From the NCBI GenBank assembly GCA_029252405.1, contig JAQXBM010000087.1:52736-116735 (forward strand): a stretch of 64,000 bases of DNA, given 5' to 3'. Position numbers and translations under genes: made by a program. The notes under the pieces were generated by a model. The model saw only the letters and a list, made by a program, of their open reading frames with translations. It was not told the DNA's origin and did no database searches. Source of the stretch: Crocinitomicaceae bacterium. Lineage in GTDB: Bacteria; Bacteroidota; Bacteroidia; Flavobacteriales_D; Crocinitomicaceae. Numbering within the stretch: position 1 is the stretch's first letter; each line of letters begins with the position of its first letter. Below, piece by piece: positions 1 to 64,000 of the stretch.

Positions 1-3000
1 GGCGATCAGGCTGGAGCCATTGACGTAATCACAATTGGTGGAACGGGTACATTAACCTACTCTTGGAGTTCAGGACAGTCTTCAGAAGATCTTTCAGGTC
101 TCGCTGCTGGAACTTACACTATTACAATTACAGATCAGAATGGATGTACGGCGACAGAAACGTACACAGTAAATAACCAAGCGAGCGGTTTGGCATTCAC
201 TTCAGCAATTACCAATGAGATTTGTTCAAACGGACAAGGTCAAATTACCTTAACTGTATCAGGAGGAAATGCTCCTTACACATACGCATGGTCGAATGGA
301 GGAACAACAGCAACGATCACAGGGCTTTCATCAGGACTTTATTCTTGTACGATAACGGATAACTCTGGTTGTTCAATTGTCACTGGAGATCTTTCAGTTG
401 GAAATACAGCAAACGGCTTGAGTGCATCTACGACTGTAGTCGATGCGAATTGTTCAAACAATGGTTCGATTGACCTTACCGTGAACGGTGGAGCACTTCC
501 ATTAACGTTCTCTTGGTCGAATGGTGCTACTACCGAAGATATTTCTGGTCTTGCAGGAGGAACATACGATTATACAGTTACGGATAACAACAGTTGTGTA
601 GTGACAGGTTCAGTAACAGTTCTTCAAACGAACGGAAACATTACTTACACGTTCACAACAACGAGTGAAATCTGTGGAAACGGCGTTGGTGCAATTGACT
701 TAACGCCTTCAGGTGGAGTTGGACCTTATACCTTCGTATGGTCAAACGGACCAACCACTGAGGACTTATCAGGTCTTTCTGCCGGAACGTACACATGTGA
801 TATCACAGACAACACAGGTTGTACAATTACTACAGCTGCGATTTCAGTAACTGATCTTCCGGGAACATTGAGCATTACGAACCTCATTGCAACAGATGAG
901 ACATGTTCAAACGGATTGGGTAGTATCGATATCTCCGTATCGGGAGGAGCTGCTCCAATTACCTACTCTTGGTCAAATGGACCAACAACACAAGATGTTA
1001 CAAACTTGACTTCTGGAACGTATGATGTAACTGTTACGGACAACAACGGTTGTCAAGTGACGGCGCAAGCAGCGATTAATTCAGCATCAGGATCATTTGC
1101 AATTACTCAACCAATCGTAACGGACGAAAACTGTTCGAACGGTCAAGGAGCAATTGATATCTCAGTTACAGGGCAATCAAATCCTGTGACTTTCGTGTGG
1201 TCGAACGGTGCAACAACAGAAGACATTTCTGGATTGTCGGCTGGGGTGTACTCGGTAACGGCAACAGATAATAACGGATGTGTTGAAACGACTTCTTACA
1301 CTGTTTCAAATAGCGGTGCTTCACTTTCAATTGGAAACGCCAATGTCACGGATGAATATTGTGGATCTGGTTCAGGTTCAGTTACGATAACTGTTTCTGG
1401 CGGAACCGCACCATTTAATTATGTGTGGTCAAACGGAGGAACAACAAATGGAGTAGACAATTTATCCGCTGGAACATATACCGTAACAGTAACGGATGGT
1501 AGTGGTTGTCAAGTGCAAGGAACTTACACGGTGACAAACAACCCTGGAAACTTAGCATTGACTGCCGTTGTTACAGATGAAAACTGTGGCGATGGTCAAG
1601 GTGCAATCGACATTACAACGACGGGAGGAAACTTACCACTCTTGTACGCTTGGAGTTCAGGACAAACAACTGAAGATATCGGTCCAGTTTCCGAAGGAAC
1701 GTACGATTTAGTGATCACCGATCAATTTGGATGTACAGCCAACTACAACGGAGTCGTTGCGAACATTACTGGTGGACTTGGAGTTACAGTAACCTCTGTA
1801 ACAGATGAAAACTGTGGTCAATCAGATGGAGCCATCGATATCACGACTACAGGTACGGGAATCATCTCGACAGTATGGAGTTCAGGACAAACAACAGAAG
1901 ACATTACAGCTATTTCTGCTGGAACATATACAGTGACGGTTTCAACCGCTACATGTTCTGTGACAGAAACAGTGACGGTTGTCAATCAAACTGGAACATT
2001 GGCCACAACGTTCACTTACATTCAAGATGAAAACTGTGGAGACGCTCAAGGATTCATTGATATTGACGTTACAGGAGCAGGACCATTCACTTACTTATGG
2101 AGTAATGGTCAGACGACTCAAGACGCAATCGGATTATCAGGAGGAACATATTCAGTAACGATTACAGACAACAATGGCTGTGATTTAACTGAAACATTCA
2201 CGGTAAACAGTACGAATATTACTAACATGACTGCCTCTGGCACAACAACTGATATTTTGTGTGCTACCGATGATGGAGCAATCGATCTATCAGTTTCTGG
2301 AGGAATCGGGCCATTTACTTACTTATGGAGTAATGGTTCAACGACACAAGACATTTCGAACTTACCAGTTGGAAGTTACACAGTGGTCGTAACAGATGCT
2401 GCAAGTTGCACTGCGACAGAAATACTGACAATTGGAGGTACGCAACAATCGAATCTTGGGTTTACAAACATCAACATCAACGATGAAGACTGTGGAAATC
2501 AAGATGGAAGCATGGTTTACTTCACTGGAGGTACTGCTGATGATTACTATTTAGATGGAGTCAACCTTGGAGGATTCAATGCAACGAACTTATCCGCAGG
2601 AACTTATTTAGCAGCTATTACCGATAACCTAGGTTGTTACGCGGATACAATTGTAACAGTTGGGTCAACAGGAAACTTCAACCTTACTTCGACATCTGTA
2701 GATGAAACATGTGGTCAATCAAACGGTTCCATCGATGTAACAGTTACTGGAGGAACAGGTATGACATATCTTTGGGATTCAGGTCAAACGACTCAAGATC
2801 TTACAGGAGTGCCTGCTGGAACATATACGTTAACGGCAACGGACAATACTAACTGTTCGGTTCAAATTACGGTGGACGTAGTAAACCAAACGGGAGCCTT
2901 TGGAGCAAGTCTTACAAGCCTCGGAAACGAAGATTGTCAAAATGGGCAAGGATTCATTGATATTGATGTTGTTGGAACAGGGCCGTTCACATACGCATGG

Positions 3001-6000
3001 GATTCGGGTCAAACGACGCAAGACATCACAGGATTGTCGGCAGGAACATACTCAGTTACCATCACAGATGGAGCGGGTTGTCAATTGACAGAATCATATC
3101 AAGTTGATAACAATGCGACGTACTCGGTGAGTGCAGTCATCGTTGAAGAATTCTGTACATCTGTTGATGGATCAATTAACTTAACATTAACTGGTGGTGC
3201 AGCTCCTTATACCTTCACATGGTCGAATGGAGCAACAACGGAAGATCTATTCAACGTTGCAGCTGGAACATACACGGTGACAATTGCAGATGCGTTCAAC
3301 TGTCAATCAGTTGAGACATTTGTAGTACCTCAAGGAAGTAACGGTATTCAACTTACCAACTTTGTAATTGTAAACGATTTCTGTGGACAGGGCATTGGGG
3401 ATGTGAACTTCAACTCTGGAGGAACGGTTGATGATTATTATATCGACGGAGTTCTGCTTCCATCATCACACGCTTACAACTTAACAGCTGGAACATACGT
3501 GATTTCTGGAACAGATAACCAAGGATGTTATGTTGAGGAGATCGTTACCGTAGGTAATGATGTGAACTTCACGTTATCTCAAACGACTACTGACGAAACA
3601 TGTGGTCAATTTGATGGAGCGATTGATGTTACAGCTTCAACAACGGGGCTCCTTTACTCTTGGGACTCAGGTCAAACTACTGAAGATTTGTTGAACGTGG
3701 CAGCAGGAACATACACCGTGACTGCAACAGATAATGTTGGTTGTTCAGTTTCATTGACTTCAACAATTGCGAATCAAACAGGAACGCTTGGAATTACATC
3801 TGGAATCGTAACTGACGAAAACTGTCAGGACGGTCAAGGTGCAATCGATATCGACGTAGCAGGAACTGGACCTTTCATTTACACGTGGAGCTCAGGTCAA
3901 ACAACTCAGGATATCACTGGATTGACTGCTGGGACTTATACAGTAATCGTTGCAGACGGAAGTGGATGTCAATTGACAGAATCTTACACTGTGAATGATA
4001 ACGCTTCTTACACAGTTACGGCTGCAATCACTGAAGAGTTCTGTACATCTACGGACGGTGAAATTGACTTAACTGTAATAGGTGCTGGTGCTCCAATCTC
4101 ATTCGCTTGGGACAATGGTGCAACAACAGAAGACCTCACTGGTCTCGTTGCTGGCGATTACACAGTTGTGATCACAGACGGATCAGGATGTCAATTCACA
4201 GAAACATATACGGTAACTCAAGGTAGTACAGGACTTCAACTTGTCAACTTCCAAATCACAGATGAAAACTGTGGTAACGGAGATGGAGAGGTTGATTTTG
4301 GTTCTGGTGGTACTGCAGATGATTATTACATCGATGGTGTTCTTTTGCCTTCGTCAGATGCTGATAACTTGAGTGCTGGAACTTATGTTATTTCGGCTAC
4401 GGATAACCAAGGGTGTTATGTTGATAGTACGATTACAATCGGATCAACAGGAACATTTACATTATCTCATGTGACTACGCACGAAAGTTGTGAACTTGGA
4501 AATGGAGCAATTGACTTAACAGTAACTGGAGGGTCAACAATGTCATACGCTTGGTCGAATGGAGCAACGACACAAGATCTTACCGGTCTTTCTGCTGGAA
4601 CTTATTCGCTCACTGCTACCTCAACAGGTGGAGGAACATGTACAGTCGATTATACGGTGATTGTCAATAACGATAACTCTTTTGAAATCACATCGTCACA
4701 AACCGATGATTACTGTGGAGCATTAAATGGTGTGATTGATCAACAAATCATCTTTGGAGCAGGATTAACATACTCGTGGAATACAGGACAGACAACGCAG
4801 GACCTTACAGGTATCACTGCTGGAACGTACACATGTACAATCACTGATCCTGCAACGAACGGTTGTACATTCAGCTACGATTACACAATTGGCAACGGAA
4901 CAAACGGTATGACTCCTACGGAGAGCATTACTAACGAGTTCTGTTCTTACGGTGACGGTGCAATTGACTTAACAATGTCAGGAGGTACTGGATCGTTTAG
5001 CTTCGCTTGGGATAACGGTGCAACCACAGAAGACATTTCAAGCTTAGCGGCTGGAACGTACGTTGTGACAATCACCGATCTTGGTGATAACTGTCAAATG
5101 ACTGTTTCGTATGATTTGACCAACTCGGCAACGATGGTGGCAACGGAAATCATCACGAACGATCAATGTACAAGTGGAGTTGGAGCAATCGACTTAACAA
5201 TGTCGGCAGGTTCAGGAAACTACACCTTCGCTTGGGATAATGGTGAAACAACGGAAGACATTTCGAACTTGTCACCAGGAACCTACTCTGTTCTGATTAT
5301 AGATGTGGCAGATAACTGTCAAATTACAGAGGTCTACGTTGTAGGTGATACAATTTCAACCCTAGCTGCAACGGCAAGCATAACAGACGAGTTGTGTAAT
5401 GACGGAGCAGGTGAGATTGATTTGACTGTTACAGGTGATGCTGGTCCATACTCATACTCTTGGGATAATGGAGAGATCACTGAAGACATCACCAACTTGT
5501 CAGCTGGAAATTACGAAGTGACAGTAACAGATCAGGCTTCTGGATGTACAATCACTGAAACATACACAGTGGGTAATTCTACGGTGATCTTTGGAGGGTC
5601 GGCCGTGATAGTTGATGCAACCTGCATGACGTGTGCTGATGGTTCGATCGACGTAACTCTGAACCCTGGTGCTTACACGTACTCTTGGGCGAGTGGGGAG
5701 ACAACAGAAGATCTCTCGAACTTGAATCCAGGAACGTATACCTTAACGGTGAGTCTTGGCGGTTGTGATACAACTATGGTATTCGAGGTACTGGAAATGG
5801 TGTCCTTGGATGAAGAATCATTGTTGAGCATCTCGATGACAGTTCACCCGAACCCTGCGTACGATCACTTCAATGTGAATTACGTACTTCCTGCAGGAGA
5901 AGAAGGGAAGATAATCGTAACGGATGCCTTCGGTCGATTGATTGAAGTACACAACGTGAGCGGCGCAGATCAGTTTACGATCAGCACGGTTGAAAAAGCA

Positions 6001-6075
6001 ATGGGCGTGTATTTCGTGACTCTCGAGTCCAAATACGCAACGAAAGTCGAGCGCGTCGTTGTCGGGAAAAAGTAA
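1..6075 (+). CDS. Giant SprB-repeat surface adhesin with T9SS type A sorting domain (5' partial)
   Basis: The frame is open from base 1, so the gene begins upstream of the window. The ORF-track start at 190 is only an internal TTG codon. The visible 2,024 or so residues are 25 full SprB-like repeats plus a partial one at the edge, each about 75-80 residues. A typical unit carries C-x-x-G-x-G-x-I-D, then YxWSNG-TTED, LxAGTY and VTDxxGC. Units 11, 15 and 19 are a divergent subtype with DDYYxDGV. The last 80 or so residues (VHPNPAYDHFNV ... GVYFVTLE ... VERVVVGKK) form a T9SS type A C-terminal sorting domain. Proteins of this family (SprB is the model) are exported by T9SS and serve as surface adhesins in gliding or attachment. 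That role is inferred here. The two conserved Cys per unit suggest intra-repeat disulfides. A strong terminator follows. Confidence 0.93.
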   Translation, partial: GDQAGAIDVITIGGTGTLTYSWSSGQSSEDLSGLAAGTYTITITDQNGCTATETYTVNNQASGLAFTSAITNEICSNGQGQITLTVSGGNAPYTYAWSNGGTTATITGLSSGLYSCTITDNSGCSIVTGDLSVGNTANGLSASTTVVDANCSNNGSIDLTVNGGALPLTFSWSNGATTEDISGLAGGTYDYTVTDNNSCVVTGSVTVLQTNGNITYTFTTTSEICGNGVGAIDLTPSGGVGPYTFVWSNGPTTEDLSGLSAGTYTCDITDNTGCTITTAAISVTDLPGTLSITNLIATDETCSNGLGSIDISVSGGAAPITYSWSNGPTTQDVTNLTSGTYDVTVTDNNGCQVTAQAAINSASGSFAITQPIVTDENCSNGQGAIDISVTGQSNPVTFVWSNGATTEDISGLSAGVYSVTATDNNGCVETTSYTVSNSGASLSIGNANVTDEYCGSGSGSVTITVSGGTAPFNYVWSNGGTTNGVDNLSAGTYTVTVTDGSGCQVQGTYTVTNNPGNLALTAVVTDENCGDGQGAIDITTTGGNLPLLYAWSSGQTTEDIGPVSEGTYDLVITDQFGCTANYNGVVANITGGLGVTVTSVTDENCGQSDGAIDITTTGTGIISTVWSSGQTTEDITAISAGTYTVTVSTATCSVTETVTVVNQTGTLATTFTYIQDENCGDAQGFIDIDVTGAGPFTYLWSNGQTTQDAIGLSGGTYSVTITDNNGCDLTETFTVNSTNITNMTASGTTTDILCATDDGAIDLSVSGGIGPFTYLWSNGSTTQDISNLPVGSYTVVVTDAASCTATEILTIGGTQQSNLGFTNININDEDCGNQDGSMVYFTGGTADDYYLDGVNLGGFNATNLSAGTYLAAITDNLGCYADTIVTVGSTGNFNLTSTSVDETCGQSNGSIDVTVTGGTGMTYLWDSGQTTQDLTGVPAGTYTLTATDNTNCSVQITVDVVNQTGAFGASLTSLGNEDCQNGQGFIDIDVVGTGPFTYAWDSGQTTQDITGLSAGTYSVTITDGAGCQLTESYQVDNNATYSVSAVIVEEFCTSVDGSINLTLTGGAAPYTFTWSNGATTEDLFNVAAGTYTVTIADAFNCQSVETFVVPQGSNGIQLTNFVIVNDFCGQGIGDVNFNSGGTVDDYYIDGVLLPSSHAYNLTAGTYVISGTDNQGCYVEEIVTVGNDVNFTLSQTTTDETCGQFDGAIDVTASTTGLLYSWDSGQTTEDLLNVAAGTYTVTATDNVGCSVSLTSTIANQTGTLGITSGIVTDENCQDGQGAIDIDVAGTGPFIYTWSSGQTTQDITGLTAGTYTVIVADGSGCQLTESYTVNDNASYTVTAAITEEFCTSTDGEIDLTVIGAGAPISFAWDNGATTEDLTGLVAGDYTVVITDGSGCQFTETYTVTQGSTGLQLVNFQITDENCGNGDGEVDFGSGGTADDYYIDGVLLPSSDADNLSAGTYVISATDNQGCYVDSTITIGSTGTFTLSHVTTHESCELGNGAIDLTVTGGSTMSYAWSNGATTQDLTGLSAGTYSLTATSTGGGTCTVDYTVIVNNDNSFEITSSQTDDYCGALNGVIDQQIIFGAGLTYSWNTGQTTQDLTGITAGTYTCTITDPATNGCTFSYDYTIGNGTNGMTPTESITNEFCSYGDGAIDLTMSGGTGSFSFAWDNGATTEDISSLAAGTYVVTITDLGDNCQMTVSYDLTNSATMVATEIITNDQCTSGVGAIDLTMSAGSGNYTFAWDNGETTEDISNLSPGTYSVLIIDVADNCQITEVYVVGDTISTLAATASITDELCNDGAGEIDLTVTGDAGPYSYSWDNGEITEDITNLSAGNYEVTVTDQASGCTITETYTVGNSTVIFGGSAVIVDATCMTCADGSIDVTLNPGAYTYSWASGETTEDLSNLNPGTYTLTVSLGGCDTTMVFEVLEMVSLDEESLLSISMTVHPNPAYDHFNVNYVLPAGEEGKIIVTDAFGRLIEVHNVSGADQFTISTVEKAMGVYFVTLESKYATKVERVVVGKK

Positions 6076-6090
6076 AGATTGAATAATTTT

Positions 6091-6130
6091 TTAAATCGTC
6101 CGTGGAGGTTTCTACGGGCGATTTTTTTTT
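6091..6130 (+). terminator. Intrinsic terminator of the SprB-repeat gene
   Basis: AAATCGTCCGT pairs with ACGGGCGATTT (one G-U pair) around a short loop and is followed by a run of nine or more T. It begins about 15 bases after the adhesin stop codon. Confidence 0.85.
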
Positions 6131-6149
6131 GGCTTGAATTGTAATTTGA

Positions 6150-6740
6150 CTAATTGTTTTTGTAGTATTCTGTGTTCCTTCTCAATATATTCTGTTGTTG
6201 AATATTTAGTTTTTCCCAGTTCGAGTTATAGAAATCAAGTATTTGTGCCCTTAATTCAGATTCCTCACCATAGTTTTCAATCATTACAATTCCGTGGTGA
6301 ATAAGACTTAACTTTTTCGAACTCGGTCTCCTATCTATTTTCATTCTTGACTCAACGAATTTTTCAATCTTAGGTAGAGCGCTTTTATCATCAATAGCGA
6401 ATAATGCCCATAGGACAAAGACAATTTGAATCCTTTTCTCATTAAGCAATGACAAAATAAACTCAGTTGAATCATTCTTCCCTATTTGAGCTATTGTTAG
6501 AATGCAAATTGCTTGTAAATCCTTCTTCCCAAGATGGATACAGTTTTCAAGAGCTTTTAGACTCTTTTTTGTTCCAATTTCCCTTAACGCAATTCCAGCA
6601 TCTTGTTTTAAATGATACGAGGAATTTTCATCTTCTAGAATGGAAATCATAGACTGCTCATCAAACGAAATATTCCTTTTCTTAAAATCGTCAAGCATCC
6701 ATTTCCTTGAAATATCATTAATTGGAAAGTTTTCTCGCAT
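6150..6740 (-). CDS. Small HEAT-like repeat protein, function unknown
   Basis: A 196-residue soluble, helix-rich protein with no signal peptide. The region from about residue 25 to 130 resembles tandem HEAT/PBS-lyase-like helical pairs: HLKQDAGIALREIGTKKSLK, then LQAICILTIAQIGKNDS, then IVFVLWALFAIDDKSALPKI. Such repeats are usually protein-interaction scaffolds. It is convergent with the adhesin gene and divergent from bamA paralogue 1, with about 200 bases of AT-rich DNA on its 5' side, so it is probably monocistronic. No catalytic motif is visible. The HEAT assignment rests on repeat periodicity only. Confidence 0.6.
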   Translation of the reverse strand: MRENFPINDISRKWMLDDFKKRNISFDEQSMISILEDENSSYHLKQDAGIALREIGTKKSLKALENCIHLGKKDLQAICILTIAQIGKNDSTEFILSLLNEKRIQIVFVLWALFAIDDKSALPKIEKFVESRMKIDRRPSSKKLSLIHHGIVMIENYGEESELRAQILDFYNSNWEKLNIQQQNILRRNTEYYKNN

Positions 6741-6946
6741 TTCGTTTAAATAAGCACAACTATTTACAGGATGTCACAAAATAGCAATTTATCCCGCAAA
6801 GCTTCCGCAAAGAGCCAACCAAGTTTCACACGAACAATCACTTCAAACTGTTAACCAAAGTTAACGTTAACAGCTCTTAACACTCACACCTTCAAGCCAA
6901 AACACAATTTCCCTACTTTGGTTTCATAATTCGGAAATCGAACCCT

Positions 6947-9520
6947 ATGAAACCCAACATCCTGCTATTGGTTGCGTCTTTATTCATCGCTTCATTTTCG
7001 CTGTTCGGGCAAAATGTCCAAAACGAGGTCATTTCAACACAACCGAATACGATCAATTCTAATTCTTCAGAACGACTCATTATTGGACGTGTCAACATCG
7101 AGGGTGCTGAAAACTACGACCGAAGTGCCATCAAAGTCATTGCGGGATTAAACGAAGGAATGGTCATTCATATTCCAGGAGATGAGGTGTCAAATGCCAT
7201 TCAAAATCTTTGGAACGAGAAAATCTTTGCTGATGTCGATATTTCCATCGAGAGCCGAAAAGATGAAATGGTGCACCTGCTTATCCGCCTAACATCCTTA
7301 CCCACACTTTCGCGTTTTCGTTTTGAAGGAATCAACAGGCGGGAAGCCGATAAACTGCGTGAAGAAATCAAGCTGTTTTCAGGAAAGACGATTACAAAAG
7401 GGCTCATTTTCACTACGAAGTCAAGTATCCGTGACTTTTTCAAACAAAAAGGCTTTCACGCAGTTGAAGTAGAAATCATTGAATCGGATGATCCTGTTAT
7501 GGACGATTCGAAAGTATTCACCATCGTCATCGATAAAAAGAAACGGGTGAAGATTGGTGCCATCGATCTGCAAGGTGCGGAATCCATCAAACCGTGGCGT
7601 CTGAAAATGGCGATGCGAAACACCAAGCAAAAGGCCTTTTGGCGATTCTACAAACGATCGAAGTTTGATGAAAACGGTTACCGAGAAGATAAACTAACCG
7701 TCCTGAATGAATACAACAAAATCGGCTTGCGTGACGCGGTCTTCTCGAAAGATTCCGTGTACTACGCGAATCCAGAAGAATTGAACATCGACCTAAATAT
7801 TGACGAAGGAAAGGTGTATTACTTCGGAGAGATCGAATGGGTGGGGAACACGAAATTCAGATCGAGCTTTTTGGATACCGTTCTTGGAGTTAATCCTGGC
7901 GATGTATTCAATAAGCAATTGTTCGAGCAACGACTTTTTATGAGCATGGACGGACGCGATGTCTCTTCGCTGTATATGGATCGCGGTTACCTCTTTTTTA
8001 AATTGATTCCAATCGAAACGTCCATTGTCGATAACAAAGTCAATTATCAAATTCGCATCATCGAGGGAGAACAAGCACGGGTGCGAAAGGTTATCATCAA
8101 AGGTAACACCCGAACCAATGATCACGTTATCCGAAGAGAAATTAGAACAAAGCCTGGTGATTTATTCAACCGAAACGACATCATTCGAACACGACGTGAA
8201 CTCGCACAACTCGGATTTTTCAATCCTCAAGGTTTCCAAGTGAACCCCATTCCAAATCCACAAGATGGAACGGTGGACATCGAATACACCGTTCAGGAGC
8301 AATCGGCGGATAAGTTCGAATTGTCAGGAAGCATTGGAGGAAATGGCACGGAGGACAATGCAACGCGCTTAATCGGATCGGCGGGTTTTTCTTTCAATAA
8401 TTTCAGCATGAAAAACATGTTCAAAGGAAAAGATCAGTGGAGACCTGTTCCAATGGGCGATGGTCAGAAATTACAGTTGCGTGCAAGTACTACGACGAAT
8501 TTCCTCAGTGGAATGATTTCATTCACCGAACCATGGTTGGGAGGAAAACGTCCGAATGCACTTTCAGTGTGGGCGAGAGCGGATCGAAATGGAAACACGT
8601 GGCGCGAAGATGATCCCGATTATAGGGGAATCAAAGTGTATGATTTTGGCGTGAGTCTTGGTCGTCGAAGAAAATGGCCAGATGATTATTTTTCAGAGAA
8701 ATTTGAAGTTAACTTTCGTCGTTATGATGTCATCAATGCCTCAGATTTCGTGGCATTCGATACAGGGTTTGCCAATGATTTGAGTTTTGGCTATTCCCTG
8801 CAACGCAACAACCTCAGCAGTCCAATTTACCCGCAGTCGGGTTCAAAAATCGCCTTCACAGGGAAAGCAACCTTGCCGTATTCCTTGTTTGATGGTGTCG
8901 ATGATTACAGCAATTTCACCGATCAAGAGCGATACAAGAATCTCGAGTACTTCAAGCTCAAACTCACAGGAGAATGGCATTTGCCGCTGACACCGGATAG
9001 AAAATTAGTCCTCATGCCGCGCATCGGATTTGGTTACGTTGGAATGTACAACGCTTCCAAAGGTTTGACTCCTTTCGAACGCTTTTCAATGGGAGGTAAC
9101 GGAATGTTTGGTTCAGCGAATTCACTCAATGGGCAGGAATCAATTGCGCTTCGTGGTTATCAAAACGCGGATTTGAGTTCTGTAAATGGTGATCCACTTA
9201 TCGCGAAGTATTCCCTCGAATTGCGCTATCCAATTTCATTGAATCCGCAATTCACCTGTTATGCCTTGGCATTTGCGGAAGCGGGAAACACCTTCCCAAC
9301 CTTGGGTGATTTCAATCCGCTCAACGTGAAAAAGTCGGCAGGGATCGGACTCCGATTCTATGTCCCAATGTTTGGACTCATCGGAATTGATTACGGTCTC
9401 GGCTTCGATCGACTGGATAACTGGTCGCAGGGGGCACTGGATCACAATAAGGTCATCAACAATCAAGGTTATTCTCAAAAGTTCAATTTCACACTTGGGT
9501 TTAATATTGGAGAACTGTAG
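6947..9520 (+). CDS. bamA: BamA-family outer membrane assembly factor, paralogue 1
   Basis: An 857-residue protein with an N-terminal signal peptide (MKPNILLLVASLFIASFSLF), about five POTRA domains (roughly residues 45-450) and a C-terminal 16-strand-type barrel. Visible marks are RFRFEGINRREADKLREEI in POTRA2, RVRKVIIKGNTRTNDHVIRR in the last POTRA, and LRGY in the barrel, matching the VRGF/Y loop-6 motif. BamA inserts beta-barrel proteins into the outer membrane. It is a close relative of the second copy at 10493 and has exactly the same length. Over the last POTRA (about 70 residues) I count only eight differences. A TACTTTG box at 6914-6920 may be its promoter. It lies upstream of the uppS promoter and is separated from uppS by a palindromic repeat, so it is probably its own transcription unit. 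Confidence 0.92.
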   Translation: MKPNILLLVASLFIASFSLFGQNVQNEVISTQPNTINSNSSERLIIGRVNIEGAENYDRSAIKVIAGLNEGMVIHIPGDEVSNAIQNLWNEKIFADVDISIESRKDEMVHLLIRLTSLPTLSRFRFEGINRREADKLREEIKLFSGKTITKGLIFTTKSSIRDFFKQKGFHAVEVEIIESDDPVMDDSKVFTIVIDKKKRVKIGAIDLQGAESIKPWRLKMAMRNTKQKAFWRFYKRSKFDENGYREDKLTVLNEYNKIGLRDAVFSKDSVYYANPEELNIDLNIDEGKVYYFGEIEWVGNTKFRSSFLDTVLGVNPGDVFNKQLFEQRLFMSMDGRDVSSLYMDRGYLFFKLIPIETSIVDNKVNYQIRIIEGEQARVRKVIIKGNTRTNDHVIRREIRTKPGDLFNRNDIIRTRRELAQLGFFNPQGFQVNPIPNPQDGTVDIEYTVQEQSADKFELSGSIGGNGTEDNATRLIGSAGFSFNNFSMKNMFKGKDQWRPVPMGDGQKLQLRASTTTNFLSGMISFTEPWLGGKRPNALSVWARADRNGNTWREDDPDYRGIKVYDFGVSLGRRRKWPDDYFSEKFEVNFRRYDVINASDFVAFDTGFANDLSFGYSLQRNNLSSPIYPQSGSKIAFTGKATLPYSLFDGVDDYSNFTDQERYKNLEYFKLKLTGEWHLPLTPDRKLVLMPRIGFGYVGMYNASKGLTPFERFSMGGNGMFGSANSLNGQESIALRGYQNADLSSVNGDPLIAKYSLELRYPISLNPQFTCYALAFAEAGNTFPTLGDFNPLNVKKSAGIGLRFYVPMFGLIGIDYGLGFDRLDNWSQGALDHNKVINNQGYSQKFNFTLGFNIGEL

Positions 9521-9528
9521 GAAAGTAT

Positions 9529-9607
9529 GGGCTTCAGCTCTACTCAGCCCTCCGTTTATTAGTGCTTAATTCGGGGAGGACCATGATGGCTGAGCGGAGC
9601 CGAAGTC
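9529..9607. repeat. Palindromic intergenic repeat R1
   Basis: Left arm GGGCTTCAGCTCTACTCAGC and right arm GGCTGAGCGGAGCCGAAGTC are imperfect reverse complements separated by about 37 bases. It belongs to the same family as the elements at 14335, 14987 and 19488. It lies between bamA paralogue 1 and the uppS promoter and could act as a two-way terminator. Confidence 0.8.
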
Positions 9608-9645
9608 GGAATGTTTTTCCGTCTGAATACTCCAAAAAAATCCCC

Positions 9646-9717
9646 TATCTTTGCACTTTCTTTTGTTAAAGTACGTTAAGTGTCGTAGCTTGTATTATAG
9701 GCGAATACGATACTTTG
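9646..9717 (+). promoter_or_regulatory. Candidate promoters of the uppS-bamA-ompH operon
   Basis: Two Bacteroidota-type -7 boxes lie upstream of uppS. TATCTTTG (9646-9653) matches TAnnTTTG exactly. TACTTTGC (9711-9718) has a TTG (9690-9692) 18 bases upstream and ends 26 bases before the ATG. Which one is used cannot be told from sequence. Confidence 0.5.
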
Positions 9718-9743
9718 CTTATTTTCGTTAATTATTGAAATGA

Positions 9744-10493
9744 ATGAGTTTGCTACACAAAATTAACCGTGATACCGCACCGAGGCACATAGCTATCATT
9801 ATGGATGGAAATGGCCGTTGGGCTCAACAACAAGGCGAAGATCGCTTGTTTGGGCATAACTTTGGGGTAGAAGCAGTTCGTGAAACACTCAAAGCCGCAC
9901 AAGAAATTGGGGTTGAGTACTTGACACTGTATGCATTTTCAACTGAAAATTGGAACCGCCCGAAGGAAGAAGTGGACGGATTGATGGACTTATTAGTTCG
10001 TACAATTAGTGGAGAAGTGGAGGAATTGCACGAAAGCAACGTGATCATTTCGAGTATTGGAGATACAGAAGGACTTCCAACCTCTTGTAAGGAAGAATTG
10101 GAAGCAGCGTTCGAAAGAACGAAAAATAACACTGGGATCAACCTAATTTTGGCGCTCAACTACAGCGCAAAATGGGAGTTGATTCGAGCAACAAAGCAAA
10201 TCGCGCGATTGGTCAAGTCGGGTGAAATTGAATTAGATCAGGTGGACGACGATATGATGGCAAGTATGCTTTCAACACGTGGAATTCCTGATCCAGAATT
10301 ATTGATTAGAACAAGTGGAGAGAATAGAGTGAGTAACTTCCTTTTGTGGCAGATTGCTTATGCTGAATTCCATTTTACTGAAGTCCTTTGGCCAGACTTT
10401 AAACGAGAACATTTATACAAAGCAGTACTGGACTACCAATCGCGCGAACGTCGTTTCGGATTGGTTTCAGCTCAACTGGAAAAAAACACATAA
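9744..10493 (+). CDS. uppS: Isoprenyl (undecaprenyl-type) diphosphate synthase
   Basis: A 249-residue cis-prenyltransferase that condenses isopentenyl diphosphate units onto farnesyl diphosphate, giving the lipid carrier for peptidoglycan, O-antigen and other wall polymers. The catalytic motif IIMDGNGRWA puts the Asp at residue 21. FSTENWNRP, LIRTSGE and RVSNFLLWQIAYAEF (the C-terminal substrate and Mg region) are all present, and the length is normal. Its TAA stop overlaps the next ATG by one base (TAATG), implying translational coupling to bamA paralogue 2. The ATG at 9744 is preferred to an overlapping one at 9740 because it is the in-frame start. Confidence 0.97.
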   Translation: MSLLHKINRDTAPRHIAIIMDGNGRWAQQQGEDRLFGHNFGVEAVRETLKAAQEIGVEYLTLYAFSTENWNRPKEEVDGLMDLLVRTISGEVEELHESNVIISSIGDTEGLPTSCKEELEAAFERTKNNTGINLILALNYSAKWELIRATKQIARLVKSGEIELDQVDDDMMASMLSTRGIPDPELLIRTSGENRVSNFLLWQIAYAEFHFTEVLWPDFKREHLYKAVLDYQSRERRFGLVSAQLEKNT

Positions 10494-13066
10494 TGCTGAA
10501 ACAACTTTCTTTCCTACTTCTACTTGCTAGCTTCATGCTAGTACCTGCAACGTTCAGTCAAATAAATGGCGGACAGGCAGTTGGTGGAGATATCGGTTTT
10601 GATATCCTTCGTCCAGAACAATACCAAGTAGGACCCATTAGAGTTGTTGGAGCTGACAACTACGATCACAATGCGATTAAGCTAATCGCTGGATTGCGAC
10701 AAGGAAGCACTATCACAATTCCAGGAGAGGATATTTCAAAAGCAATCAAGAACCTTTGGAATGAGGGAATTTTCTCAGATGTTGAAATTGGTGCCGATAA
10801 AGAAGTTGCTGGTGTGATCTACTTGGTGATCAAAGTAACGCCAAGACCAAAATTGTCACGTTTCCGATTCAGAGGAATTAACAAACGTGATGCAGATAAG
10901 ATCCGTGAGGAAATCAACTTGTTCTCAGGAAAAACGATAACTGAAAACCTCGTTTTTGCGACAAAAAGCAGAATCAAAGGGTACTTCAGAGAAAAAGGAT
11001 ATTACTCAGTAGATGTAAACATATCACGCGCCGCGGATTCACTCATGCTGAATTCGGAGATTTTCACCATTGATATCGATAAAAACGATCGAGTTAAGAT
11101 CGGTCAAATCAACTTCAATAATTCAGAATCAGTGAAGGATTGGAAGTTGAGAATGGCGATGAAGGACACAAAGCAGAAAGCATTTTGGCGTTTCTTCAAG
11201 CGATCTAAATTCTCGAATTCTGCCTACAAAAGAGATAAAAAAGCAGTAGTTGAAAAGTTCAATGCAATTGGACTTCGTGATGCTACAATTGAGAGCGATA
11301 CAGTTTTCCTTGCTGATAGCAAAAGCCTTCAAATTGATTTGGATATCAACGAAGGGAGCTTGTACTATTTTGGGGACATCGAATGGATTGGAAACACAAA
11401 GTTCCGTTCATCGTTCTTGGATACCGTGCTTGGGATCAATAAAGGAGACATTTACAACAAATCATTGTTCGATCAGCGTATTTTCATGAGTCCTGACGGA
11501 AGAGATATCTCTTCGTTGTACATGGATCGTGGTTACCTTTTCTTCCAGCCAATTGTGGTGGAGACAGGAGTCACGGATAATCACATCAACTACCAAATTC
11601 GAATCATTGAAGGGAAGCAAGCCCGCGTTCGTCGTGTTATCATTAAAGGAAACACAAAAACGAACGAACACGTAATTCGAAGAGAAATCCGTACAAAACC
11701 GGGAGATCTTTTCAATCGAAACGACATTATTCGTACTAACCGTGAATTGACTCAGTTGGGATACTTCAACGAGCAAGCTTTTCAGGTAAACCCAATACCG
11801 AACCCGCAAGATGGAACAGTAGACATTGAATATGTAGTGGAGGAGAAATCTTCCGATCAAATTGAGTTGTCCGGTGGATACGGTGGAGCAGGAGTGAACG
11901 GTCAAGGTGGTCGTTTAATTGGAACCCTCGGATTGGTGTTCAATAACTTCAGCGTGAAGAACATGTTCAAAAAAGGTGCTTGGACGCCGCTTCCAGGTGG
12001 AGATGGACAGAAACTTCAAATCCGAGCGCAAACAAACGGACGATTCTACCAAGGGTACAACTTCTCATTTACTGAACCATGGTTGGGTGGTAAAAAACCA
12101 AATTCATTATCAGTTTGGATGAACCACACGGCGCTTGGAAATGGATTCCTTCGTGGAAACGAAAATTACTCAGGATTGGGAATTACTGGAGTCGGTGTTG
12201 GTCTTGGGCGTCGTAAGAAATGGCCGGATGATTACTTCCAAGCTTACTACGAATTGAGCTACCAATACTACGATGTAGTAGACGATGCACGTTTCGGAAT
12301 TTTCGATAACGGTTACGCCAACGATATCGCACTGACGTATAGATTACAGCGTAGCTCGGTGAGTTCACCAATTTACCCGCAAGGAGGTTCAAGTTTGAAG
12401 TTCTCAGCGAAATCAACTTTACCGTATTCTTATTTTGACGGGAGAGATGACTACTCCGGATTGGATAATCAAGAGCGATACAAATTCTTGGAGTACTATA
12501 AAATCAAATTTACTGGAGAATGGTACTTACCGTTAACTGCAGATAAGAAATTGATCTTGATGCCACGTATTGGATTCGGATTCATCGGAACATATACTGC
12601 TGATAAAGGATTGACACCATTCGATCGATTTACACTTGGAGGTAGTGGTTTGACAGGAGTGAATCAAATTGGTGGTCGTGAGATCATCGCACTTCGAGGT
12701 TACGAGGATAACTCATTGAACTCGGTTAACGCTGACCCATTAATTGCTAAATATACTTTAGAGCTTCGTTACCCAATTTCATTGAATCCACAAGCGACAT
12801 TCTACGCCTTGGTTTTCGCCGAAGCAGGTAACACATTCCCTTCATTTGAGCGCTTCAATCCATTCAACGTGAAGCGAGCTGCAGGAGTTGGAATTCGCGT
12901 ATTCTTACCAATGTTCGGAATGCTCGGATTGGACTACGGTCTAGGTTTTGATAAGCTCGATCCATGGTCAAGTGGATACGGCGGAGTGTCAGACGGAGCA
13001 ATCGATCGCCAAGGGTTCTACCCTAAATTGAACTTCACTATTGGTATGAATTTAGGAGAGCTCTAA
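10493..13066 (+). CDS. bamA: BamA-family outer membrane assembly factor, paralogue 2
   Basis: An 857-residue protein with signal peptide (MLKQLSFLLLLASFMLVPA), POTRA domains (about 40-450) and a C-terminal barrel with the LRGY loop-6 motif. It is coupled to uppS by a one-base overlap and followed 65 bases later by the Skp-like genes. That is the ancestral Bacteroidota order (uppS, bamA, ompH), so this copy is probably the housekeeping BamA and the 6947 copy the duplicate. Both keep all visible domains. The most obvious divergence is at the start of the mature protein and in barrel segments. Confidence 0.95.
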   Translation: MLKQLSFLLLLASFMLVPATFSQINGGQAVGGDIGFDILRPEQYQVGPIRVVGADNYDHNAIKLIAGLRQGSTITIPGEDISKAIKNLWNEGIFSDVEIGADKEVAGVIYLVIKVTPRPKLSRFRFRGINKRDADKIREEINLFSGKTITENLVFATKSRIKGYFREKGYYSVDVNISRAADSLMLNSEIFTIDIDKNDRVKIGQINFNNSESVKDWKLRMAMKDTKQKAFWRFFKRSKFSNSAYKRDKKAVVEKFNAIGLRDATIESDTVFLADSKSLQIDLDINEGSLYYFGDIEWIGNTKFRSSFLDTVLGINKGDIYNKSLFDQRIFMSPDGRDISSLYMDRGYLFFQPIVVETGVTDNHINYQIRIIEGKQARVRRVIIKGNTKTNEHVIRREIRTKPGDLFNRNDIIRTNRELTQLGYFNEQAFQVNPIPNPQDGTVDIEYVVEEKSSDQIELSGGYGGAGVNGQGGRLIGTLGLVFNNFSVKNMFKKGAWTPLPGGDGQKLQIRAQTNGRFYQGYNFSFTEPWLGGKKPNSLSVWMNHTALGNGFLRGNENYSGLGITGVGVGLGRRKKWPDDYFQAYYELSYQYYDVVDDARFGIFDNGYANDIALTYRLQRSSVSSPIYPQGGSSLKFSAKSTLPYSYFDGRDDYSGLDNQERYKFLEYYKIKFTGEWYLPLTADKKLILMPRIGFGFIGTYTADKGLTPFDRFTLGGSGLTGVNQIGGREIIALRGYEDNSLNSVNADPLIAKYTLELRYPISLNPQATFYALVFAEAGNTFPSFERFNPFNVKRAAGVGIRVFLPMFGMLGLDYGLGFDKLDPWSSGYGGVSDGAIDRQGFYPKLNFTIGMNLGEL

Positions 13067-13131
13067 AACAAGATTCAACGGAAAATTCACAATAAATGTA
13101 TTAACTTCGCGTTCCGCAGGAAACAAATTCT

Positions 13132-13638
13132 ATGAAAGCACTTATTCTAGCACTCACATTGATTTTTGGCACAGGGTTTGCCTATTCTCAGAAGTATGCA
13201 TACATCGACTCTGATTATATCTTGTCTAACATGACGGAATACACAGATGCAAAAGCCAAATTGGACAAATTAGCAGATCGATGGACAAAGGATATCGAAA
13301 AACGTTACGAGGCCTTAAAACAAAAGAAGGACAACTTCGCACGAGAAGAGGTCTTGCTTCCAGCTGAAGAAAGAAAAAAGCGACAGGAAGAAATTGACAA
13401 ATTGGAAACAGAAGCAATGGAGATGCAGAAAACGCGCTTCGGAGTGAAAGGAGATTATTTCGCGAAACGTCAAGAATTAATCAAACCTATTCAAGACCGA
13501 GTGTACGATGCAATGCAGAAAGTTGCCTCTAAGAGAAACTATTCGTTTGTATTCGATAAAGCCAATCAAAGCAATTTGATTTATGCTGATGACAAATACG
13601 ACATTAGTGAACAAGTGTTAAGAGAACTGAAAAAGTAA
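13132..13638 (+). CDS. OmpH/Skp-family periplasmic chaperone 1
   Basis: 168 residues with signal peptide (MKALILALTLIFGTGFAYSQ), then YAYIDSDYILSNM, a long charged coiled coil (about 35-115) and a C-terminal FVFDKANQSNLIYADDKYDI strand region. This is the standard OmpH/Skp layout. Skp chaperones hold unfolded outer-membrane proteins in the periplasm on their way to BamA, and the gene directly follows bamA. A TAACTTCG box at 13102-13109, one mismatch from TAnnTTTG and 22 bases before the ATG, may add an internal promoter. Confidence 0.92.
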   Translation: MKALILALTLIFGTGFAYSQKYAYIDSDYILSNMTEYTDAKAKLDKLADRWTKDIEKRYEALKQKKDNFAREEVLLPAEERKKRQEEIDKLETEAMEMQKTRFGVKGDYFAKRQELIKPIQDRVYDAMQKVASKRNYSFVFDKANQSNLIYADDKYDISEQVLRELKK

Positions 13639-13708
13639 TTGATCGCATAGATCAGTGAGTGTAAACTAGAAAATGAACGGCGAAAGCCGACTAATTAAAC
13701 AATTGAGA

Positions 13709-14233
13709 ATGAAAAAGGTATTACTAATAGCATTAGTTGTAATCGGAGCAGGATTCGCTTCAGCACAATCGAAAATGGCCCACTTGAATTCAACAGAGAT
13801 CATGGAGGCTATGCCATCATATAAAGATGCAGTGAACAAACTTCAAACGTTCGAAAAAGAAGGTTACGAAGAATTGCAAGCAATGAAAACTGATTTTGAC
13901 AAAGCAGTTCAAGCGTACCAAGCAGATGTTCAGTCTGGAAACTTGACGCCTGTTTTGCAACAATCAAGAGAGCAACGTTTGGCTAAGAAAGAGCAAGATT
14001 TGATGGAAAGACAACAATCTTTGCAAACTGAAATGCAAGCATACTCTCAAGAGTTGAACAAGCCAATCTTGGAAACAGTTGAGAAAGCAGTTGAAATCGT
14101 TTCAGAACGTGAAGGATACGAATACGTATTCGATAGAACGACTTTGATGATCGCTAACGGTCCAGATATCACCGAAGCAGTGATTACAGAAATCATGAGA
14201 ATTGAATCAGAATCAGCGACTACACCAGAATAG
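13709..14233 (+). CDS. OmpH/Skp-family periplasmic chaperone 2
   Basis: About 174 residues. I start at the ATG at 13709 instead of the ORF-track 13673, because it begins a clean signal peptide (MKKVLLIALVVIGAGFASAQ) while the 12 extra residues are polar. The mature protein starts SKMAHLNSTEIMEAMPSY, continues as a Gln/Lys/Glu-rich coiled coil and ends with YVFDRTTLMIANGPDITEAV. It is the second Skp-like gene of the locus, 70 bases after the first, and closes the operon because a strong terminator follows. Confidence 0.92.
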   Translation: MKKVLLIALVVIGAGFASAQSKMAHLNSTEIMEAMPSYKDAVNKLQTFEKEGYEELQAMKTDFDKAVQAYQADVQSGNLTPVLQQSREQRLAKKEQDLMERQQSLQTEMQAYSQELNKPILETVEKAVEIVSEREGYEYVFDRTTLMIANGPDITEAVITEIMRIESESATTPE

Positions 14234-14254
14234 TAGTAAGCTCATAAAAAATAC

Positions 14255-14286
14255 TAAAAGGAGGCTCAAACGGGCTTCCTTTTTTT
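14255..14286 (+). terminator. Intrinsic terminator of the uppS-bamA-ompH operon
   Basis: AAAGGAGGCTC pairs with GGGCTTCCTTT across an AAAC loop, followed by a T-run. It lies 25 bases after the second ompH stop codon. Confidence 0.85.
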
Positions 14287-14334
14287 GTGTCGTGGAATTC
14301 GATCCTTAAATTCATTGAACATTAAAAAAAATAT

Positions 14335-14405
14335 GGGCTTCGGCTCCGCTCAGCCCGCGCGCATTTCAAGGAGTTCGTGTCGAGGGCTGAGCGGAGCCGA
14401 AGCCC
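14335..14405. repeat. Palindromic intergenic repeat R2 (perfect 22-bp arms)
   Basis: The arm starting GGGCTTCGGCTCCGCTCAGC (14335-14356) has an exact reverse complement at 14384-14405, with a 27-base loop containing CATTTCAAGGAG. It sits between ompH 2 and ompH 3. Confidence 0.92.
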
Positions 14406-14435
14406 AGCATCAACACTAATCAATAATCAACACCT

Positions 14436-14978
14436 ATGAACAAGCTCTTTGTAATACCCCTTTTTTTATTTTGCTCATTTCTGATAAACGCTCAATCGAA
14501 CATTGCGCACCTGAATTCGCAAGAAGTTATGGCGTCCCTGCCTTCCTATGGTGAAGCCATCAAAAAGTTGGAAGATTTTCAAAGAGAGGTTTTGACTGAA
14601 TTTCAAGAAATGAAGCAAGATTTTGAAGACGAACTTGGGAAATTGGAAGAAATGATTGCGAATGGAGAATCACCAACGTTGATTCAAATTCAAGAACAGA
14701 AATTGACCAAAAAGGATGCTGCTATTCAGCAAAGACAACAAGAGATTCAAGGCGAGATTGATGCCTATTCACGCGAGTTGAATTATCCAATTATTACGAA
14801 AGTGGAGAAAGCCGTAAACATTGTTGCTGATCGTCACAATTACCTGTATGTTTTTGACGTTAGTTCGCTCATGATTCACAGGGGACCAGATATCACGAAA
14901 GAAGTAATTACAGAAGTTAATCTTTTGGAAAATGCACCACCACCTCAAGAGGAAATTAGAGAGGAGGTCCGTCCTTAG
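14436..14978 (+). CDS. OmpH/Skp-family periplasmic chaperone 3
   Basis: 180 residues with signal peptide (MNKLFVIPLFLFCSFLINAQ), mature start SNIAHLNSQEVMASLPSYGE, an acidic coiled coil, and YVFDVSSLMIHRGPDITKEV near the C-terminus. It is clearly closest to chaperone 2, which shares HLNS-E-M, the coiled coil and LMI-x-GPDIT, so it looks like a duplicate of that gene. It is boxed in by repeats R2 and R3 and lies after the operon terminator, so it should be transcribed on its own. The Pro/Glu-rich tail (PPPQEEIREEVRP) is not shared with chaperone 2. Confidence 0.9.
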   Translation: MNKLFVIPLFLFCSFLINAQSNIAHLNSQEVMASLPSYGEAIKKLEDFQREVLTEFQEMKQDFEDELGKLEEMIANGESPTLIQIQEQKLTKKDAAIQQRQQEIQGEIDAYSRELNYPIITKVEKAVNIVADRHNYLYVFDVSSLMIHRGPDITKEVITEVNLLENAPPPQEEIREEVRP

Positions 14979-14986
14979 AGAAATTA

Positions 14987-15061
14987 GGACTTCGACTCCG
15001 CTCAGCCCTAGAACTTTCATTTCAGGGAGCACGCGCCGAGGGCTGAGCGGAGTCGAAGCCC
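14987..15061. repeat. Palindromic intergenic repeat R3
   Basis: The arm at 14987-15008 (CTTCGACTCCGCTCAGCCC core) and the arm at 15040-15061 (GGGCTGAGCGGAGTCGAAG core) differ by a single G-U pair over 22 bases. The loop contains CATTTCAGGGAG, as in R2, so R2 and R3 lie in the same orientation around ompH 3. Confidence 0.92.
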
Positions 15062-15072
15062 ACAATCAATTC

Positions 15073-15111
15073 AAATCGAATCATCAGAAAATCGAATCAT
15101 CGGAAAATCGA
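15073..15111. repeat. Short tandem repeat, AAATCGAATCATCRGA
   Basis: Two 16-base units AAATCGAATCATCAGA / AAATCGAATCATCGGA and a partial third (AAATCGAC) sit directly behind R3 and end 14 bases before the murI start codon. They resemble the octamer array at 19681, which also follows an R element. Confidence 0.7.
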
Positions 15112-15125
15112 CTTATCTTTACCCT

Positions 15126-15944
15126 ATGGGACCAATCGGTGTTTTTGATTCTGGCTACGGAGGCTTAACAATTCTCGCAGAACTGCGCGAAAAGTTGCCT
15201 GAATACGATTACCTCTACCTCGGTGATAATGCCAGAGCGCCTTACGGTACGCGATCATTCGATGTCGTGTACGAATTTACCTTACAAGCTGTTCAAGAAT
15301 TGTTTGATCGCGGTTGTCACCTCGTGATTCTCGCTTGTAACACGGCATCAGCGAAAGCATTGCGTACGATTCAACAAAAAGACTTACCAACCTTGGCGCC
15401 GAACAAACGTGTCCTCGGAGTTATTCGTCCAAGCACAGAAATTCTTGGTTCGATTTCTCAAAGCAAGCGCATTGGCGTTTTGGCAACGCAAGGAACGGTC
15501 GCTTCGGATTCCTACGTGATTGAAATCGGTAAATTTTCTCCTGAGGCGACAGTAGTGCAGCAGGCGTGTCCAATGTGGGTGCCGCTCATCGAGAACAACG
15601 AACACGATAAAGATGCTGGACGGGAATTCATCAGAAAGGACATTGAAACACTGTTGGAAAAGGACGACCAGATCGATACACTTGTGTTAGGTTGCACGCA
15701 CTATCCTGTTTTGAAGTCATTCATAGAATCAATTGTTCCTCGGAACGTGAAAGTGATTGCCCAAGGAAAGATCGTTGCCGAAAGTTTAGCGGATTACTTA
15801 AATCGACACCCAGAAATTGAAGCGAACTGCCTGAAAAATGGTGTTGTTTCCTACCTCACATCTGAGAATACACAGGAATTTGATCAAAACGCATCAATTT
15901 TTGCGAAAGATGATGTGAGATCAAGTCACGTTTCATTACACTAG
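15126..15944 (+). CDS. murI: Glutamate racemase
   Basis: 272 residues. It interconverts L- and D-glutamate for peptidoglycan, a cofactor-independent two-cysteine mechanism. IGVFDSGYGGLTI (Asp8-Ser9) opens the protein, ACNTAS carries the first catalytic Cys at about residue 71, and GCTHYP carries the second at about residue 190. YLGDNARAPYGTRS is also typical. There is no signal peptide, so it is cytoplasmic. It closes the envelope-biogenesis locus. TATCTTTA just upstream of the start is a possible but poor -7 box. Confidence 0.97.
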   Translation: MGPIGVFDSGYGGLTILAELREKLPEYDYLYLGDNARAPYGTRSFDVVYEFTLQAVQELFDRGCHLVILACNTASAKALRTIQQKDLPTLAPNKRVLGVIRPSTEILGSISQSKRIGVLATQGTVASDSYVIEIGKFSPEATVVQQACPMWVPLIENNEHDKDAGREFIRKDIETLLEKDDQIDTLVLGCTHYPVLKSFIESIVPRNVKVIAQGKIVAESLADYLNRHPEIEANCLKNGVVSYLTSENTQEFDQNASIFAKDDVRSSHVSLH

Positions 15945-16039
15945 CCCCCTAATTCGTTCATTTTTCAACAAATTTCACCTTGATGCAACTTCATGAAGGT
16001 CAAAGGCGTCTATCATTCAAAGCGAGAAGTTATTTATTG

Positions 16040-16047
16040 TATTTTTG
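16040..16047 (+). promoter_or_regulatory. -7 promoter box TATTTTTG
   Basis: An exact match to TAnnTTTG that ends 23 bases before the ATG at 16071. It lies inside the longer ORF given in the track (from 15993) and therefore argues for the shorter gene. Confidence 0.55.
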
Positions 16048-16070
16048 CTAAACTGACACTACAAATCGAA

Positions 16071-16562
16071 ATGAAACGTATGAAAAAATTATTGCTATCA
16101 GGTTTTCTTTTTTGCTCCCTTCTAGGTATGGCCAATCAAGAATTTCCAACTCCTGTTGCTGTGTTGACTGAAGGTATTGAAATGCCAGATGAGTGGACAG
16201 AGTATACTACTATTGACGGAGTGAAAATCGAGTACAAGATGAAACAATGTGGGGGCGACGACAGTAAGATGCGTGCTCAAAATTTGTTGCTCTTCAAATT
16301 CACGAACACGACAGATCAGGAATTAACGATTTCTTGGGTTACTCAAGAATTCAGAAATGGTGAATGCTGGAACTGTGAACAAATGTATGATGGTGATTTC
16401 AATCATACCTTAACATTGGCAGCAGGTGAAGTGATGGAAGGCGATGGTACAACCAAAGAAAACAAAGAAGTGTACATCTTTGGAAATTTCATCAAGCTTA
16501 TTCCAGGAATGTTGGAACAAACTCTCACGAATTTTGAACTTGTAGATTTAACAGTTCGCTAA
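16071..16562 (+). CDS. Secreted protein of unknown function
   Basis: About 163 residues from the ATG at 16071. The track start at 15993 would place the signal peptide (MKRMKKLLLSGFLFCSLLGMA) internally and put the -7 box inside the gene. The mature part has Cys residues in KQCGGDDSK and GECWNCEQMYDG, a beta-rich middle (NLLLFKFTNTTDQELTISWV) and no anchor. CWNC could be a redox or metal pair. I do not recognise a family. The next gene, a T9SS cargo, starts 19 bases later, so the two may be co-transcribed. Confidence 0.7.
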   Translation: MKRMKKLLLSGFLFCSLLGMANQEFPTPVAVLTEGIEMPDEWTEYTTIDGVKIEYKMKQCGGDDSKMRAQNLLLFKFTNTTDQELTISWVTQEFRNGECWNCEQMYDGDFNHTLTLAAGEVMEGDGTTKENKEVYIFGNFIKLIPGMLEQTLTNFELVDLTVR

Positions 16563-16581
16563 TCACACTACACTATTAATT

Positions 16582-19407
16582 ATGAAGATCTTAAAAACAA
16601 TACTAGGAGCTCTCTTGATTACAGCTTTAACTCCTTCTGTGATTGCACAATGTAATCTTTCGACAACTCCAGCGACTGCTACAGTTGACTGTGGTTCGCC
16701 GTTGAACATTAGTGCATTGGGATTATCTCCCACACCTGCATTGGCCACAACTTTTGATGGTGGTGTAATCGGACCTGGTTGGTCTACAACTGCAATTATG
16801 TTGTACAACAACCCATGTGGTCCTACGTTGGATGGTACACCAGGCGCTTGGTTTGGTAACGTGCCACTTCCAAGAACATTGACAACAAACGGTTTCGACC
16901 TCTCTTGTGGAGCTCAAATCTGTTTCGATATTGATTTTGCAGGTGATGATGCCTGTGGAGGATGTAGCGATTGTGAGGATCCAGATTTATTGGATGAGGG
17001 AGTCTTCTTCCGTTATTCAATTGACAACGGAGTAACTTGGGTAGATATTTTCTACTTCCAATCAAACGCAGCAAACAACACACCTTACTACCAATGGACA
17101 AACAACTGTTTCATTCTTCCACCAGAAGCATGGACGGCTAACACAATGTTCCAATGGGATCAACCAAACATTTCGAGTAGTGTGAATGATCACTGGGGAA
17201 TAGATAACGTAACAGTTGTTCCTGTTGATTGTAACTTCTGGTACGATTGGTCGCAGGTTCCTGGATTCCCAGATGATCCAAACCAAGTAGTAACACCAAA
17301 CGCTGATACTACTTACTACATTACATATACTGACGGTTTTACAGTTTGTTTGGATTCAGTAGTAGTAACAGTAAACCCATTAGTAATCGACATCGTTGGT
17401 AACCCTAACCCTGTTGATTGCGGTTCTTGTACTGATCTTTCTGTTGAATTCTTGAACGGAAACAACGGATCTATTGTAGATGAATTCGAAGGAGGTTTTG
17501 ATCCATTAACTTGGGGAGACGTTCAAAGTGGCGCTTCATCAACCATATGTGGTGGTGGTGCAACCGGTGACGCCCTCTATTTCGATGGTGCAGGCGCCGA
17601 TAGGTATGCCGAAACCGTCCCTGTAGATGCAACAACGTGTGGAAACATAGATTTCTGTCTTTACATGGGTAATACTGCCTCGGGTGGTAACCCTTGTGAG
17701 AACAACGAGAATGGTGATGACATTATTCTTGAGTACTCAACTGACCTTGGTGCAACTTGGGTTCCAATTGCAACATACCTTCAATCTTTGTGGGATGGAG
17801 CGAACTACCAGCAATGCTTCTCTGAAGTAATGCCAGTTGGAGCGCAAACAACATCGACAATGTTCAGATGGAGACAAACTGCATTCTTCCCAGCAAACGG
17901 TTCAGATAACTGGAGTTTGGATGATGTAAACATCGCGTGTAACCCACCAACAATTACTTACAACTGGACAACAGGTACAGTAGATGACGCGACAGCTCAA
18001 GCACCGCTTGGATGTCCTGGTCAAACAGAATTGTACACAGTATCAATGGACAACACAATTACTGGTTGTAGTGCAACGGATACTTCAACGATCTTCGTGA
18101 ACGTTTGTTCATGTTTCTTCTACCAATTTGACGGAAGCGTTGTGTGTCAGCCAGGTGGAGTGTTTGATGTAACAGGTACTTTCGCTCACGCATACAGTCC
18201 AACAACTGGAACGATTGAAGTGGAAGCTACGAATGGAACGGGAACGTATTCAACATCGTTCAACGGACCATTTACTGACAGCTCAGTAGTGAACTATACA
18301 ATTACAGGTATTCCAAATGATGGAACAACAACAACATTGTACATCTACTTCTCAGATTCATTGAGTTGTAACATGACCTTTGATGTGACTCCACCAGTTT
18401 TACCTACGGTAACTGGAATCGCAGGAGGTTCGACTTACTGTGCAGGTGAAGCAGTTACAGCTATTACGGCTGACGTAACTGGAACTGGACCATGGACAGT
18501 TGAATACACAGTAGACGGTGTACCAACAACAGCGACTGGAGCGACAAGCCCAATTGACCTTGGAACGGCTCCTGGAGTATACGTTATTACTGGAGTAGTA
18601 GATCAAATTTGTTTGAACGCTGCAGCAGGATCAGAAACGATTGCAGTGAATCCATTACCAACGGTAAATGCAGGAGCTGATCAAGCGCTATGTGACGGTG
18701 AGCAATCACAATTATCAGGAACGGGTGCAGTGAACTACACTTGGGACAATGGAGTTACAGATGGTGTTGCATTTACATCACCAGTTGGAACAACGACGTA
18801 CACAGTTACAGGTATTGATGCAAACGGTTGTGAAAACACGAGCTCAATGAATATTGTAGTGACGGCTTACCCGCCAGCTCCTGCAGTAACTCCTCAAGAT
18901 GGTGAGCACTGTTCAAGCAGCTCTGAAATTCCTCCATTCTTGGCAACAGGAACAGGTCAAACATTCACGTGGTATGCAGACCCAACTCTTTCGGCTGTGC
19001 TCGGAACAGGTACAACGTTGACGCCATCAATTATTGAAGGAACAACAAATTACTACGTAACACAATCAGTAAACGGTTGTGAAGGACCTGAATCAATGGT
19101 TGGAATCTTCCTTGAGAATTGTGAAGCAACGATCGTAATGCCAAACGTGTTTACACCAAACGCTTCGGATGATATTAACGGTTTGTTCCACCCAGTATTT
19201 ATGGATGGAGTAACAACTGCTGAAACAACTATCTTAAACCGTTGGGGTAACGTAATCTTCCAAACTGATGATCAAGACATCAACTGGAATGGATTAGATG
19301 CCGGAGGAAAAGAAGTTCAAGAAGGAACTTATTTCTGGAAAATGGTTTATACTGATCTTAACAATGATGAGTACGTCATTCACGGAAATATCCAGTTGAT
19401 TAGATAA
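16582..19407 (+). CDS. Secreted multidomain protein with T9SS type B (gliding-motility-associated) C-terminal domain
   Basis: 941 residues with signal peptide (MKILKTILGALLITALTPSV). Two Cys-rich reelin-like beta domains lie at about 55-215 and 290-455. Each ends in an NDHWGIDNV or SDNWSLDDV motif and carries CGGCSDCEDPD or CENNENGDD. Ig-like/PKD-like repeats follow (about 460-850; TYTVTGIDANGCENTSS, TNYYVTQSVNGCEG). The last 85 residues (VFTPNASDDINGLFHPVF ... ILNRWGNVIF ... GTYFWKMVYTD) are the gliding-motility-associated C-terminal domain that directs T9SS type B cargo to the surface. The function is probably adhesive or structural, since no enzyme motif is visible. A terminator follows. 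Confidence 0.92.
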   Translation: MKILKTILGALLITALTPSVIAQCNLSTTPATATVDCGSPLNISALGLSPTPALATTFDGGVIGPGWSTTAIMLYNNPCGPTLDGTPGAWFGNVPLPRTLTTNGFDLSCGAQICFDIDFAGDDACGGCSDCEDPDLLDEGVFFRYSIDNGVTWVDIFYFQSNAANNTPYYQWTNNCFILPPEAWTANTMFQWDQPNISSSVNDHWGIDNVTVVPVDCNFWYDWSQVPGFPDDPNQVVTPNADTTYYITYTDGFTVCLDSVVVTVNPLVIDIVGNPNPVDCGSCTDLSVEFLNGNNGSIVDEFEGGFDPLTWGDVQSGASSTICGGGATGDALYFDGAGADRYAETVPVDATTCGNIDFCLYMGNTASGGNPCENNENGDDIILEYSTDLGATWVPIATYLQSLWDGANYQQCFSEVMPVGAQTTSTMFRWRQTAFFPANGSDNWSLDDVNIACNPPTITYNWTTGTVDDATAQAPLGCPGQTELYTVSMDNTITGCSATDTSTIFVNVCSCFFYQFDGSVVCQPGGVFDVTGTFAHAYSPTTGTIEVEATNGTGTYSTSFNGPFTDSSVVNYTITGIPNDGTTTTLYIYFSDSLSCNMTFDVTPPVLPTVTGIAGGSTYCAGEAVTAITADVTGTGPWTVEYTVDGVPTTATGATSPIDLGTAPGVYVITGVVDQICLNAAAGSETIAVNPLPTVNAGADQALCDGEQSQLSGTGAVNYTWDNGVTDGVAFTSPVGTTTYTVTGIDANGCENTSSMNIVVTAYPPAPAVTPQDGEHCSSSSEIPPFLATGTGQTFTWYADPTLSAVLGTGTTLTPSIIEGTTNYYVTQSVNGCEGPESMVGIFLENCEATIVMPNVFTPNASDDINGLFHPVFMDGVTTAETTILNRWGNVIFQTDDQDINWNGLDAGGKEVQEGTYFWKMVYTDLNNDEYVIHGNIQLIR

Positions 19408-19426
19408 TTACAACAAATCATATACA

Positions 19427-19458
19427 AAGCGCCTCTTGGAAACAAGGGGCGTTTTTTG
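19427..19458 (+). terminator. Intrinsic terminator
   Basis: CGCCTCTT pairs with AAGGGGCG (one G-U) across GGAAAC, followed by TTTTTT. It ends the T9SS type B gene. Confidence 0.85.
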
Positions 19459-19487
19459 TGTGGGAAACTTTAGGTTTCAAATTTCGG

Positions 19488-19655
19488 TACTTCGACAGGC
19501 TCAGTGACCTCCTAGGATTGTATTAAATGACGGACATCCATTCGGTATTCGGCTCCGCTCACCCCTCGCGCAATTTCCTTGAATAATCGTAACCACAAAC
19601 CGAGGACAGAGTCGGACATCGAGCGGAGTCGAGATGGGAGCTGAAGTCCAGCATC
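19488..19655. repeat. Degenerate/compound palindromic repeat R4
   Basis: TACTTCGACAGGCTCAGTGA (19488 on), TTCGGCTCCGCTCACCCC (19548 on) and CATCGAGCGGAGTCGAGATG (19617 on) are arm-like sequences of the R1-R3 family, arranged as a larger and partly scrambled palindrome. The trailing AGTCCAGCATCAA also matches the sequence behind R2 (AGCCCAGCATCAA). Confidence 0.7.
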
Positions 19656-19680
19656 AAATACCAATTACTGATATTGTCTT

Positions 19681-19728
19681 GGACAATCGGACAATCGGAC
19701 AATCGGATAATCGGGAAATCAGAAAATC
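19681..19728. repeat. Tandem octamer array (GGACAATC x6, degenerating)
   Basis: Six head-to-tail 8-base units: GGACAATC three times, then GGATAATC, GGGAAATC and AGAAAATC. The last base overlaps the TAG stop of the globin gene on the other strand. There are no spacers, so it is not CRISPR. Confidence 0.85.
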
Positions 19729-20072
19729 TACCCATGCTTACTCTTAGTCGTCCAACCAACCAAGAAAGCGCGCTGCTTTGCCAGTTCCGCTTTTTCTCCT
19801 GTGAAGTGAGCATCAACTGTAGCATTGAACAATGCCAACCAGCGATCGAAGTGTTCCTGTTTTAAGCGCATGTGTGCGTGCTTTTCAGTAACGTCTGTTG
19901 TGTATCCCGCTTCATCGAGCAAAACAAAAGCCCAAAAATTCACCATCTTCGGAAGGTGCATGTCGAAATCAAGGTTGATGAAAAACGGAGCGAGAACATC
20001 ATCTTGAACCACTCTTTCGTAAAAAGATTCCACCAAGAACTGCACATCATCGCGAGATTCTATCTGTTTCAT
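19728..20072 (-). CDS. Group III truncated hemoglobin-like globin
   Basis: 114 residues without a signal peptide. The 2/2 globin pattern is visible: FLVESFYERVVQDDVLAPFF (helices A-B), LPKMVNFWAFVLL (helix E region), and HAHMRLKQEHFDRWLALFNA with the proximal His in HFDRWL, then TVDAHFTGEKAELAKQRA. Truncated globins bind O2 or NO and are linked to NO or oxygen handling. The role here is unknown. Its ATG overlaps the stop of the UbiB-like kinase gene (ATGA), so the two are translationally coupled. Confidence 0.85.
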   Translation of the reverse strand: MKQIESRDDVQFLVESFYERVVQDDVLAPFFINLDFDMHLPKMVNFWAFVLLDEAGYTTDVTEKHAHMRLKQEHFDRWLALFNATVDAHFTGEKAELAKQRAFLVGWTTKSKHG

Positions 20073-21694
20073 GTCCTTCTATTTTTCCAAATGGAGCGAA
20101 GCAGGAGTAGCCCCATTCCGCTCGCGATTACTAGATATGTTACATTGTCGAGGAAGTGATACGCAAAGAAAGAAGCAACACCAATAAAGGTGAAAATAAA
20201 TTGTTGTCCCAAAGCGTAGCTTCGATCCGTGCTTTTCTGAACTTGCACTTCGAGCTCGCCTTGATTCGCCTTGGATAGAAACATTGAAAGTTCCCCAGGC
20301 AGTTGAAGCAAAGCCGTGAATTGCTGTTTAACGGCATCTAAAATCATTTTTCGAACTCCGCCATCCTGTGTGACCAACTTCTTCATGTAAGGACGAATAA
20401 CGTCCATAGGATTCATTTCCGGAGCTAGCGAAGAACTCGTACCAATTAATAATTGGAAAGTTCTGTCGAGCAAAATCCATTCTTTTGGAATTCGAATGAT
20501 TTTCGTTAGTTCTTTGATTCCAATTTCCTTCCTGAAATCATCGATGCTACTGCCCTTGATATCGTCCAGTTTGATGTCTTTGATATTCAGTGAATCCAAC
20601 TTCACTTCGTTTTGCAAAAATTGACTCAAGGCGTTAATTAACTTTTTGGCCACTTTCGATGATTCCGCATCAGAACCGATGAATCCAAGTTTCTTGAGTG
20701 AGATCAATATTTTCGCTTCATCTTTTCGCAAAATCGCTTGAAGCAGCACCGGAATTTCATTTCGCATTCCATCGCTCAATCGTGAAACAGCTCCAAAATC
20801 CAAAATGATCAATTCTCCTTGTTCGTTGACCAACAAATTTCCAGGATGGGGATCAGCATGAAACAAACCATCCTCAAGAATCATTCTGAAATAAGCGAGA
20901 ATGAATTTTTCTGCCAGTGCTTTCCGATCAATCTTCCATTCGTCCAATTGATTGACGTTCGTGATTTTCGTTCCTTCCTCAAACTGAGTTGTTAGAATCC
21001 GTTGAGAGGAGTGCGAAGCGAACACCTTTGGAATCCGAACACCCTCGACTCCCGAAATATTTTCCGAAATCTGGTTCATGGAATTCGCTTCCTTTTCATA
21101 ATCGAGTTCTTCTTCAATCATGATTTTCACCTGACCATAAACGTGCTCGATTCCTTGAATTTTCACGAAGTACGAAATCCGTTTGATGAGCTTTTCGATA
21201 ATGACCAAATCCGCCGCGGCTAGTTCTTCAATGTTTGAATGTTGAATTTTAACCGCTACTTTTTCTCCCGATTTCAGTGTTGCGCGATACACTTGTCCGA
21301 TAGATGCCGAAGCAATTGGCGCCCAGCCGAACTCATTAAATAATTCCTCAATGGTGCCGTTCAGCTCCTTTTCAATCAAAAGTTTCGTGTCCTCGAAGGG
21401 CGAAGCTGGAGCATCATCTTGCAAGGATTCTAATGCCTGCATGTATTGATCGGGAAGAATGTGCGAAAGTGTAGAAAGCAATTGACCCGCTTTCGTGAAC
21501 AAGCCCTTCAATTCGGAAATTGTTTCTTTAACGCGCTTGGCATTTTTTGCATGAACCCGATCTATGCGTTTTTCATAGAAGCGAGCGCCGAAAATTCGCT
21601 TTCCGAGGTAAAGAGTCAAATAGCTGAACAATAGCTGATTGGAGAGTCGATAAGCCTTGCCGCTTCGTTTACGAATCGATATACCTGATTTCAT
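20069..21694 (-). CDS. ABC1/AarF/UbiB-family atypical kinase
   Basis: 541 residues. It has the KxGQ motif (KAGQLLSTLS, about residue 68), an Ala-rich loop (IASASIGQVYRA), the VAIK-type Lys (VAVKIQH), HADPHPGNLLV and ILDFGAVSRLSDG as catalytic and metal-binding motifs. Two C-terminal transmembrane helices follow (IFTFIGVASFFAY, YLVIASGMGLLLL). Family members support ubiquinone or menaquinone synthesis or lipid transport, act as ATPases more than protein kinases, and sit at the membrane. The first gene of a two-gene unit, it is coupled by a 4-base overlap to the globin. TACTTTTA upstream on the minus strand is a possible -7 box. Confidence 0.92.
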   Translation of the reverse strand: MKSGISIRKRSGKAYRLSNQLLFSYLTLYLGKRIFGARFYEKRIDRVHAKNAKRVKETISELKGLFTKAGQLLSTLSHILPDQYMQALESLQDDAPASPFEDTKLLIEKELNGTIEELFNEFGWAPIASASIGQVYRATLKSGEKVAVKIQHSNIEELAAADLVIIEKLIKRISYFVKIQGIEHVYGQVKIMIEEELDYEKEANSMNQISENISGVEGVRIPKVFASHSSQRILTTQFEEGTKITNVNQLDEWKIDRKALAEKFILAYFRMILEDGLFHADPHPGNLLVNEQGELIILDFGAVSRLSDGMRNEIPVLLQAILRKDEAKILISLKKLGFIGSDAESSKVAKKLINALSQFLQNEVKLDSLNIKDIKLDDIKGSSIDDFRKEIGIKELTKIIRIPKEWILLDRTFQLLIGTSSSLAPEMNPMDVIRPYMKKLVTQDGGVRKMILDAVKQQFTALLQLPGELSMFLSKANQGELEVQVQKSTDRSYALGQQFIFTFIGVASFFAYHFLDNVTYLVIASGMGLLLLRSIWKNRRT

Positions 21695-21823
21695 ACAGAT
21701 GGATTTTAATCCTGTGCTTTAAAAGTACACTCGCGCCGCGAACAATCCTAAATTCCATTGGCAAGAAATGTTAAGAATTTCATCTGGTAAATAATCTCTA
21801 GGATCTTTTCCCGTTATTGGAGT

Positions 21824-22429
21824 ATGAAAGCACTATATCTCTTCTGTTTTTTGTTGATTTCAGGTTCACTGAGTACTGTTTATGCTCAAAACGAAGAGGT
21901 CGTTCTCAATCTCTCCGCTACAGAATTTAATGGAAAAGTACTGTTAACGTGGGCGGTCACTCAAGGAAACACATGTAATGGAATCAATGTTTTGCATTCA
22001 ACCGACACAACGAATTTCAGCCAAGTTGGATCGATAGAGGGCATTTGCGGGAGCACAGCAGAGACTATTGATTATCAATTTACAGATGATATTCCGAGCG
22101 TGAATCAAACGAATTATTACAGATTGAGCCTTGGAGGAATTGGTTTTTCCTATATCGTGAATGTCGATGTTATTGATGCTGGAACTCAAAATTACATTGT
22201 CACTCCGAATCCCGTTGAAGATAAATCCCAGTTGATTTTTGACAATGAGAATCAGGAAAAAGTGACGATTACATTTTTCAATGAGAGGGGAGAAATCATG
22301 CTTGAGGAAACGAGTAGTGAGCAGTCCATTGCAATCGATCGTGAGAAATTCAAGCAAGGTGTTTACTTCTTTGTGCTGAAATCTGATGGTGCACTAGAAT
22401 CCTTTTCAGGGAAGTTTTCGGTGATCTAG
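21824..22429 (+). CDS. Small T9SS type A cargo protein
   Basis: 201 residues with signal peptide ending at VYAQ. A beta-sandwich (about 25-115) resembles the module often found before T9SS tails: LSATEFNGKVLLTW, FTDDIPSVNQTNYYRL. The C-terminal 75 residues (IVTPNPVEDKSQLIF ... FFNERGEI ... KQGVYFFVLKSDG) form a type A sorting domain. No enzyme motif is present. The stop codon abuts, without any gap, the stop of the convergent esterase gene. Confidence 0.85.
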   Translation: MKALYLFCFLLISGSLSTVYAQNEEVVLNLSATEFNGKVLLTWAVTQGNTCNGINVLHSTDTTNFSQVGSIEGICGSTAETIDYQFTDDIPSVNQTNYYRLSLGGIGFSYIVNVDVIDAGTQNYIVTPNPVEDKSQLIFDNENQEKVTITFFNERGEIMLEETSSEQSIAIDREKFKQGVYFFVLKSDGALESFSGKFSVI

Positions 22430-23173
22430 CTATTTTGTAGAATCGATTTCGATGGTTTCGGATTCGGTTGTTTCCTCTTCCTCAACTGTTACTTCTTTCA
22501 TTTTAGAGAACAACCAGTCGTACATGTCATTTTTTCGAAATTCGCGTTCCATTGCACCATGACTGGCCCCAGCAATTTCTTTGTAAATGAGATTTTTTCC
22601 TCCATCGCACGCTTTGATCGCTTTCACGATGTTTCGAGATTCGGAAACAGGAACAGGTTTGTCTGCTGTACCGTGTTGAATCCACAAAGGAACTTGCGAT
22701 AAGTTACAGGCATCACTGGACTTTCCGCCTCCGCATAGCGCGACACCTGCAGTTAGTTTGTCTGGATGTTTGCCAATGAAATGCAAAGTTCCATATCCGC
22801 CCAAGCTCATTCCGCACACATAAACGCGGTTGGTGTCCGTTTCATATTGAGATTGAATATCCTGAAGCAAGGTCAACAATTTATCCGGATTCCAAGCATT
22901 TCCTGACTTCACTTGAGGCGCAATGACAATTGCAGGAATTTGTCTTCCCTTTTCGATTTCAGAGATTACGCCATAGCGTTTTACCTTGTTCAAATCCGTT
23001 CCAGAAAGACTTCTTCCGTGAAGGAAAATGAGGATTGGCGGGTTCGAATTCAAAATACTATCCGCTGGAAGGTTGATCCAATAGTTGTAACTCGATTTCC
23101 CTTTCACCGCGCTCAATTGAGCATTCGATGAGTATCCGATCATGATGAAACTGATTAAAACGATAAAGCGCAT
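22430..23173 (-). CDS. Secreted alpha/beta-hydrolase (esterase, dienelactone-hydrolase/PHB-depolymerase-like)
   Basis: About 247 residues from the ATG at 23173, which starts a signal peptide (MRFIVLISFIMIGYSSNA). The 57 extra N-terminal residues in the track are non-coding in character and overlap the neighbouring rSAM gene. Marks are the oxyanion motif IFLHGRSLSG, the nucleophile elbow GMSLGGYG, WIQHGTADKPVPVSES as the acid region, and the catalytic His in GASHGAMEREF. The short acidic tail (VEEEETTESETIEI) is unusual. Substrate unknown. It probably acts in the periplasm as a carboxylesterase. Confidence 0.85.
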   Translation of the reverse strand: MRFIVLISFIMIGYSSNAQLSAVKGKSSYNYWINLPADSILNSNPPILIFLHGRSLSGTDLNKVKRYGVISEIEKGRQIPAIVIAPQVKSGNAWNPDKLLTLLQDIQSQYETDTNRVYVCGMSLGGYGTLHFIGKHPDKLTAGVALCGGGKSSDACNLSQVPLWIQHGTADKPVPVSESRNIVKAIKACDGGKNLIYKEIAGASHGAMEREFRKNDMYDWLFSKMKEVTVEEEETTESETIEIDSTK

Positions 23174-23286
23174 ATTGATTCTTTTATTGATGTTGCCATT
23201 CGAGTTTGGTTGCTGAGAGCAGCCGAAGCACAAAACTACCCAATCTCTATAACGCAACGATCCAAAATAAGTTAAAGCTTTATTTA

Positions 23287-25488
23287 TCAGGAAGAAACAA
23301 GAATGCCATATTCGCGAAGTTGAAGCATGGCATTTGAATACCAAAAAGGCTCAAAATCATCGAAATACGTTTCGAAATCTTTTTTCAACGCAGCGATTGT
23401 TTTGCGAGAAGGTGATTCAACCGTAAGGTCCTCCAATTGATCGATGAACCAAATTCCTTCTTCCAAAGGTAGAGACACTTCAATTAGATCTGTTCTTGTG
23501 TGAATCGTCACCCCGAGCATTTCCCACGTTTCGCCTCGCTTCGATTTCTCGAACCTCGAAACTTCAGGATCACCACCCAGCCAAATGGGTTTCGCCGTGG
23601 ATTTCATGAATTCCATGGGTTCATTTTCGAGGCATTCTTCAATATAGTTCGATGGAATTGTTGTTCGAGGTACTTTGAATCCCATTTCGTTCTGATCAAA
23701 CCAATCAGAAAGTGGAAGGTCAAATCCAAGTCCGTGCATGAAATTGAACAATGATTTTTTCAGTCCAAAACTGAATTTGTTGTGATCGATTCCAGTTGCA
23801 TCGGTGAACTGAACATCGTTGTTAGCAAAAGTGATGTCGTTTAAATGTGGCGTGATTCCATACTCCTCGGGACTTTGTCCAATTGGACTGTGCGTTGTCA
23901 GTGCAAATTGATGCCAGAAGCCTGATTGAATGATGCCCAGCTCAAAGAGTTGTCGCACCATCTCCAAACTATCAATGGTTTCCTGAACCGTCTGCGTAGG
24001 ATATCCATACATCAAATACGAGTGCACCATGATTCCAGCTTCGGTGAAATTGCGCGTCACTCGTGCGACTTGCTCAACCGAAACGCCTTTGTCAATCAAT
24101 TTCAATAAACGATCCGATGCCACTTCAAGTCCCCCCGAAACGCCAATGCACCCAGATTCCTTCAAAAGAACGACCAAATCATGTGTGAAGCTCTTCTCAA
24201 ATCGAATGTTGGTCCACCACGTAACGACCAGTTTTCTTCGAATAATTTCAATTGCCAAAGCACGCATTAAGGCCGGAGGAGCCGCCTCGTCCACAAAGTG
24301 AAATCCACTTTCTCCGGTTTGCGCAGTCAACTCTTCCATTCGATCAACGAGCAACTTTGCCGCAACAGGTTCGTAGAGTTTGATGTAGTCGAGTGAGATG
24401 TCACAAAACGTACATTTCCCCCAATAGCAACCATGCGCCATTGTGAGTTTGTTCCAACGACCATCGCTCCATAAACTGTGCATGGGATTCGCTACTTCAA
24501 TGACGGAAATGTAAGAGTCGAGCAGTAGGTCGGAGTAATCTGGGGTCCCAACTTGCGCTTGTTTGTAGTCTGCTTGCGCGCAGGAATTGTCGTATTGAAC
24601 GGTTCCATTTTCACAATAGAATGTGCGCTTGAATGCGACATCCTTTTCGGAAAGCGATCGAACCAATAATTCAACAGGTAATTCTCCATCGTCGAGGGTG
24701 ATGTAATCGAAAAAGTCAAAAACGCGCGAATCTGAAACTGAGCGCAATTCAGTATTGGGGAATCCTCCGCCCATGGCGACTGTTATCTCTGGATTCGATT
24801 CTTGGATCATTTCCGCGCAGCGAAAAGCACTGTATAAATTCCCGGGAAATGGCACTGAGAAGCAGATCAACTTTGGTTCCAGTTGTTCAATCTTCTCAGA
24901 CAATAATTCCAAAACAATTTTATCGACGTACGAAGGTTCGTTTTGCAGTTGATCATAGAGTTCGTCAAAACTATTTGCGCTAAATCCTAATCGCTCTGCA
25001 TATCGACTGAACCCAAATTCTGGATCAATACATTCAACGATAAAATCAGAGATGTCTTCCAAGAAAAGTGTCGCCAAATGCTTTGCTTTGTCCTGCATTC
25101 CCATCGATCCAAACGCCCATTCCAAATCGTCAATTTGATCAAATCTACTGGCTTCAGGAAAGAAGTTTCGGGTGCAAATTTGACGCGCTAATGACGGTTG
25201 TTTTCCATGCAAGAAATCGATCGCAGCACCAATGGTTTTTAAATAATCCGCCCGCAGGTAAAACATCCGCTCTGCATTTTCAGAACTGATTGATCCCTCT
25301 CGATCTGCTAAAAAGAAGATTTCTCGAAGTCCATGATGGGAGAATATCTTTAGGATTACTTCGATCCCCAAATCGCATTGAAAGGACGAGATATCCTTGG
25401 TATTCAAGAACCCCTTCAAATAGGCCGTTGCGGGGTACGGTGTATTCAATTGGGTAAATGGAGGAGTGATGAGAAGAACGTCTTTCAC
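23287..25488 (-). CDS. B12-binding-domain radical SAM protein
   Basis: 733 residues. The start is a GTG at 25488, because the only other upstream codon is ATT before a stop. The N-terminal 290 or so residues form a cobalamin-binding-like region (VLLITPPFTQLNTPYPATAY; PKLICFSVPFPGN; VAMGGGFPNTELR; YITLDDGELP). The radical SAM core follows with the cluster motif HGCYWGKCTFCDIS, spaced CX4CX2C and not the usual CX3CX2C. GVSGGLEVASDRLL and VHSYLMYGYPTQT are typical of the YgiQ/B12-radical SAM group. The substrate cannot be deduced. The 3' end is close to the esterase gene on the same strand. TACCTTTA at 25507-25514 may be its -7 box. Confidence 0.88.
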   Translation of the reverse strand: MKDVLLITPPFTQLNTPYPATAYLKGFLNTKDISSFQCDLGIEVILKIFSHHGLREIFFLADREGSISSENAERMFYLRADYLKTIGAAIDFLHGKQPSLARQICTRNFFPEASRFDQIDDLEWAFGSMGMQDKAKHLATLFLEDISDFIVECIDPEFGFSRYAERLGFSANSFDELYDQLQNEPSYVDKIVLELLSEKIEQLEPKLICFSVPFPGNLYSAFRCAEMIQESNPEITVAMGGGFPNTELRSVSDSRVFDFFDYITLDDGELPVELLVRSLSEKDVAFKRTFYCENGTVQYDNSCAQADYKQAQVGTPDYSDLLLDSYISVIEVANPMHSLWSDGRWNKLTMAHGCYWGKCTFCDISLDYIKLYEPVAAKLLVDRMEELTAQTGESGFHFVDEAAPPALMRALAIEIIRRKLVVTWWTNIRFEKSFTHDLVVLLKESGCIGVSGGLEVASDRLLKLIDKGVSVEQVARVTRNFTEAGIMVHSYLMYGYPTQTVQETIDSLEMVRQLFELGIIQSGFWHQFALTTHSPIGQSPEEYGITPHLNDITFANNDVQFTDATGIDHNKFSFGLKKSLFNFMHGLGFDLPLSDWFDQNEMGFKVPRTTIPSNYIEECLENEPMEFMKSTAKPIWLGGDPEVSRFEKSKRGETWEMLGVTIHTRTDLIEVSLPLEEGIWFIDQLEDLTVESPSRKTIAALKKDFETYFDDFEPFWYSNAMLQLREYGILVSS

Positions 25489-25671
25489 ACGAATGTTTTA
25501 TGCAGATAAAGGTACAGGATTCTAGGAACAAACATGGATCAAGTATTCGAAATGTCAAAATGGGTATTTGTACGTATATTGAAACGACAATCGTATTCTA
25601 ACTTGCGGTTGACTTCTTCGATCTGATATCAATTAAGAAATTAATATATCACTACATCAAAATAAAAAAGC

Positions 25672-27093
25672 ATGGCAAAGCAATACAAAACTCCCGGAGT
25701 ATACATCACAGAAGTGAATTCTTTCGGTTCCAGCATTGTTGCAAATGAAACGGCAATACCTGTATTTTTAGGTTTAACGGAATATGCTAATAATCCTAAG
25801 GGTGACTCGCTAAACAAAGTTAAAGGGTCAAGCATTGTAACTGAACCAGTTCTGGTTGGTAGCATACTGGAATATGAAAATACGTTTGGAGGACCTGATG
25901 AAACTGGAAGAATCTATGTGACAGCATCAACTGATAAAGACGGAAAGGTCTACTCAGCTCAAAATAAGAATCAAGATGGAACAGAAGATTACGAACCTGG
26001 ATTGATGCACCCATCAGTTTTTAACTTCTTTTCCAATGGAGGAGGAAGTTGCTACATTGTTTCATTAGGAAAGTATGAGGATTTCAAGAATGAAATGGCC
26101 TCAACGATAACAACTGAAATGAACTTTATTGAGGAAGCGATCAAAATGGCAGAAACCGCAACATTGATTCTACCTACAGATTTAATTCGTTTTGGTGGCT
26201 CAAATTACTACAATTGGGGAACTCAACTCACGAATTTCTCAGAGCAAGAAAAGAAGTACTTCACGGTACTTGATGTTATTCAGGAAGAGCCAAATAATCC
26301 AGTGTTCAAAACAAATGATATTGATGCCTACAGGGATTCGGTTACTCCAGATTTTCCAAGTTATGCCGGAGCTTACTTCCCTTATTTGAAATCACGAACT
26401 CCTTATGCGTTTAAAGGCGATTTATCAAATGTTTATTTAGATGAAAAGCTATTGGCAGATAGCGATAGTGCTACGATCGAATCGGTAAAAACGTTTTTAG
26501 CAACGAATTACATCAATATGCCTCCTTCGCCATTTATGGCTGGAATTTACAGCCGTTTGGATAACGCATCGGGTGTTTGGACGCCTCCAGCAAATGTTAG
26601 TCCAATAGACGTTTCTGGACCTTTAGTGCCATTGACAAACAAAGAACAAGAAGGTCTCAATGTAGATGCAACATCAGGTAAATCGATCAATGCAATTCGC
26701 AGTTTCACAGGACAAGGAACGCTGGTTTGGGGTGCTCGAACGAACGATGGAAACAGCATGGATTGGAGATACGTCAATGTTCGACGCCTTTTTATTGCTA
26801 TGGAAACGGATATCAGCATGGCGCTCGAAGCATTTGTCTTCAAACCAAATGTCCACAATACATGGGTAGAAGTGAAAACCATGATAGAGAGCTACCTGTT
26901 AGGTTTGTTTAACGACGGAGCGTTCGCTGGAACGACTCCTGAAACGAGCTATCAAGTTATGGTTGGGAAAGGTGAAACGATGACCGACGAGGATATCTTG
27001 AATGGTTACATGCGCGTTTCCATTCAGGTTGCACCAGTGAGACCAGCAGAATTCATTGTTTTGACATTTACTCAGATGGTTGGGGACCATTAA
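25672..27093 (+). CDS. Phage-tail-sheath-like protein of an extracellular contractile injection system
   Basis: 473 residues. The N-terminus KTPGVYITEVNSFGSSIVAN followed by ETAIPVFLGLTEYA is the hallmark of Afp/PVC-type sheath proteins. The C-terminal half has GQGTLVWGARTNDGNSMDWR, YVNVRRLFIAMETDIS, FVFKPNVHNTWVEVKTMIES and RPAEFIVLTFTQM, the conserved sheath core. Sheath subunits polymerise round an inner tube and contract to drive it into a target. No tube, baseplate, spike, ATPase or cap gene lies within the window. It is divergent from the rSAM gene (183 bases between) and convergent with a T9SS gene, so it stands alone here. The spacer upstream has no clear promoter box. Confidence 0.92.
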   Translation: MAKQYKTPGVYITEVNSFGSSIVANETAIPVFLGLTEYANNPKGDSLNKVKGSSIVTEPVLVGSILEYENTFGGPDETGRIYVTASTDKDGKVYSAQNKNQDGTEDYEPGLMHPSVFNFFSNGGGSCYIVSLGKYEDFKNEMASTITTEMNFIEEAIKMAETATLILPTDLIRFGGSNYYNWGTQLTNFSEQEKKYFTVLDVIQEEPNNPVFKTNDIDAYRDSVTPDFPSYAGAYFPYLKSRTPYAFKGDLSNVYLDEKLLADSDSATIESVKTFLATNYINMPPSPFMAGIYSRLDNASGVWTPPANVSPIDVSGPLVPLTNKEQEGLNVDATSGKSINAIRSFTGQGTLVWGARTNDGNSMDWRYVNVRRLFIAMETDISMALEAFVFKPNVHNTWVEVKTMIESYLLGLFNDGAFAGTTPETSYQVMVGKGETMTDEDILNGYMRVSIQVAPVRPAEFIVLTFTQMVGDH

Positions 27094-28307
27094 TTTTTGA
27101 CGATTCTCTCAGTCACGATTGTTCCATTTTCGCTAAAAATCTTACACAGATAAACACCGTTTGTGAGTGAACTCATGTCGACAGTATTTGTCGTTTCCAT
27201 CATTTCGTTGGATAGCACTACCTCGCCCGTAAGACTGAACAGTTCATAGCGCACTTGTCCATTCATTTCATCCGAAAACTCAATCGTAAAGAAGTTGTTC
27301 GTTGGATTTGGGTATATCAACACTTCATCCGCAGCCAAATCTTCAACACCGACATCGCAAACACTTGAACAATTCGTAACGGTTCCAGCTACGCTTCCAA
27401 TATTTACATCGAATCCACCACCTGGACTTTGATCGCAAATATCGAGCGTACCAGTCACGGTACCAGAGTTCGTTGAGTTGTTGATGATACAGTATCGGCC
27501 TGATCCAGAAAGAGCATCAGTATTTAAAAAATCGTTATCAATACCAACAGCACCATCATTTACGATTGATGCACTGCCGCCCAAAGTGTCGCCTGAAAGC
27601 ATGTCATTTCCAACCAAAATTACAGCGGTTGAGGTAAAGGTGATGTCACCAGCGTTATAGAAATTGTTCGCAATGAAAAACTCCGCAGAATGACTATACA
27701 GCCCATCGTTTCCAAATTCGTTGCAGTAAATCACGCTTGTACTTGTAAACGAACCTGTATTCAGGACAGAATCAGCGTATAAACTTCCCGCGTGGGTAGT
27801 TGTACCGTTGTTCCATAAATCACCCAATTGAAGTATTCCATTTGGCCCGTTATCGAAAGTACCGTTCACTAAGACGCTATCAGTTCCAGCAATAACTCCT
27901 GTATTTGTGAATGAGCTTGTTGTTCCAACGAAGAGTGCGGTGTCCAAGAGAAAACCTGCCGTATTTATTCCTGTCGCTCCATTCGTAAACGTCATGTTTG
28001 TCAATTCGGTAAATCCGTTGTTAGAAAACGCAGAACCAGCGCCATCAACGAGAATAGTTCTGTTCATAGCGTCTTCAATAAATGAACCGCTAGCGTTAAT
28101 TGTAATTGAACCACCACCATTTACTATCCAGTCGACGTTCATGGTAACATCGTGATTGATAATTACATCATCGTTGGGAGTTGGGAAACAAAAACAGTCC
28201 CAGATAAATGGGTTACTTGCGTTTCCGTCTCCAGTAGAAGTAATTGTAGTTTGAGCCGATGCTAAAGTTCCAGTTAGCAATGCGGCAAAGAGTAAAATTC
28301 GTTTCAT
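27090..28307 (-). CDS. Secreted beta-helix-like protein with T9SS type A sorting domain
   Basis: About 405 residues from the ATG at 28307, giving signal peptide MKRILLFAALLTGTLASAQ. An ATG four codons earlier is equally possible. The body (about 25-300) is Asn/Gly/Thr-rich with short hydrophobic repeats (FTNTGVIAGTDSVLVNGTFD, NAGDITFTSTAVILVGNDML), suggesting a parallel beta-helix. PNDDVIINHDVTMN near the start is common in such proteins. The tail (VLIYPNPTNNFFTIEF ... LTNGVYLCKIFSENG) is a T9SS sorting domain. Its stop shares TTAA with the stop of the sheath gene. Confidence 0.85.
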   Translation of the reverse strand: MKRILLFAALLTGTLASAQTTITSTGDGNASNPFIWDCFCFPTPNDDVIINHDVTMNVDWIVNGGGSITINASGSFIEDAMNRTILVDGAGSAFSNNGFTELTNMTFTNGATGINTAGFLLDTALFVGTTSSFTNTGVIAGTDSVLVNGTFDNGPNGILQLGDLWNNGTTTHAGSLYADSVLNTGSFTSTSVIYCNEFGNDGLYSHSAEFFIANNFYNAGDITFTSTAVILVGNDMLSGDTLGGSASIVNDGAVGIDNDFLNTDALSGSGRYCIINNSTNSGTVTGTLDICDQSPGGGFDVNIGSVAGTVTNCSSVCDVGVEDLAADEVLIYPNPTNNFFTIEFSDEMNGQVRYELFSLTGEVVLSNEMMETTNTVDMSSLTNGVYLCKIFSENGTIVTERIVKN

Positions 28308-28410
28308 AGTTGTAGTCAATTGGTTTTTGATGTGTAAAATTTATGAAATTCTGAACAAACTCTACGCCAAAAGGTTGATTTCCATAAAATTCTGTTTTTG
28401 AATAGATGAA

Positions 28411-28803
28411 TTACAAATCTCGAATGTCATTCCGTGATAAGTATACTTCCACGATTATTCGCGATACAAGTTCTAAGTTAATATCACCCGGATGGACCTT
28501 CAATCGATACAGCGCTTTTGTTTTTGATTCTGGAATTCTCTCAATAATCCCTAGTTCTAACATCACTTTTCGCACGAGAATTTTACCTCCATACCCGAAA
28601 CGAAAGGATTTATTGTTGATTTCATCCTTCACTGCGATGCGGTTGAGCATGTTGTACGTCCGATTGAAATACTGCTTCATTTGCTTGATGCGCACCTTGG
28701 AAACATCGTCCCCATGAAGAACTGTTGCGGTGTACTTCGCAATTTCGTTGAATTCTGCTAAAAACGCTTTTCGCTCTTCGGGTGTTTGAGTCATCTGGTG
28801 CAA
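28411..28803 (-). CDS. Conserved-looking hypothetical cytoplasmic protein
   Basis: 130 residues, basic, with no signal peptide or membrane segment. A helical N-terminal half (ERKAFLAEFNEIAKYTATVL, IKQMKQYFNRTYNMLNRIAV) is followed by FGYGGKILVRKVMLELGIIE, which could be a winged-helix-like element, and a C-terminal helix (LELVSRIIVEVYLSR). The composition is protein-like throughout. The start could also be the Met at codon 4. I do not recognise a family. It is divergent from the GH1 gene with only about 30-75 bases between. Confidence 0.65.
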   Translation of the reverse strand: MHQMTQTPEERKAFLAEFNEIAKYTATVLHGDDVSKVRIKQMKQYFNRTYNMLNRIAVKDEINNKSFRFGYGGKILVRKVMLELGIIERIPESKTKALYRLKVHPGDINLELVSRIIVEVYLSRNDIRDL

Positions 28804-28877
28804 ATTAAAGGAAATCTATTCAGGTCAATATTATGAATTCGATAAAAACTGTAATTTGGTTAGCTTATTCGTATATC

Positions 28878-30284
28878 ATGCAACGTATCATTTTTTGTAT
28901 AACTCTTCTAGTCCTTTCTTTCTCTGGATTGACTCAAACCGAACAAGACACCTTCAAGTTGAACCAATTTGGGGAAGATTTTCTCTGGGGAACTGCCTGC
29001 GCTGCTTATCAAATTGAGGGAGCTTGGAATGAAGGAGGGAAAGGACCTTCTATCTGGGACGATTTCACGCACAAAAAGGGAAATGTTCACAAGAATGAGA
29101 ATGGCGATCAAGGTGTAGATTTTTACAATCGATACAAGGAAGACATTGCGCTCAACAAGGAAATGGGATTTGAGGTCTTTCGCTTTTCTATCTCTTGGCC
29201 ACGTATTTTTCCGGATGGAACGGGCGAAGTAAATCCCGAAGGCGTTGCGTTTTACCACGCCGTTATTGATGAGTGTTTGAAGCAGGATATTCAACCATGG
29301 ATTACCTTGTATCATTGGGATTTGCCTTCAGCGTTGGAAGAAGAAGGTGGATGGACGAACAGAGAAATCGTGAAATGGTTCACGGATTACGTTGCATTTT
29401 GTGCTGAAGAATACGGAGACAAAGTCAAGAATTGGATGGTGATGAATGAACCCGCGGGGTTTGTGGGATTAGGATACATGCTTGGATATCACGCTCCAGG
29501 AAAAAAGGGAATTGATAAGTTCTTGAAGGCAACACATCACGTGTGTTTGTCAATGGCAAGTGCTGGGAAAATGCTCAAGTCAAAAGTGGAGAACGCGAAT
29601 GTTGGTTGCACCTTCAGTTGTTCGCAAGTTAAGCCATACAAAAGACTGGAAAAGCACAACAAAGCTGTTAAACGGATTGATGCCTTGCTCAACCGATTGT
29701 TTATTGAGCCATCATTCGGAATGGGCTATCCCTACGATGGATTTCCACGACTCAAACGCATCGAAAAGTTCTTTGAAGACGGAGACGAGGAACTCCTCAA
29801 ATTCGATTTTGATTTTATTGGGTTGCAGAATTACTTTCCAGTCGTGGCGAAGAATAGTTGGATTCCGATTATTCGAGCAAAGCAGGTTCCACCTAAGAAA
29901 CGCGATGTTCCCGTCAACGAAATGGGATTTGAGATCAACCCAGAAGGGATTTACCATATATTGAAGCAATTCTCAGAATACGAGGAAATCAAGAATATCA
30001 TCGTCACAGAAAACGGTGTTTGCGTGAAAGATTCATTGACAGAAAGCGGAGTGCATGATCGAGATCGCATCGAATTCTTTCAATCGTACCTCAAAAATAT
30101 TTACAAAGCGAAAAAAGAGGGAGCTCCAATTACAGGATATTTCGTCTGGAGTCTAACTGACAACTTCGAATGGAGTGAAGGTTACGAACCACGATTCGGA
30201 TTAGTTTACGTGAATTACCAAAACATGGAAAGAACCATGAAAGATTCCGGGAAATGGTTTAAGCAGGAGCTAAAGGACGATTAA
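28878..30284 (+). CDS. Exported GH1 beta-glucosidase/6-phospho-beta-glucosidase-like glycosidase
   Basis: About 468 residues from the ATG at 28878, which gives signal peptide MQRIIFCITLLVLSFSGLTQ. The track start at 28833 would add 15 hydrophobic residues. The GH1 signature is complete: FLWGTACAAYQIEGAWNEGG, FSISWPRIFPDG, LYHWDLPSALEEEGGW, the acid/base Glu in VMNEPAG, the nucleophile Glu in IVTENGV, and GYFVWSLTDNFEWSEGYEPR. Retaining beta-glycosidase activity on short beta-glucosides is expected. A cleavable signal peptide is uncommon in this mostly cytoplasmic family. CCGAACTTTCGG after the stop is a weak terminator candidate. Confidence 0.92.
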   Translation: MQRIIFCITLLVLSFSGLTQTEQDTFKLNQFGEDFLWGTACAAYQIEGAWNEGGKGPSIWDDFTHKKGNVHKNENGDQGVDFYNRYKEDIALNKEMGFEVFRFSISWPRIFPDGTGEVNPEGVAFYHAVIDECLKQDIQPWITLYHWDLPSALEEEGGWTNREIVKWFTDYVAFCAEEYGDKVKNWMVMNEPAGFVGLGYMLGYHAPGKKGIDKFLKATHHVCLSMASAGKMLKSKVENANVGCTFSCSQVKPYKRLEKHNKAVKRIDALLNRLFIEPSFGMGYPYDGFPRLKRIEKFFEDGDEELLKFDFDFIGLQNYFPVVAKNSWIPIIRAKQVPPKKRDVPVNEMGFEINPEGIYHILKQFSEYEEIKNIIVTENGVCVKDSLTESGVHDRDRIEFFQSYLKNIYKAKKEGAPITGYFVWSLTDNFEWSEGYEPRFGLVYVNYQNMERTMKDSGKWFKQELKDD

Positions 30285-30532
30285 GTCCGAACTTTCGGTT
30301 TTCATATTGTTGATTCATAGTGATTAAGCAGGTTTGTTGCGCATAAGTCCTGAATCGACACAAAACACAGTTTAATTTTAGGATTGATTTCAGGCGCGAA
30401 AACCCGCATCTTTTGCCTTGGTTGCAACAGGTATTTTTACGGAGTACCCCATACTATTTTACGACAAAAGATTTACAAATTTCAGCAGGAGCAAAGGGCA
30501 AAAATATAGATAGAAAGTATTGATTTAGTAAT

Positions 30533-30540
30533 TAGGTTTG
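30533..30540 (+). promoter_or_regulatory. -7 promoter box TAGGTTTG
   Basis: An exact TAnnTTTG ending 21 bases before the ATG at 30562. It contains the TTG that the ORF track uses as its start (30538), so that start is not credible. Confidence 0.55.
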
Positions 30541-30561
30541 AATGAATTAAAACAAATTATT

Positions 30562-33500
30562 ATGAAAAAAAATCTATCACTTTTAATTACTGTCCTGATA
30601 ATCTGCTTTCAGGCTAGCGCGCAGATACCTGCGCCCCCGACCTATTCCGGAACAACCACGATTTGTACCGGTCAAAACACCACAATAACCGCAATTGGTG
30701 AAGGTGGTGCAACCTTCGCTTGGTGGGATGCCCCAACTGGAGGGAACCTTCTTTCCTCAGTATCGTCTTATACTACTCTTGTATTTGGTGCTTCTGGGAC
30801 GTACAATTATTATGTTGATCAAACGAATAATGGCTTCGTGAGTTCAAGAACTCACGTAATTGTAACTGTAAACTTAACTCCAGTAATATCTGTTTCTGGT
30901 TTTCCTTTATCAATGTGTATTGGGCAATCATCAGATTTAACGGCTTCTGGTGCTGATACATATCAATGGACACCAGTCGGTTTAACAGGTACTACAATTA
31001 CAGTTTCGCCAGTAGCAACGTCAACTTATTCAGTAATTGGAAACACTCTAGGGTGTGTATCAAATACCGCAAACATTACGGTTACGGTATTTGATATCAA
31101 CGCAATTACGGATAAAACGATTTGTGATGGCACAAGTACAACACTTGCGACATCAGGTGCGGATACTTATGTATGGAACCCTGGAGGATTAACAGGAAGC
31201 TCAATTGTAGTTTCACCTTCAACAACAACGACGTATACTGTGACTGGAACACAATCAGCTACTGGATGCACTTCAACGGAGACTGTGACGGTAAATGTCA
31301 ATCCTTCTCCCGTTTTACCTACTGTAACTCCTGATTTTTCGATCACTTCAGGTGAAACAGCAACTTTGACAGCTTCAGAACCAATTTCAACTACATACAG
31401 TTGGTCAACAAATTTTGGTAACTATGGATCGTTAACTGGTCCAACGGTAATTGTTAAACCAACAACTACTACCACTTATTCTGTTGTGAGCAAAACGGCT
31501 TTAAATTGTTCTTCTCCTCCTTCTCCGATTGTGGTGACAGTAAATCAAATCCCTGAAGGATTAGGAACTACGGCAATTTGTGGAGGAAGTTCAACCACGC
31601 TTACGGCAATTGGTGGAGGACCTTTCACATGGTACAATGCTCAAACAGGCGGAACCTTACTTTTTACAGGTGCTGCATATACGACTCCTCCATTGTCGAC
31701 CAGTGCTTCATATTGGGTTTCTGATAACGGAAGTCCAAGGAAAGAGTACAAAGTATTCGTTTTTGAAGGAGCTACGAATGTGACATCATCGCCAAGCTCA
31801 GTATGTCCAGGATCTAGTTCTAACTTAAGTGCTGATGTGGTGGGTGGTCAAATTAATTGGTTCACTGCGCCAACAGGAGGAACTTCTATTGGCACAACTT
31901 TTAGTGGTTCAAATCTTACGGTAACACCAGGAACGACAACAACCTATTACGCTGAAGGACAAAGTGGTCAAGGTACTACTACGTTCAACTATACTGGAGG
32001 TCTTCAAACATGGACAGTTCCAGATGGAGTTACTTCTGTTGAAATTGACGCTTATGGGGCAGACGGCGGTAACGATTATGGATCTGGAGGAACTGGAACA
32101 GGAGGTAATGGCGGTCGAGTTCAAGCAACGCTAAATGTTACGCCTGGAGAAGTATTGAATATTTATGTCGGTAAAAGAGGTGTAAGCCAATACAATGGAC
32201 CAGCTACATTTAATGGTGGTGGAAGTGGTTCTTCGTCAGGTGGTGGAGCTAGTGACATCAGAATTGGTGGCACGGCTTTAACCGATAGAGTAATTGTTGC
32301 TGGCGGTGGTGGCGGCGCTGAGATTTGTTGTAATGATTTCGGTGTTGGTGGCGTCGGCGGCGGTTTAGTCGGCGGAAATGCTACTGGTACTGGCACCCTT
32401 TCTCAAAAAGGAAAAGGTGGTTCTCAAACCAGTGGTGGCGGAGCCGGATATCAACCTAGTTCCCACGGTGGGTGGGGATATGGAGGTGGCGGTACCATCT
32501 ATGCTTCTGGTGGAGGCGGTGGCTGGTATGGCGGCGGCGGCGCAAGCGATATTCGCGGCGGTGGCGGCGGAAGCAGCTACACAGATCCTTCTAGAACGCA
32601 CAATGTCATTCACGATCAAGGAGTTCGTGATGGTTTCGGTCTAGTATATGTGCGTTACGGTAGTTCATGCACAGCTGCGCGTGTACCTGTTACAGTTACA
32701 GTGATTAATGATGTTGCTGCACCAGTTGCTGATGTAGCTTCGTTATCAAATGTAACGGATCAATGTTCAGTTGCGACTTTAACAGCTCCAACTGCGACAG
32801 ATAACTGTGCTGGACCAATAACAGCAACAAATAATGCGACATTCCCAATTACAGCTCAAGGAACGACAATGGTTACTTGGACTTACGACGATGGAAACGG
32901 TAACACCTCAACTCAATCGCAAAATGTTGTGATTGCCGATGTCACTGCACCTGTTGCGGATGCCGCTTCTTTGTCTAATGTTACTGCTGAATGTTCAGTT
33001 GCAACGTTGTCAGCGCCAACAGCGACAGACAACTGTGTGGGATCAATTACAGCAACGCACAATGCTACATTACCGATTACCACTCAAGGAACTACAATGG
33101 TTACTTGGACGTATGATGATGGACACGGAAATACTTCAACACAAACACAGAACGTTGTAATTAATGATATTACTGCGCCAATAGCAGATCTAGCTTCGCT
33201 ATCAACTATTACGGATGAATGTTCAGTTTCAGCTTTAACAGCTCCAACTGCCACAGACAATTGTGTGGGATCAATTACAGCAACGCACAATGCAAGCTTA
33301 CCGATTACAACTCAAGGAACAACTGTGGTTACTTGGACGTATGATGACGGACACGGTAATGTTTCAACTCAAACACAAGATGTTGTGATTAATGATGTTA
33401 CTACGCCAGTTGCGGACCTACTTTCGTTATCAACTATTACAGATGATTGTTCAGTTGCAACGTTAACGGCACCTACAGCCACTGACAACTGTTCTGGATC

Positions 33501-34767
33501 GTTAACAGGATCGCACAATGTGAGCTTGCCAATAACAGCCCAAGGGACAACAGTGGTTACTTGGACATACAATGATGGAAATGGTAACACATCCACTCAA
33601 CTACAGAATGTAGTGATTACGGATGTGATCTCACCAGTTGCGGACTTAGCCTTACTGGCGGATGTTACTTCGGAATGTTCAGTTGCAACTTTAACAGCTC
33701 CAACAGCAACAGATAACTGTGTAGGGTCAATTGCAGGAACGCACAACGCGACATTGCCGATTACAACTCAAGGGACAACGGTGGTCACTTGGACGTACGA
33801 CGATGGAAACGGTAACTCCTCAACTCAAGCGCAAAATGTTGTCATTGCTGATGTTACTGCGCCTGTTGGAGATGTCGCTACTTTGGCAGATGTTACAGAA
33901 GAATGTTCAGTTGTGACTTTAACAGCTCCAACAGCGACAGATAACTGTGCTGGATCAATAGCAGGAACGCACAATGCGACCTTGCCAATTACTAGTCAGG
34001 GGACAACAGTTGTCACTTGGACGTATGACGATGGAAACGGTAATACCTCAACTCAACTGCAAAATGTTGTAGTGGCAGATGTTACTGCACCAGTTGCAGA
34101 TGTTGCGACTTTAGCAGATGTTACAGATTGTTTTGAAGCGACAGCAACAGCGCCAACAGCAACAGATAACTGTACAGGAGCCTCAGTTGGAACGCCAGAT
34201 GTTTCCTTCCCGATCACAACTCCTGGGACAACAGTTGTTACTTGGACATATGATGATGGAAATGGAAATACATCGACCCAAACACAAAATGTTATTGTGA
34301 ACTCAGTTGATAATAATATCACTCAATCTGGAAGCTTGTTAACGGCTGATGCGAGCGGAGCGTCTTACCAATGGTTAGATTGTGACAATGGTAATGCTAT
34401 CATTTCTGGTGAAACAAATCAATCATATTCGCCAATGGTGACAGGTAACTTTGCTGTGGAGGTGACTGAAAACGGATGCATAGATACTTCGGCTTGTTTC
34501 CTTGTTGATTTCACTGGGATTGATGACTTAACATCAGCCAAGTTGACACTTTATCCAAACCCTTCAAATGATGGATACGTTAACATTCAATTCGAAGGAA
34601 CAATATCAGCAGTCCTATTATACGATATGTTAGGTAGAGTTATTGAAGTTCCTTTTAATGTTGAACAAGGATTACTTGATGCTTCATCATTGGAGGCTGG
34701 AAAATACATGCTCAGCATTAACTCGAATGAAGGAACATTTATGGCACAATTGATAATTGTAAAATAG
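30562..34767 (+). CDS. Secreted Ig-like/Gly-rich/HYR-repeat protein with T9SS type A sorting domain
   Basis: About 1,401 residues, starting at the ATG at 30562 with signal peptide (MKKNLSLLITVLIICFQASA). The order is as follows. Ig-like modules lie at about 25-480 (CIGQSSDLTASGADTYQW; TYSVIGNTLGCV). A very Gly-rich segment lies at about 480-700 (GGNDYGSGGTGTGGNGG; GGGGGWYGGGGASDIRGGGG), resembling the glycine-rich lectin-like domain of secreted proteins. Seven HYR-type repeats of exactly 76 residues each follow (APVADVASLSNVTDQCSVAT ... VTWTYDDGNGNTSTQ). A short linker leads to a type A T9SS tail (LTLYPNPSNDGYVNIQF ... LEAGKYMLSINSN). Its role is probably adhesive or structural at the surface. 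A terminator follows. Confidence 0.92.
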   Translation: MKKNLSLLITVLIICFQASAQIPAPPTYSGTTTICTGQNTTITAIGEGGATFAWWDAPTGGNLLSSVSSYTTLVFGASGTYNYYVDQTNNGFVSSRTHVIVTVNLTPVISVSGFPLSMCIGQSSDLTASGADTYQWTPVGLTGTTITVSPVATSTYSVIGNTLGCVSNTANITVTVFDINAITDKTICDGTSTTLATSGADTYVWNPGGLTGSSIVVSPSTTTTYTVTGTQSATGCTSTETVTVNVNPSPVLPTVTPDFSITSGETATLTASEPISTTYSWSTNFGNYGSLTGPTVIVKPTTTTTYSVVSKTALNCSSPPSPIVVTVNQIPEGLGTTAICGGSSTTLTAIGGGPFTWYNAQTGGTLLFTGAAYTTPPLSTSASYWVSDNGSPRKEYKVFVFEGATNVTSSPSSVCPGSSSNLSADVVGGQINWFTAPTGGTSIGTTFSGSNLTVTPGTTTTYYAEGQSGQGTTTFNYTGGLQTWTVPDGVTSVEIDAYGADGGNDYGSGGTGTGGNGGRVQATLNVTPGEVLNIYVGKRGVSQYNGPATFNGGGSGSSSGGGASDIRIGGTALTDRVIVAGGGGGAEICCNDFGVGGVGGGLVGGNATGTGTLSQKGKGGSQTSGGGAGYQPSSHGGWGYGGGGTIYASGGGGGWYGGGGASDIRGGGGGSSYTDPSRTHNVIHDQGVRDGFGLVYVRYGSSCTAARVPVTVTVINDVAAPVADVASLSNVTDQCSVATLTAPTATDNCAGPITATNNATFPITAQGTTMVTWTYDDGNGNTSTQSQNVVIADVTAPVADAASLSNVTAECSVATLSAPTATDNCVGSITATHNATLPITTQGTTMVTWTYDDGHGNTSTQTQNVVINDITAPIADLASLSTITDECSVSALTAPTATDNCVGSITATHNASLPITTQGTTVVTWTYDDGHGNVSTQTQDVVINDVTTPVADLLSLSTITDDCSVATLTAPTATDNCSGSLTGSHNVSLPITAQGTTVVTWTYNDGNGNTSTQLQNVVITDVISPVADLALLADVTSECSVATLTAPTATDNCVGSIAGTHNATLPITTQGTTVVTWTYDDGNGNSSTQAQNVVIADVTAPVGDVATLADVTEECSVVTLTAPTATDNCAGSIAGTHNATLPITSQGTTVVTWTYDDGNGNTSTQLQNVVVADVTAPVADVATLADVTDCFEATATAPTATDNCTGASVGTPDVSFPITTPGTTVVTWTYDDGNGNTSTQTQNVIVNSVDNNITQSGSLLTADASGASYQWLDCDNGNAIISGETNQSYSPMVTGNFAVEVTENGCIDTSACFLVDFTGIDDLTSAKLTLYPNPSNDGYVNIQFEGTISAVLLYDMLGRVIEVPFNVEQGLLDASSLEAGKYMLSINSNEGTFMAQLIIVK
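32710..34305 (+). repeat. Seven 228-bp tandem repeats encoding HYR domains
   Basis: The motif GATGTTACTGCACCAGTTGC and variants recur at 32710, 32938, 33166, 33394, 33622, 33850 and 34078, an invariant 228-base period (76 codons). Units 2 and 3 are very similar, for example in TGTGGGATCAATTACAGC, and units 5 and 6 share GCAGGAACGCACAA, suggesting recent copying between neighbours. Confidence 0.92.
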
Positions 34768-34824
34768 CGTAGAGATTGAGTCTTCCAGAAAAAGGTTGAT
34801 AGATTGATACGATACGTTTAATTG

Positions 34825-34855
34825 AAACCTGTGGAGTTCGCTTCACAGGTTTTTT
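34825..34855 (+). terminator. Intrinsic terminator
   Basis: AAACCTGTGGA pairs with TTCACAGGTTT (one G-U) across GTTCGC, followed by TTTTTT. It lies 57 bases after the HYR-repeat protein stop. Confidence 0.82.
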
Positions 34856-34922
34856 GATTGATCCAAATGGCGCATCGTGCAAAAAGGTGTACCAGAGACT
34901 CAAGGAATGGTGTATTTGATCA

Positions 34923-35438
34923 TCACCCTTTAAACCACCCGCTGTATTTCACATAATTATTCGCGATTCGCATCACTTCTCCTTCAAACAATTCAGGTGA
35001 AATATCTTTAACTTTCTTCGCTGGAACTCCGGCATAAATAGATCCAGCTTCAACACGAGTACCTTCCAACAATACGGCACCTGCGGCAATAATTGATCCC
35101 GATTCAATGTAACAGTTATCCATCACAATGGAACCCATGCCAATGAGCACATTATCTTCCACCGTGCAGCCATGAACGAGTGCATTGTGTCCGACCGAAA
35201 CGTTGTTACCCAAAGTCGTTTTGGTTTTTTCGAAGGTTGCATGAAGAACTGCCCCATCCTGAATATTGACCTTGTTCCCAAGTCGAATGGAATTTACATC
35301 TCCCCGAATAACGGCATTGAACCAAACGGAACATTGATCGCCCATTTCAACATCGCCAACAATGGTCGCATTTTCTGCAAACCAGCAATCCTCGCCGTGT
35401 TTAGGATTGAAACCTCTACATTCTTTGATTAATGCCAT
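34923..35438 (-). CDS. Gamma-carbonic-anhydrase-like left-handed beta-helix protein
   Basis: 171 residues from the ATG at 35438. The track begins at a GTG 10 codons earlier. Hexapeptide repeats run through the protein: FAENATIVGDVEMGDQCSVW, FNAVIRGDVNSIRLGNKVNI, VSVGHNALVHGCTVEDNVLI, IIAAGAVLLEGTRVEAGS. The three zinc-ligand His of this family appear in VLHA, VGHN and VHGC. A YrdA/PaaY-type trimer is expected, with CO2 hydration or an uncharacterised acyl-CoA thioesterase role. It is cytoplasmic and monocistronic. Confidence 0.9.
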   Translation of the reverse strand: MALIKECRGFNPKHGEDCWFAENATIVGDVEMGDQCSVWFNAVIRGDVNSIRLGNKVNIQDGAVLHATFEKTKTTLGNNVSVGHNALVHGCTVEDNVLIGMGSIVMDNCYIESGSIIAAGAVLLEGTRVEAGSIYAGVPAKKVKDISPELFEGEVMRIANNYVKYSGWFKG

Positions 35439-35673
35439 ATTTCTGTTTTTCGACTTTGAATTTAGCACGATTTACAGGAACAACAACAAAATACAATCTT
35501 GAATGATACATTTTGAAATACAGTATACGTAAAAACCAATTCCAGAGACGGTTTAGCTAGTGCTACCCATTCAACAAATGTGTTTTCTAATTAAAAAACG
35601 GTTAAAGGATTAACATTGAGTTAATGTTTACTTAATACTAAGGTAGAAATTCAGTACCTTGTAAGTCTGAACT

Positions 35674-37917
35674 ATGAGAAATTACTGTCTTTTACAAAGA
35701 GTGCAGCCACGCATGAAATCGCGTAAAGTGTCTTTCCTTGAGCGCATTATGTTGATGTCATTCTTGAGTTGTATCTACCTAACATCTTACTCTCAAGTTG
35801 ATCACTGGGAAACGGTGGTCTATGAAACGGACACATGGAGGTATTTAGTTCCATCAAGCGCTGTTCCGAGTTCTTGGAATACCATTGGGTTTAATGATGC
35901 TTCATGGTCTTCTGGTCAAGGTGGATTTGGTTACGGCGATGGCGATGACAACACTACTTTCGGAACAACTGTTTCCTGTTTTCAACGAATCGTATTTAAC
36001 ATAACAGACGTTTCAGCAATTGATCAGGCGGTTTTTAACATGGACTACGACGATGCTTTTGTTGCCTATTTGAATGGAGTCGAAATCACAAGAGATAATA
36101 TTACAAGTGCGGGACAGCCTGCATGGAATCAGCCTTCAGATGGCTTGCACGAAGCTCAAATGTATCAGGGAGGATACCCGCTTCAATTGATAATAAGCTC
36201 GAACTTTGTTGCTTCAAACTTGGTCAATGGGCAGAACGTATTATGTGTGCAATCCCACAACCAATCTTCGACTTCCAGCGATATGAGCTCCCGTGCTTTT
36301 CTCTCATTGGGAATCAACAATACCTCGAGCGATTATGGCCCAACACCGCTATGGTTTGTTCCTCCTTTCGTTCTTTCTTCTTCTGATTTGCCAATCGTTG
36401 TCATCAATACAGCAGGCGGTGCGACAATTCCGAACGAACCAAAGATTGACGCAACAATGGGGATCATCTACAACGGTGAAGGCGTGATTAATTCTGTTTC
36501 TGATCCATTCAATGAGTTTGATGGGAACATTGGAATTGAAATTCGTGGGTCTTCCTCTTCGGGCTTTCCGAAAAAGCAGTGGGGGCTGGAAACGCGCGAT
36601 CCGTCAGGGAACAAAATGGATGTCAGTATTTTCGACATGGCATATGACAACGATTGGATCCTTCAAGCGCCATATTCAGATAAATCATTGATGCGAAATG
36701 TACTGACCTATAAAATGGGATGGGATACCGATCGCTATGCGCCACGAACGAAATTTTGTGAGGTTGTGCTCAATGGAGAATACCAGGGAGTGTATGTGTT
36801 CATGGAGAAAATCAAGCGTAAAGACGGCAAAGTCGGAATCGATGATGTCACTCCTCTAGATACTCAGGGCAATGGATTGACAGGTGATTACATCTTCAAA
36901 GTAGATAAATTAACTGCTGGTGGACAGGTAGCTTGGACGTCACCTTATCTCACATTTTCATCATTTAGCACGATTGATATTCAACTGCACGATCCGAAGC
37001 TAGATAGTTTGGTTCCTGTGCAACTTTCCTATTTACAAAACACCGTTACAGCATTCGAAACAGCGCTGATTTCGCCCAATTTTGCTGATCCAGTTTCTGG
37101 TTACGATCCATACATTGACAGAGGATCTTTTATTGATTTTATCCTGGTGAATGAATTTGGGAAAAACGTAGACGGGTATCGAATCAGCACATTCCTGCAC
37201 AAATTGCGATTAAGCGAAGGAGGTCAAATTGTCGCTGGTCCACTATGGGATTTTAACCTCGCCTTTGGAAATGCGAACTACTGTCAAGGAGGAAATACAG
37301 ACGGGTGGGAAATCGATTTTAACAGCTACTGTGGTGGCGGTTTAAACAACCCTTTTTGGTTTGAGCGCTTAACGCAGGATCCAAACTTCGCCAACGAAAT
37401 GAATTGCCGTTGGAGGGATTTGAGAGCTGGAAAATGGCACACCGATACCTTAATGGCTTACATCGACCAACAGGCGGCGATTTTAGATCAAGGGCAAGCA
37501 CGAAATTTTCAAAAGTGGCAGGTTCTTGGAACGTATTTGTGGCCGAACAATTTTGTTGGGAATACCTATGCTGAGGAGATTGCTTACTTGAAAACCTGGG
37601 TTACTGATCGCGCCAATTGGATGGATGCGAATATGTTTGGGAGTTGTTCGAACTGGTCTGTTGAGGAAATCCAAAGCACACAAGTGCGTGTTTTTCCTAA
37701 TCCTGCGGATAGTTACGTTCTGTTTGAGTTCACGGAACTCATTGGTGATGGCACACTCGAACTCTTCGATCACAGTGGAAAACTCGTTCAAACAACTTCA
37801 ATTCAAAACGCGTATCAAACGGAAATCGATCTGACGCAATTTGCGAATGGAGTGTACACATATCGAATTCACAACACCAAATTTCAACCGATTATCGGGA
37901 AACTAATTGTTCAATAA
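35674..37917 (+). CDS. Secreted CotH-kinase-family protein with T9SS type A sorting domain (1)
   Basis: 747 residues. The true start may be the Met at 35713, since the first 13 residues are polar and TACCTTG at 35654 could be the -7 box. The signal peptide ends at SYSQ. The N-terminal part (about 45-210) is a jelly-roll domain (WRYLVPSSAVPSSWNTIGFN; FVAYLNGVEITRDN). The CotH atypical kinase domain (about 270-600) shows IEIRGSSSSGFPKKQWGLET, GEYQGVYVFMEKIKRKDGKV, IFKVDK and the metal-binding LWDFNLAFGNANY. The tail (VRVFPNPADSYVLFEF ... FANGVYTYRIHN) is a T9SS sorting domain. CotH proteins phosphorylate Ser on extracytoplasmic proteins. The substrate here is unknown. It heads a three-gene operon. 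Confidence 0.92.
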   Translation: MRNYCLLQRVQPRMKSRKVSFLERIMLMSFLSCIYLTSYSQVDHWETVVYETDTWRYLVPSSAVPSSWNTIGFNDASWSSGQGGFGYGDGDDNTTFGTTVSCFQRIVFNITDVSAIDQAVFNMDYDDAFVAYLNGVEITRDNITSAGQPAWNQPSDGLHEAQMYQGGYPLQLIISSNFVASNLVNGQNVLCVQSHNQSSTSSDMSSRAFLSLGINNTSSDYGPTPLWFVPPFVLSSSDLPIVVINTAGGATIPNEPKIDATMGIIYNGEGVINSVSDPFNEFDGNIGIEIRGSSSSGFPKKQWGLETRDPSGNKMDVSIFDMAYDNDWILQAPYSDKSLMRNVLTYKMGWDTDRYAPRTKFCEVVLNGEYQGVYVFMEKIKRKDGKVGIDDVTPLDTQGNGLTGDYIFKVDKLTAGGQVAWTSPYLTFSSFSTIDIQLHDPKLDSLVPVQLSYLQNTVTAFETALISPNFADPVSGYDPYIDRGSFIDFILVNEFGKNVDGYRISTFLHKLRLSEGGQIVAGPLWDFNLAFGNANYCQGGNTDGWEIDFNSYCGGGLNNPFWFERLTQDPNFANEMNCRWRDLRAGKWHTDTLMAYIDQQAAILDQGQARNFQKWQVLGTYLWPNNFVGNTYAEEIAYLKTWVTDRANWMDANMFGSCSNWSVEEIQSTQVRVFPNPADSYVLFEFTELIGDGTLELFDHSGKLVQTTSIQNAYQTEIDLTQFANGVYTYRIHNTKFQPIIGKLIVQ

Positions 37918-37920
37918 GAA

Positions 37921-38721
37921 ATGATAAAAATTAACTACAGTTTACTTTTAGCCTGCTTTCTGCTAGTAGGTTTTAGTTCATGCAAGAAAATCGAAGGACC
38001 TGGCGGAACGTCGTCAATTAAAGGGAATTTGATGGGCAAAATCGCGCAGGGATCAGGCACACCAAAGTTTGAGGTGACGCACGTAACGATCACTCATGCG
38101 AACGGTGTCGATGGTTCAATCTTGGATAACAGCGATTATTTCCTACTGAATACACCGAATGGCGGGACGTACTATTACGTTTGGTTCGAGAATTCGAATT
38201 TCCCGGGGCAGGACCCAAATCTTTCGGGCAGAACGGCGATCAAAGTGACATACAGCAACAGTGAATCGAATGTGACCATTGCTACGAATACGGAAGCCGC
38301 GATTCAAAGTGCCGCAAGTGCCGATTTTACAGTTTCTAGGGTGGGAGACATCCTCACAATTACCAATACAGCTGTTGGCGAAGTTCCCGATGCTGATGAG
38401 GTAAATACACCATTCCTCGTCGATATTGCCACCCAAGGAGGGGGCGCAACTGGAGGTGCGAGTCTTTCTGGAGATGTGGCGATTGCAGATGAACGGATTT
38501 ACATCATTTACGGAGAAGAAGATTTCTACAGTGAGTCGGTTCGAACGGATGAAGACGGCAATTTTCAGTTCACTGGATTAACTCGTGGAGATTACCGTGT
38601 GTATGCCTTATCCCTTGATACCACGTCAGCGACAGTAGGAATGACACGCTCCGAATTGAGCGCTTCAATCACTGAAAAGAAACAGGTTGTGGATGCTGGA
38701 CAATTGAATATTATCAAATAA
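37921..38721 (+). CDS. Lipoprotein with carboxypeptidase-regulatory-like domain
   Basis: 266 residues. The lipobox FSSC at residue 21 follows a hydrophobic stretch and is followed by KK, which is compatible with outer-membrane or surface export. The C-terminal 75 residues (LSGDVAIADERIYIIYG ... VRTDEDGNFQFTGLTRGDYR) look like a peptidase-associated transthyretin-like fold. The start is three bases after the CotH stop and the next gene follows within five bases, so this is one operon. It may anchor or present a partner of the kinase, an inference from neighbourhood only. Confidence 0.82.
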   Translation: MIKINYSLLLACFLLVGFSSCKKIEGPGGTSSIKGNLMGKIAQGSGTPKFEVTHVTITHANGVDGSILDNSDYFLLNTPNGGTYYYVWFENSNFPGQDPNLSGRTAIKVTYSNSESNVTIATNTEAAIQSAASADFTVSRVGDILTITNTAVGEVPDADEVNTPFLVDIATQGGGATGGASLSGDVAIADERIYIIYGEEDFYSESVRTDEDGNFQFTGLTRGDYRVYALSLDTTSATVGMTRSELSASITEKKQVVDAGQLNIIK

Positions 38722-38726
38722 GTTCC

Positions 38727-39431
38727 ATGCCTCGCAATCGTTTATTTCTGGGTCTTTTTAGTTTGATGCTGACGACAGGTTTGTGGGCGCAGTCTGATTT
38801 TTCCTCATGGCTCAGCGCTGAAGTGAAATACGACATCAACAAAGATTGGACAGTTGGCTTGGAAGCGCAATCGCGGAATGATTTGCGTTCTGGGGGATTC
38901 AACACGACCTTTCTGTCACCGAGCGTTTCTTGGCAGCCGATGAAGCATTTTGAAACAGCTCTTTCCTATAGAATATCAAGCGTGCCTTATTCCAATTCAA
39001 CCACTAATCGAGTGGGCAAGCATCGAATTACTGCTGATTTCACTTTCCGCAAGATTGAGAGCTTAATTCTATCGAAAAAATCCAGATTAGGAATGTCGCT
39101 TCGCCTGCGCGGAACAACCGAGCATCAAGCCGAAGAACGAGTGGAAAACACCTTGAGATTGAAGCTTAAATTTCAATACAATTTACCAAAGACAAAACTC
39201 GACTTATTCGCTTCAACAGAAGTTTTTTACCGCTTCCAACGTGATTTGATTTATACCTTCTCAGAAGTTCAATCTGTGAGTGCAATCAACAAGTACCGTA
39301 TTAAACTCGGAGGAAGTTATCCAATAGGAGATCAACATGAAATCAAATTGTTTGCAATGCCTCAGTGGCGCTATCCAGATAAAGTGAATGAACTGGTATT
39401 TGGCTTGGGATATTCCTACCAAATCAACTAA
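38727..39431 (+). CDS. DUF2490-family outer membrane beta-barrel protein
   Basis: 234 residues with signal peptide (MPRNRLFLGLFSLMLTTGLWA). FSSWLSAEVKYDINKDWTVG at the mature start and regular amphipathic strands (LSYRISSVPYSNSTTNRVGK; HRITADFTFRKIES; YRIKLGGSYPI; FGLGYSYQIN) are typical of DUF2490 barrels. It is the third gene of the CotH operon. DUF2490 proteins are often found near exported enzymes, but their function is not established. Confidence 0.85.
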   Translation: MPRNRLFLGLFSLMLTTGLWAQSDFSSWLSAEVKYDINKDWTVGLEAQSRNDLRSGGFNTTFLSPSVSWQPMKHFETALSYRISSVPYSNSTTNRVGKHRITADFTFRKIESLILSKKSRLGMSLRLRGTTEHQAEERVENTLRLKLKFQYNLPKTKLDLFASTEVFYRFQRDLIYTFSEVQSVSAINKYRIKLGGSYPIGDQHEIKLFAMPQWRYPDKVNELVFGLGYSYQIN

Positions 39432-39855
39432 AAGCAGATCGTATTCTTTCTGATTTCCATTTCCTTAAATGATCTTACTCGAAGTCACCCCCCCCAGTGA
39501 AATTGACTTCTACCGGGCATCGCTTATAGTGGTTTTCGATGAGAATTAAACTGGGTAAAACAGAAAGATAGCTGAAAGATCATCTTTCTGTTCGCAGTTT
39601 AAGAACATTGAAAATTGCGAGGGTTAACAATGATGAAGCTAGATTAGAAGGAAAGGGCCCGAGCAAAACGAATAAGCAAGCCCAACATTTTCACTCAACT
39701 TTTTGGTAAAAAGTTGAAAAGAAGCCTTGAGAAAGTTGGAATCATTTAAGAAAGAATAAATTTGAAAAAGTAACCTTGGCGTTATTCTTGGTTATTAATA
39801 AAAGGAACGTTGTCAGCTTTCGAGTTGATGTACGTCGAAACCAAAAAGACAACAC
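39432..39855. other. Intergenic region with two strong hairpins
   Basis: No ORF is supportable in these 424 bases. AACAGAAAGAT at 39559-39569 has a perfect inverted copy at 39582-39592 with a 12-base loop. TCAACTTTTT at 39695-39704 has a perfect inverted copy at 39708-39717 with a GGT loop. Neither is followed by a canonical T-run on the + strand. A run of eight C near 39488 is also notable. The leader of the thioredoxin-like gene occupies the right end. Confidence 0.6.
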
Positions 39856-40737
39856 ATGACATTAGCCAAAAAAATCATCTACGCATTCGCGATCATCACG
39901 ATCTCCATTCAAACTTCCCTTGCAGAAGGAATCATCTTCCAAGATTTAACACTTAAGCAAGGACTAGAGAAAGCCAAAAAGGAAAACAAAAAAGTATTTA
40001 TTGATGTCTATGCGACGTGGTGCGGGCCTTGTAAATACCTGTCCAAAAACATTTTTATCGATGACGATTTAGGTGCTTTCATGAACGAACATTTCATTAG
40101 TCTCAAGATAGATGGTGAAAAAGGTGATGGACCTGAATTGATGAGTGATTTTGATCTGTCGTCATACCCAACGATGTTGTTCCTCAACCAAGAAATGGAT
40201 CTTTTGAAGAAGATAGTCGGAGCAGTAGGGGCTGATGAAATAGAAACGGCTGGAAATGCAGTCATTTTTCCTGAAACGACTTCAATCTATAAGTTGACGC
40301 AGAAATATGACGCAGGCGATCGTGATCGCGAATTCTTATCCGAATATGTTGTTGAAGTATTGAACAACGATGGCGATGTCGATCCAGTTTTGGCGGAATT
40401 TCTCGAACTGTATCCTGATTTAAACTTGAAGGAATACAATGAATTCATCGTTTTTTGCATTGGTGTAACCGATATCAATCATGCTTCCATGGAAACGTTT
40501 TTGAACGATTTGTCTGGGCTCTCGGAGCTTCATGGGGAGTTTGTTCTAACGAAATTAAACATGACCTTTTTGGGAATTGTTAACCAAGCAGTAGAATCCA
40601 ACGACAGATCACTGATCCTTTCAGGTGTGGAAAAAGTGTACCCTTTTTATGCAGAGTTTGAAGACCCAGAGGCGCTCGTTGATAAGGATGAGTTAATTCG
40701 AATGATGCAGGAAATGTATGAAGAGGAAATGGAGTGA
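39856..40737 (+). CDS. Periplasmic thioredoxin-fold protein
   Basis: 293 residues with signal peptide (MTLAKKIIYAFAIITISIQTSLA). A thioredoxin-like domain (about 30-140) carries the redox motif YATWCGPCKYLS and the cis-Pro region SSYPTMLFLN. The C-terminal half (about 150-290) is helical and acidic (VLAEFLELYPDLN; LIRMMQEMYEEEME) and resembles the extension seen in secreted thioredoxin_7-type proteins. A disulfide reductase or isomerase role in the periplasm is expected. It appears monocistronic with a long leader. Confidence 0.85.
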   Translation: MTLAKKIIYAFAIITISIQTSLAEGIIFQDLTLKQGLEKAKKENKKVFIDVYATWCGPCKYLSKNIFIDDDLGAFMNEHFISLKIDGEKGDGPELMSDFDLSSYPTMLFLNQEMDLLKKIVGAVGADEIETAGNAVIFPETTSIYKLTQKYDAGDRDREFLSEYVVEVLNNDGDVDPVLAEFLELYPDLNLKEYNEFIVFCIGVTDINHASMETFLNDLSGLSELHGEFVLTKLNMTFLGIVNQAVESNDRSLILSGVEKVYPFYAEFEDPEALVDKDELIRMMQEMYEEEME

Positions 40738-40869
40738 TAATCCACTTTGAATAGTCCAAAGGATAGCCGCTGCCTAAATCTGACACTGGTATTTGAAGAA
40801 CGTAACGCACATCACGCAAGCTGATTGTCTTAAATCCGCAGAATCGTTTTAAGCGATTACCAATTTTGG

Positions 40870-41016
40870 TCATTCATGTGTTTCCGTTGCTTCGAGAATT
40901 TCCATGAGGTATTTTCGAGCCTTAATACTTTCAAATTTGAAACCAAGCGTAAACACCAAGTACCCAAAAGCAAATATCAGAAATGGAACGGACAAAAAGT
41001 TGTCATCAGATGCTTT
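40870..41016 (-). pseudogene. 3' fragment of the membrane protein gene separated by an in-frame stop
   Basis: Directly after the TAA at 41017-41019 the same reading frame continues for 48 codons and ends at a TGA (40870-40872). It encodes KASDDNFLSVPFLIFAFGYL, then VFTLGFKFESIKARKYLMEI, then a short charged tail. This contains a second transmembrane helix and a cytoplasmic-type tail, exactly what the truncated product upstream lacks. There is no start codon near the junction. The simplest reading is a nonsense mutation splitting one gene of about 170 codons. A sequencing error is the alternative. Confidence 0.7.
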
Positions 41017-41385
41017 TTAGTAAGACGCAATAGCGGCGATGCCGGTAGCAATAATCCCAGCTAACCAGACGGCTCCGATTACTAAGGTGATTGCATTCAA
41101 CCGTAGTTTTAAGCTCAAGGTGGTTCCAAATTTCAAGGATTCAATTTCCCCAATTATAGTGGGAAGAAAACTATTGCGATAGCTGATGATGCGGTTGATT
41201 TTGAATCCATTTTCGTGCAAAGAACCTTCGAAATACTTACTTGATGAGCTTCTTCCTGTAAACCAATTGCGACTAGCGCTTCTTGGTTCGATATTGTTGG
41301 CAAGACGTTTCAATAATTCATCTTTTGAAAGCGAGGTTTCCAGCTTCAAGTTTTCGTGTTGGATGATTTTGTAAATCGTTTTCAT
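41017..41385 (-). CDS. Hypothetical membrane protein, apparently truncated by a premature stop
   Basis: 122 residues: a cytoplasmic N-terminal domain (MKTIYKIIQHENLKLETSLS; SSSSKYFEGSLHENGFKINR) and one transmembrane helix (AITLVIGAVWLAGIIATGIA) running right up to the stop. The frame continues behind the stop with a second helix (see 40870-41016), so the native protein probably had two helices. The gene starts two bases after the alkD stop, in an operon with it. I do not recognise a family. Confidence 0.7.
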   Translation of the reverse strand: MKTIYKIIQHENLKLETSLSKDELLKRLANNIEPRSASRNWFTGRSSSSKYFEGSLHENGFKINRIISYRNSFLPTIIGEIESLKFGTTLSLKLRLNAITLVIGAVWLAGIIATGIAAIASY

Positions 41386-41387
41386 CG

Positions 41388-42074
41388 CTAAATGTATTTA
41401 CTTGCTTCACGCAAGGCCAAACCTTTCAATCCAGAAGTTTTCAAATATTCTCGAACGCTGTCAGGATCATATTTCGAGTGCTGCCGCAAACTCCAGCCAA
41501 TGGCTTTCTGAATGAAAAATTCTTGATTCAGTTTCATCTCGTCTATCAAACTTGTGAGCAACTCAACGTCCAGTTTTTCTTTGTATTTCAGCTGAAAAAT
41601 GAGGCAAGTGCGATTCAACCACATATTGTCACTTTTTCTCCAGCGACCAATTACCGGCTCAATTTGTTCTGGAAATTTGAGGAAGTACTTCCCTACATAG
41701 TTCGAGGCGATTAAATCTACGGAGTCCCACCAAGACTTGGTAGTGATGATTTCTTCCAACAATTTATCGTCCTCAATTTGAATGAGTTTCGCTGGTGTTT
41801 TTTTGAGTAAATCAATGGCAATGTATTGATATTCGCGCTGATCTTGAGACCATAAATTGTAGGTAATATCCCAATGATTAAGATTGGCTAGTTTTACTTT
41901 TTTGAACCATTCCTTCTGAATTTCATTGCGTACAGGCGTTTTAATTCCGTAACAATCAAATTGATTTTTGAGGTAATTCGCCATGTTGACGGCCTTTTCA
42001 GGGTTCGCATGTTTTTTCATCTCACCATGAAGCAAGTCCATTAATTGAGGGAGAGAAGCGTCAGTTATTTCCAT
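41388..42074 (-). CDS. AlkD-family DNA alkylation repair protein
   Basis: 228 residues built from HEAT-like helical repeats. Family marks are YGIKTPVRNEIQKEW, SWWDSVDLIASNYVGKYF (with the Trp and Asp of the active-site cleft), LNRTCLIFQLKYKEKLD and FFIQKAIGWSLRQHSKYDP. AlkD glycosylases excise 3-methyl- and 7-methylpurines without flipping the base. It is cytoplasmic and the first gene of a two-gene unit with the broken membrane protein. Confidence 0.93.
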   Translation of the reverse strand: MEITDASLPQLMDLLHGEMKKHANPEKAVNMANYLKNQFDCYGIKTPVRNEIQKEWFKKVKLANLNHWDITYNLWSQDQREYQYIAIDLLKKTPAKLIQIEDDKLLEEIITTKSWWDSVDLIASNYVGKYFLKFPEQIEPVIGRWRKSDNMWLNRTCLIFQLKYKEKLDVELLTSLIDEMKLNQEFFIQKAIGWSLRQHSKYDPDSVREYLKTSGLKGLALREASKYI

Positions 42075-42125
42075 TCTTTCGATAAACGCTATTTGTTGTT
42101 CACCAATAATTTTTTCGCTACACAG

Positions 42126-42632
42126 TTATTTTAGCAGCAGTTCGTAGCAAAAGTACGGGTGCTCTTTTTTGTATTTCAAGTAAACGGCTCCCAAGTCGGT
42201 ATAACCTCGATTTACATAGAAGCGTTGATTTCTAGGGTTTTGACTAAAGGTATCCAATCGAATTGAATCGTAGCCCTGTTCGCGCGCAAAATTTTCGACG
42301 AAATCCATGATCTTTCGTGCAATCCCTTTTCCTTGATGCAGCGGGTCAACCGCCAATCGATGAACGACAAGATTTCGATCGTTTTCAGTTGTAGACCAAT
42401 CAATTTCGCCGTATTCTTCGTCTTGCTTTTCATTCAAAACAACAATTCCAAGGATTGTCTCGCCTTCACGGAACGCAAAAAGTGTTTCCGTTTTCAGGTC
42501 ATTTTCTATGCTCGCGTAATCAGGGTAATTTTCATCCCATTGATCAATTCCATTCTCACGCATGTGCAAACCACAGCGCTTAGTGAGAGCGATAATCGCG
42601 TCAATTTCATGAGGAAGGCCGTGCGAAATCAT
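42126..42632 (-). CDS. GNAT-family N-acetyltransferase
   Basis: 168 residues. The acetyl-CoA binding motif appears in VHRLAVDPLHQGKGIARKIM, followed by FAREQGYDSIRLDTFSQNPR and the C-terminal RFYVNRGYTDLGAVY strand-helix. No signal peptide is present. The substrate is unknown. Its ATG follows the kbl stop by one base (TAAGATG), so the two genes are almost certainly co-translated. Confidence 0.92.
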   Translation of the reverse strand: MISHGLPHEIDAIIALTKRCGLHMRENGIDQWDENYPDYASIENDLKTETLFAFREGETILGIVVLNEKQDEEYGEIDWSTTENDRNLVVHRLAVDPLHQGKGIARKIMDFVENFAREQGYDSIRLDTFSQNPRNQRFYVNRGYTDLGAVYLKYKKEHPYFCYELLLK

Positions 42633-42633
42633 C

Positions 42634-43824
42634 TTACTTGATTACGTCAAGTTCTTTTCCAACTTTGATGAATGCTGCAATCGCTTTGTCCAAATCTGCT
42701 TTGGTGTGTGCTGCTGAGATCTGAGTACGAATTCGAGCCGCTCCTTTTCCAACTACTGGATAGAAGAAACCAATCGCGTAAACACCCTCGCGGAGCAATA
42801 AATCGGCAAATTTTTGAGATAACGCGGCATCGTACAACATGATCGGAACGATTGGCGAGTTACCAGGCTTGATGTCGAATCCAGCGGCGATAATTGCATC
42901 CTTGAAGTACTTCGTGTTTTCTTCTAAACGATCGCGCAATTCCGTCGACTGACTCAAAATATCGAATACTTTGTTCGCTGCTCCAACAATTGACGGCGCC
43001 AAAGAGTTTGAGAATAAGTATGGTCGCGATTTCTGACGCAACATATCGATGATTTCTTTTTTACCAGTTGTGTATCCACCCATGGCACCACCAAGTGCTT
43101 TCCCTAGTGTTCCTGTGATGATATCGACTTTGTCTGAAACGCCACAGAATTCAGGAACTCCACGCCCAGTTTTACCAATGAAGCCAGCTGAGTGACATTC
43201 GTCTGTCATCACAAGTGCATCGTATTTATCGGCAAGAGCACAAATTTCATCCATTTTGGCGATGTCACCATCCATAGAGAAAACACCATCTGTAACGATA
43301 ATGCGGAAGCGTTGATCTTGAGCAGCTTTCAACTGTTCTTCCAAATCAGCCATGTCTGAGTGCTTATAACGGTAACGTTGCGCTTTACACAAACGAACTC
43401 CATCAATGATCGAAGCGTGATTCAATTCATCTGAAATAATCGCATCTTCTTTACCGAGAAGTGGTTCAAAAAGGCCACCATTCGCATCAAAGGCAGCAGC
43501 GTACAAAATAGTGTCTTCCGTTCCGTAGAACTTCGCAATTTTCGCTTCCAATTCCTTGTGAATATCCTGTGTTCCACAAATGAAACGTACCGATGACATT
43601 CCAAAACCGTGTGTATCAAGCGTATCTTTTGCTGCTTGAATTACATCAGGATGAGAAGATAATCCCAAGTAGTTATTTGCACACATGATGACAACATCTT
43701 CACCCGTACTAACGTGCACATTTGCTCCTTGTGGAGAGGTGATAATACGCTCGCGCTTATATAATCCTGCTTCGTCAATTTCCTTCAGCTCTGACTGAAG
43801 ATGGTCTTTCATTTTTCCGTACAT
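42634..43824 (-). CDS. kbl: Glycine C-acetyltransferase (2-amino-3-ketobutyrate CoA ligase)
   Basis: 396 residues from the ATG at 43824, the normal Kbl length. The 60-codon extension in the track overlaps the downstream end of the CotH gene and lies upstream of the promoter. It is a PLP-dependent alpha-oxoamine synthase joining glycine and acetyl-CoA in threonine breakdown. Marks are [58 protein letters not shown] and the Schiff-base Lys in [15 protein letters not shown]. The usual partner threonine dehydrogenase (tdh) is not in the window. First gene of the kbl-GNAT operon. Confidence 0.95.
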
Positions 43825-43846
43825 AACTACCCAATTTTGGTTAGCC

Positions 43847-43854
43847 CAAAAATA
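43847..43854 (-). promoter_or_regulatory. -7 promoter box TATTTTTG of kbl
   Basis: An exact TAnnTTTG on the minus strand that ends 22 bases before the kbl ATG. It is the same octamer, at almost the same distance, as the box at 16040. Confidence 0.55.
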
Positions 43855-43865
43855 GAAAGAAATTC

Positions 43866-46121
43866 TTACTTCAACAGGAGTTTCGCCGTACGAACAATGT
43901 CGCCTTTCTGAACATGAATAATGTACAGTCCGCTTGGGAGATCCGCCACTCGAAGATGCTGTGTCATGTAGTTGACTGGCTCCCGATTGATGAGAGTTCC
44001 CCACGCGTTGTATATGCTCACAGTTCCTTCGATCAATTCTATATTATTCAATTGTAAATAACTTTGATCATCCGCAGGATTCGGGTAGACTGAAATCCCA
44101 GATGTACCTCCCATTGGGCAGCTCAAACTTTCAAAATCTTCGAAGGTGAAGTTGCTCTTCAAAAATGAACGGATATACGCGGGACGTTCCTCAAAGAAGT
44201 ATTCCAAATAAGCACACGATTCATTCCAGTTGTTCATGGAGTTAGGGTAATTCCAGCGCGACACGTGACGGGGCAATTCCGGGGCATACTTTTCTTTAAA
44301 ATATAAGATGAATGCTCTCATTAAATCCGGATGAAACGTAGTCAACAAATTCTGCTGATAGCGACAAATGAAATCATTTTTGAAAGATTGATTCAGTAAA
44401 AGGTTTTTAAAAAGAAAGGATTGATCATTGAAAATGGTATCCAATCGTTCGATGGGGTCATGATGGATAATACCAACTGTCGCATCGAGATCGTAGAGGA
44501 GAAAACGCCATTTTGCGCTGTCTGTTTGTGCGCGCCACAAACGCATATTATTTCCTGGCCAATCCATATTGCCGAAATAGGTTTCCAGAATGTAATAGTC
44601 AATGAAATTATCGACGTCGATTTCTTCTTCAACGTGCGCATAATTATCGGGAATGGATAAATCATTTTGTTCAACGAAATCAAGTAGGTCGATAAAATCC
44701 GATGCGCTGCCTGTATTCGCAGTTAAATAACCATCTATAATGTCGACGCTGTCCTTGTCAATTCCATAAAGTGAATGCAAATAGTGCTCATCTTGTCGTT
44801 CCTTGATTGTTTGAATCCCCCAATACTCGCCATTTATATAAACGATCGTCGGGTGCGCCATTTGAAGGTCGATGTCCAATTGTTTGAGATGCGCGAGTGC
44901 TTGAATTAATTCATCTTTAAATAAACTGCTACCAAACCAGATCAGTGAGGTAAAGGCAGAACGTGACACGAATCGTTTCACTTCTCGGTTTTCCCGATCG
45001 GGAAATAAGGGGTAATTGATACTGGATTTTCCGTATTCATCACGTAAATAAAAGCGCAAGGATTTTTGATTGAAGCTTCTTGATCCGTTACCAGAGATGC
45101 GCACGCCCATATTCTCTGTAAATGCTTCTTCGCCATCATTATTGAAAAGCGTCACTGAGCACGCGCGCTCCCAATCAATACCACGCTGGTAGTAGTTTCC
45201 TGACCAAAAGGGGTTGGCCGAATCATAATGAATTCCTGGAACATAGATGCCCGAGTCTTGATCAAATAGATTGAGACTGTCAATCACAATTGAAAGCACG
45301 TCGAAGGTATAATCGTGTTCTTGCGTGAAATAGCTGCGGTTGTGAACAGGACCTGTCGCGACACCGTTTCGAAATGGTTGAGCGCGAATAACTACTCCGT
45401 GTTTGACATTGCCTTCTGGCGGTGCGAAATTATTCGGAGTGGTTGGAATCAATGAAAGTTTGTTCGCGGTATTCTCAACAATATCGACAGAAGTTTCATA
45501 TAGTAAGGATTGTGTTGTGGGCAGCGAGCCATCCAGCGTGTAGTAAATACTGTCCGAACAGCTCATCTCCAAGTCAAAGGCATCCGAATAGAATCCTTGA
45601 GGGCGAGAGAACTCGATGAACTGAATGAATTCGCTGTTATTATTGGTTGATAGGGGAGTAGATTCAGTTAAGAACCCAGCATTGTCCGATCCATCAGGAA
45701 GTCTGCCGTAACTGTAATCTTTTTCAAGATCTACGGGTAAAAAATGATCAACGATGGAGCCTTGAGAATTCGAAAGAATCAAATATTCTCCTGTGGATTT
45801 TAGTCGGAAGTTGGTGTGAAGCTCACTACCAGAGTAGGATCTGTCTTTTCCAGAAAGAAATACAATCAAATAACCATTTGCCGCAATATTTACCGACGGG
45901 AACGACCATTTTTCGACATTAGAGAAGCCATCACTTAAATGGTAATTCTGAAGGTTGATGCTTGACGAAGTCGGATTGTACAATTCCACCCAGTCTGTGA
46001 AATCTCCATCTTCATCGAGAAAAGTGGTGTCGTTTGCGCTCATTAATTCGTTGATCACGAGATGCTGTGCATACAAATTGGATCCTACGATAGTGAAGAA
46101 AATGAATAGAAGTTGTTTCAT
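43866..46121 (-). CDS. Secreted lamin-tail/CotH-kinase protein with T9SS type A sorting domain (2)
   Basis: 751 residues with signal peptide ([18 protein letters not shown]). A lamin-tail domain (about 20-130) shows [40 protein letters not shown] and [16 protein letters not shown] chitobiase/hexosaminidase-C-like module (about 170-280) has [15 protein letters not shown]. The CotH kinase domain (about 280-600) has [39 protein letters not shown] and [15 protein letters not shown]. The tail ([16 protein letters not shown] ... [14 protein letters not shown]) is a T9SS sorting domain. A protein-kinase-like activity on secreted proteins is known for the family. The role here is unknown. Confidence 0.92.
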
Positions 46122-46239
46122 ACGGCGATCTTTCCAAAGAGGGAAAGAGAATTTTGTAGTTAGTGGATTTGGGTAAATAAATCCGAGTTAACTACAGAAC
46201 GAAACAATTTAAGAAAGGGTTGAGAATAAGTGCGACTCT

Positions 46240-48750
46240 TTAGAAATTCCACTGCATATCCCGGTCATCCATAATGGCGAATGAGACTTTCCATCCGAAA
46301 CGAGATTTCATTTGATTGCCTTGTGCGAAGGTCCCGTAAATTCCCAATCGAAGTCGACGCTTAGAGAATTTGAAGGTTCTTTCCAATCCAGCCACGAATT
46401 CATAATGTTGCCAGTTGTGCTCAGGAACATACAAGTAACTCGCTCCACCGACCAATCCAATTCGTGTTTTCTTCATGAAAGGGATTTTGTTGATGATGGC
46501 TCCATTATCATGGTGGAAATAGTGCGCCTCAAGGTAGAAACGATCCGTTGGTAATAATGAATCCAACGATTGGAATGAGTTCAGTGGGTTGGTAAAGAAG
46601 AATGGATCACTTCGTCGTTGGAACTTTTGATCAATGTTTGGTACAATGTTGTTGTTGACAAACGAACCTCCTCTGACGTGGTAAGAAGATGTTCCAAGCG
46701 TGGCAATTTTGAAAGTCTGACGAACTCCTCCTGCGATGTAATCGAAATCTATATCGCTTCCAAACAGATCTTTGATTCCTTTCTCGTAATAGACGTAGAA
46801 TGTTGGCCATTTTGATCCAAGAATCACTTTGCGGTTGGGCTCGCGCATGTATTTTTGATTCGGAACGTACTCGATGGTCATGCTTGTTCTGAATGCCTGA
46901 TACGGTTGAAATTCCGTTGGATCATTGTTCGGTAGGAGTTCATCGATGGCTTCCATGAACTTATAATTGGAAATACTGCGTCTTTCGGCAAAGTTGAAAT
47001 AGTTGTTGACGTAGAATCCGTTGAACAGCTCGTAGTTGTGCTGGATCGCCAAATCCGTTACTTCGAAGAAATTATCACGTTTGTAGATTTGGGTGAATGC
47101 ATCATTTCTGATAACACCAATTCGATGTGAGAATCTCGCTCCAACGGAACCAAAATGGAAGGGCTGATATCGATAAAAGACGGACGCACCACCCCTCAGA
47201 TCGGCATTCAGTACTCCGACGGAAAGATCAAAATCAGTTGTTACGATTTGTTCGTTATCCCATTTTTTGAAGAAGAAAAAGCCTGGGTTTACTCGAGGAC
47301 CTCCAATGGAAATCGGTTCAATTAATCCTGCCAATGAGCTTAAGTACCACTGGTTCTTTTTTGCTCTGTTTCGATGCTCGATTCCCCACCAAAGCACTTT
47401 CAAAACGGTTATTTTGTTGAATACAGCATCGACTGAATCCAAGTACTCCTTTCGGTTGTGCGCATCGTGAATACTGTCCTTCGTGATAATGTATTGACGT
47501 TCTTCCAAGGTCAATTCTGTCGTTCGCTTTTGCGCCCAGTACGAGGTGTCCTTATCGTATGCTTCTTGCTCCGTAACGGCAACTTCGTTGGAGAAGAACT
47601 TTCGTCCGAAATTCGGTTGGAAATTGTAATCAGTAAAGGTCGCAACGGTAGAACAATTCGATTCTTCCTTCTTGTACTTTACCCCGTAAGTCAGTGTTTG
47701 TTTCGTCAAAAGACAAAGTGAATCTCCTGGGTGATCAAAGTCTTGTTCAATTTGGAAGTAATCGTAAATGAGAAGATTTCCTTTCTCCATCTTCACGTCA
47801 ATTTTCTGTACCAACCACAATGAATCAACAACGTAAATGTGTCCCTCAAGGGTAGAGGTTGATGAGTAACGTGGAATGATCTTGATTTTGTGAATCTTGC
47901 GTCCGTTCTCTTCGTATTGATCGACTAAGCGGTATTTATACGATAGAATTCCAGGTCCAGATATGGGGGACATGACCGGCGTCTGGTGTAAGTCATCCAA
48001 CTGCATCATGTTCTCAAAGAAGTTGAAATTCGATTTTACCGTTGTCGTATAGTAAAGATGATTCCGTCTTTTTTGACCGCGCTGCTCGTAAGCATTTCTG
48101 ATTTCTTTGACGTGATTGCGATCTCCATAATGCAAAGTAAAATCAGACTCAACCAAGTTCATTGAATTGGCCAATTTCTCTAATTCCTTTTCTTTTTGAG
48201 CTTGTTCTGCTGCGAATGGATCTTCAATCCCATCTGGAGCCGTGTTTTCAGGTTCCTCGTCTTTTACCTCGTTTTTGGATTTCTTCTTTACTTTTCGATC
48301 AATCTTTTCAGTGGCGCGAATGTATCCCTGCACCGTATACGGGCGGTTCCATTGGTTGATTTCATCTCTTTTGGCGACTACCTTGAGCATGATTTCCCTT
48401 CCAGGGTTCGATTTCTTGGCAGATACTTCAACTTCTTCAAAATCTAGGGAAGAGGGGAAGAGCTGGATGTTTTTCTCAATGGTCGCGCTTTTTACTGTGA
48501 TGTAGGCTTCTCTTGAGTCGAAACCTGTTGCTGCGTAGACAAGGAAGTATTCTCCAGGATCTAGTCGCATTTCGTAATAGCCATCAACGTCAGCGACCGT
48601 TCGCAGCCCAGGACTATTCTTGGCATAAATTTTTGCGAAAGGAATTGGAGCGTCGAACTCATCCGTAATGTTTCCACTAACCAATTGTTGCGACCAAGAA
48701 GTATTGGCGCAAAGCACGATTAGCAAAAGAAGAAGATAGTTAAACTTCAT
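46240..48750 (-). CDS. DUF5686 outer membrane protein with carboxypeptidase-like regulatory domain
   Basis: About 836 residues from the Met at 48750 (MKFNYLLLLLIVLCANTSWS). A plug-like CarboxypepD_reg domain lies at about 20-110: VSGNITDEFDAPIPFAKIYA, VADVDGYYEMRLDPGEYFLV. A charged insert follows (KVKKKSKNEVKDEEPENTAP), then the DUF5686 region (about 230-836) with alternating strands (YYTTTVKSNFNFFENMMQLD; VRGGSFVNNNIVPNIDQKFQ; FSKRRLRLGIYGTFAQGN). It is probably an outer-membrane barrel. The family is common in Bacteroidota and its function is not established. Monocistronic. Confidence 0.88.
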   Translation of the reverse strand: MKFNYLLLLLIVLCANTSWSQQLVSGNITDEFDAPIPFAKIYAKNSPGLRTVADVDGYYEMRLDPGEYFLVYAATGFDSREAYITVKSATIEKNIQLFPSSLDFEEVEVSAKKSNPGREIMLKVVAKRDEINQWNRPYTVQGYIRATEKIDRKVKKKSKNEVKDEEPENTAPDGIEDPFAAEQAQKEKELEKLANSMNLVESDFTLHYGDRNHVKEIRNAYEQRGQKRRNHLYYTTTVKSNFNFFENMMQLDDLHQTPVMSPISGPGILSYKYRLVDQYEENGRKIHKIKIIPRYSSTSTLEGHIYVVDSLWLVQKIDVKMEKGNLLIYDYFQIEQDFDHPGDSLCLLTKQTLTYGVKYKKEESNCSTVATFTDYNFQPNFGRKFFSNEVAVTEQEAYDKDTSYWAQKRTTELTLEERQYIITKDSIHDAHNRKEYLDSVDAVFNKITVLKVLWWGIEHRNRAKKNQWYLSSLAGLIEPISIGGPRVNPGFFFFKKWDNEQIVTTDFDLSVGVLNADLRGGASVFYRYQPFHFGSVGARFSHRIGVIRNDAFTQIYKRDNFFEVTDLAIQHNYELFNGFYVNNYFNFAERRSISNYKFMEAIDELLPNNDPTEFQPYQAFRTSMTIEYVPNQKYMREPNRKVILGSKWPTFYVYYEKGIKDLFGSDIDFDYIAGGVRQTFKIATLGTSSYHVRGGSFVNNNIVPNIDQKFQRRSDPFFFTNPLNSFQSLDSLLPTDRFYLEAHYFHHDNGAIINKIPFMKKTRIGLVGGASYLYVPEHNWQHYEFVAGLERTFKFSKRRLRLGIYGTFAQGNQMKSRFGWKVSFAIMDDRDMQWNF

Positions 48751-48909
48751 AACCATTAGACAGTCAGAGAATGCAAAAAGTTACACTCGTAACGGGCTTA
48801 TTCAATAAAATTACAGAAATAGGTACTAGCGTAACGGAATAATTCTTCCAGTTAGTGTATAAAGCTGATAAAACACCGTTTTGTAGGATAAACGGCAGGT
48901 GTTCAGTTC

Positions 48910-49146
48910 TTAGTCGTTATTGGCTTCCGCCGTTCCTTCTTTTTCTTTGAGGAATTCCATGTGTCTTTTCATTCTGCGCATCATGTATCGGCGCATGAAG
49001 AACATCAAAAATGCGAGTCCAGCAAAGATGTAGTAGTATGCCCACTTGTCAAAACCTTCTTGGATACCGAAATACGTTACAGAGATGAGCGCAAAAGTCC
49101 CAACTAATAACCAGAAGTAAAGCATGATTTGATTGTAACGTTCCAT
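48910..49146 (-). CDS. Small two-helix inner membrane protein
   Basis: 78 residues with two transmembrane helices (MLYFWLLVGTFALISVTYFG and YYYIFAGLAFLMFFM), then a very basic stretch (RRYMMRRMKRHMEFLKEKEG) and an acidic tail. The positive-inside rule puts the C-terminus in the cytoplasm. It lies 24 bases after lptC on the same strand but has its own TACTTTTG box, so it may be transcribed both with and without the cluster. Unknown function. Confidence 0.75.
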   Translation of the reverse strand: MERYNQIMLYFWLLVGTFALISVTYFGIQEGFDKWAYYYIFAGLAFLMFFMRRYMMRRMKRHMEFLKEKEGTAEANND

Positions 49147-49161
49147 ATCGAAGTGTTTTTA

Positions 49162-49169
49162 CAAAAGTA
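49162..49169 (-). promoter_or_regulatory. -7 promoter box TACTTTTG
   Basis: An exact TAnnTTTG on the minus strand between the lptC stop and the small membrane protein gene, ending 15 bases before that gene's ATG. Confidence 0.45.
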
Positions 49170-49170
49170 G

Positions 49171-49737
49171 TCAATCCTCCGAGAAATCCATCTTTCCTTC
49201 AGGTGCAAGAATTTCAAAATAATTGAAGAAGCGGGTGGTTTTTAATCCGTGTCCTCGTCCGATGACGCCTTTACCATCCTTTTTACAGATGACATACTTC
49301 TCCGTGGATATTGTATCGTTCACTTGATTGTAGAACAATTCCTCCGTTTCCATGTATTGTTTTTTCTTCAGATTTCGAAGAACAACAGAATCGCGAACGG
49401 TAATCAATCCTGATTTAAAATTCACCTCACCGTAAAGTGCTGTGAGTTTGGAAACGATATCTCCCTCTTCCGAGAAAAAATCTACCTCGACACCGTCTTT
49501 GAATTTTGTCACTTTTTCAGGTGAACTGTACGTTTCTGCAAGCTTCGCGAAGATTTTCACACGAGCGTATCCTGAATCAGTGTAAAGTACCTCAAGATTG
49601 GTTGAGGTTTCATTTGGTGCCTTCGGATCGTAGGTTACTTTTTGAATGGTGTCCAAATCATTTACACAAGAAAAAAGGATACCTGCCAAAATCATGACAG
49701 GTATCCAGTATTTGTATATCGTTGAACTATTTTTCAT
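49171..49737 (-). CDS. lptC: LPS export periplasmic protein LptC (lipoprotein form)
   Basis: 188 residues. The hydrophobic start WIPVMILAGILFSC ends in a lipobox-like FSC, as in many Bacteroidota LptC proteins. The remainder is the LptC beta-jelly-roll: VLYTDSGYARVKIFAKLAET, FKDGVEVDFFSEEGDIVSKL, TALYGEVNFKSGLITVRDSV, MKTEELFY-like METEELFYNQVNDTI. LptC passes LPS from the LptBFG transporter to LptA. It is the last gene of the coaX-OMP-TPR-lptC run, four bases after the TPR gene. Confidence 0.9.
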   Translation of the reverse strand: MKNSSTIYKYWIPVMILAGILFSCVNDLDTIQKVTYDPKAPNETSTNLEVLYTDSGYARVKIFAKLAETYSSPEKVTKFKDGVEVDFFSEEGDIVSKLTALYGEVNFKSGLITVRDSVVLRNLKKKQYMETEELFYNQVNDTISTEKYVICKKDGKGVIGRGHGLKTTRFFNYFEILAPEGKMDFSED

Positions 49738-49741
49738 TCAA

Positions 49742-51007
49742 TCAAGGGCAAGGATTTACCGTTACTCCCCAGCAAGTTAATGTTACTGATGATGGGCTGT
49801 TTTGGTCGAAACAATCCTTTGAAGTTGGTCCTTTTGCTTTGTAACCAGCAGCTGTTCCACCTTGTCCTGCTTTCTCAGCCAATTGTGCTGCGTAGAGGTA
49901 GTTACATTTTCTTTCGAAAGTACTGTCTCCACAACTGTTTGCTGTTGCTGCAACACTTTGCGCTGCGATCAGCATTCCTTTTGAGCTGTACTCACCTGTA
50001 CATGCTCTACCTGATGCATATGCTGCTTTGTATTGTCCTGCTTTGTATTGAGCGTATGCTTTTTTGTATTGAAGTTCCGCTTTCAATGCTGGATCATCTG
50101 TTTTAGACATGATTTCCTCAATAATAGGAATCGCTTTTGTTCCTGGCATGTGAGAAAGCTTCTTCGTCAATGCTTCCAATGAGTTCGGGTCACGTTCTAA
50201 CCAAGCATTTACCAATGATAAGTGCTCTTCAGAATCCGCACATGATTTCGTTTCAAGTAGCGTTAACATCTTCTGAATTGAAGTGATTGCTGCTTCTTTG
50301 TCCTCTGGAAGGTTTGTAATGTAACCAGGAATCTCAGGAAGAAGAGCTTCACATGATTCAACCACGTAATCCAAATAAGTTGTTAATGTCTCTTGAGTCT
50401 GTGGAGTCATTCCCGCTTTGGTAACCATTTCAGAATATCTGAAGTAATCATCAATCATTCTTTTCTTCAATCCTACTTGTTCCTCTCCTTCGGAGATTGT
50501 GTAAATTGAGTAAGTCGCGTAATATGCGTAAATGATGTACGATTCATGCGTTTTCAAACCAGCTGCAGTAATTCCACGTTGGAAGTACTCGTCCGCTTTT
50601 CTTACATCTGGAGCTGCTGATTGCATAATCATTGTTCCTCGATCAAGATCAGATTTTGCTGGATCGTAGAAACCTGCAGCCTCTTGACGTTCCCATGCAC
50701 CTAAAAGCGTATCGATGTATGCTTTCTTCGTGTCTTGGTCCTTTTGATCAGTGTAACCGTTGATTACAGTGCGCAGACTTCCGATCAATCGATTCCAGTT
50801 GTCTTTATCCAATGAACCACAAATCGTTTCCGCCTTAAGCAGATACATTGTTGCTTTTTGGTAGTTTTCTACATTCAAGCCTTCTTCGCCAGCAAGAAAT
50901 CTCATTCTTTTACACTCACGCTCCTTGTCATCGCCTTGTGCGTTAGCTCCAAAAGTTAAAAGAGCAGTAGCTCCGATTAAAAGTAATTTTCCAAATTTCA
51001 TTTTCAC
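49742..51007 (-). CDS. Periplasmic tetratricopeptide-repeat protein
   Basis: 421 residues with signal peptide (KFGKLLLIGATALLTFGANA). The mature protein is helical with several TPR-like pairs: GLNVENYQKATMYLLKAETI, ADEYFQRGITAAGLKTHESY, ALKAELQYKKAYAQYKAGQY. Eight or more Cys are spread through the protein, several probably in disulfides (KRECKRM-like ERECKRM, ETICGSL, KSCADSE, NSCGDSTFERKCNY, KDCFDQN). This gene occupies a fixed place between the OMP and lptC in many flavobacteria. The role is unknown, presumably envelope assembly. Confidence 0.82.
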   Translation of the reverse strand: MKMKFGKLLLIGATALLTFGANAQGDDKERECKRMRFLAGEEGLNVENYQKATMYLLKAETICGSLDKDNWNRLIGSLRTVINGYTDQKDQDTKKAYIDTLLGAWERQEAAGFYDPAKSDLDRGTMIMQSAAPDVRKADEYFQRGITAAGLKTHESYIIYAYYATYSIYTISEGEEQVGLKKRMIDDYFRYSEMVTKAGMTPQTQETLTTYLDYVVESCEALLPEIPGYITNLPEDKEAAITSIQKMLTLLETKSCADSEEHLSLVNAWLERDPNSLEALTKKLSHMPGTKAIPIIEEIMSKTDDPALKAELQYKKAYAQYKAGQYKAAYASGRACTGEYSSKGMLIAAQSVAATANSCGDSTFERKCNYLYAAQLAEKAGQGGTAAGYKAKGPTSKDCFDQNSPSSVTLTCWGVTVNPCP

Positions 51008-51015
51008 TATTTTAA

Positions 51016-52362
51016 TTAATTCAGCCTGCGTTTCTGGAACCAGTTGTCTCCTAGCGGTGCTATTGTGACTCCAAAGTTAATTCCGTAATACGTTTCACCA
51101 AGCGATTGTTGGTTTCCAACGCCTCTTTGTCCTATTGTAAATCCAAAGTTAATGGATGAAAGAGAGTTTTTAATAACAATCGGTAATCCTAATCCAAATG
51201 TTGTGCCAAAGTCAGTGACTTGTTCGCCGTCAGTTTGGTATGGAAGTTCAGCAAAATATCCACCTACACGATAGCGCATTCGTTGGTAAAACTTCGTAAT
51301 CGGCTTATTATTAACGAAATCCGTCTCAGGGATGAATTCCATTCCAAATGTATATCGTGTCGATTTTGAGAAGTTTGTAGCTGTAGTGTCGAAGGGAAGT
51401 GCAAACTTTGTGTAGTCAGCTGTACTGTATGATGCGTGAATGGCGAGTGAATTATTCAACTTTTTCTTCGCATCAGAGCTTGTACTTCTTGAAAAGGTGT
51501 ATCTCAGACCATATGTGAAGCGCGGAACGGATTGAATTTGTCCAGTAATGAGGCCAGAATACGTCAGCGTATCATAGATGGTTGTGTTTTCTACGTCAGG
51601 AGAATAAAAGCGGCCGTAAGAGTAGATGGTGTTCAATTTTTGACTCGGATCAATTACCGCAGAAAGCAAAATAGCATTTGATTGGTTGATTTGATGCGAG
51701 AAGTTTACTCCAAGGTCGTAGTGAAATGATTTCGCTCTGATCGTTTCTAGGTCAACACCGCCGACAACTCCTAATCCGTTGACAACAGTTGTGCTCGAAC
51801 GCTGGTTTTCTAAACTTCCGAACAAGTAGCCAAAATTGGCACCAACTGATAACTGAGTTGATTGAAACTTGAAGATGTTTGTACTCAATCCTAGGAATAA
51901 TTCGTTGATTCCACCAGCACCAGAATACTTATGTTCAATAGAATCTGAGCCCACGACAGCGTAATTTGAAAATTCATATCCTCTTCTGCTGTATGGCTTC
52001 AATCCGAATGCAGCGCCAAAGTAATCTCTGATTTTAAATCCAAAAGCAAAATTTTGAATTGCTGAAACGGTGCTTACATTAGATAGGTTTCCTTCCGTAA
52101 ATGAAGATATTTTTGAGGAGATACCTAAAGAGAAAAGAGGATTTCCTTTTGATAATGAGTTGTAGCTCGATGGATTGTAATAATTCAATGTAAATGAATC
52201 GATCGCAGTTCCAAAGGAGTTTCCAATCCCCGACATTCTAGCATGATCAAGTCCTCCTTCTTCGCCAATCCCAAAGGAACTGTAAGGAGAGTTGACAGTT
52301 ATTTGCGCGAAGGAACTACTTCCCAAAACGAAGAAACTGAATAAGAAAAGAAGTTTACGCAT
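51016..52362 (-). CDS. Outer membrane beta-barrel protein of the coaX-lptC cluster
   Basis: About 448 residues from the ATG at 52362 (MRKLLFLFSFFVLGSSSFAQ); the track start lies nine codons earlier, inside coaX. VNSPYSSFGIGEEGGLDHAR, MSGIGNSFGTAIDSFTLNYY-NPSSYN and the regular barrel strands (FGLKPYSRRGYEFSNYAVVG; LSVGANFGYLFGSLENQRSS; INFGFTIGQRGVGNQQSLGE) resemble FadL/PorV-like Bacteroidota barrels. The reading frame overlaps the end of coaX by eight bases and the TPR gene follows eight bases after the stop, so this is one operon. Confidence 0.85.
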   Translation of the reverse strand: MRKLLFLFSFFVLGSSSFAQITVNSPYSSFGIGEEGGLDHARMSGIGNSFGTAIDSFTLNYYNPSSYNSLSKGNPLFSLGISSKISSFTEGNLSNVSTVSAIQNFAFGFKIRDYFGAAFGLKPYSRRGYEFSNYAVVGSDSIEHKYSGAGGINELFLGLSTNIFKFQSTQLSVGANFGYLFGSLENQRSSTTVVNGLGVVGGVDLETIRAKSFHYDLGVNFSHQINQSNAILLSAVIDPSQKLNTIYSYGRFYSPDVENTTIYDTLTYSGLITGQIQSVPRFTYGLRYTFSRSTSSDAKKKLNNSLAIHASYSTADYTKFALPFDTTATNFSKSTRYTFGMEFIPETDFVNNKPITKFYQRMRYRVGGYFAELPYQTDGEQVTDFGTTFGLGLPIVIKNSLSSINFGFTIGQRGVGNQQSLGETYYGINFGVTIAPLGDNWFQKRRLN

Positions 52363-53080
52363 TCTGCTGGTATATTTCGTATAATCCAATCAACGTTAGA
52401 TTTTCGTCTGCAAAGATGTCATTTTTTGCAAGGATATCAAAGTTCTGCGCATCGCCGCCTGTCACAAAAAAAGTTAAGCTGCTAAAGCGTTTCCGATATT
52501 GCTCCATTGTACTATTGATTTCAGCGTTAATCCCGTTCATTACACCCGATTGGATACTTAAATTAGTTGATGTACCAACGAGTTCCGAGCGTGTTTTATT
52601 GGAGAGTAGGGGTAATTTTCCGGTATAATCATTCAGTGCGTTGTAACGAAGTTGAATTCCAGGGGAGATGGAACCACCGATATATCCATCCGTTTTGTGA
52701 ACAATGTCAAATTTGATACACGTTCCAATATCTACTGCCACAGCATGGTCCGTTTTCGTTCTATTAAATGCATAAACAGCGTTGCAAAGTCGATCCATTC
52801 CCAAAGTATTCGTCGTGCCGTAGTTGATTTTTAAATTGATTTTCGCATCCGTTTCGAGCAAAAGAATTCCTGGGATGGCTGCAACAATTTCATCTGTGTC
52901 TTCTTCAGAAAGAACTGATGAAAGAGCATATTGACCTTCATTTTTTGTGATGAATCCTTTTATTTGGCTCAAGTCGTAAGAGGGAAAACGCTCAACCTGC
53001 ATGAGCCGATCTCGCTCAAATCGAGCGACTTTGATCGAAGAATTTCCTGCATCAATAATGAAGACGGTCTTGTTTTGCAT
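52355..53080 (-). CDS. coaX: Type III pantothenate kinase
   Basis: 241 residues. It phosphorylates pantothenate, the first step of CoA synthesis. The ASKHA-fold motifs are clear: IIDAGNSSIKVARF (phosphate 1, about residues 9-22), GMDRLCNAVYAFN, AVDIGTCIKFDIV (phosphate 2) and YIGGSISPGIQLRYNALNDY, with a C-terminal FFVTGGDAQNF (adenosine motif). Cytoplasmic and normal length. It is the first gene of the coaX-OMP-TPR-lptC operon. Confidence 0.95.
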   Translation of the reverse strand: MQNKTVFIIDAGNSSIKVARFERDRLMQVERFPSYDLSQIKGFITKNEGQYALSSVLSEEDTDEIVAAIPGILLLETDAKINLKINYGTTNTLGMDRLCNAVYAFNRTKTDHAVAVDIGTCIKFDIVHKTDGYIGGSISPGIQLRYNALNDYTGKLPLLSNKTRSELVGTSTNLSIQSGVMNGINAEINSTMEQYRKRFSSLTFFVTGGDAQNFDILAKNDIFADENLTLIGLYEIYQQNA

Positions 53081-53435
53081 GGTAAACCTGAGTTCTAATT
53101 TAAATTTAAGTTCAGAATTTCATTTAAACTTGAAGTACAAGGCGGTTTTACAAAGGGATAGCTGGCTATCGCGCGTAAAATTAACGCAGTACTCCAATTC
53201 TTAAAAGAAATAACCTTTTACTACTTCACATGTAAAATTGCGATTTTTTTTCGTCAAACCTCTTCGAAATAATCCTTTATTCCCTTATCAGCTTTCCTTA
53301 AACTCCCAAATTTACAGGTGATCTGAATCAAATTTAAAATGGAACTCAGGTTCTGAAGATAACAAGTGAAAAAAAATGCACGACAAATGGCAGTATTTAA
53401 AAGAAATGCATATCTTTGCCCCCACAATTTAGGTT
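53081..53435. other. Intergenic region upstream of tRNA-Phe
   Basis: AT-rich and without a supportable complete gene. A minus-strand ORF end (about 53254-53330, FGSLRKADKGIKDYFEEV) looks protein-like and could be the tail of a lost gene, but nothing upstream of it in that frame is convincing and the ORF would run into the tRNA. Confidence 0.4.
53411..53418 (+). promoter_or_regulatory. -7 promoter box TATCTTTG of tRNA-Phe
   Basis: An exact TAnnTTTG 17 bases upstream of the mature tRNA 5' end. The octamer is identical to the distal uppS box. Confidence 0.6.
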
Positions 53436-53508
53436 GGTGATATAGCTCAGTTGGTAGAGCAATGGACTGAAAATCCATGTGTCCTTGGTTCGATTCCGAG
53501 TATCACCA
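53436..53508 (+). tRNA. tRNA-Phe (GAA)
   Basis: 73 bases. The acceptor stem GGTGATA/TATCACC, D arm GCTC-AGTTGGTA-GAGC, anticodon arm ATGGA-CTGAAAA-TCCAT (anticodon GAA), variable loop GTGTC and T arm CTTGG-TTCGATT-CCGAG all pair perfectly, with discriminator A. The CCA end is not encoded, since the next bases are CA. Confidence 0.97.
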
Positions 53509-53515
53509 CAGAATT

Positions 53516-53546
53516 AAAAAGGTATCCAGTTTGGGTACCTTTTTTT
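53516..53546 (+). terminator. Terminator of tRNA-Phe
   Basis: AAAAAGGTATCC pairs with GGGTACCTTTTT across AGTTT, followed by more T. It lies seven bases after the tRNA. Confidence 0.88.
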
Positions 53547-53608
53547 GTTTCGGGAAATTGAGTTACCAAAGCATCACTAACGTTTTGCTTTATCGAAGCA
53601 GTGCTTCT

Positions 53609-53648
53609 CTGGTTCTTCCGATAGCTATCGGAACCGAGTATCACCACT
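53609..53648 (+). pseudogene. Degenerate partial copy of the tRNA-Phe 3' end with an 18-bp palindrome in the T arm
   Basis: CCGAGTATCACCAC (53634-53647) repeats exactly the T-stem and acceptor 3' half of tRNA-Phe (53496-53509). In front, CTGGTTC corresponds to the other T-arm strand. Between them, in place of the T loop, is TTCCGATAGCTATCGGAA, a perfect 18-base palindrome. No 5' half of the tRNA is recognisable. A separate terminator follows. Confidence 0.7.
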
Positions 53649-53691
53649 AAAATGGACAAGAGAGGATTATATCCTTTTTGTCCATTTTTTT
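53649..53691 (+). terminator. Second strong terminator behind the tRNA remnant
   Basis: AAAATGGACAA pairs perfectly with TTGTCCATTTT. An inner AGGAT/ATCCT stem and a run of T at the end complete it. Confidence 0.85.
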
Positions 53692-53831
53692 GTTCTGAAT
53701 CGCCCAGAATAGTCATTTCTTGATTTGATGGGGTAGTTTGTTTGGAATTAATACTACGATGTCATCCCAACTACAATCACGTAAACTCTGGGATATATCG
53801 ATCTTCTAGATTTGCCCCAATGGTTTAAAAA

Positions 53832-54560
53832 TTAAAGACTCTCGCGATAGTTGATTATCGCTTTTCTGTCCGCCGATATTTGTCTTCTTTCCGTGCTGTT
53901 CAGGTTATTGAATTCCTCAATCATTTCGTCCAAGAGTTTAATAGCCTCCTCTTTTTTCTGAATCAACACTGAGAATTTTGCGAACTCCAAACGGTGCGGA
54001 TAATTCGAATAACGCGAATCGGTGGCCCTAAAATTCGCTTCGGCGTCTTCTATTCTTCCAACATGATAGAGTGACCACGCGTAACCGATTCTACTCCACG
54101 ACTTACTGAATGCTTTTTCAGAAGTAAATGTATCTCCAATATCGCAAGCCTTTTCGTAGTTACCAATGCTTGCGTAACATTCCAAGAGACTCATTCTTAC
54201 ACCTGTATCTTTGGAATTAAATCCTACTAAACACGATTGATAAACCTCTATAGCCTCGACTGTTCGTCCATCAGCAGCGTATTTATCCGCTAAGTTGATT
54301 TTGTTCTGTAGAGTGCTTGAAAATTGGACCTCCTTTTCCAGTTTCTCTACTTCATAGTTTTTGTTTACCGCACCTTTCACACCCTCGGCAACAATATTTA
54401 CGTTGTCTTTGCTATAAAAATGATGGTAGAGATAGAAAAGGCAACCCAGCAGTGGAAAGATAATAATGAACCAAAACCACTTTTGGTCCGCCCGATTTTT
54501 ATAGGCGTGATAAAGGCAAAATACCTCAAGAATGAGAATTATCGGAAATAAACGAAACAT
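53832..54560 (-). CDS. Membrane-anchored TPR protein with PLDc_N-like N-terminus
   Basis: 242 residues. Two N-terminal transmembrane helices (LFPIILILEVFCLYHAY and WFWFIIIFPLLGCLFYLYHH) with an RADQKW turn resemble the short PLDc_N membrane module. A cytoplasmic TPR region follows (about 85-235): KINLADKYAADGRTVEAIEV-like units, CYASIGNYEKACDIGDTFTS, GYAWSLYHVGRIEDAEANFR. A scaffold or peptide-sensing role is possible. No catalytic phospholipase domain is present. TATCTTTA at 54586-54593 (minus) is a possible -7 box. The stop lies about 140 bases from the tRNA remnant. Confidence 0.82.
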   Translation of the reverse strand: MFRLFPIILILEVFCLYHAYKNRADQKWFWFIIIFPLLGCLFYLYHHFYSKDNVNIVAEGVKGAVNKNYEVEKLEKEVQFSSTLQNKINLADKYAADGRTVEAIEVYQSCLVGFNSKDTGVRMSLLECYASIGNYEKACDIGDTFTSEKAFSKSWSRIGYAWSLYHVGRIEDAEANFRATDSRYSNYPHRLEFAKFSVLIQKKEEAIKLLDEMIEEFNNLNSTERRQISADRKAIINYRESL

Positions 54561-55017
54561 CAGTCTATGATTAAGTTGAATGGGTTAAAGATAGTGGAAA
54601 GTTCGGGAAGAGAAATACCAGTTTTAGATCGAACAGGCCTGATGATGTTAGATTGTTCAATTGGAAAATTAGGGGTTGGATATTGCAAAGCGGGAAAAAT
54701 AGACAAGAAGAAAAGCACTGCTTTTGTCACTTTAATTTGGTGGGGCACAAGGAACCGGAATACTTCAGCATTGATATTGGATTCCATTGGTTTCTAACGA
54801 GTTATTTTAAATTCAACAAGTCCCTGACTTACTGATAGATGAAATTGGTTGCTTGGAATGGTTCTAAAATAAGCTGCAAAATCCCAATTCGTCTAAATAA
54901 ACCAAGGAAATACCATGATTTCTACCTAAATTTACGCACTAGCTTAACCGCGAACTAGAAATTATTTTCGTCCGACCCCCAACGATTAGGTATGTTAATT
55001 GTAGAACAGGTTATTAC
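54561..55017. other. Intergenic region with weak ORF fragments only
   Basis: No gene can be supported in these 457 bases. Overlapping short ORFs on the + strand (54567-54797 and 54653-54835) share the region. The end of the second (GHKEPEYFSIDIGFHWFLTS) looks protein-like, so a decayed gene is possible, but no single frame covers it. The leader of the histidine kinase gene lies at the right end. Confidence 0.4.
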
Positions 55018-56514
55018 ATGAGAGGAAATTTCTCTTCAAAAGAAGGACATATTATCAAGAGTAATATTCGTGAATTCGATCCATTCGCGGCTAAAGTCCT
55101 TGCGGAATATTGCGAGCAGCTCATTCGTAAAAAACAAAATCGCTTAAACATTTCTGAATCCATTCTGCTGAAAAGCATTGAATTGGAATTTTCTGATGAG
55201 GAGCAGGTTATTGAACGTGAACTAGCCGGGGTAATTCGATCTGCAAAGCGCATTCTTGAGGACACGTCAGAATCTGAATGGTCGGAAGAACATAAGCAGT
55301 TATTTTTATTGCTCAAGAAGATTGTGTTTGTCGGATTAGAAGATGACGAAGACACGAGTGATTCAGATGTGATCAATCATATTGTTGATGGTCTCATGCG
55401 ATTGGACTATTCTCGGGATATTCCTGTTTTTCAAGTTGTGGATGAAGAGCGAAACATTTTCAACTACTTCGGGTTTATTCTCGATTCCTTGGCGCAGAAG
55501 TTCAAAGAATCGACAGTTTCTGTTAAAGCAGTTAATACCTTTTTGAACTTAACTGGGAGCCAGTCATTCGTTGTGACAAATGCAAATGGAGTAATTCGGT
55601 TTGTTAGTGAGCGCTTGGAGCGTTTTCTACAACAGTCCGCGAGCGAGTTGATCGATCAATCCATTTTCGATATTATTCCAAGTTGGAAGGGACACACGTT
55701 TACTGAAATTCTTGATCAGGACACTAATGCTGAAACGCCAATTCCATTGGGATTAGGTGATCATCATGGAGAAGCGTGCGTTCAATTGCACGAAGTTTCT
55801 CAGGATGACACTGATTTTGGTGATGAAGCTGATGAAATAAAAGAATTTGTAGTGAGTATCGATTTTGATACTTCGCATACAGATCGTGAAGAAGAAATCT
55901 ACAACAATTTGACTTCAATTGATAGTGTTATTGACGCTGTCAAATCACTGAGAAGCGGGAATGTTTCGCCAAGTGAGCACAATTATAGCCTTCAAACTTC
56001 TTTAGAAAGCTTGTACCGAATTAAGTATTCGCAACTCGATAAGTTAAATCAAGTCGATGATGTCGAAAATGAGAATATTGATCCAAAATCGATTGTAAAC
56101 AGTGTACTTTCAGAGCTGAGGTTCAATAAAGGATTTGGCGAAATTACTTTCGAGGTTGAGGATAATTTGAAAGAGCCTTTCTCTGCTGATTTCGAGACAA
56201 TATACTCGATCCTGAAGCATTTAGTTTGCAATGCTGTGAAGTACGTCAGACCCGACGTGGATTCAAACATCCGAATAGAGTTTTCTACGAACAAACGTGC
56301 GACTATTATTGAGGTAACGGATAATGGAATTGGAATTCACCAAGATGATATCGACCATATTTTCGATAGGGGATACCGCGTTTCAAAATCGACTGACGGA
56401 TATGGTTTAGGATTGTACTTTATTCAGCGTTGTTTAGCTCGATGCAAAGCTAGCATAGCTGTACAGAGTGAATTGAACGTTGGTTCGAAGTTCACAATTA
56501 CCCTTGAACAATAA
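55018..56514 (+). CDS. PAS-domain sensor histidine kinase-like protein (soluble)
   Basis: 498 residues with no signal peptide or transmembrane helix, so a cytoplasmic sensor. A long acidic helical N-terminus (about 1-175) precedes a PAS domain (about 180-260, SQSFVVTNANGVIRFVSERL; DIIPSWKGHTF). The C-terminal HATPase_c domain (about 385-498) is complete: N box HLVCNAVKYV, G1 box VTDNGIGI, F-box-like DHIFDRGYRVS and G2 box GYGLGLYFIQRCLARC. The usual H-box (HE/D-L-R-x-P-L) is not visible between PAS and ATPase, where SEHNYSLQTSLESLYRIKYS is the only candidate. No response regulator adjoins. Confidence 0.85.
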   Translation: MRGNFSSKEGHIIKSNIREFDPFAAKVLAEYCEQLIRKKQNRLNISESILLKSIELEFSDEEQVIERELAGVIRSAKRILEDTSESEWSEEHKQLFLLLKKIVFVGLEDDEDTSDSDVINHIVDGLMRLDYSRDIPVFQVVDEERNIFNYFGFILDSLAQKFKESTVSVKAVNTFLNLTGSQSFVVTNANGVIRFVSERLERFLQQSASELIDQSIFDIIPSWKGHTFTEILDQDTNAETPIPLGLGDHHGEACVQLHEVSQDDTDFGDEADEIKEFVVSIDFDTSHTDREEEIYNNLTSIDSVIDAVKSLRSGNVSPSEHNYSLQTSLESLYRIKYSQLDKLNQVDDVENENIDPKSIVNSVLSELRFNKGFGEITFEVEDNLKEPFSADFETIYSILKHLVCNAVKYVRPDVDSNIRIEFSTNKRATIIEVTDNGIGIHQDDIDHIFDRGYRVSKSTDGYGLGLYFIQRCLARCKASIAVQSELNVGSKFTITLEQ

Positions 56515-56520
56515 TCAGAA

Positions 56521-59031
56521 TTAAATAACTTTTGCGAGTTTCTTTACGCCAAAGTGCGTTTCGATTGTTTGCGCGGGTTTCTTTCTCAAGTGAGAAACGT
56601 GGATTTTACTGTTGTCGAAATTCACCATCGAACTGATAATCTTGAAATTGAAGTCGTCTTTCACCTGAACGAAAGAATAACTCTGATCTTCAATTGCTCC
56701 AAATTTTCGTTTATTCTGACCAGTGGTCAATCCAAAATTGAGCTGCGTACTTCCGCATTTGATTGCTCGAAGAACAAGCTGCCACAATAATTGGCTGTAG
56801 GTGTTATGCGATTCCACATACTGGTAATCGAGACCGGCAAACAAGAAATGATAATTAGTGGCCGTTCGGTAATTTAAGGCAAGCCCAATTGGCTGATTGG
56901 TTGAATCCGAGCGTAGCGACAAAGCCAACACCTCCCAATGCGATGAATATAGCGCCGTTCGAAATAGTTCTTTTGAACAGTCAAAAATGTTTAATTCGAA
57001 GTGCTTTTCTTTTGTGTTTAGGTAAAGTTGATATAACTCATCGACCATGTGGTCGTGGTCTGCATCTAACAGCTGAACCTTAAACTCTTCTTCGTGATTT
57101 AACGCGCGCTGTCGGACAAATCTGCGCTGGCTGCTTTTCAGAGAGGTTAAGAATTCATCTGAATTTTTAATTTCTCCCAGCGCCAGGCTATAATTGTCCA
57201 GAAGCTCCACTTTCATAAATCCTTGATCTTGCATCACTGAATGAAGCGTGTCATCTACTTGAGAAATATCCCGAAGATTGAGCACATTTGAATCATTCTC
57301 ATCGTAAATGTTCGTCAATTTCTCTAGAAAGTAGGTCAGTCCTTTTTCCCAATTTTCGACCGTTTTGTCAATATACAAGTGGTTTCCAATCGAAATTGGA
57401 CATCCCATCATGAATGTTTTGGAGCATAAATAGTAAGGGTTCTTCTTCCGTTCCTCCTCAATTTGTTCAGAGATTTGAGAGGATACCAGAGCGTCATCCT
57501 TGTTTAAGCAGGCCGTGAAATACGTCGCAAGAATGATTTTCCCTTGAGCATTGCGCAAGACGAAATAGTGGAAATCCCAGTTGTTGTGTTCTTCCTCGTT
57601 GTTCTGAAAAACGCCTTCCAGTAATTGAAGCCCATCCCAATCGTAACTTCCCTTGTCGTGCATGATTCTATTCCAGAATGGTTTAGGAATTTTTGAGATC
57701 TGCCGCTCGTGTTGCAATTGGAATTGCTGAGGGTTTTCGGGAAGAGGTATTTGTACAACCTTACTCTGAGGTTTGAAGATTGTCGATTTCCTGAAGGCTT
57801 TGTAGATGTCTTGTATCGATCGTTCTTCCTCAATTAGTGTTTCCTGAAACAACTGTCCCATAATGCTGACGAGCGTTTCAATCTGCGCCAAAGTGTGATT
57901 GCATGTAATGGTAAATCGAACTCCTGTGCACGTTGCTGAAACGGCAGGAAAAATCGCTAGGTTAATATATTGACCTGCTTCGATGAGTTTTTGAACCAAG
58001 TTGTACCCCAGTCTTGGAAGACCAACCCCAACGAAAAATATTGGTGTTCCTGCTTGTCGCTCAATGAAGGGTAAACGGTGCAATTTCAATTGTGATTCAC
58101 AGAAGGCGATTTTCTTGGCTAGATCATCTTGCAGCTCATAGATTTCTGGTGAAAGATGAATGTTCGCACAGGCGATTCCTGCCCCAAGTGCTGACATCTG
58201 TAATTGACCAGCAAAGATGAAAGGCCCTCCGCATGTACGCGCGCGTTCGGATAATTCCGGATCTGGAATTATGGCTACGGCCCCGCCCGCTGCAAATGCT
58301 TTGTTGAGGCTTGTGATGAGAACCATCCTATCGTGGAGTGGCGTTTTTTCAAGTACGTACCCAGTACCATTTGGACCGGTCCACGACATTCCGTGAGCGT
58401 CGTCAACATAGAGGTTGAGTTTCTTGTATTTGTTCAGGAGTGCATGTAGTTTTCCCATCGGAGCGGGGTCTCCGTACATGCTGTAAATCCCGTCGATCAT
58501 GTACCAAACGCGCTCATATTTCTCAGATAGCTCTAGAAATTTCGCTTCTAAGTTTTCCAAGTTGTTGTGTCGAACTACATGGAATGGAACTCCTTGGAGC
58601 TGAAGGTGTGAAACCATGAATTGAACACTGGAGTGGACCTGTTGATCCATCAAAACTACATCGCCTTCATTCACAACGATTGGCATCACAGCTACATGCG
58701 CGAGCGTTGTGGTGGTTGCCAAAATGACTGGCTTTTCGAACATTCGACCAAGTAAATGTTCCAATTCACGATAAGGAGTAGATGAAACATATGTCCTTGA
58801 AGATGGGTACTGAATCCCATATTTCTCAATGGCATTTATCGCTGCATCCTTTAATCTTTGGTCGTGCTCAAACCCCAAATAGCTGTACGATCCGAAGTTA
58901 ACATGGCGCTTTTTTCCAAATGTAATCGTGGTTTTATCGTAGAACTCATCTTCTGTATATAGCTGTCCAATGCCAATGTTTACACCTTTGGAAATGGATT
59001 CGTAAATTGTATTGATGACTTCTTTTCTCAT
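56521..59031 (-). CDS. Fused alpha-oxoamine synthase (PLP) and GNAT/FemAB-like acyltransferase
   Basis: About 836 residues from the Met at 59031 (the track adds 11). Residues 1-400 are an alpha-oxoamine synthase of the serine palmitoyltransferase/BioF/Kbl fold: FGSYSYLGFEHDQRL, SSRTYVSSTPYRELEHLL, DQQVHSSVQFMV, LYVDDAHGMSWTGPNG and the Schiff-base Lys in LITSLNKAFAAGGAVA. Residues about 440-830 form an acyltransferase-type region: SQRRFVRQRALNHEEEFKVQ, LYLNTKEKHFELNIFDCSKE, CGSTQLNFGLTTGQNKRKFG. A two-step reaction is plausible: condense an amino acid with an acyl-CoA, then N-acylate it. That would suit sphingolipid- or sulfonolipid-type products, which is inference only. The stop is six bases from the convergent histidine kinase stop. 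Confidence 0.85.
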   Translation of the reverse strand: MRKEVINTIYESISKGVNIGIGQLYTEDEFYDKTTITFGKKRHVNFGSYSYLGFEHDQRLKDAAINAIEKYGIQYPSSRTYVSSTPYRELEHLLGRMFEKPVILATTTTLAHVAVMPIVVNEGDVVLMDQQVHSSVQFMVSHLQLQGVPFHVVRHNNLENLEAKFLELSEKYERVWYMIDGIYSMYGDPAPMGKLHALLNKYKKLNLYVDDAHGMSWTGPNGTGYVLEKTPLHDRMVLITSLNKAFAAGGAVAIIPDPELSERARTCGGPFIFAGQLQMSALGAGIACANIHLSPEIYELQDDLAKKIAFCESQLKLHRLPFIERQAGTPIFFVGVGLPRLGYNLVQKLIEAGQYINLAIFPAVSATCTGVRFTITCNHTLAQIETLVSIMGQLFQETLIEEERSIQDIYKAFRKSTIFKPQSKVVQIPLPENPQQFQLQHERQISKIPKPFWNRIMHDKGSYDWDGLQLLEGVFQNNEEEHNNWDFHYFVLRNAQGKIILATYFTACLNKDDALVSSQISEQIEEERKKNPYYLCSKTFMMGCPISIGNHLYIDKTVENWEKGLTYFLEKLTNIYDENDSNVLNLRDISQVDDTLHSVMQDQGFMKVELLDNYSLALGEIKNSDEFLTSLKSSQRRFVRQRALNHEEEFKVQLLDADHDHMVDELYQLYLNTKEKHFELNIFDCSKELFRTALYSSHWEVLALSLRSDSTNQPIGLALNYRTATNYHFLFAGLDYQYVESHNTYSQLLWQLVLRAIKCGSTQLNFGLTTGQNKRKFGAIEDQSYSFVQVKDDFNFKIISSMVNFDNSKIHVSHLRKKPAQTIETHFGVKKLAKVI

Positions 59032-59234
59032 TGATAAATAGAACAATAAAATTAAACGAAGCATTCTCGATCAAACTACTCAATGCGCGCGTCATTGAAT
59101 TCCTTGAGGAATGTCTTAAGAATAGTTTGTAAAACGAGTCAATAATAAGAATATCCTTGCTAAATTTGAGAGTCTTGTGAATAACATGTACCTTCTGTTG
59201 TAAACTACTTTGGAAATCACATTATCCCGGCTTG

Positions 59235-59654
59235 ATGAAACCCACTACAGGAAAACAAATATCTTATTACGAAAATGAATTCTGTGAATATTGGATCGAT
59301 GAATTTGGTATTGTTCATGAAATTTTCAAAAACTCATTCAAAGTACTGAATCTCGAAATCGCTAAAGTAATCACTTCGGATCGCCTTGAAGTTTCCAATG
59401 GCATAGCAAGTCCTCTCTATGTTGAGTTGGGAAAAGCAACGAAAATGGACCGTGCGGCGAATCGCTATCTTTCAACAGGACCTGCGATGGAGTGTTTAAC
59501 AGGAACGGGAATTTTAGTACGCGATCAAATTGAAAAGCTGGGAGCAAATCTTTACACAGGATTTTTCAAGCCATCTGTCCCAACAAAATTCTTTACCGAC
59601 AAGGAAAAGGCGATTCTTTGGCTGCGAAACTACACTCAGGACGTTTTGAACTAG
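59235..59654 (+). CDS. Hypothetical cytoplasmic protein, possibly STAS/SpoIIAA-like
   Basis: 139 residues from the ATG at 59235 (the track counts a TTG one codon earlier). The order ENEFCEYWIDEFGIVHEIFK, SFKVLNLEIAKVITSDRLEV, PLYVELGKATKMDRAANRYL, STGPAMECLTGTGILVRDQI, FFTDKEKAILWLRNYTQDVL has the strand-helix rhythm of small STAS/SEC14-like proteins that end in a helix of the type kdKEKALeWL. The family is not confidently named. A TACTTTG box at 59206-59212 lies 22 bases before the start. Confidence 0.7.
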   Translation: MKPTTGKQISYYENEFCEYWIDEFGIVHEIFKNSFKVLNLEIAKVITSDRLEVSNGIASPLYVELGKATKMDRAANRYLSTGPAMECLTGTGILVRDQIEKLGANLYTGFFKPSVPTKFFTDKEKAILWLRNYTQDVLN

Positions 59655-59745
59655 TCGACACCCCCTTGTTTATAATGGTTCTACTTGACTTTGCCAGAGT
59701 CAATTTTTATCTTGTGGGAGATTTTAACTCAAAAAACTAATACCT

Positions 59746-60018
59746 ATGAAGAAACGATTTTCTATCATGGCAACTCTCGTTGTTGGACTCGGATTTACGT
59801 CTTGTTCTGTTGATGTTGATACAAGTGGATTAGATGATTTAGAAGAGCAGTTGGAAAAAACAACTGACGAAATGGAAGAAGAAATGGATAAGGCCGAAGA
59901 AGAGACAGAATCTTCTTCTTTTGATTTGTATCAATGCCCAACTGATTGTGAGAATGGACCAGCGTATCCAAATCCTGGACCTTGTAAAACGTGCGGAGAA
60001 GAAATGGTTGTGATTTAG
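59746..60018 (+). CDS. Small lipoprotein with a metal-binding-like Cys motif
   Basis: 90 residues. The lipobox FTSC (Cys at about residue 20) ends the signal peptide. An acidic helix (LDDLEEQLEKTTDEMEEEMD) is followed by YQCPTDCENGPAYPNPGPCK and TCGEEMV. The C-terminal part resembles the heavy-metal-binding motif (YTCPMHP ... CPKCGMxL) of copper/zinc proteins, with four Cys. A role in metal binding is inferred. Promoter candidate: TTG (59685-59687), 20 bases, TATCTTG (59708-59714). A terminator follows. Confidence 0.8.
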   Translation: MKKRFSIMATLVVGLGFTSCSVDVDTSGLDDLEEQLEKTTDEMEEEMDKAEEETESSSFDLYQCPTDCENGPAYPNPGPCKTCGEEMVVI

Positions 60019-60039
60019 AAATTTAATCTTTGAATATTC

Positions 60040-60072
60040 AGTCCTGATCACCTGTGTGGTCGGGACTTTTTG
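60040..60072 (+). terminator. Intrinsic terminator of the small lipoprotein gene
   Basis: AGTCCTGATCA pairs with TGGTCGGGACT (G-U pairs) across CCTGTG, followed by TTTTTG. Confidence 0.8.
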
Positions 60073-60076
60073 TTTT

Positions 60077-60322
60077 CTATTTTTTTCGTGTGAGAGCAAT
60101 GCCTAGCAATACTCCTGCGACTCCTGCACCAATGACAACGCCCCAATCAGTTTCAGTTTCAACGCGGTCGATGTAAATGGTCTCCGGTTCGGGCTCAGGT
60201 TTGATTTTAAAGCCAAGCGCATAATCGTGCTCTAAGCGCAACTTTGGATCCAGTAGAACTTCCTTGCATCGATTAATGATGCGGAACATCGTGTTGGAGG
60301 GGAACATCCAAATCGATTTCAT
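60077..60322 (-). pseudogene. 5'-truncated J-domain membrane protein remnant
   Basis: The ORF encodes 81 residues, but only the part from about residue 12 looks native. FRIINRCKEVLLDPKLRLEH followed by DYALGF matches helix III-IV of a DnaJ-type J domain (INxAYEVLSDPxxRxxYD). A Pro/Glu linker (KIKPEPEPETIYIDR) and a C-terminal transmembrane helix (WGVVIGAGVAGVLLGIAL) ending in RKK come next. The N-terminal J-domain half with the HPD motif is absent, and a TAA stands directly upstream. On the opposite strand a second open fragment (60276-60410, ending IERREIAVRTPTEPFFRYEY) also looks protein-like. A rearrangement or deletion joining two gene tails is likely. Confidence 0.55.
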
Positions 60323-60418
60323 TTACGATGAAAGTGGAAACTTGATAGAACGAAGGGAAATTGCTGTTCGAACTCCTACAGAGCCGTTTTTCAGATATGA
60401 GTATTGGTAACTCAGCCC

Positions 60419-60453
60419 AAAAAAAGACCTCGCTCAACTAAATGAACGAGGTC
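60419..60453 (-). terminator. Terminator of the T9SS esterase gene
   Basis: On the minus strand CGACCTCGTTCA and the inverted TGAGCGAGGTC form a hairpin with one mismatch, followed by TTTTTTT. It lies 25 bases after the stop at 60478. Confidence 0.8.
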
Positions 60454-60477
60454 GATAAATCTATTTGGAATCAACTA

Positions 60478-61704
60478 CTAGTTGACTACTAATTGCTTTC
60501 TTTCACGAATACCGCTTTCCTCATTTACTACTTCTACGAAGTAAACACCTGGCGTAAATCCTTCTAAGGAAATTACCGTGCTTCCAGTTTGAGCAGTTGT
60601 TGAGATCACTTTTCTTCCAGAGATATCAGACATTGAAAGCTCGAAACCATTCGCATTTGCCAATTTGATAGTCACTGAAGATTGTGCTGGATTTGGATAT
60701 AGTTCGAAATCCATGTTTGGTACAATTGTCTCTACACTAGCACCTGCTCCACAAATTAGCGGGAACAAAAACTCTAAAGAACGCTGTAAGATACTATCCG
60801 CAGCAGTTTGATCGCTGAAGTAGCTAACGTGTCCAGAACTATTGTCGTAAGTAATTAATTCAGAAGTGAGACCCGCGGCTTGTGCGTTTTGATTGACGAT
60901 AAATGAACCTTCCATGCTAATAATTGGAATACCCAATAATGATGCAGAACCACTTGCGTAAGGCACAGTACCGTCATTGTCATCATGCACAGAGAATACA
61001 GGAACATCAGAAGCGTCGATGTAATTTGCACGTCTCAATGCACCAGAGTAATTTAGAACGGCCAATATGTCCTCATCGTATTGCGTGTTGCTTGAACTGT
61101 TTCCTTGGAAACCACCGTTATCAACAATAATCGGATCAACGTATGCTTCAATTGGGTCTGTCTCGTCGAGCATTCCAGCGTGAAGTGCAACAATTCCACC
61201 TGCAGAAATTCCTCCTGCAATGATGAAGTTTGGATCAATTTTGTATGTATTAGTTGTTGCGGCATCCTCTTTGAAGAATCGGATAGCTGCTTTCATATCT
61301 CCTAGGGCTTTTACCACCGCATCCGTCATTTTCAAAGAATCAGGAATAGGGAAAAGAGGTCCGTTGTATAAGCGGTAATCAATTGCAGCACAAGCGTAAC
61401 CGCGTTGAGCGTAGTAATCACAGTATGCGTGCACATCGTCACGAGCTCCTCCAATAAAACTACCTCCGAAGGCAAATATTATCAACGGTCGCGAAGCTGC
61501 TACGTCTCCTGTAGGTTCGAAAAAGTCTAACAACAAATCTTGGTTTGAACCGTCGTAAGTATCGTTGTTTCCAAAAAGAATTCCGTCTGTTTGAGTTACG
61601 CTGTAAACAGGGTTTAAATAGCGTGTGCCGTCACAACTTGGGTGTTGTCCAAACGAAAAAGAAGAGATCGCAATAAATAATGCGAGAAGTATAGATGTTT
61701 TCAT
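60478..61704 (-). CDS. Secreted alpha/beta-hydrolase (carboxylesterase) with T9SS type A sorting domain
   Basis: 408 residues with signal peptide (MKTSILLALFIAISSFSFGQ). The hydrolase domain (about 20-325) has the oxyanion-type motif IFAFGGSFIGGARDD, the nucleophile elbow IAGGISAGGIVALHAG, VFSVHDDNDGTVPYASG as the acid loop and the catalytic His in DNSSGHVSYF. The tail (ELYPNPAQSSVTIKLAN ... GFTPGVYFVEVVNEESG) is a T9SS sorting domain, so the enzyme should reach the cell surface or the medium. It resembles the carboxylesterase/lipase group, substrate unknown. Confidence 0.9.
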   Translation of the reverse strand: MKTSILLALFIAISSFSFGQHPSCDGTRYLNPVYSVTQTDGILFGNNDTYDGSNQDLLLDFFEPTGDVAASRPLIIFAFGGSFIGGARDDVHAYCDYYAQRGYACAAIDYRLYNGPLFPIPDSLKMTDAVVKALGDMKAAIRFFKEDAATTNTYKIDPNFIIAGGISAGGIVALHAGMLDETDPIEAYVDPIIVDNGGFQGNSSSNTQYDEDILAVLNYSGALRRANYIDASDVPVFSVHDDNDGTVPYASGSASLLGIPIISMEGSFIVNQNAQAAGLTSELITYDNSSGHVSYFSDQTAADSILQRSLEFLFPLICGAGASVETIVPNMDFELYPNPAQSSVTIKLANANGFELSMSDISGRKVISTTAQTGSTVISLEGFTPGVYFVEVVNEESGIRERKQLVVN

Positions 61705-61929
61705 GAAGTAATTTTTAGTTCCTTGAATTTACTGCTTTTGATTGAAAGAGCAAATTTAAGAGTGGTGAAAGGTTGTTTTAGTGTTTGAATGGGGTCGGTT
61801 GAGATTATTCCATTGCTATTCACCTTGTCAACATATGATTAGTTCATCTTAATCAACTATCGTCGGGGATTAAGATTGGACACTTCAATGGTAGAAATGT
61901 AAAATCATTAGCCTAAAAACGTTAATCCA

Positions 61930-61958
61930 TAAAAAAGCCTCACCTTTCGATGAAGCTT
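61930..61958 (-). terminator. Terminator of the GDSL hydrolase gene
   Basis: On the minus strand AAGCTTCA pairs with TGAGGCTT (one G-U) across TCGAAAGG, followed by TTTT. The rest of the 294-base gap (61705-61998) shows nothing recognisable. Confidence 0.78.
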
Positions 61959-61998
61959 TCAATTTAAGTTGATTCAATCTCCAAAAATCAACAAGGTT

Positions 61999-62730
61999 TT
62001 ATTCTAGCACATTTGTAAGTGCATCGAAATAGCGGCTGGCAATGAAATTCGCTCCAGCTGCATTGTAGTGCACATCATCGGCAAGGAAACTATCTGAAAA
62101 TCCAGTTTGCATATCTACCACGATAACCTGAGAGATTGAAGTGCTCTGCTGCGAGGCTAGGGCAGGGATGTCCGTTTGCATTTGATCCAGGTATGACGTG
62201 AGAGTGGAAGTCATAGCGCTTGAATGAGCAGGGGCCATTTGTTCAATGATGATCGTCACATTCGGGTTCGCCGCTTGCAGTTTGTCGATGATGGCATTGA
62301 CATTTGAAATTGCTTGCGAATAGGGCTCACCATTCAAGGCATCATTTCCACCTGGAGAACTCAAAAGAACGATATCTGGTGCTCCAGACTTTGTCAACCA
62401 TCCTTCAATTTCCGCCAAAATTTGACTTGAAGTCCATCCACCTCTTCCTTCATGATCCACATCGAACGTTTGACCGTTGTAATCCGAATGGGACGCTTGA
62501 TCACTCATTGTTCCGATATAGTCGAAGGTATAGTTGCCATCCAGCAGTTTCTTCCAAAGTTCGTAGCGGTAACTTTCATATGATGGACTGTCTCCTTCAA
62601 CACGTGACGCGCCCAAGGGCATGATTTTGTTAATTGAAGTGGACTGAGGTTTCGGCTCTGTGTTTTCCTTTTTGCACGATACCAAGAGCAGTGCAGTAAT
62701 TACTCCAAGGGATAAGATGATTTTTTTCAT
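61999..62730 (-). CDS. SGNH/GDSL-family hydrolase lipoprotein
   Basis: 243 residues. The lipobox VSC (Cys at about residue 19) is followed by KK. The SGNH blocks are in order: block I IMPLGASRVEGD (Ser nucleophile), block II GRGGWTSSQIL (Gly), block III SPGGNDALNGE (Asn) and block V FLADDVHYNAAGANF (Asp-x-x-His). The length is normal for a single-domain esterase. It is an envelope-anchored esterase or deacetylase, possibly on polysaccharide acetyl groups. TACCTTTA upstream on the minus strand is a possible -7 box. Confidence 0.9.
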   Translation of the reverse strand: MKKIILSLGVITALLLVSCKKENTEPKPQSTSINKIMPLGASRVEGDSPSYESYRYELWKKLLDGNYTFDYIGTMSDQASHSDYNGQTFDVDHEGRGGWTSSQILAEIEGWLTKSGAPDIVLLSSPGGNDALNGEPYSQAISNVNAIIDKLQAANPNVTIIIEQMAPAHSSAMTSTLTSYLDQMQTDIPALASQQSTSISQVIVVDMQTGFSDSFLADDVHYNAAGANFIASRYFDALTNVLE

Positions 62731-62865
62731 AGGGATGCGTTTTACTATTTAAAGGTAAAACAAGCAAGGTTGAATTTACCCTACCCCGTGAAGGAAAAAA
62801 GTGAAAATTTATTTTGTTCACTCTCTATATCATGAATAGTAGATGTGTATTGTTAAATACTATTA

Positions 62866-63474
62866 CTACCTATCCGCTTTCTCAAAGCACGGGAGCTTCT
62901 CGTAGATTGATTTATCATAGCCAACAACGTACATTCGGGTGTACTGCAATAGAGCAAGTTCTTTGAGATCCGCTTTTTTCAATTCTTTCGCTTTTCGTTT
63001 TCCTCGGATTTCTCCGTTTTTAACTAGTTCGAATTCCTTGAAATACTCTTCGAATTGTGTCTTCATTTGAGCAACGCTGCCTTTTATCTCACAGCCAGAA
63101 AAGTAAAGGCGACACATTTTCTCATCATTGTCAATCATAAAGTTCCGCATGTACCAACCATTTTCTGTTTTCACTAAAAAGGCCACACCAGAAGCTCTCG
63201 AGGCAATCATAGCGCTACTAACACGTTCAGATGAGGTTTGAATGTTAAACTTCTTTTTGATTTTGATGTAATCTCCAAGTTTTATTCCTATTTGGTGGTC
63301 ACGAAATATTTCTTCAATCCGAATGGTGTAATTGTGATCAGTGTGGTTCGTGATTTTGACATGGACAATGAGGTTGTTACCGAACAATATTTCGTGCATT
63401 TGCTGAGGCATAACTTCCGCATGAGCGCCAACAGAAGCAAAGGAAAATAACAATGAGAAAATTAGCGTCTTCAT
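62866..63474 (-). CDS. Secreted protein of unknown function
   Basis: 202 residues with a good signal peptide (MKTLIFSLLFSFASVGAHAE). A beta-rich domain (IVHVKITNHTDHNYTIRIEE; KLGDYIKIKKKFNIQTSSER; SGVAFLVKTENGWYMRNFMI) resembles small NTF2-free OB-like or tissue-inhibitor-like folds, but I cannot name it. A Lys-rich helical tail (EIRGKRKAKELKKADLKELA) follows. Cys occur in KMCRLYFSGCEIK and LPCFEK. Monocistronic. Confidence 0.72.
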   Translation of the reverse strand: MKTLIFSLLFSFASVGAHAEVMPQQMHEILFGNNLIVHVKITNHTDHNYTIRIEEIFRDHQIGIKLGDYIKIKKKFNIQTSSERVSSAMIASRASGVAFLVKTENGWYMRNFMIDNDEKMCRLYFSGCEIKGSVAQMKTQFEEYFKEFELVKNGEIRGKRKAKELKKADLKELALLQYTRMYVVGYDKSIYEKLPCFEKADR

Positions 63475-63493
63475 ATTTTACGTTTAAATAGCC

Positions 63494-63673
63494 TTATGCC
63501 ACTTCATACTTGTGTTTTGTTGTCACATGAACTTCAAGCGCATCGGCATAGAATAGATGACATTCATGTTCAAAATCCACAAAAACCTCACCAAAATTAT
63601 CACTTTCACTTGGTTCGGTCCGAACATCTTCCTGAAAATAAAAATGTAATGCATGAAAAAAGGAGTTAGTTTC
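63494..63673 (-). pseudogene. 3' remnant of a lost gene (missed by the ORF track)
   Basis: An open minus-strand frame of 59 codons without any ATG, between a TAG at 63674 and the TAA at 63494. It reads HALHFYFQEDVRTEPSESDN, then FGEVFVDFEHECHLFYADAL, then EVHVTTKHKYEVA. Composition and sentence-like order look like the C-terminus of a real protein. Its 5' end runs into a terminator hairpin, so the rest of the gene was removed. Family not recognised. The remaining gap up to 63921 shows nothing else. Confidence 0.5.
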
Positions 63674-63683
63674 CTAACTCCTT
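63655..63683 (-). terminator. Terminator-like hairpin (10-bp perfect stem)
   Basis: AAGGAGTTAG and its perfect inverse CTAACTCCTT flank TTTC. On the minus strand the hairpin is followed by six T, so it would end minus-strand transcription coming from the right, although no minus-strand gene is visible there. Confidence 0.7.
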
Positions 63684-63921
63684 CTTCGTTGTCCCACTAG
63701 GACGATGGAGAAGTGAGCAAACTAAAGGGGTGCGTGGGGTAGGGTAGCAGGTTTTGACGTTGTAATTTTAACAAATTGGTTGTCCTAGTAAGGCTCGAAA
63801 ACTGCACTCTACTTTTTGAAAGTTTCAATCCAATTTATAAAATTAATATCTGTTATTTTCAAAACTTAATCGCTGTATAAAACATAAATCATTACCTTCA
63901 CTACCCCTAATTATTATTCAG

Positions 63922-64000
63922 ATGAAACCAGTACTCCTATTCTTATAACGGCATTCACATTTTCATCGCTTGCGCAAAAACCGCTCAAAGATTTTTACCT
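63922..64000 (+). pseudogene. Start of a secreted-protein gene with a frameshift in its signal peptide (3' partial)
   Basis: ATG at 63922 encodes MKPVLLFL and then meets TAA at 63946-63948. One frame over, without a gap, ACGGCATTC reads on as TAFTFSSLAQKPLKDFY to the window end. Joined, the two pieces give a textbook signal peptide with an SLAQ cleavage site. Insertion of one A (TTATAACG to TTAATAACG) would restore the frame. TACCTTC at 63893-63899 could be the -7 box. Either a real single-base deletion or a sequence error. Confidence 0.55.

Follow-up and report, generated by a model that had tools for sequence, protein, structure and literature searches.

The closest precedent for the gene described here is BioF2 (Rv0032) of Mycobacterium tuberculosis, in which an alpha-oxoamine synthase (AOS) is joined to a domain of the N-acyltransferase superfamily. 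BioF2 is not a biotin enzyme, its function is unknown and among mycobacteria it is confined to the M. tuberculosis complex (PMC12910592, PMC6923341). Going by its published description, BioF2 resembles our gene in combining an AOS with an acyltransferase, but the acyltransferase domain is N-terminal in BioF2 (PMC12910592) and C-terminal in our gene (Pfam). Moreover, our gene is accompanied by a sensor module, whereas PMC12910592 and PMC6923341 mention none for BioF2.

Other described systems resemble the fusion in individual parts. Alb29 is an AOS that uses L-glutamate and acyl-CoAs (PMC11906848). Like the PRK07505-type AOS proteins it belongs to the same group as our AOS half, but these proteins are stand-alone enzymes of about 400 aa and the fusion forms its own clade. 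In the case of SulA/CapA and bacterial serine palmitoyltransferase (SPT), the AOS fold and the catalytic residues are shared, but both fall into separate clades and have no fused transferase, and the fusion lacks the SulA lysine. The two-lobe GNAT fold of the C-terminal half is also found in FemX/FemABX, MprF and CelD-type (PF13480) proteins, and an ‘xKxxxG’ motif appears to be common to this half and double-GNAT transferases in a single weak pairwise alignment; however, identity to these proteins is 13-14% and their genetic context is different. Lastly, in CqsA/CqsS and LqsA/LqsS an AOS gene is linked to a sensor kinase/regulator, as at the fusion loci, which differ in their PAS sensors, an extra STAS-fold protein, the fused transferase and, judged by model scores, the AOS family. 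No published description of this fusion was found in the open-licence literature.

With a probability of roughly 0.55, we propose that the fusion is a single-origin bifunctional synthase of an N-capped alpha-aminoketone, tied to a dedicated sensor module. In this proposal, the AOS half would condense an amino acid with a fatty-acyl group to give an alpha-aminoketone, and the FemX-like half would then acylate or aminoacylate the new amine, so that the N-capped product would come from one polypeptide. A C-C condensation followed by N-acylation in a single chain would be plausible; as FemX-type folds can use aminoacyl-tRNA, the capping step may also be an aminoacylation. Both reactions, their substrates and their order are inferred, next to a fusion, folds, catalytic residues and a clade that were directly observed.

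The gene lies on the minus strand of the 64,000-nucleotide stretch of DNA that was analysed (the window). The minus-strand open reading frame runs from 59064 to 56521 (847 aa). Because homologues begin at the internal Met12 (‘MRKEV...’) in the alignment, the start at 59031, also chosen by an earlier sequence-only reading, is the likelier one and gives 836 aa. Residue numbers are nevertheless counted from 59064. The gene and its parts are:

56521..59031, minus strand: AOS-FemX-like fusion gene, 836 aa, intact and stop-free
57835..58932, minus strand: AOS domain, residues 45-410 (PF00155, NCBIfam PRK07505)
58633-58635, minus strand: His144 of the AOS domain
58402-58404, minus strand: Asp221 of the AOS domain
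58300-58302, minus strand: PLP Lys255 of the AOS domain
57916-57918, minus strand: Arg383, the carboxylate arginine of the AOS domain
57730..57834, minus strand: inter-domain linker, residues 411-445, weakly conserved in the alignments
56596..57729, minus strand: FemX-like tandem-GNAT transferase domain, residues 446-823 (PF13480/PF04339, structure model, Foldseek)
56710-56712, minus strand: invariant Lys785 of the FemX-like domain

Residues 824-847 form a low-confidence tail. That an AOS is fused here to a GNAT/FemAB-like acyltransferase, as the sequence-only reading had put it, is borne out by the Pfam domains, by the model of the C-terminal half and by recurrence across genomes. When 395 sampled Bacteroidia genomes were searched with a C-half profile, 34 (~9%) gave strong matches. 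Nearly all of these fall in single frames of about 800-850 aa; a few frames are shorter, and one genome (G232) has two adjacent frames instead of one. The weaker matches were stand-alone proteins of about 400 aa, from which the fused C-halves are split in the tree with an SH-aLRT of 100. Distances in the one half track those in the other (r=0.83, exceeding all 2000 permutations), and common ancestry of the genomes by itself accounts for part of this correlation. Altogether, sequence comparison indicates that the fusion family is of single origin with co-evolving halves. Fusion by chance or by misassembly is ruled out by the recurrence and the one origin; the loci come mostly from draft or metagenome-assembled genomes, and one carrier is a named genome, Cellulophaga sp. 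F20128. The genome of the window itself has another intact fusion, on contig C96 (L010/L111; 42% identity), which likewise has a PAS-kinase-like protein encoded beside it. Contig C18 of the same genome carries a relative with the AOS part only (L011), broken by one in-frame stop.

In the AOS half, PF00155 (Aminotran_1_2) spans residues 55-400 (1.2e-18). The PLP lysine, stacking histidine, Asp-x-x-His and carboxylate arginine by which the AOS superfamily is recognised are all in place. Each of 31 fusions examined keeps Lys255, His144, Asp221, His224 and Arg383, which include the lysine and histidine already noticed in the sequence. Among NCBIfam models, PRK07505 came first (9e-75), followed by bioF and SPT models, all under cut-off; the PRK07505 subfamily model (NF005697) was the best by far, at 251.8 bits, with its threshold of 342 missed. 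In the tree, a branch with support 100/99 separates the fused AOS halves from SPT, SulA, Kbl and BioF. When Alb29 was added, they grouped with PRK07505 proteins from plasmids and with Alb29 (SH-aLRT 99), whose structure (PDB 8xha) is also the best PDB match. The tree program flagged long branches (BioF, SulA), and the exact root of these trees is unsure. An AOS from the cyanobacterium Hydrococcus was placed beside the fusions in the first tree and, with weak support, among them in the Alb29 tree; it may be an outgroup or a fusion that lost its C-half.

This placement bears on the enzyme identities that could be considered. A duplicate of Kbl or BioF is ruled out by the separate clade and by scores under cut-off (94 against 493 bits for Kbl, 152 against 426 for bioF); a true Kbl is encoded in the window at 42634-44004 (691 bits, cut-off 493), in agreement with the previous argument that the fusion does not have the Kbl function, and the BioF gene of this genome adjoins bioB outside the window. 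A true serine palmitoyltransferase is not supported either: in the tree, the AOS half does not fall on the side of SPT, SulA, Kbl and BioF, and the SPT models NF047599 and NF047600 gave 136 against 500 and 132 against 640 bits. Thus, an SPT is ruled out by clade and cut-offs, and the phylogeny with cysteate and serine acyltransferases that had been suggested as a check put the AOS half with PRK07505/Alb29 instead. No SPT above the model cut-off was found elsewhere in this genome.

The sulfonolipid (capnine) role envisaged at first is not supported at the residue level. Lys281’ (A. finegoldii numbering) is unique to SulA (PMC9304779). This genome has a SulA/CapA orthologue as a separate gene (G000:C13 20302; L007:1348-2631) with 579 bits to PDB 28eh and 578 to 7u7h, and this paralogue retains the lysine. 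At the equivalent position 286, the 31 fusions show G in 23, A in 4, H in 2, T in 1 and L in 1, and K in none. On the diagnostic lysine and the separate orthologue, we reject a capnine/sulfonolipid synthase.

A broader version, in which a serine- or cysteate-fatty acyltransferase and an N-acyltransferase would make a ceramide- or sulfonolipid-like membrane lipid, fits AOS chemistry and yet appears unlikely to us. In Caulobacter, bacterial ceramide synthesis proceeds by Spt and then bCerS, in the cytoplasm and before reduction (PMC11087976), an order that makes this kind of pairing chemically sensible and that an Spt joined directly to a CerS would suit. Furthermore, Ser89 at the selectivity position is the residue also found in SPT, SulA and BioF, and the Hydrococcus AOS, which borders the fusion clade or falls just within it, has SDR, fatty-acid hydroxylase, MGDG-synthase-like and glycosyltransferase genes around it. 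Against this stand the clade and the SPT scores given above, the separate gene for the sulfonolipid role, and neighbours that are sensors and not lipid genes. Across the fusion loci, neither a ketoreductase nor any other lipid gene was found as a conserved neighbour of the fusion, which also weighs against the aminoketone synthase that we prefer.

Regarding the C-terminal half, PF13480 (Acetyltransf_6) was recognised at residues 645-779 (33 bits, cut-off 22), and PF04339 (FemAB_like) at residues 456-803 fell just short of its cut-off (26.8 against 27 bits). An AlphaFold2 model from a 31-row alignment reached a pLDDT of 88.4 and a pTM of 0.84. With this model, the best PDB folds in Foldseek were FemX (E 1e-13, TM 0.53-0.62), followed by Sba18/Sbb17, MprF, VipF and N-myristoyltransferase; sequence searches of the half gave no matches in the PDB, nor by tblastn in plasmids. 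The half has invariant residues of its own, including Lys785; when it was aligned pairwise with a rhizobial PF13480 protein, to which it is weakly similar, this lysine fell on the ‘YK’ of that protein. The model thus supports a FemX-like double-GNAT transferase, a fold that leaves the donor, acyl-CoA or aminoacyl-tRNA, unfixed. A stand-alone relative of this half (L110:7448-8638, contig C81 of the same genome) lies near a cytochrome P450 gene and belongs to a FemAB-like family of about 400 aa that is common to many Bacteroidia.

If the donor were an aminoacyl-tRNA, as with FemX or Sba18, the product might be a short ketomethylene pseudopeptide and not a lipid. The best folds, FemX and the aminoacyl-tRNA-dependent synthases Sba18/Sbb17, point in this direction, as do Alb29, a user of L-Glu in the same clade, and an AOS-half relative on a Rhodococcus plasmid near a PGM1-type peptide ligase. 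However, N-myristoyltransferase and acetyl-CoA GNATs match the predicted fold as well, the TM-scores are at superfamily level and the model does not give donor specificity, and we regard this product as rather improbable. In the case of the proposed N-capped aminoketone, the lipid context of the Hydrococcus gene favours a lipid-like product, while the resemblance to Alb29 and FemX allows a pseudopeptide.

The surroundings of the fusion, which the sequence-only reading had passed over, add a DUF7793/PAS module as a new element. In the window it consists of:

59235..59654, plus strand: DUF7793 (PF25056) gene, 5.8e-23, divergent from the fusion; the mechanical open reading frame starts from TTG at 59232
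59032..59234, no strand: intergenic region shared by the fusion and DUF7793 genes, with presumed divergent promoters
55018..56514, plus strand: soluble PAS-HATPase sensor-kinase-like protein (HATPase 7.5e-19, weak PAS), convergent with the fusion, with 6 bp between the stops

By pattern search, the Bacteroidota promoter consensus was absent from 59032..59234 and was not enriched in the window. Beside DUF7793, at 59746-60018, a small lipoprotein-like open reading frame with a Cys-rich end is kept in the closest relatives; it had no NCBIfam match.

The model of the DUF7793 protein (pLDDT 88.9) matched SpoIIAA-like 2q3l (3e-6) and STAS anti-sigma antagonists in Foldseek, and its predicted fold is SpoIIAA/STAS-like. 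In 28 of the 31 fusion loci, DUF7793 is no more than two genes away on the divergent side; of the other three loci, one is at the start of a contig. By manual reading of the neighbourhood table, 27 of 31 loci have a PAS kinase or PAS-AraC protein as the immediate neighbour of DUF7793 or as the next gene downstream of the fusion. DUF7793, a PAS kinase and a NarL-type response regulator stand in a row at several loci (e.g. L095, L098, L100, L104, L107, L108, L109 and L124). The DUF7793 family is present in 57 of 99 sampled Bacteroidia, and carrier genomes have 1-18 copies; in five of them (G353, G046, G103, G427, G190) the neighbour of the fusion is the sole copy. At copies away from the fusion, a PAS kinase of this type was found at only 2 of 20 loci. 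In Flavobacteriaceae (L049:10400-11239, L050:10404-11246 and the equivalent in L091), the fusion is followed immediately by an RteC-like gene (PF09357, as tested in L049), and a PAS-AraC regulator takes the place of the kinase at the same loci.

A homologue of the 55018..56514 protein adjoins the fusion in the clade of the window. Pfam recognised no HisKA domain in the window protein, and the kinase domains are degenerate in neighbours of the C96 paralogue and of the L017 fusion. For these reasons, the PAS-HATPase protein may work by protein contact and not by phosphotransfer.

An arrangement of enzyme, sensor kinase and NarL-type regulator in a row is also what would be expected if the fusion made a diffusible aminoketone sensed by the adjacent PAS kinase/DUF7793, in the manner of CqsA/CqsS or LqsA/LqsS without being homologous as a system. 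PRK07505-type AOS genes of rhizobial plasmids likewise adjoin response-regulator and LuxR-type genes. This autoinducer-type function is nonetheless doubtful, as the CqsA-type autoinducer synthase model (NF005526) gave 64.8 against 428 bits, and the missing HisKA and the degenerate kinase domains speak against it.

Returning to the bifunctional synthase that we prefer, its module would comprise the STAS-fold DUF7793 and either a PAS sensor kinase with a response regulator or a PAS-AraC protein. Most likely this module switches the production of the fusion or responds to its product, a regulatory link that we infer alongside the observed neighbourhood. Only tentatively do we extend this to an undescribed signalling or regulated-metabolite system of Bacteroidota, in which DUF7793 and the PAS kinase/AraC would sense a complete N-capped aminoketone made by one polypeptide, or would time its production. 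The fusion apparently defines an enzyme family that has not been described before and that many Bacteroidia carry together with a conserved regulatory partner. Should the proposed chemistry be correct, a single gene would suffice to make a new N-capped aminoketone. The family further gives a clue to the function of DUF7793 and can be compared with the orphan BioF2 of M. tuberculosis.

Two related contexts were seen outside the fusion family. On rhizobial plasmids (L057, L058, L135, L137), a PRK07505-type AOS lies beside response-regulator and LuxR-type autoinducer-binding genes, near TraR/conjugation genes. In L058, a separate PF13480 GNAT is encoded two genes downstream of the AOS; as a homologous split system this pair was rejected, the similarity of the GNAT being weak (BLAST E 0.74), and we keep it as a lead. 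The cyanobacterial locus L051 holds a relative of the AOS half surrounded by SDR, GMC oxidoreductase, MGDG-synthase-like, fatty-acid hydroxylase and glycosyltransferase genes, a set that suggests an unexplored glycolipid pathway.
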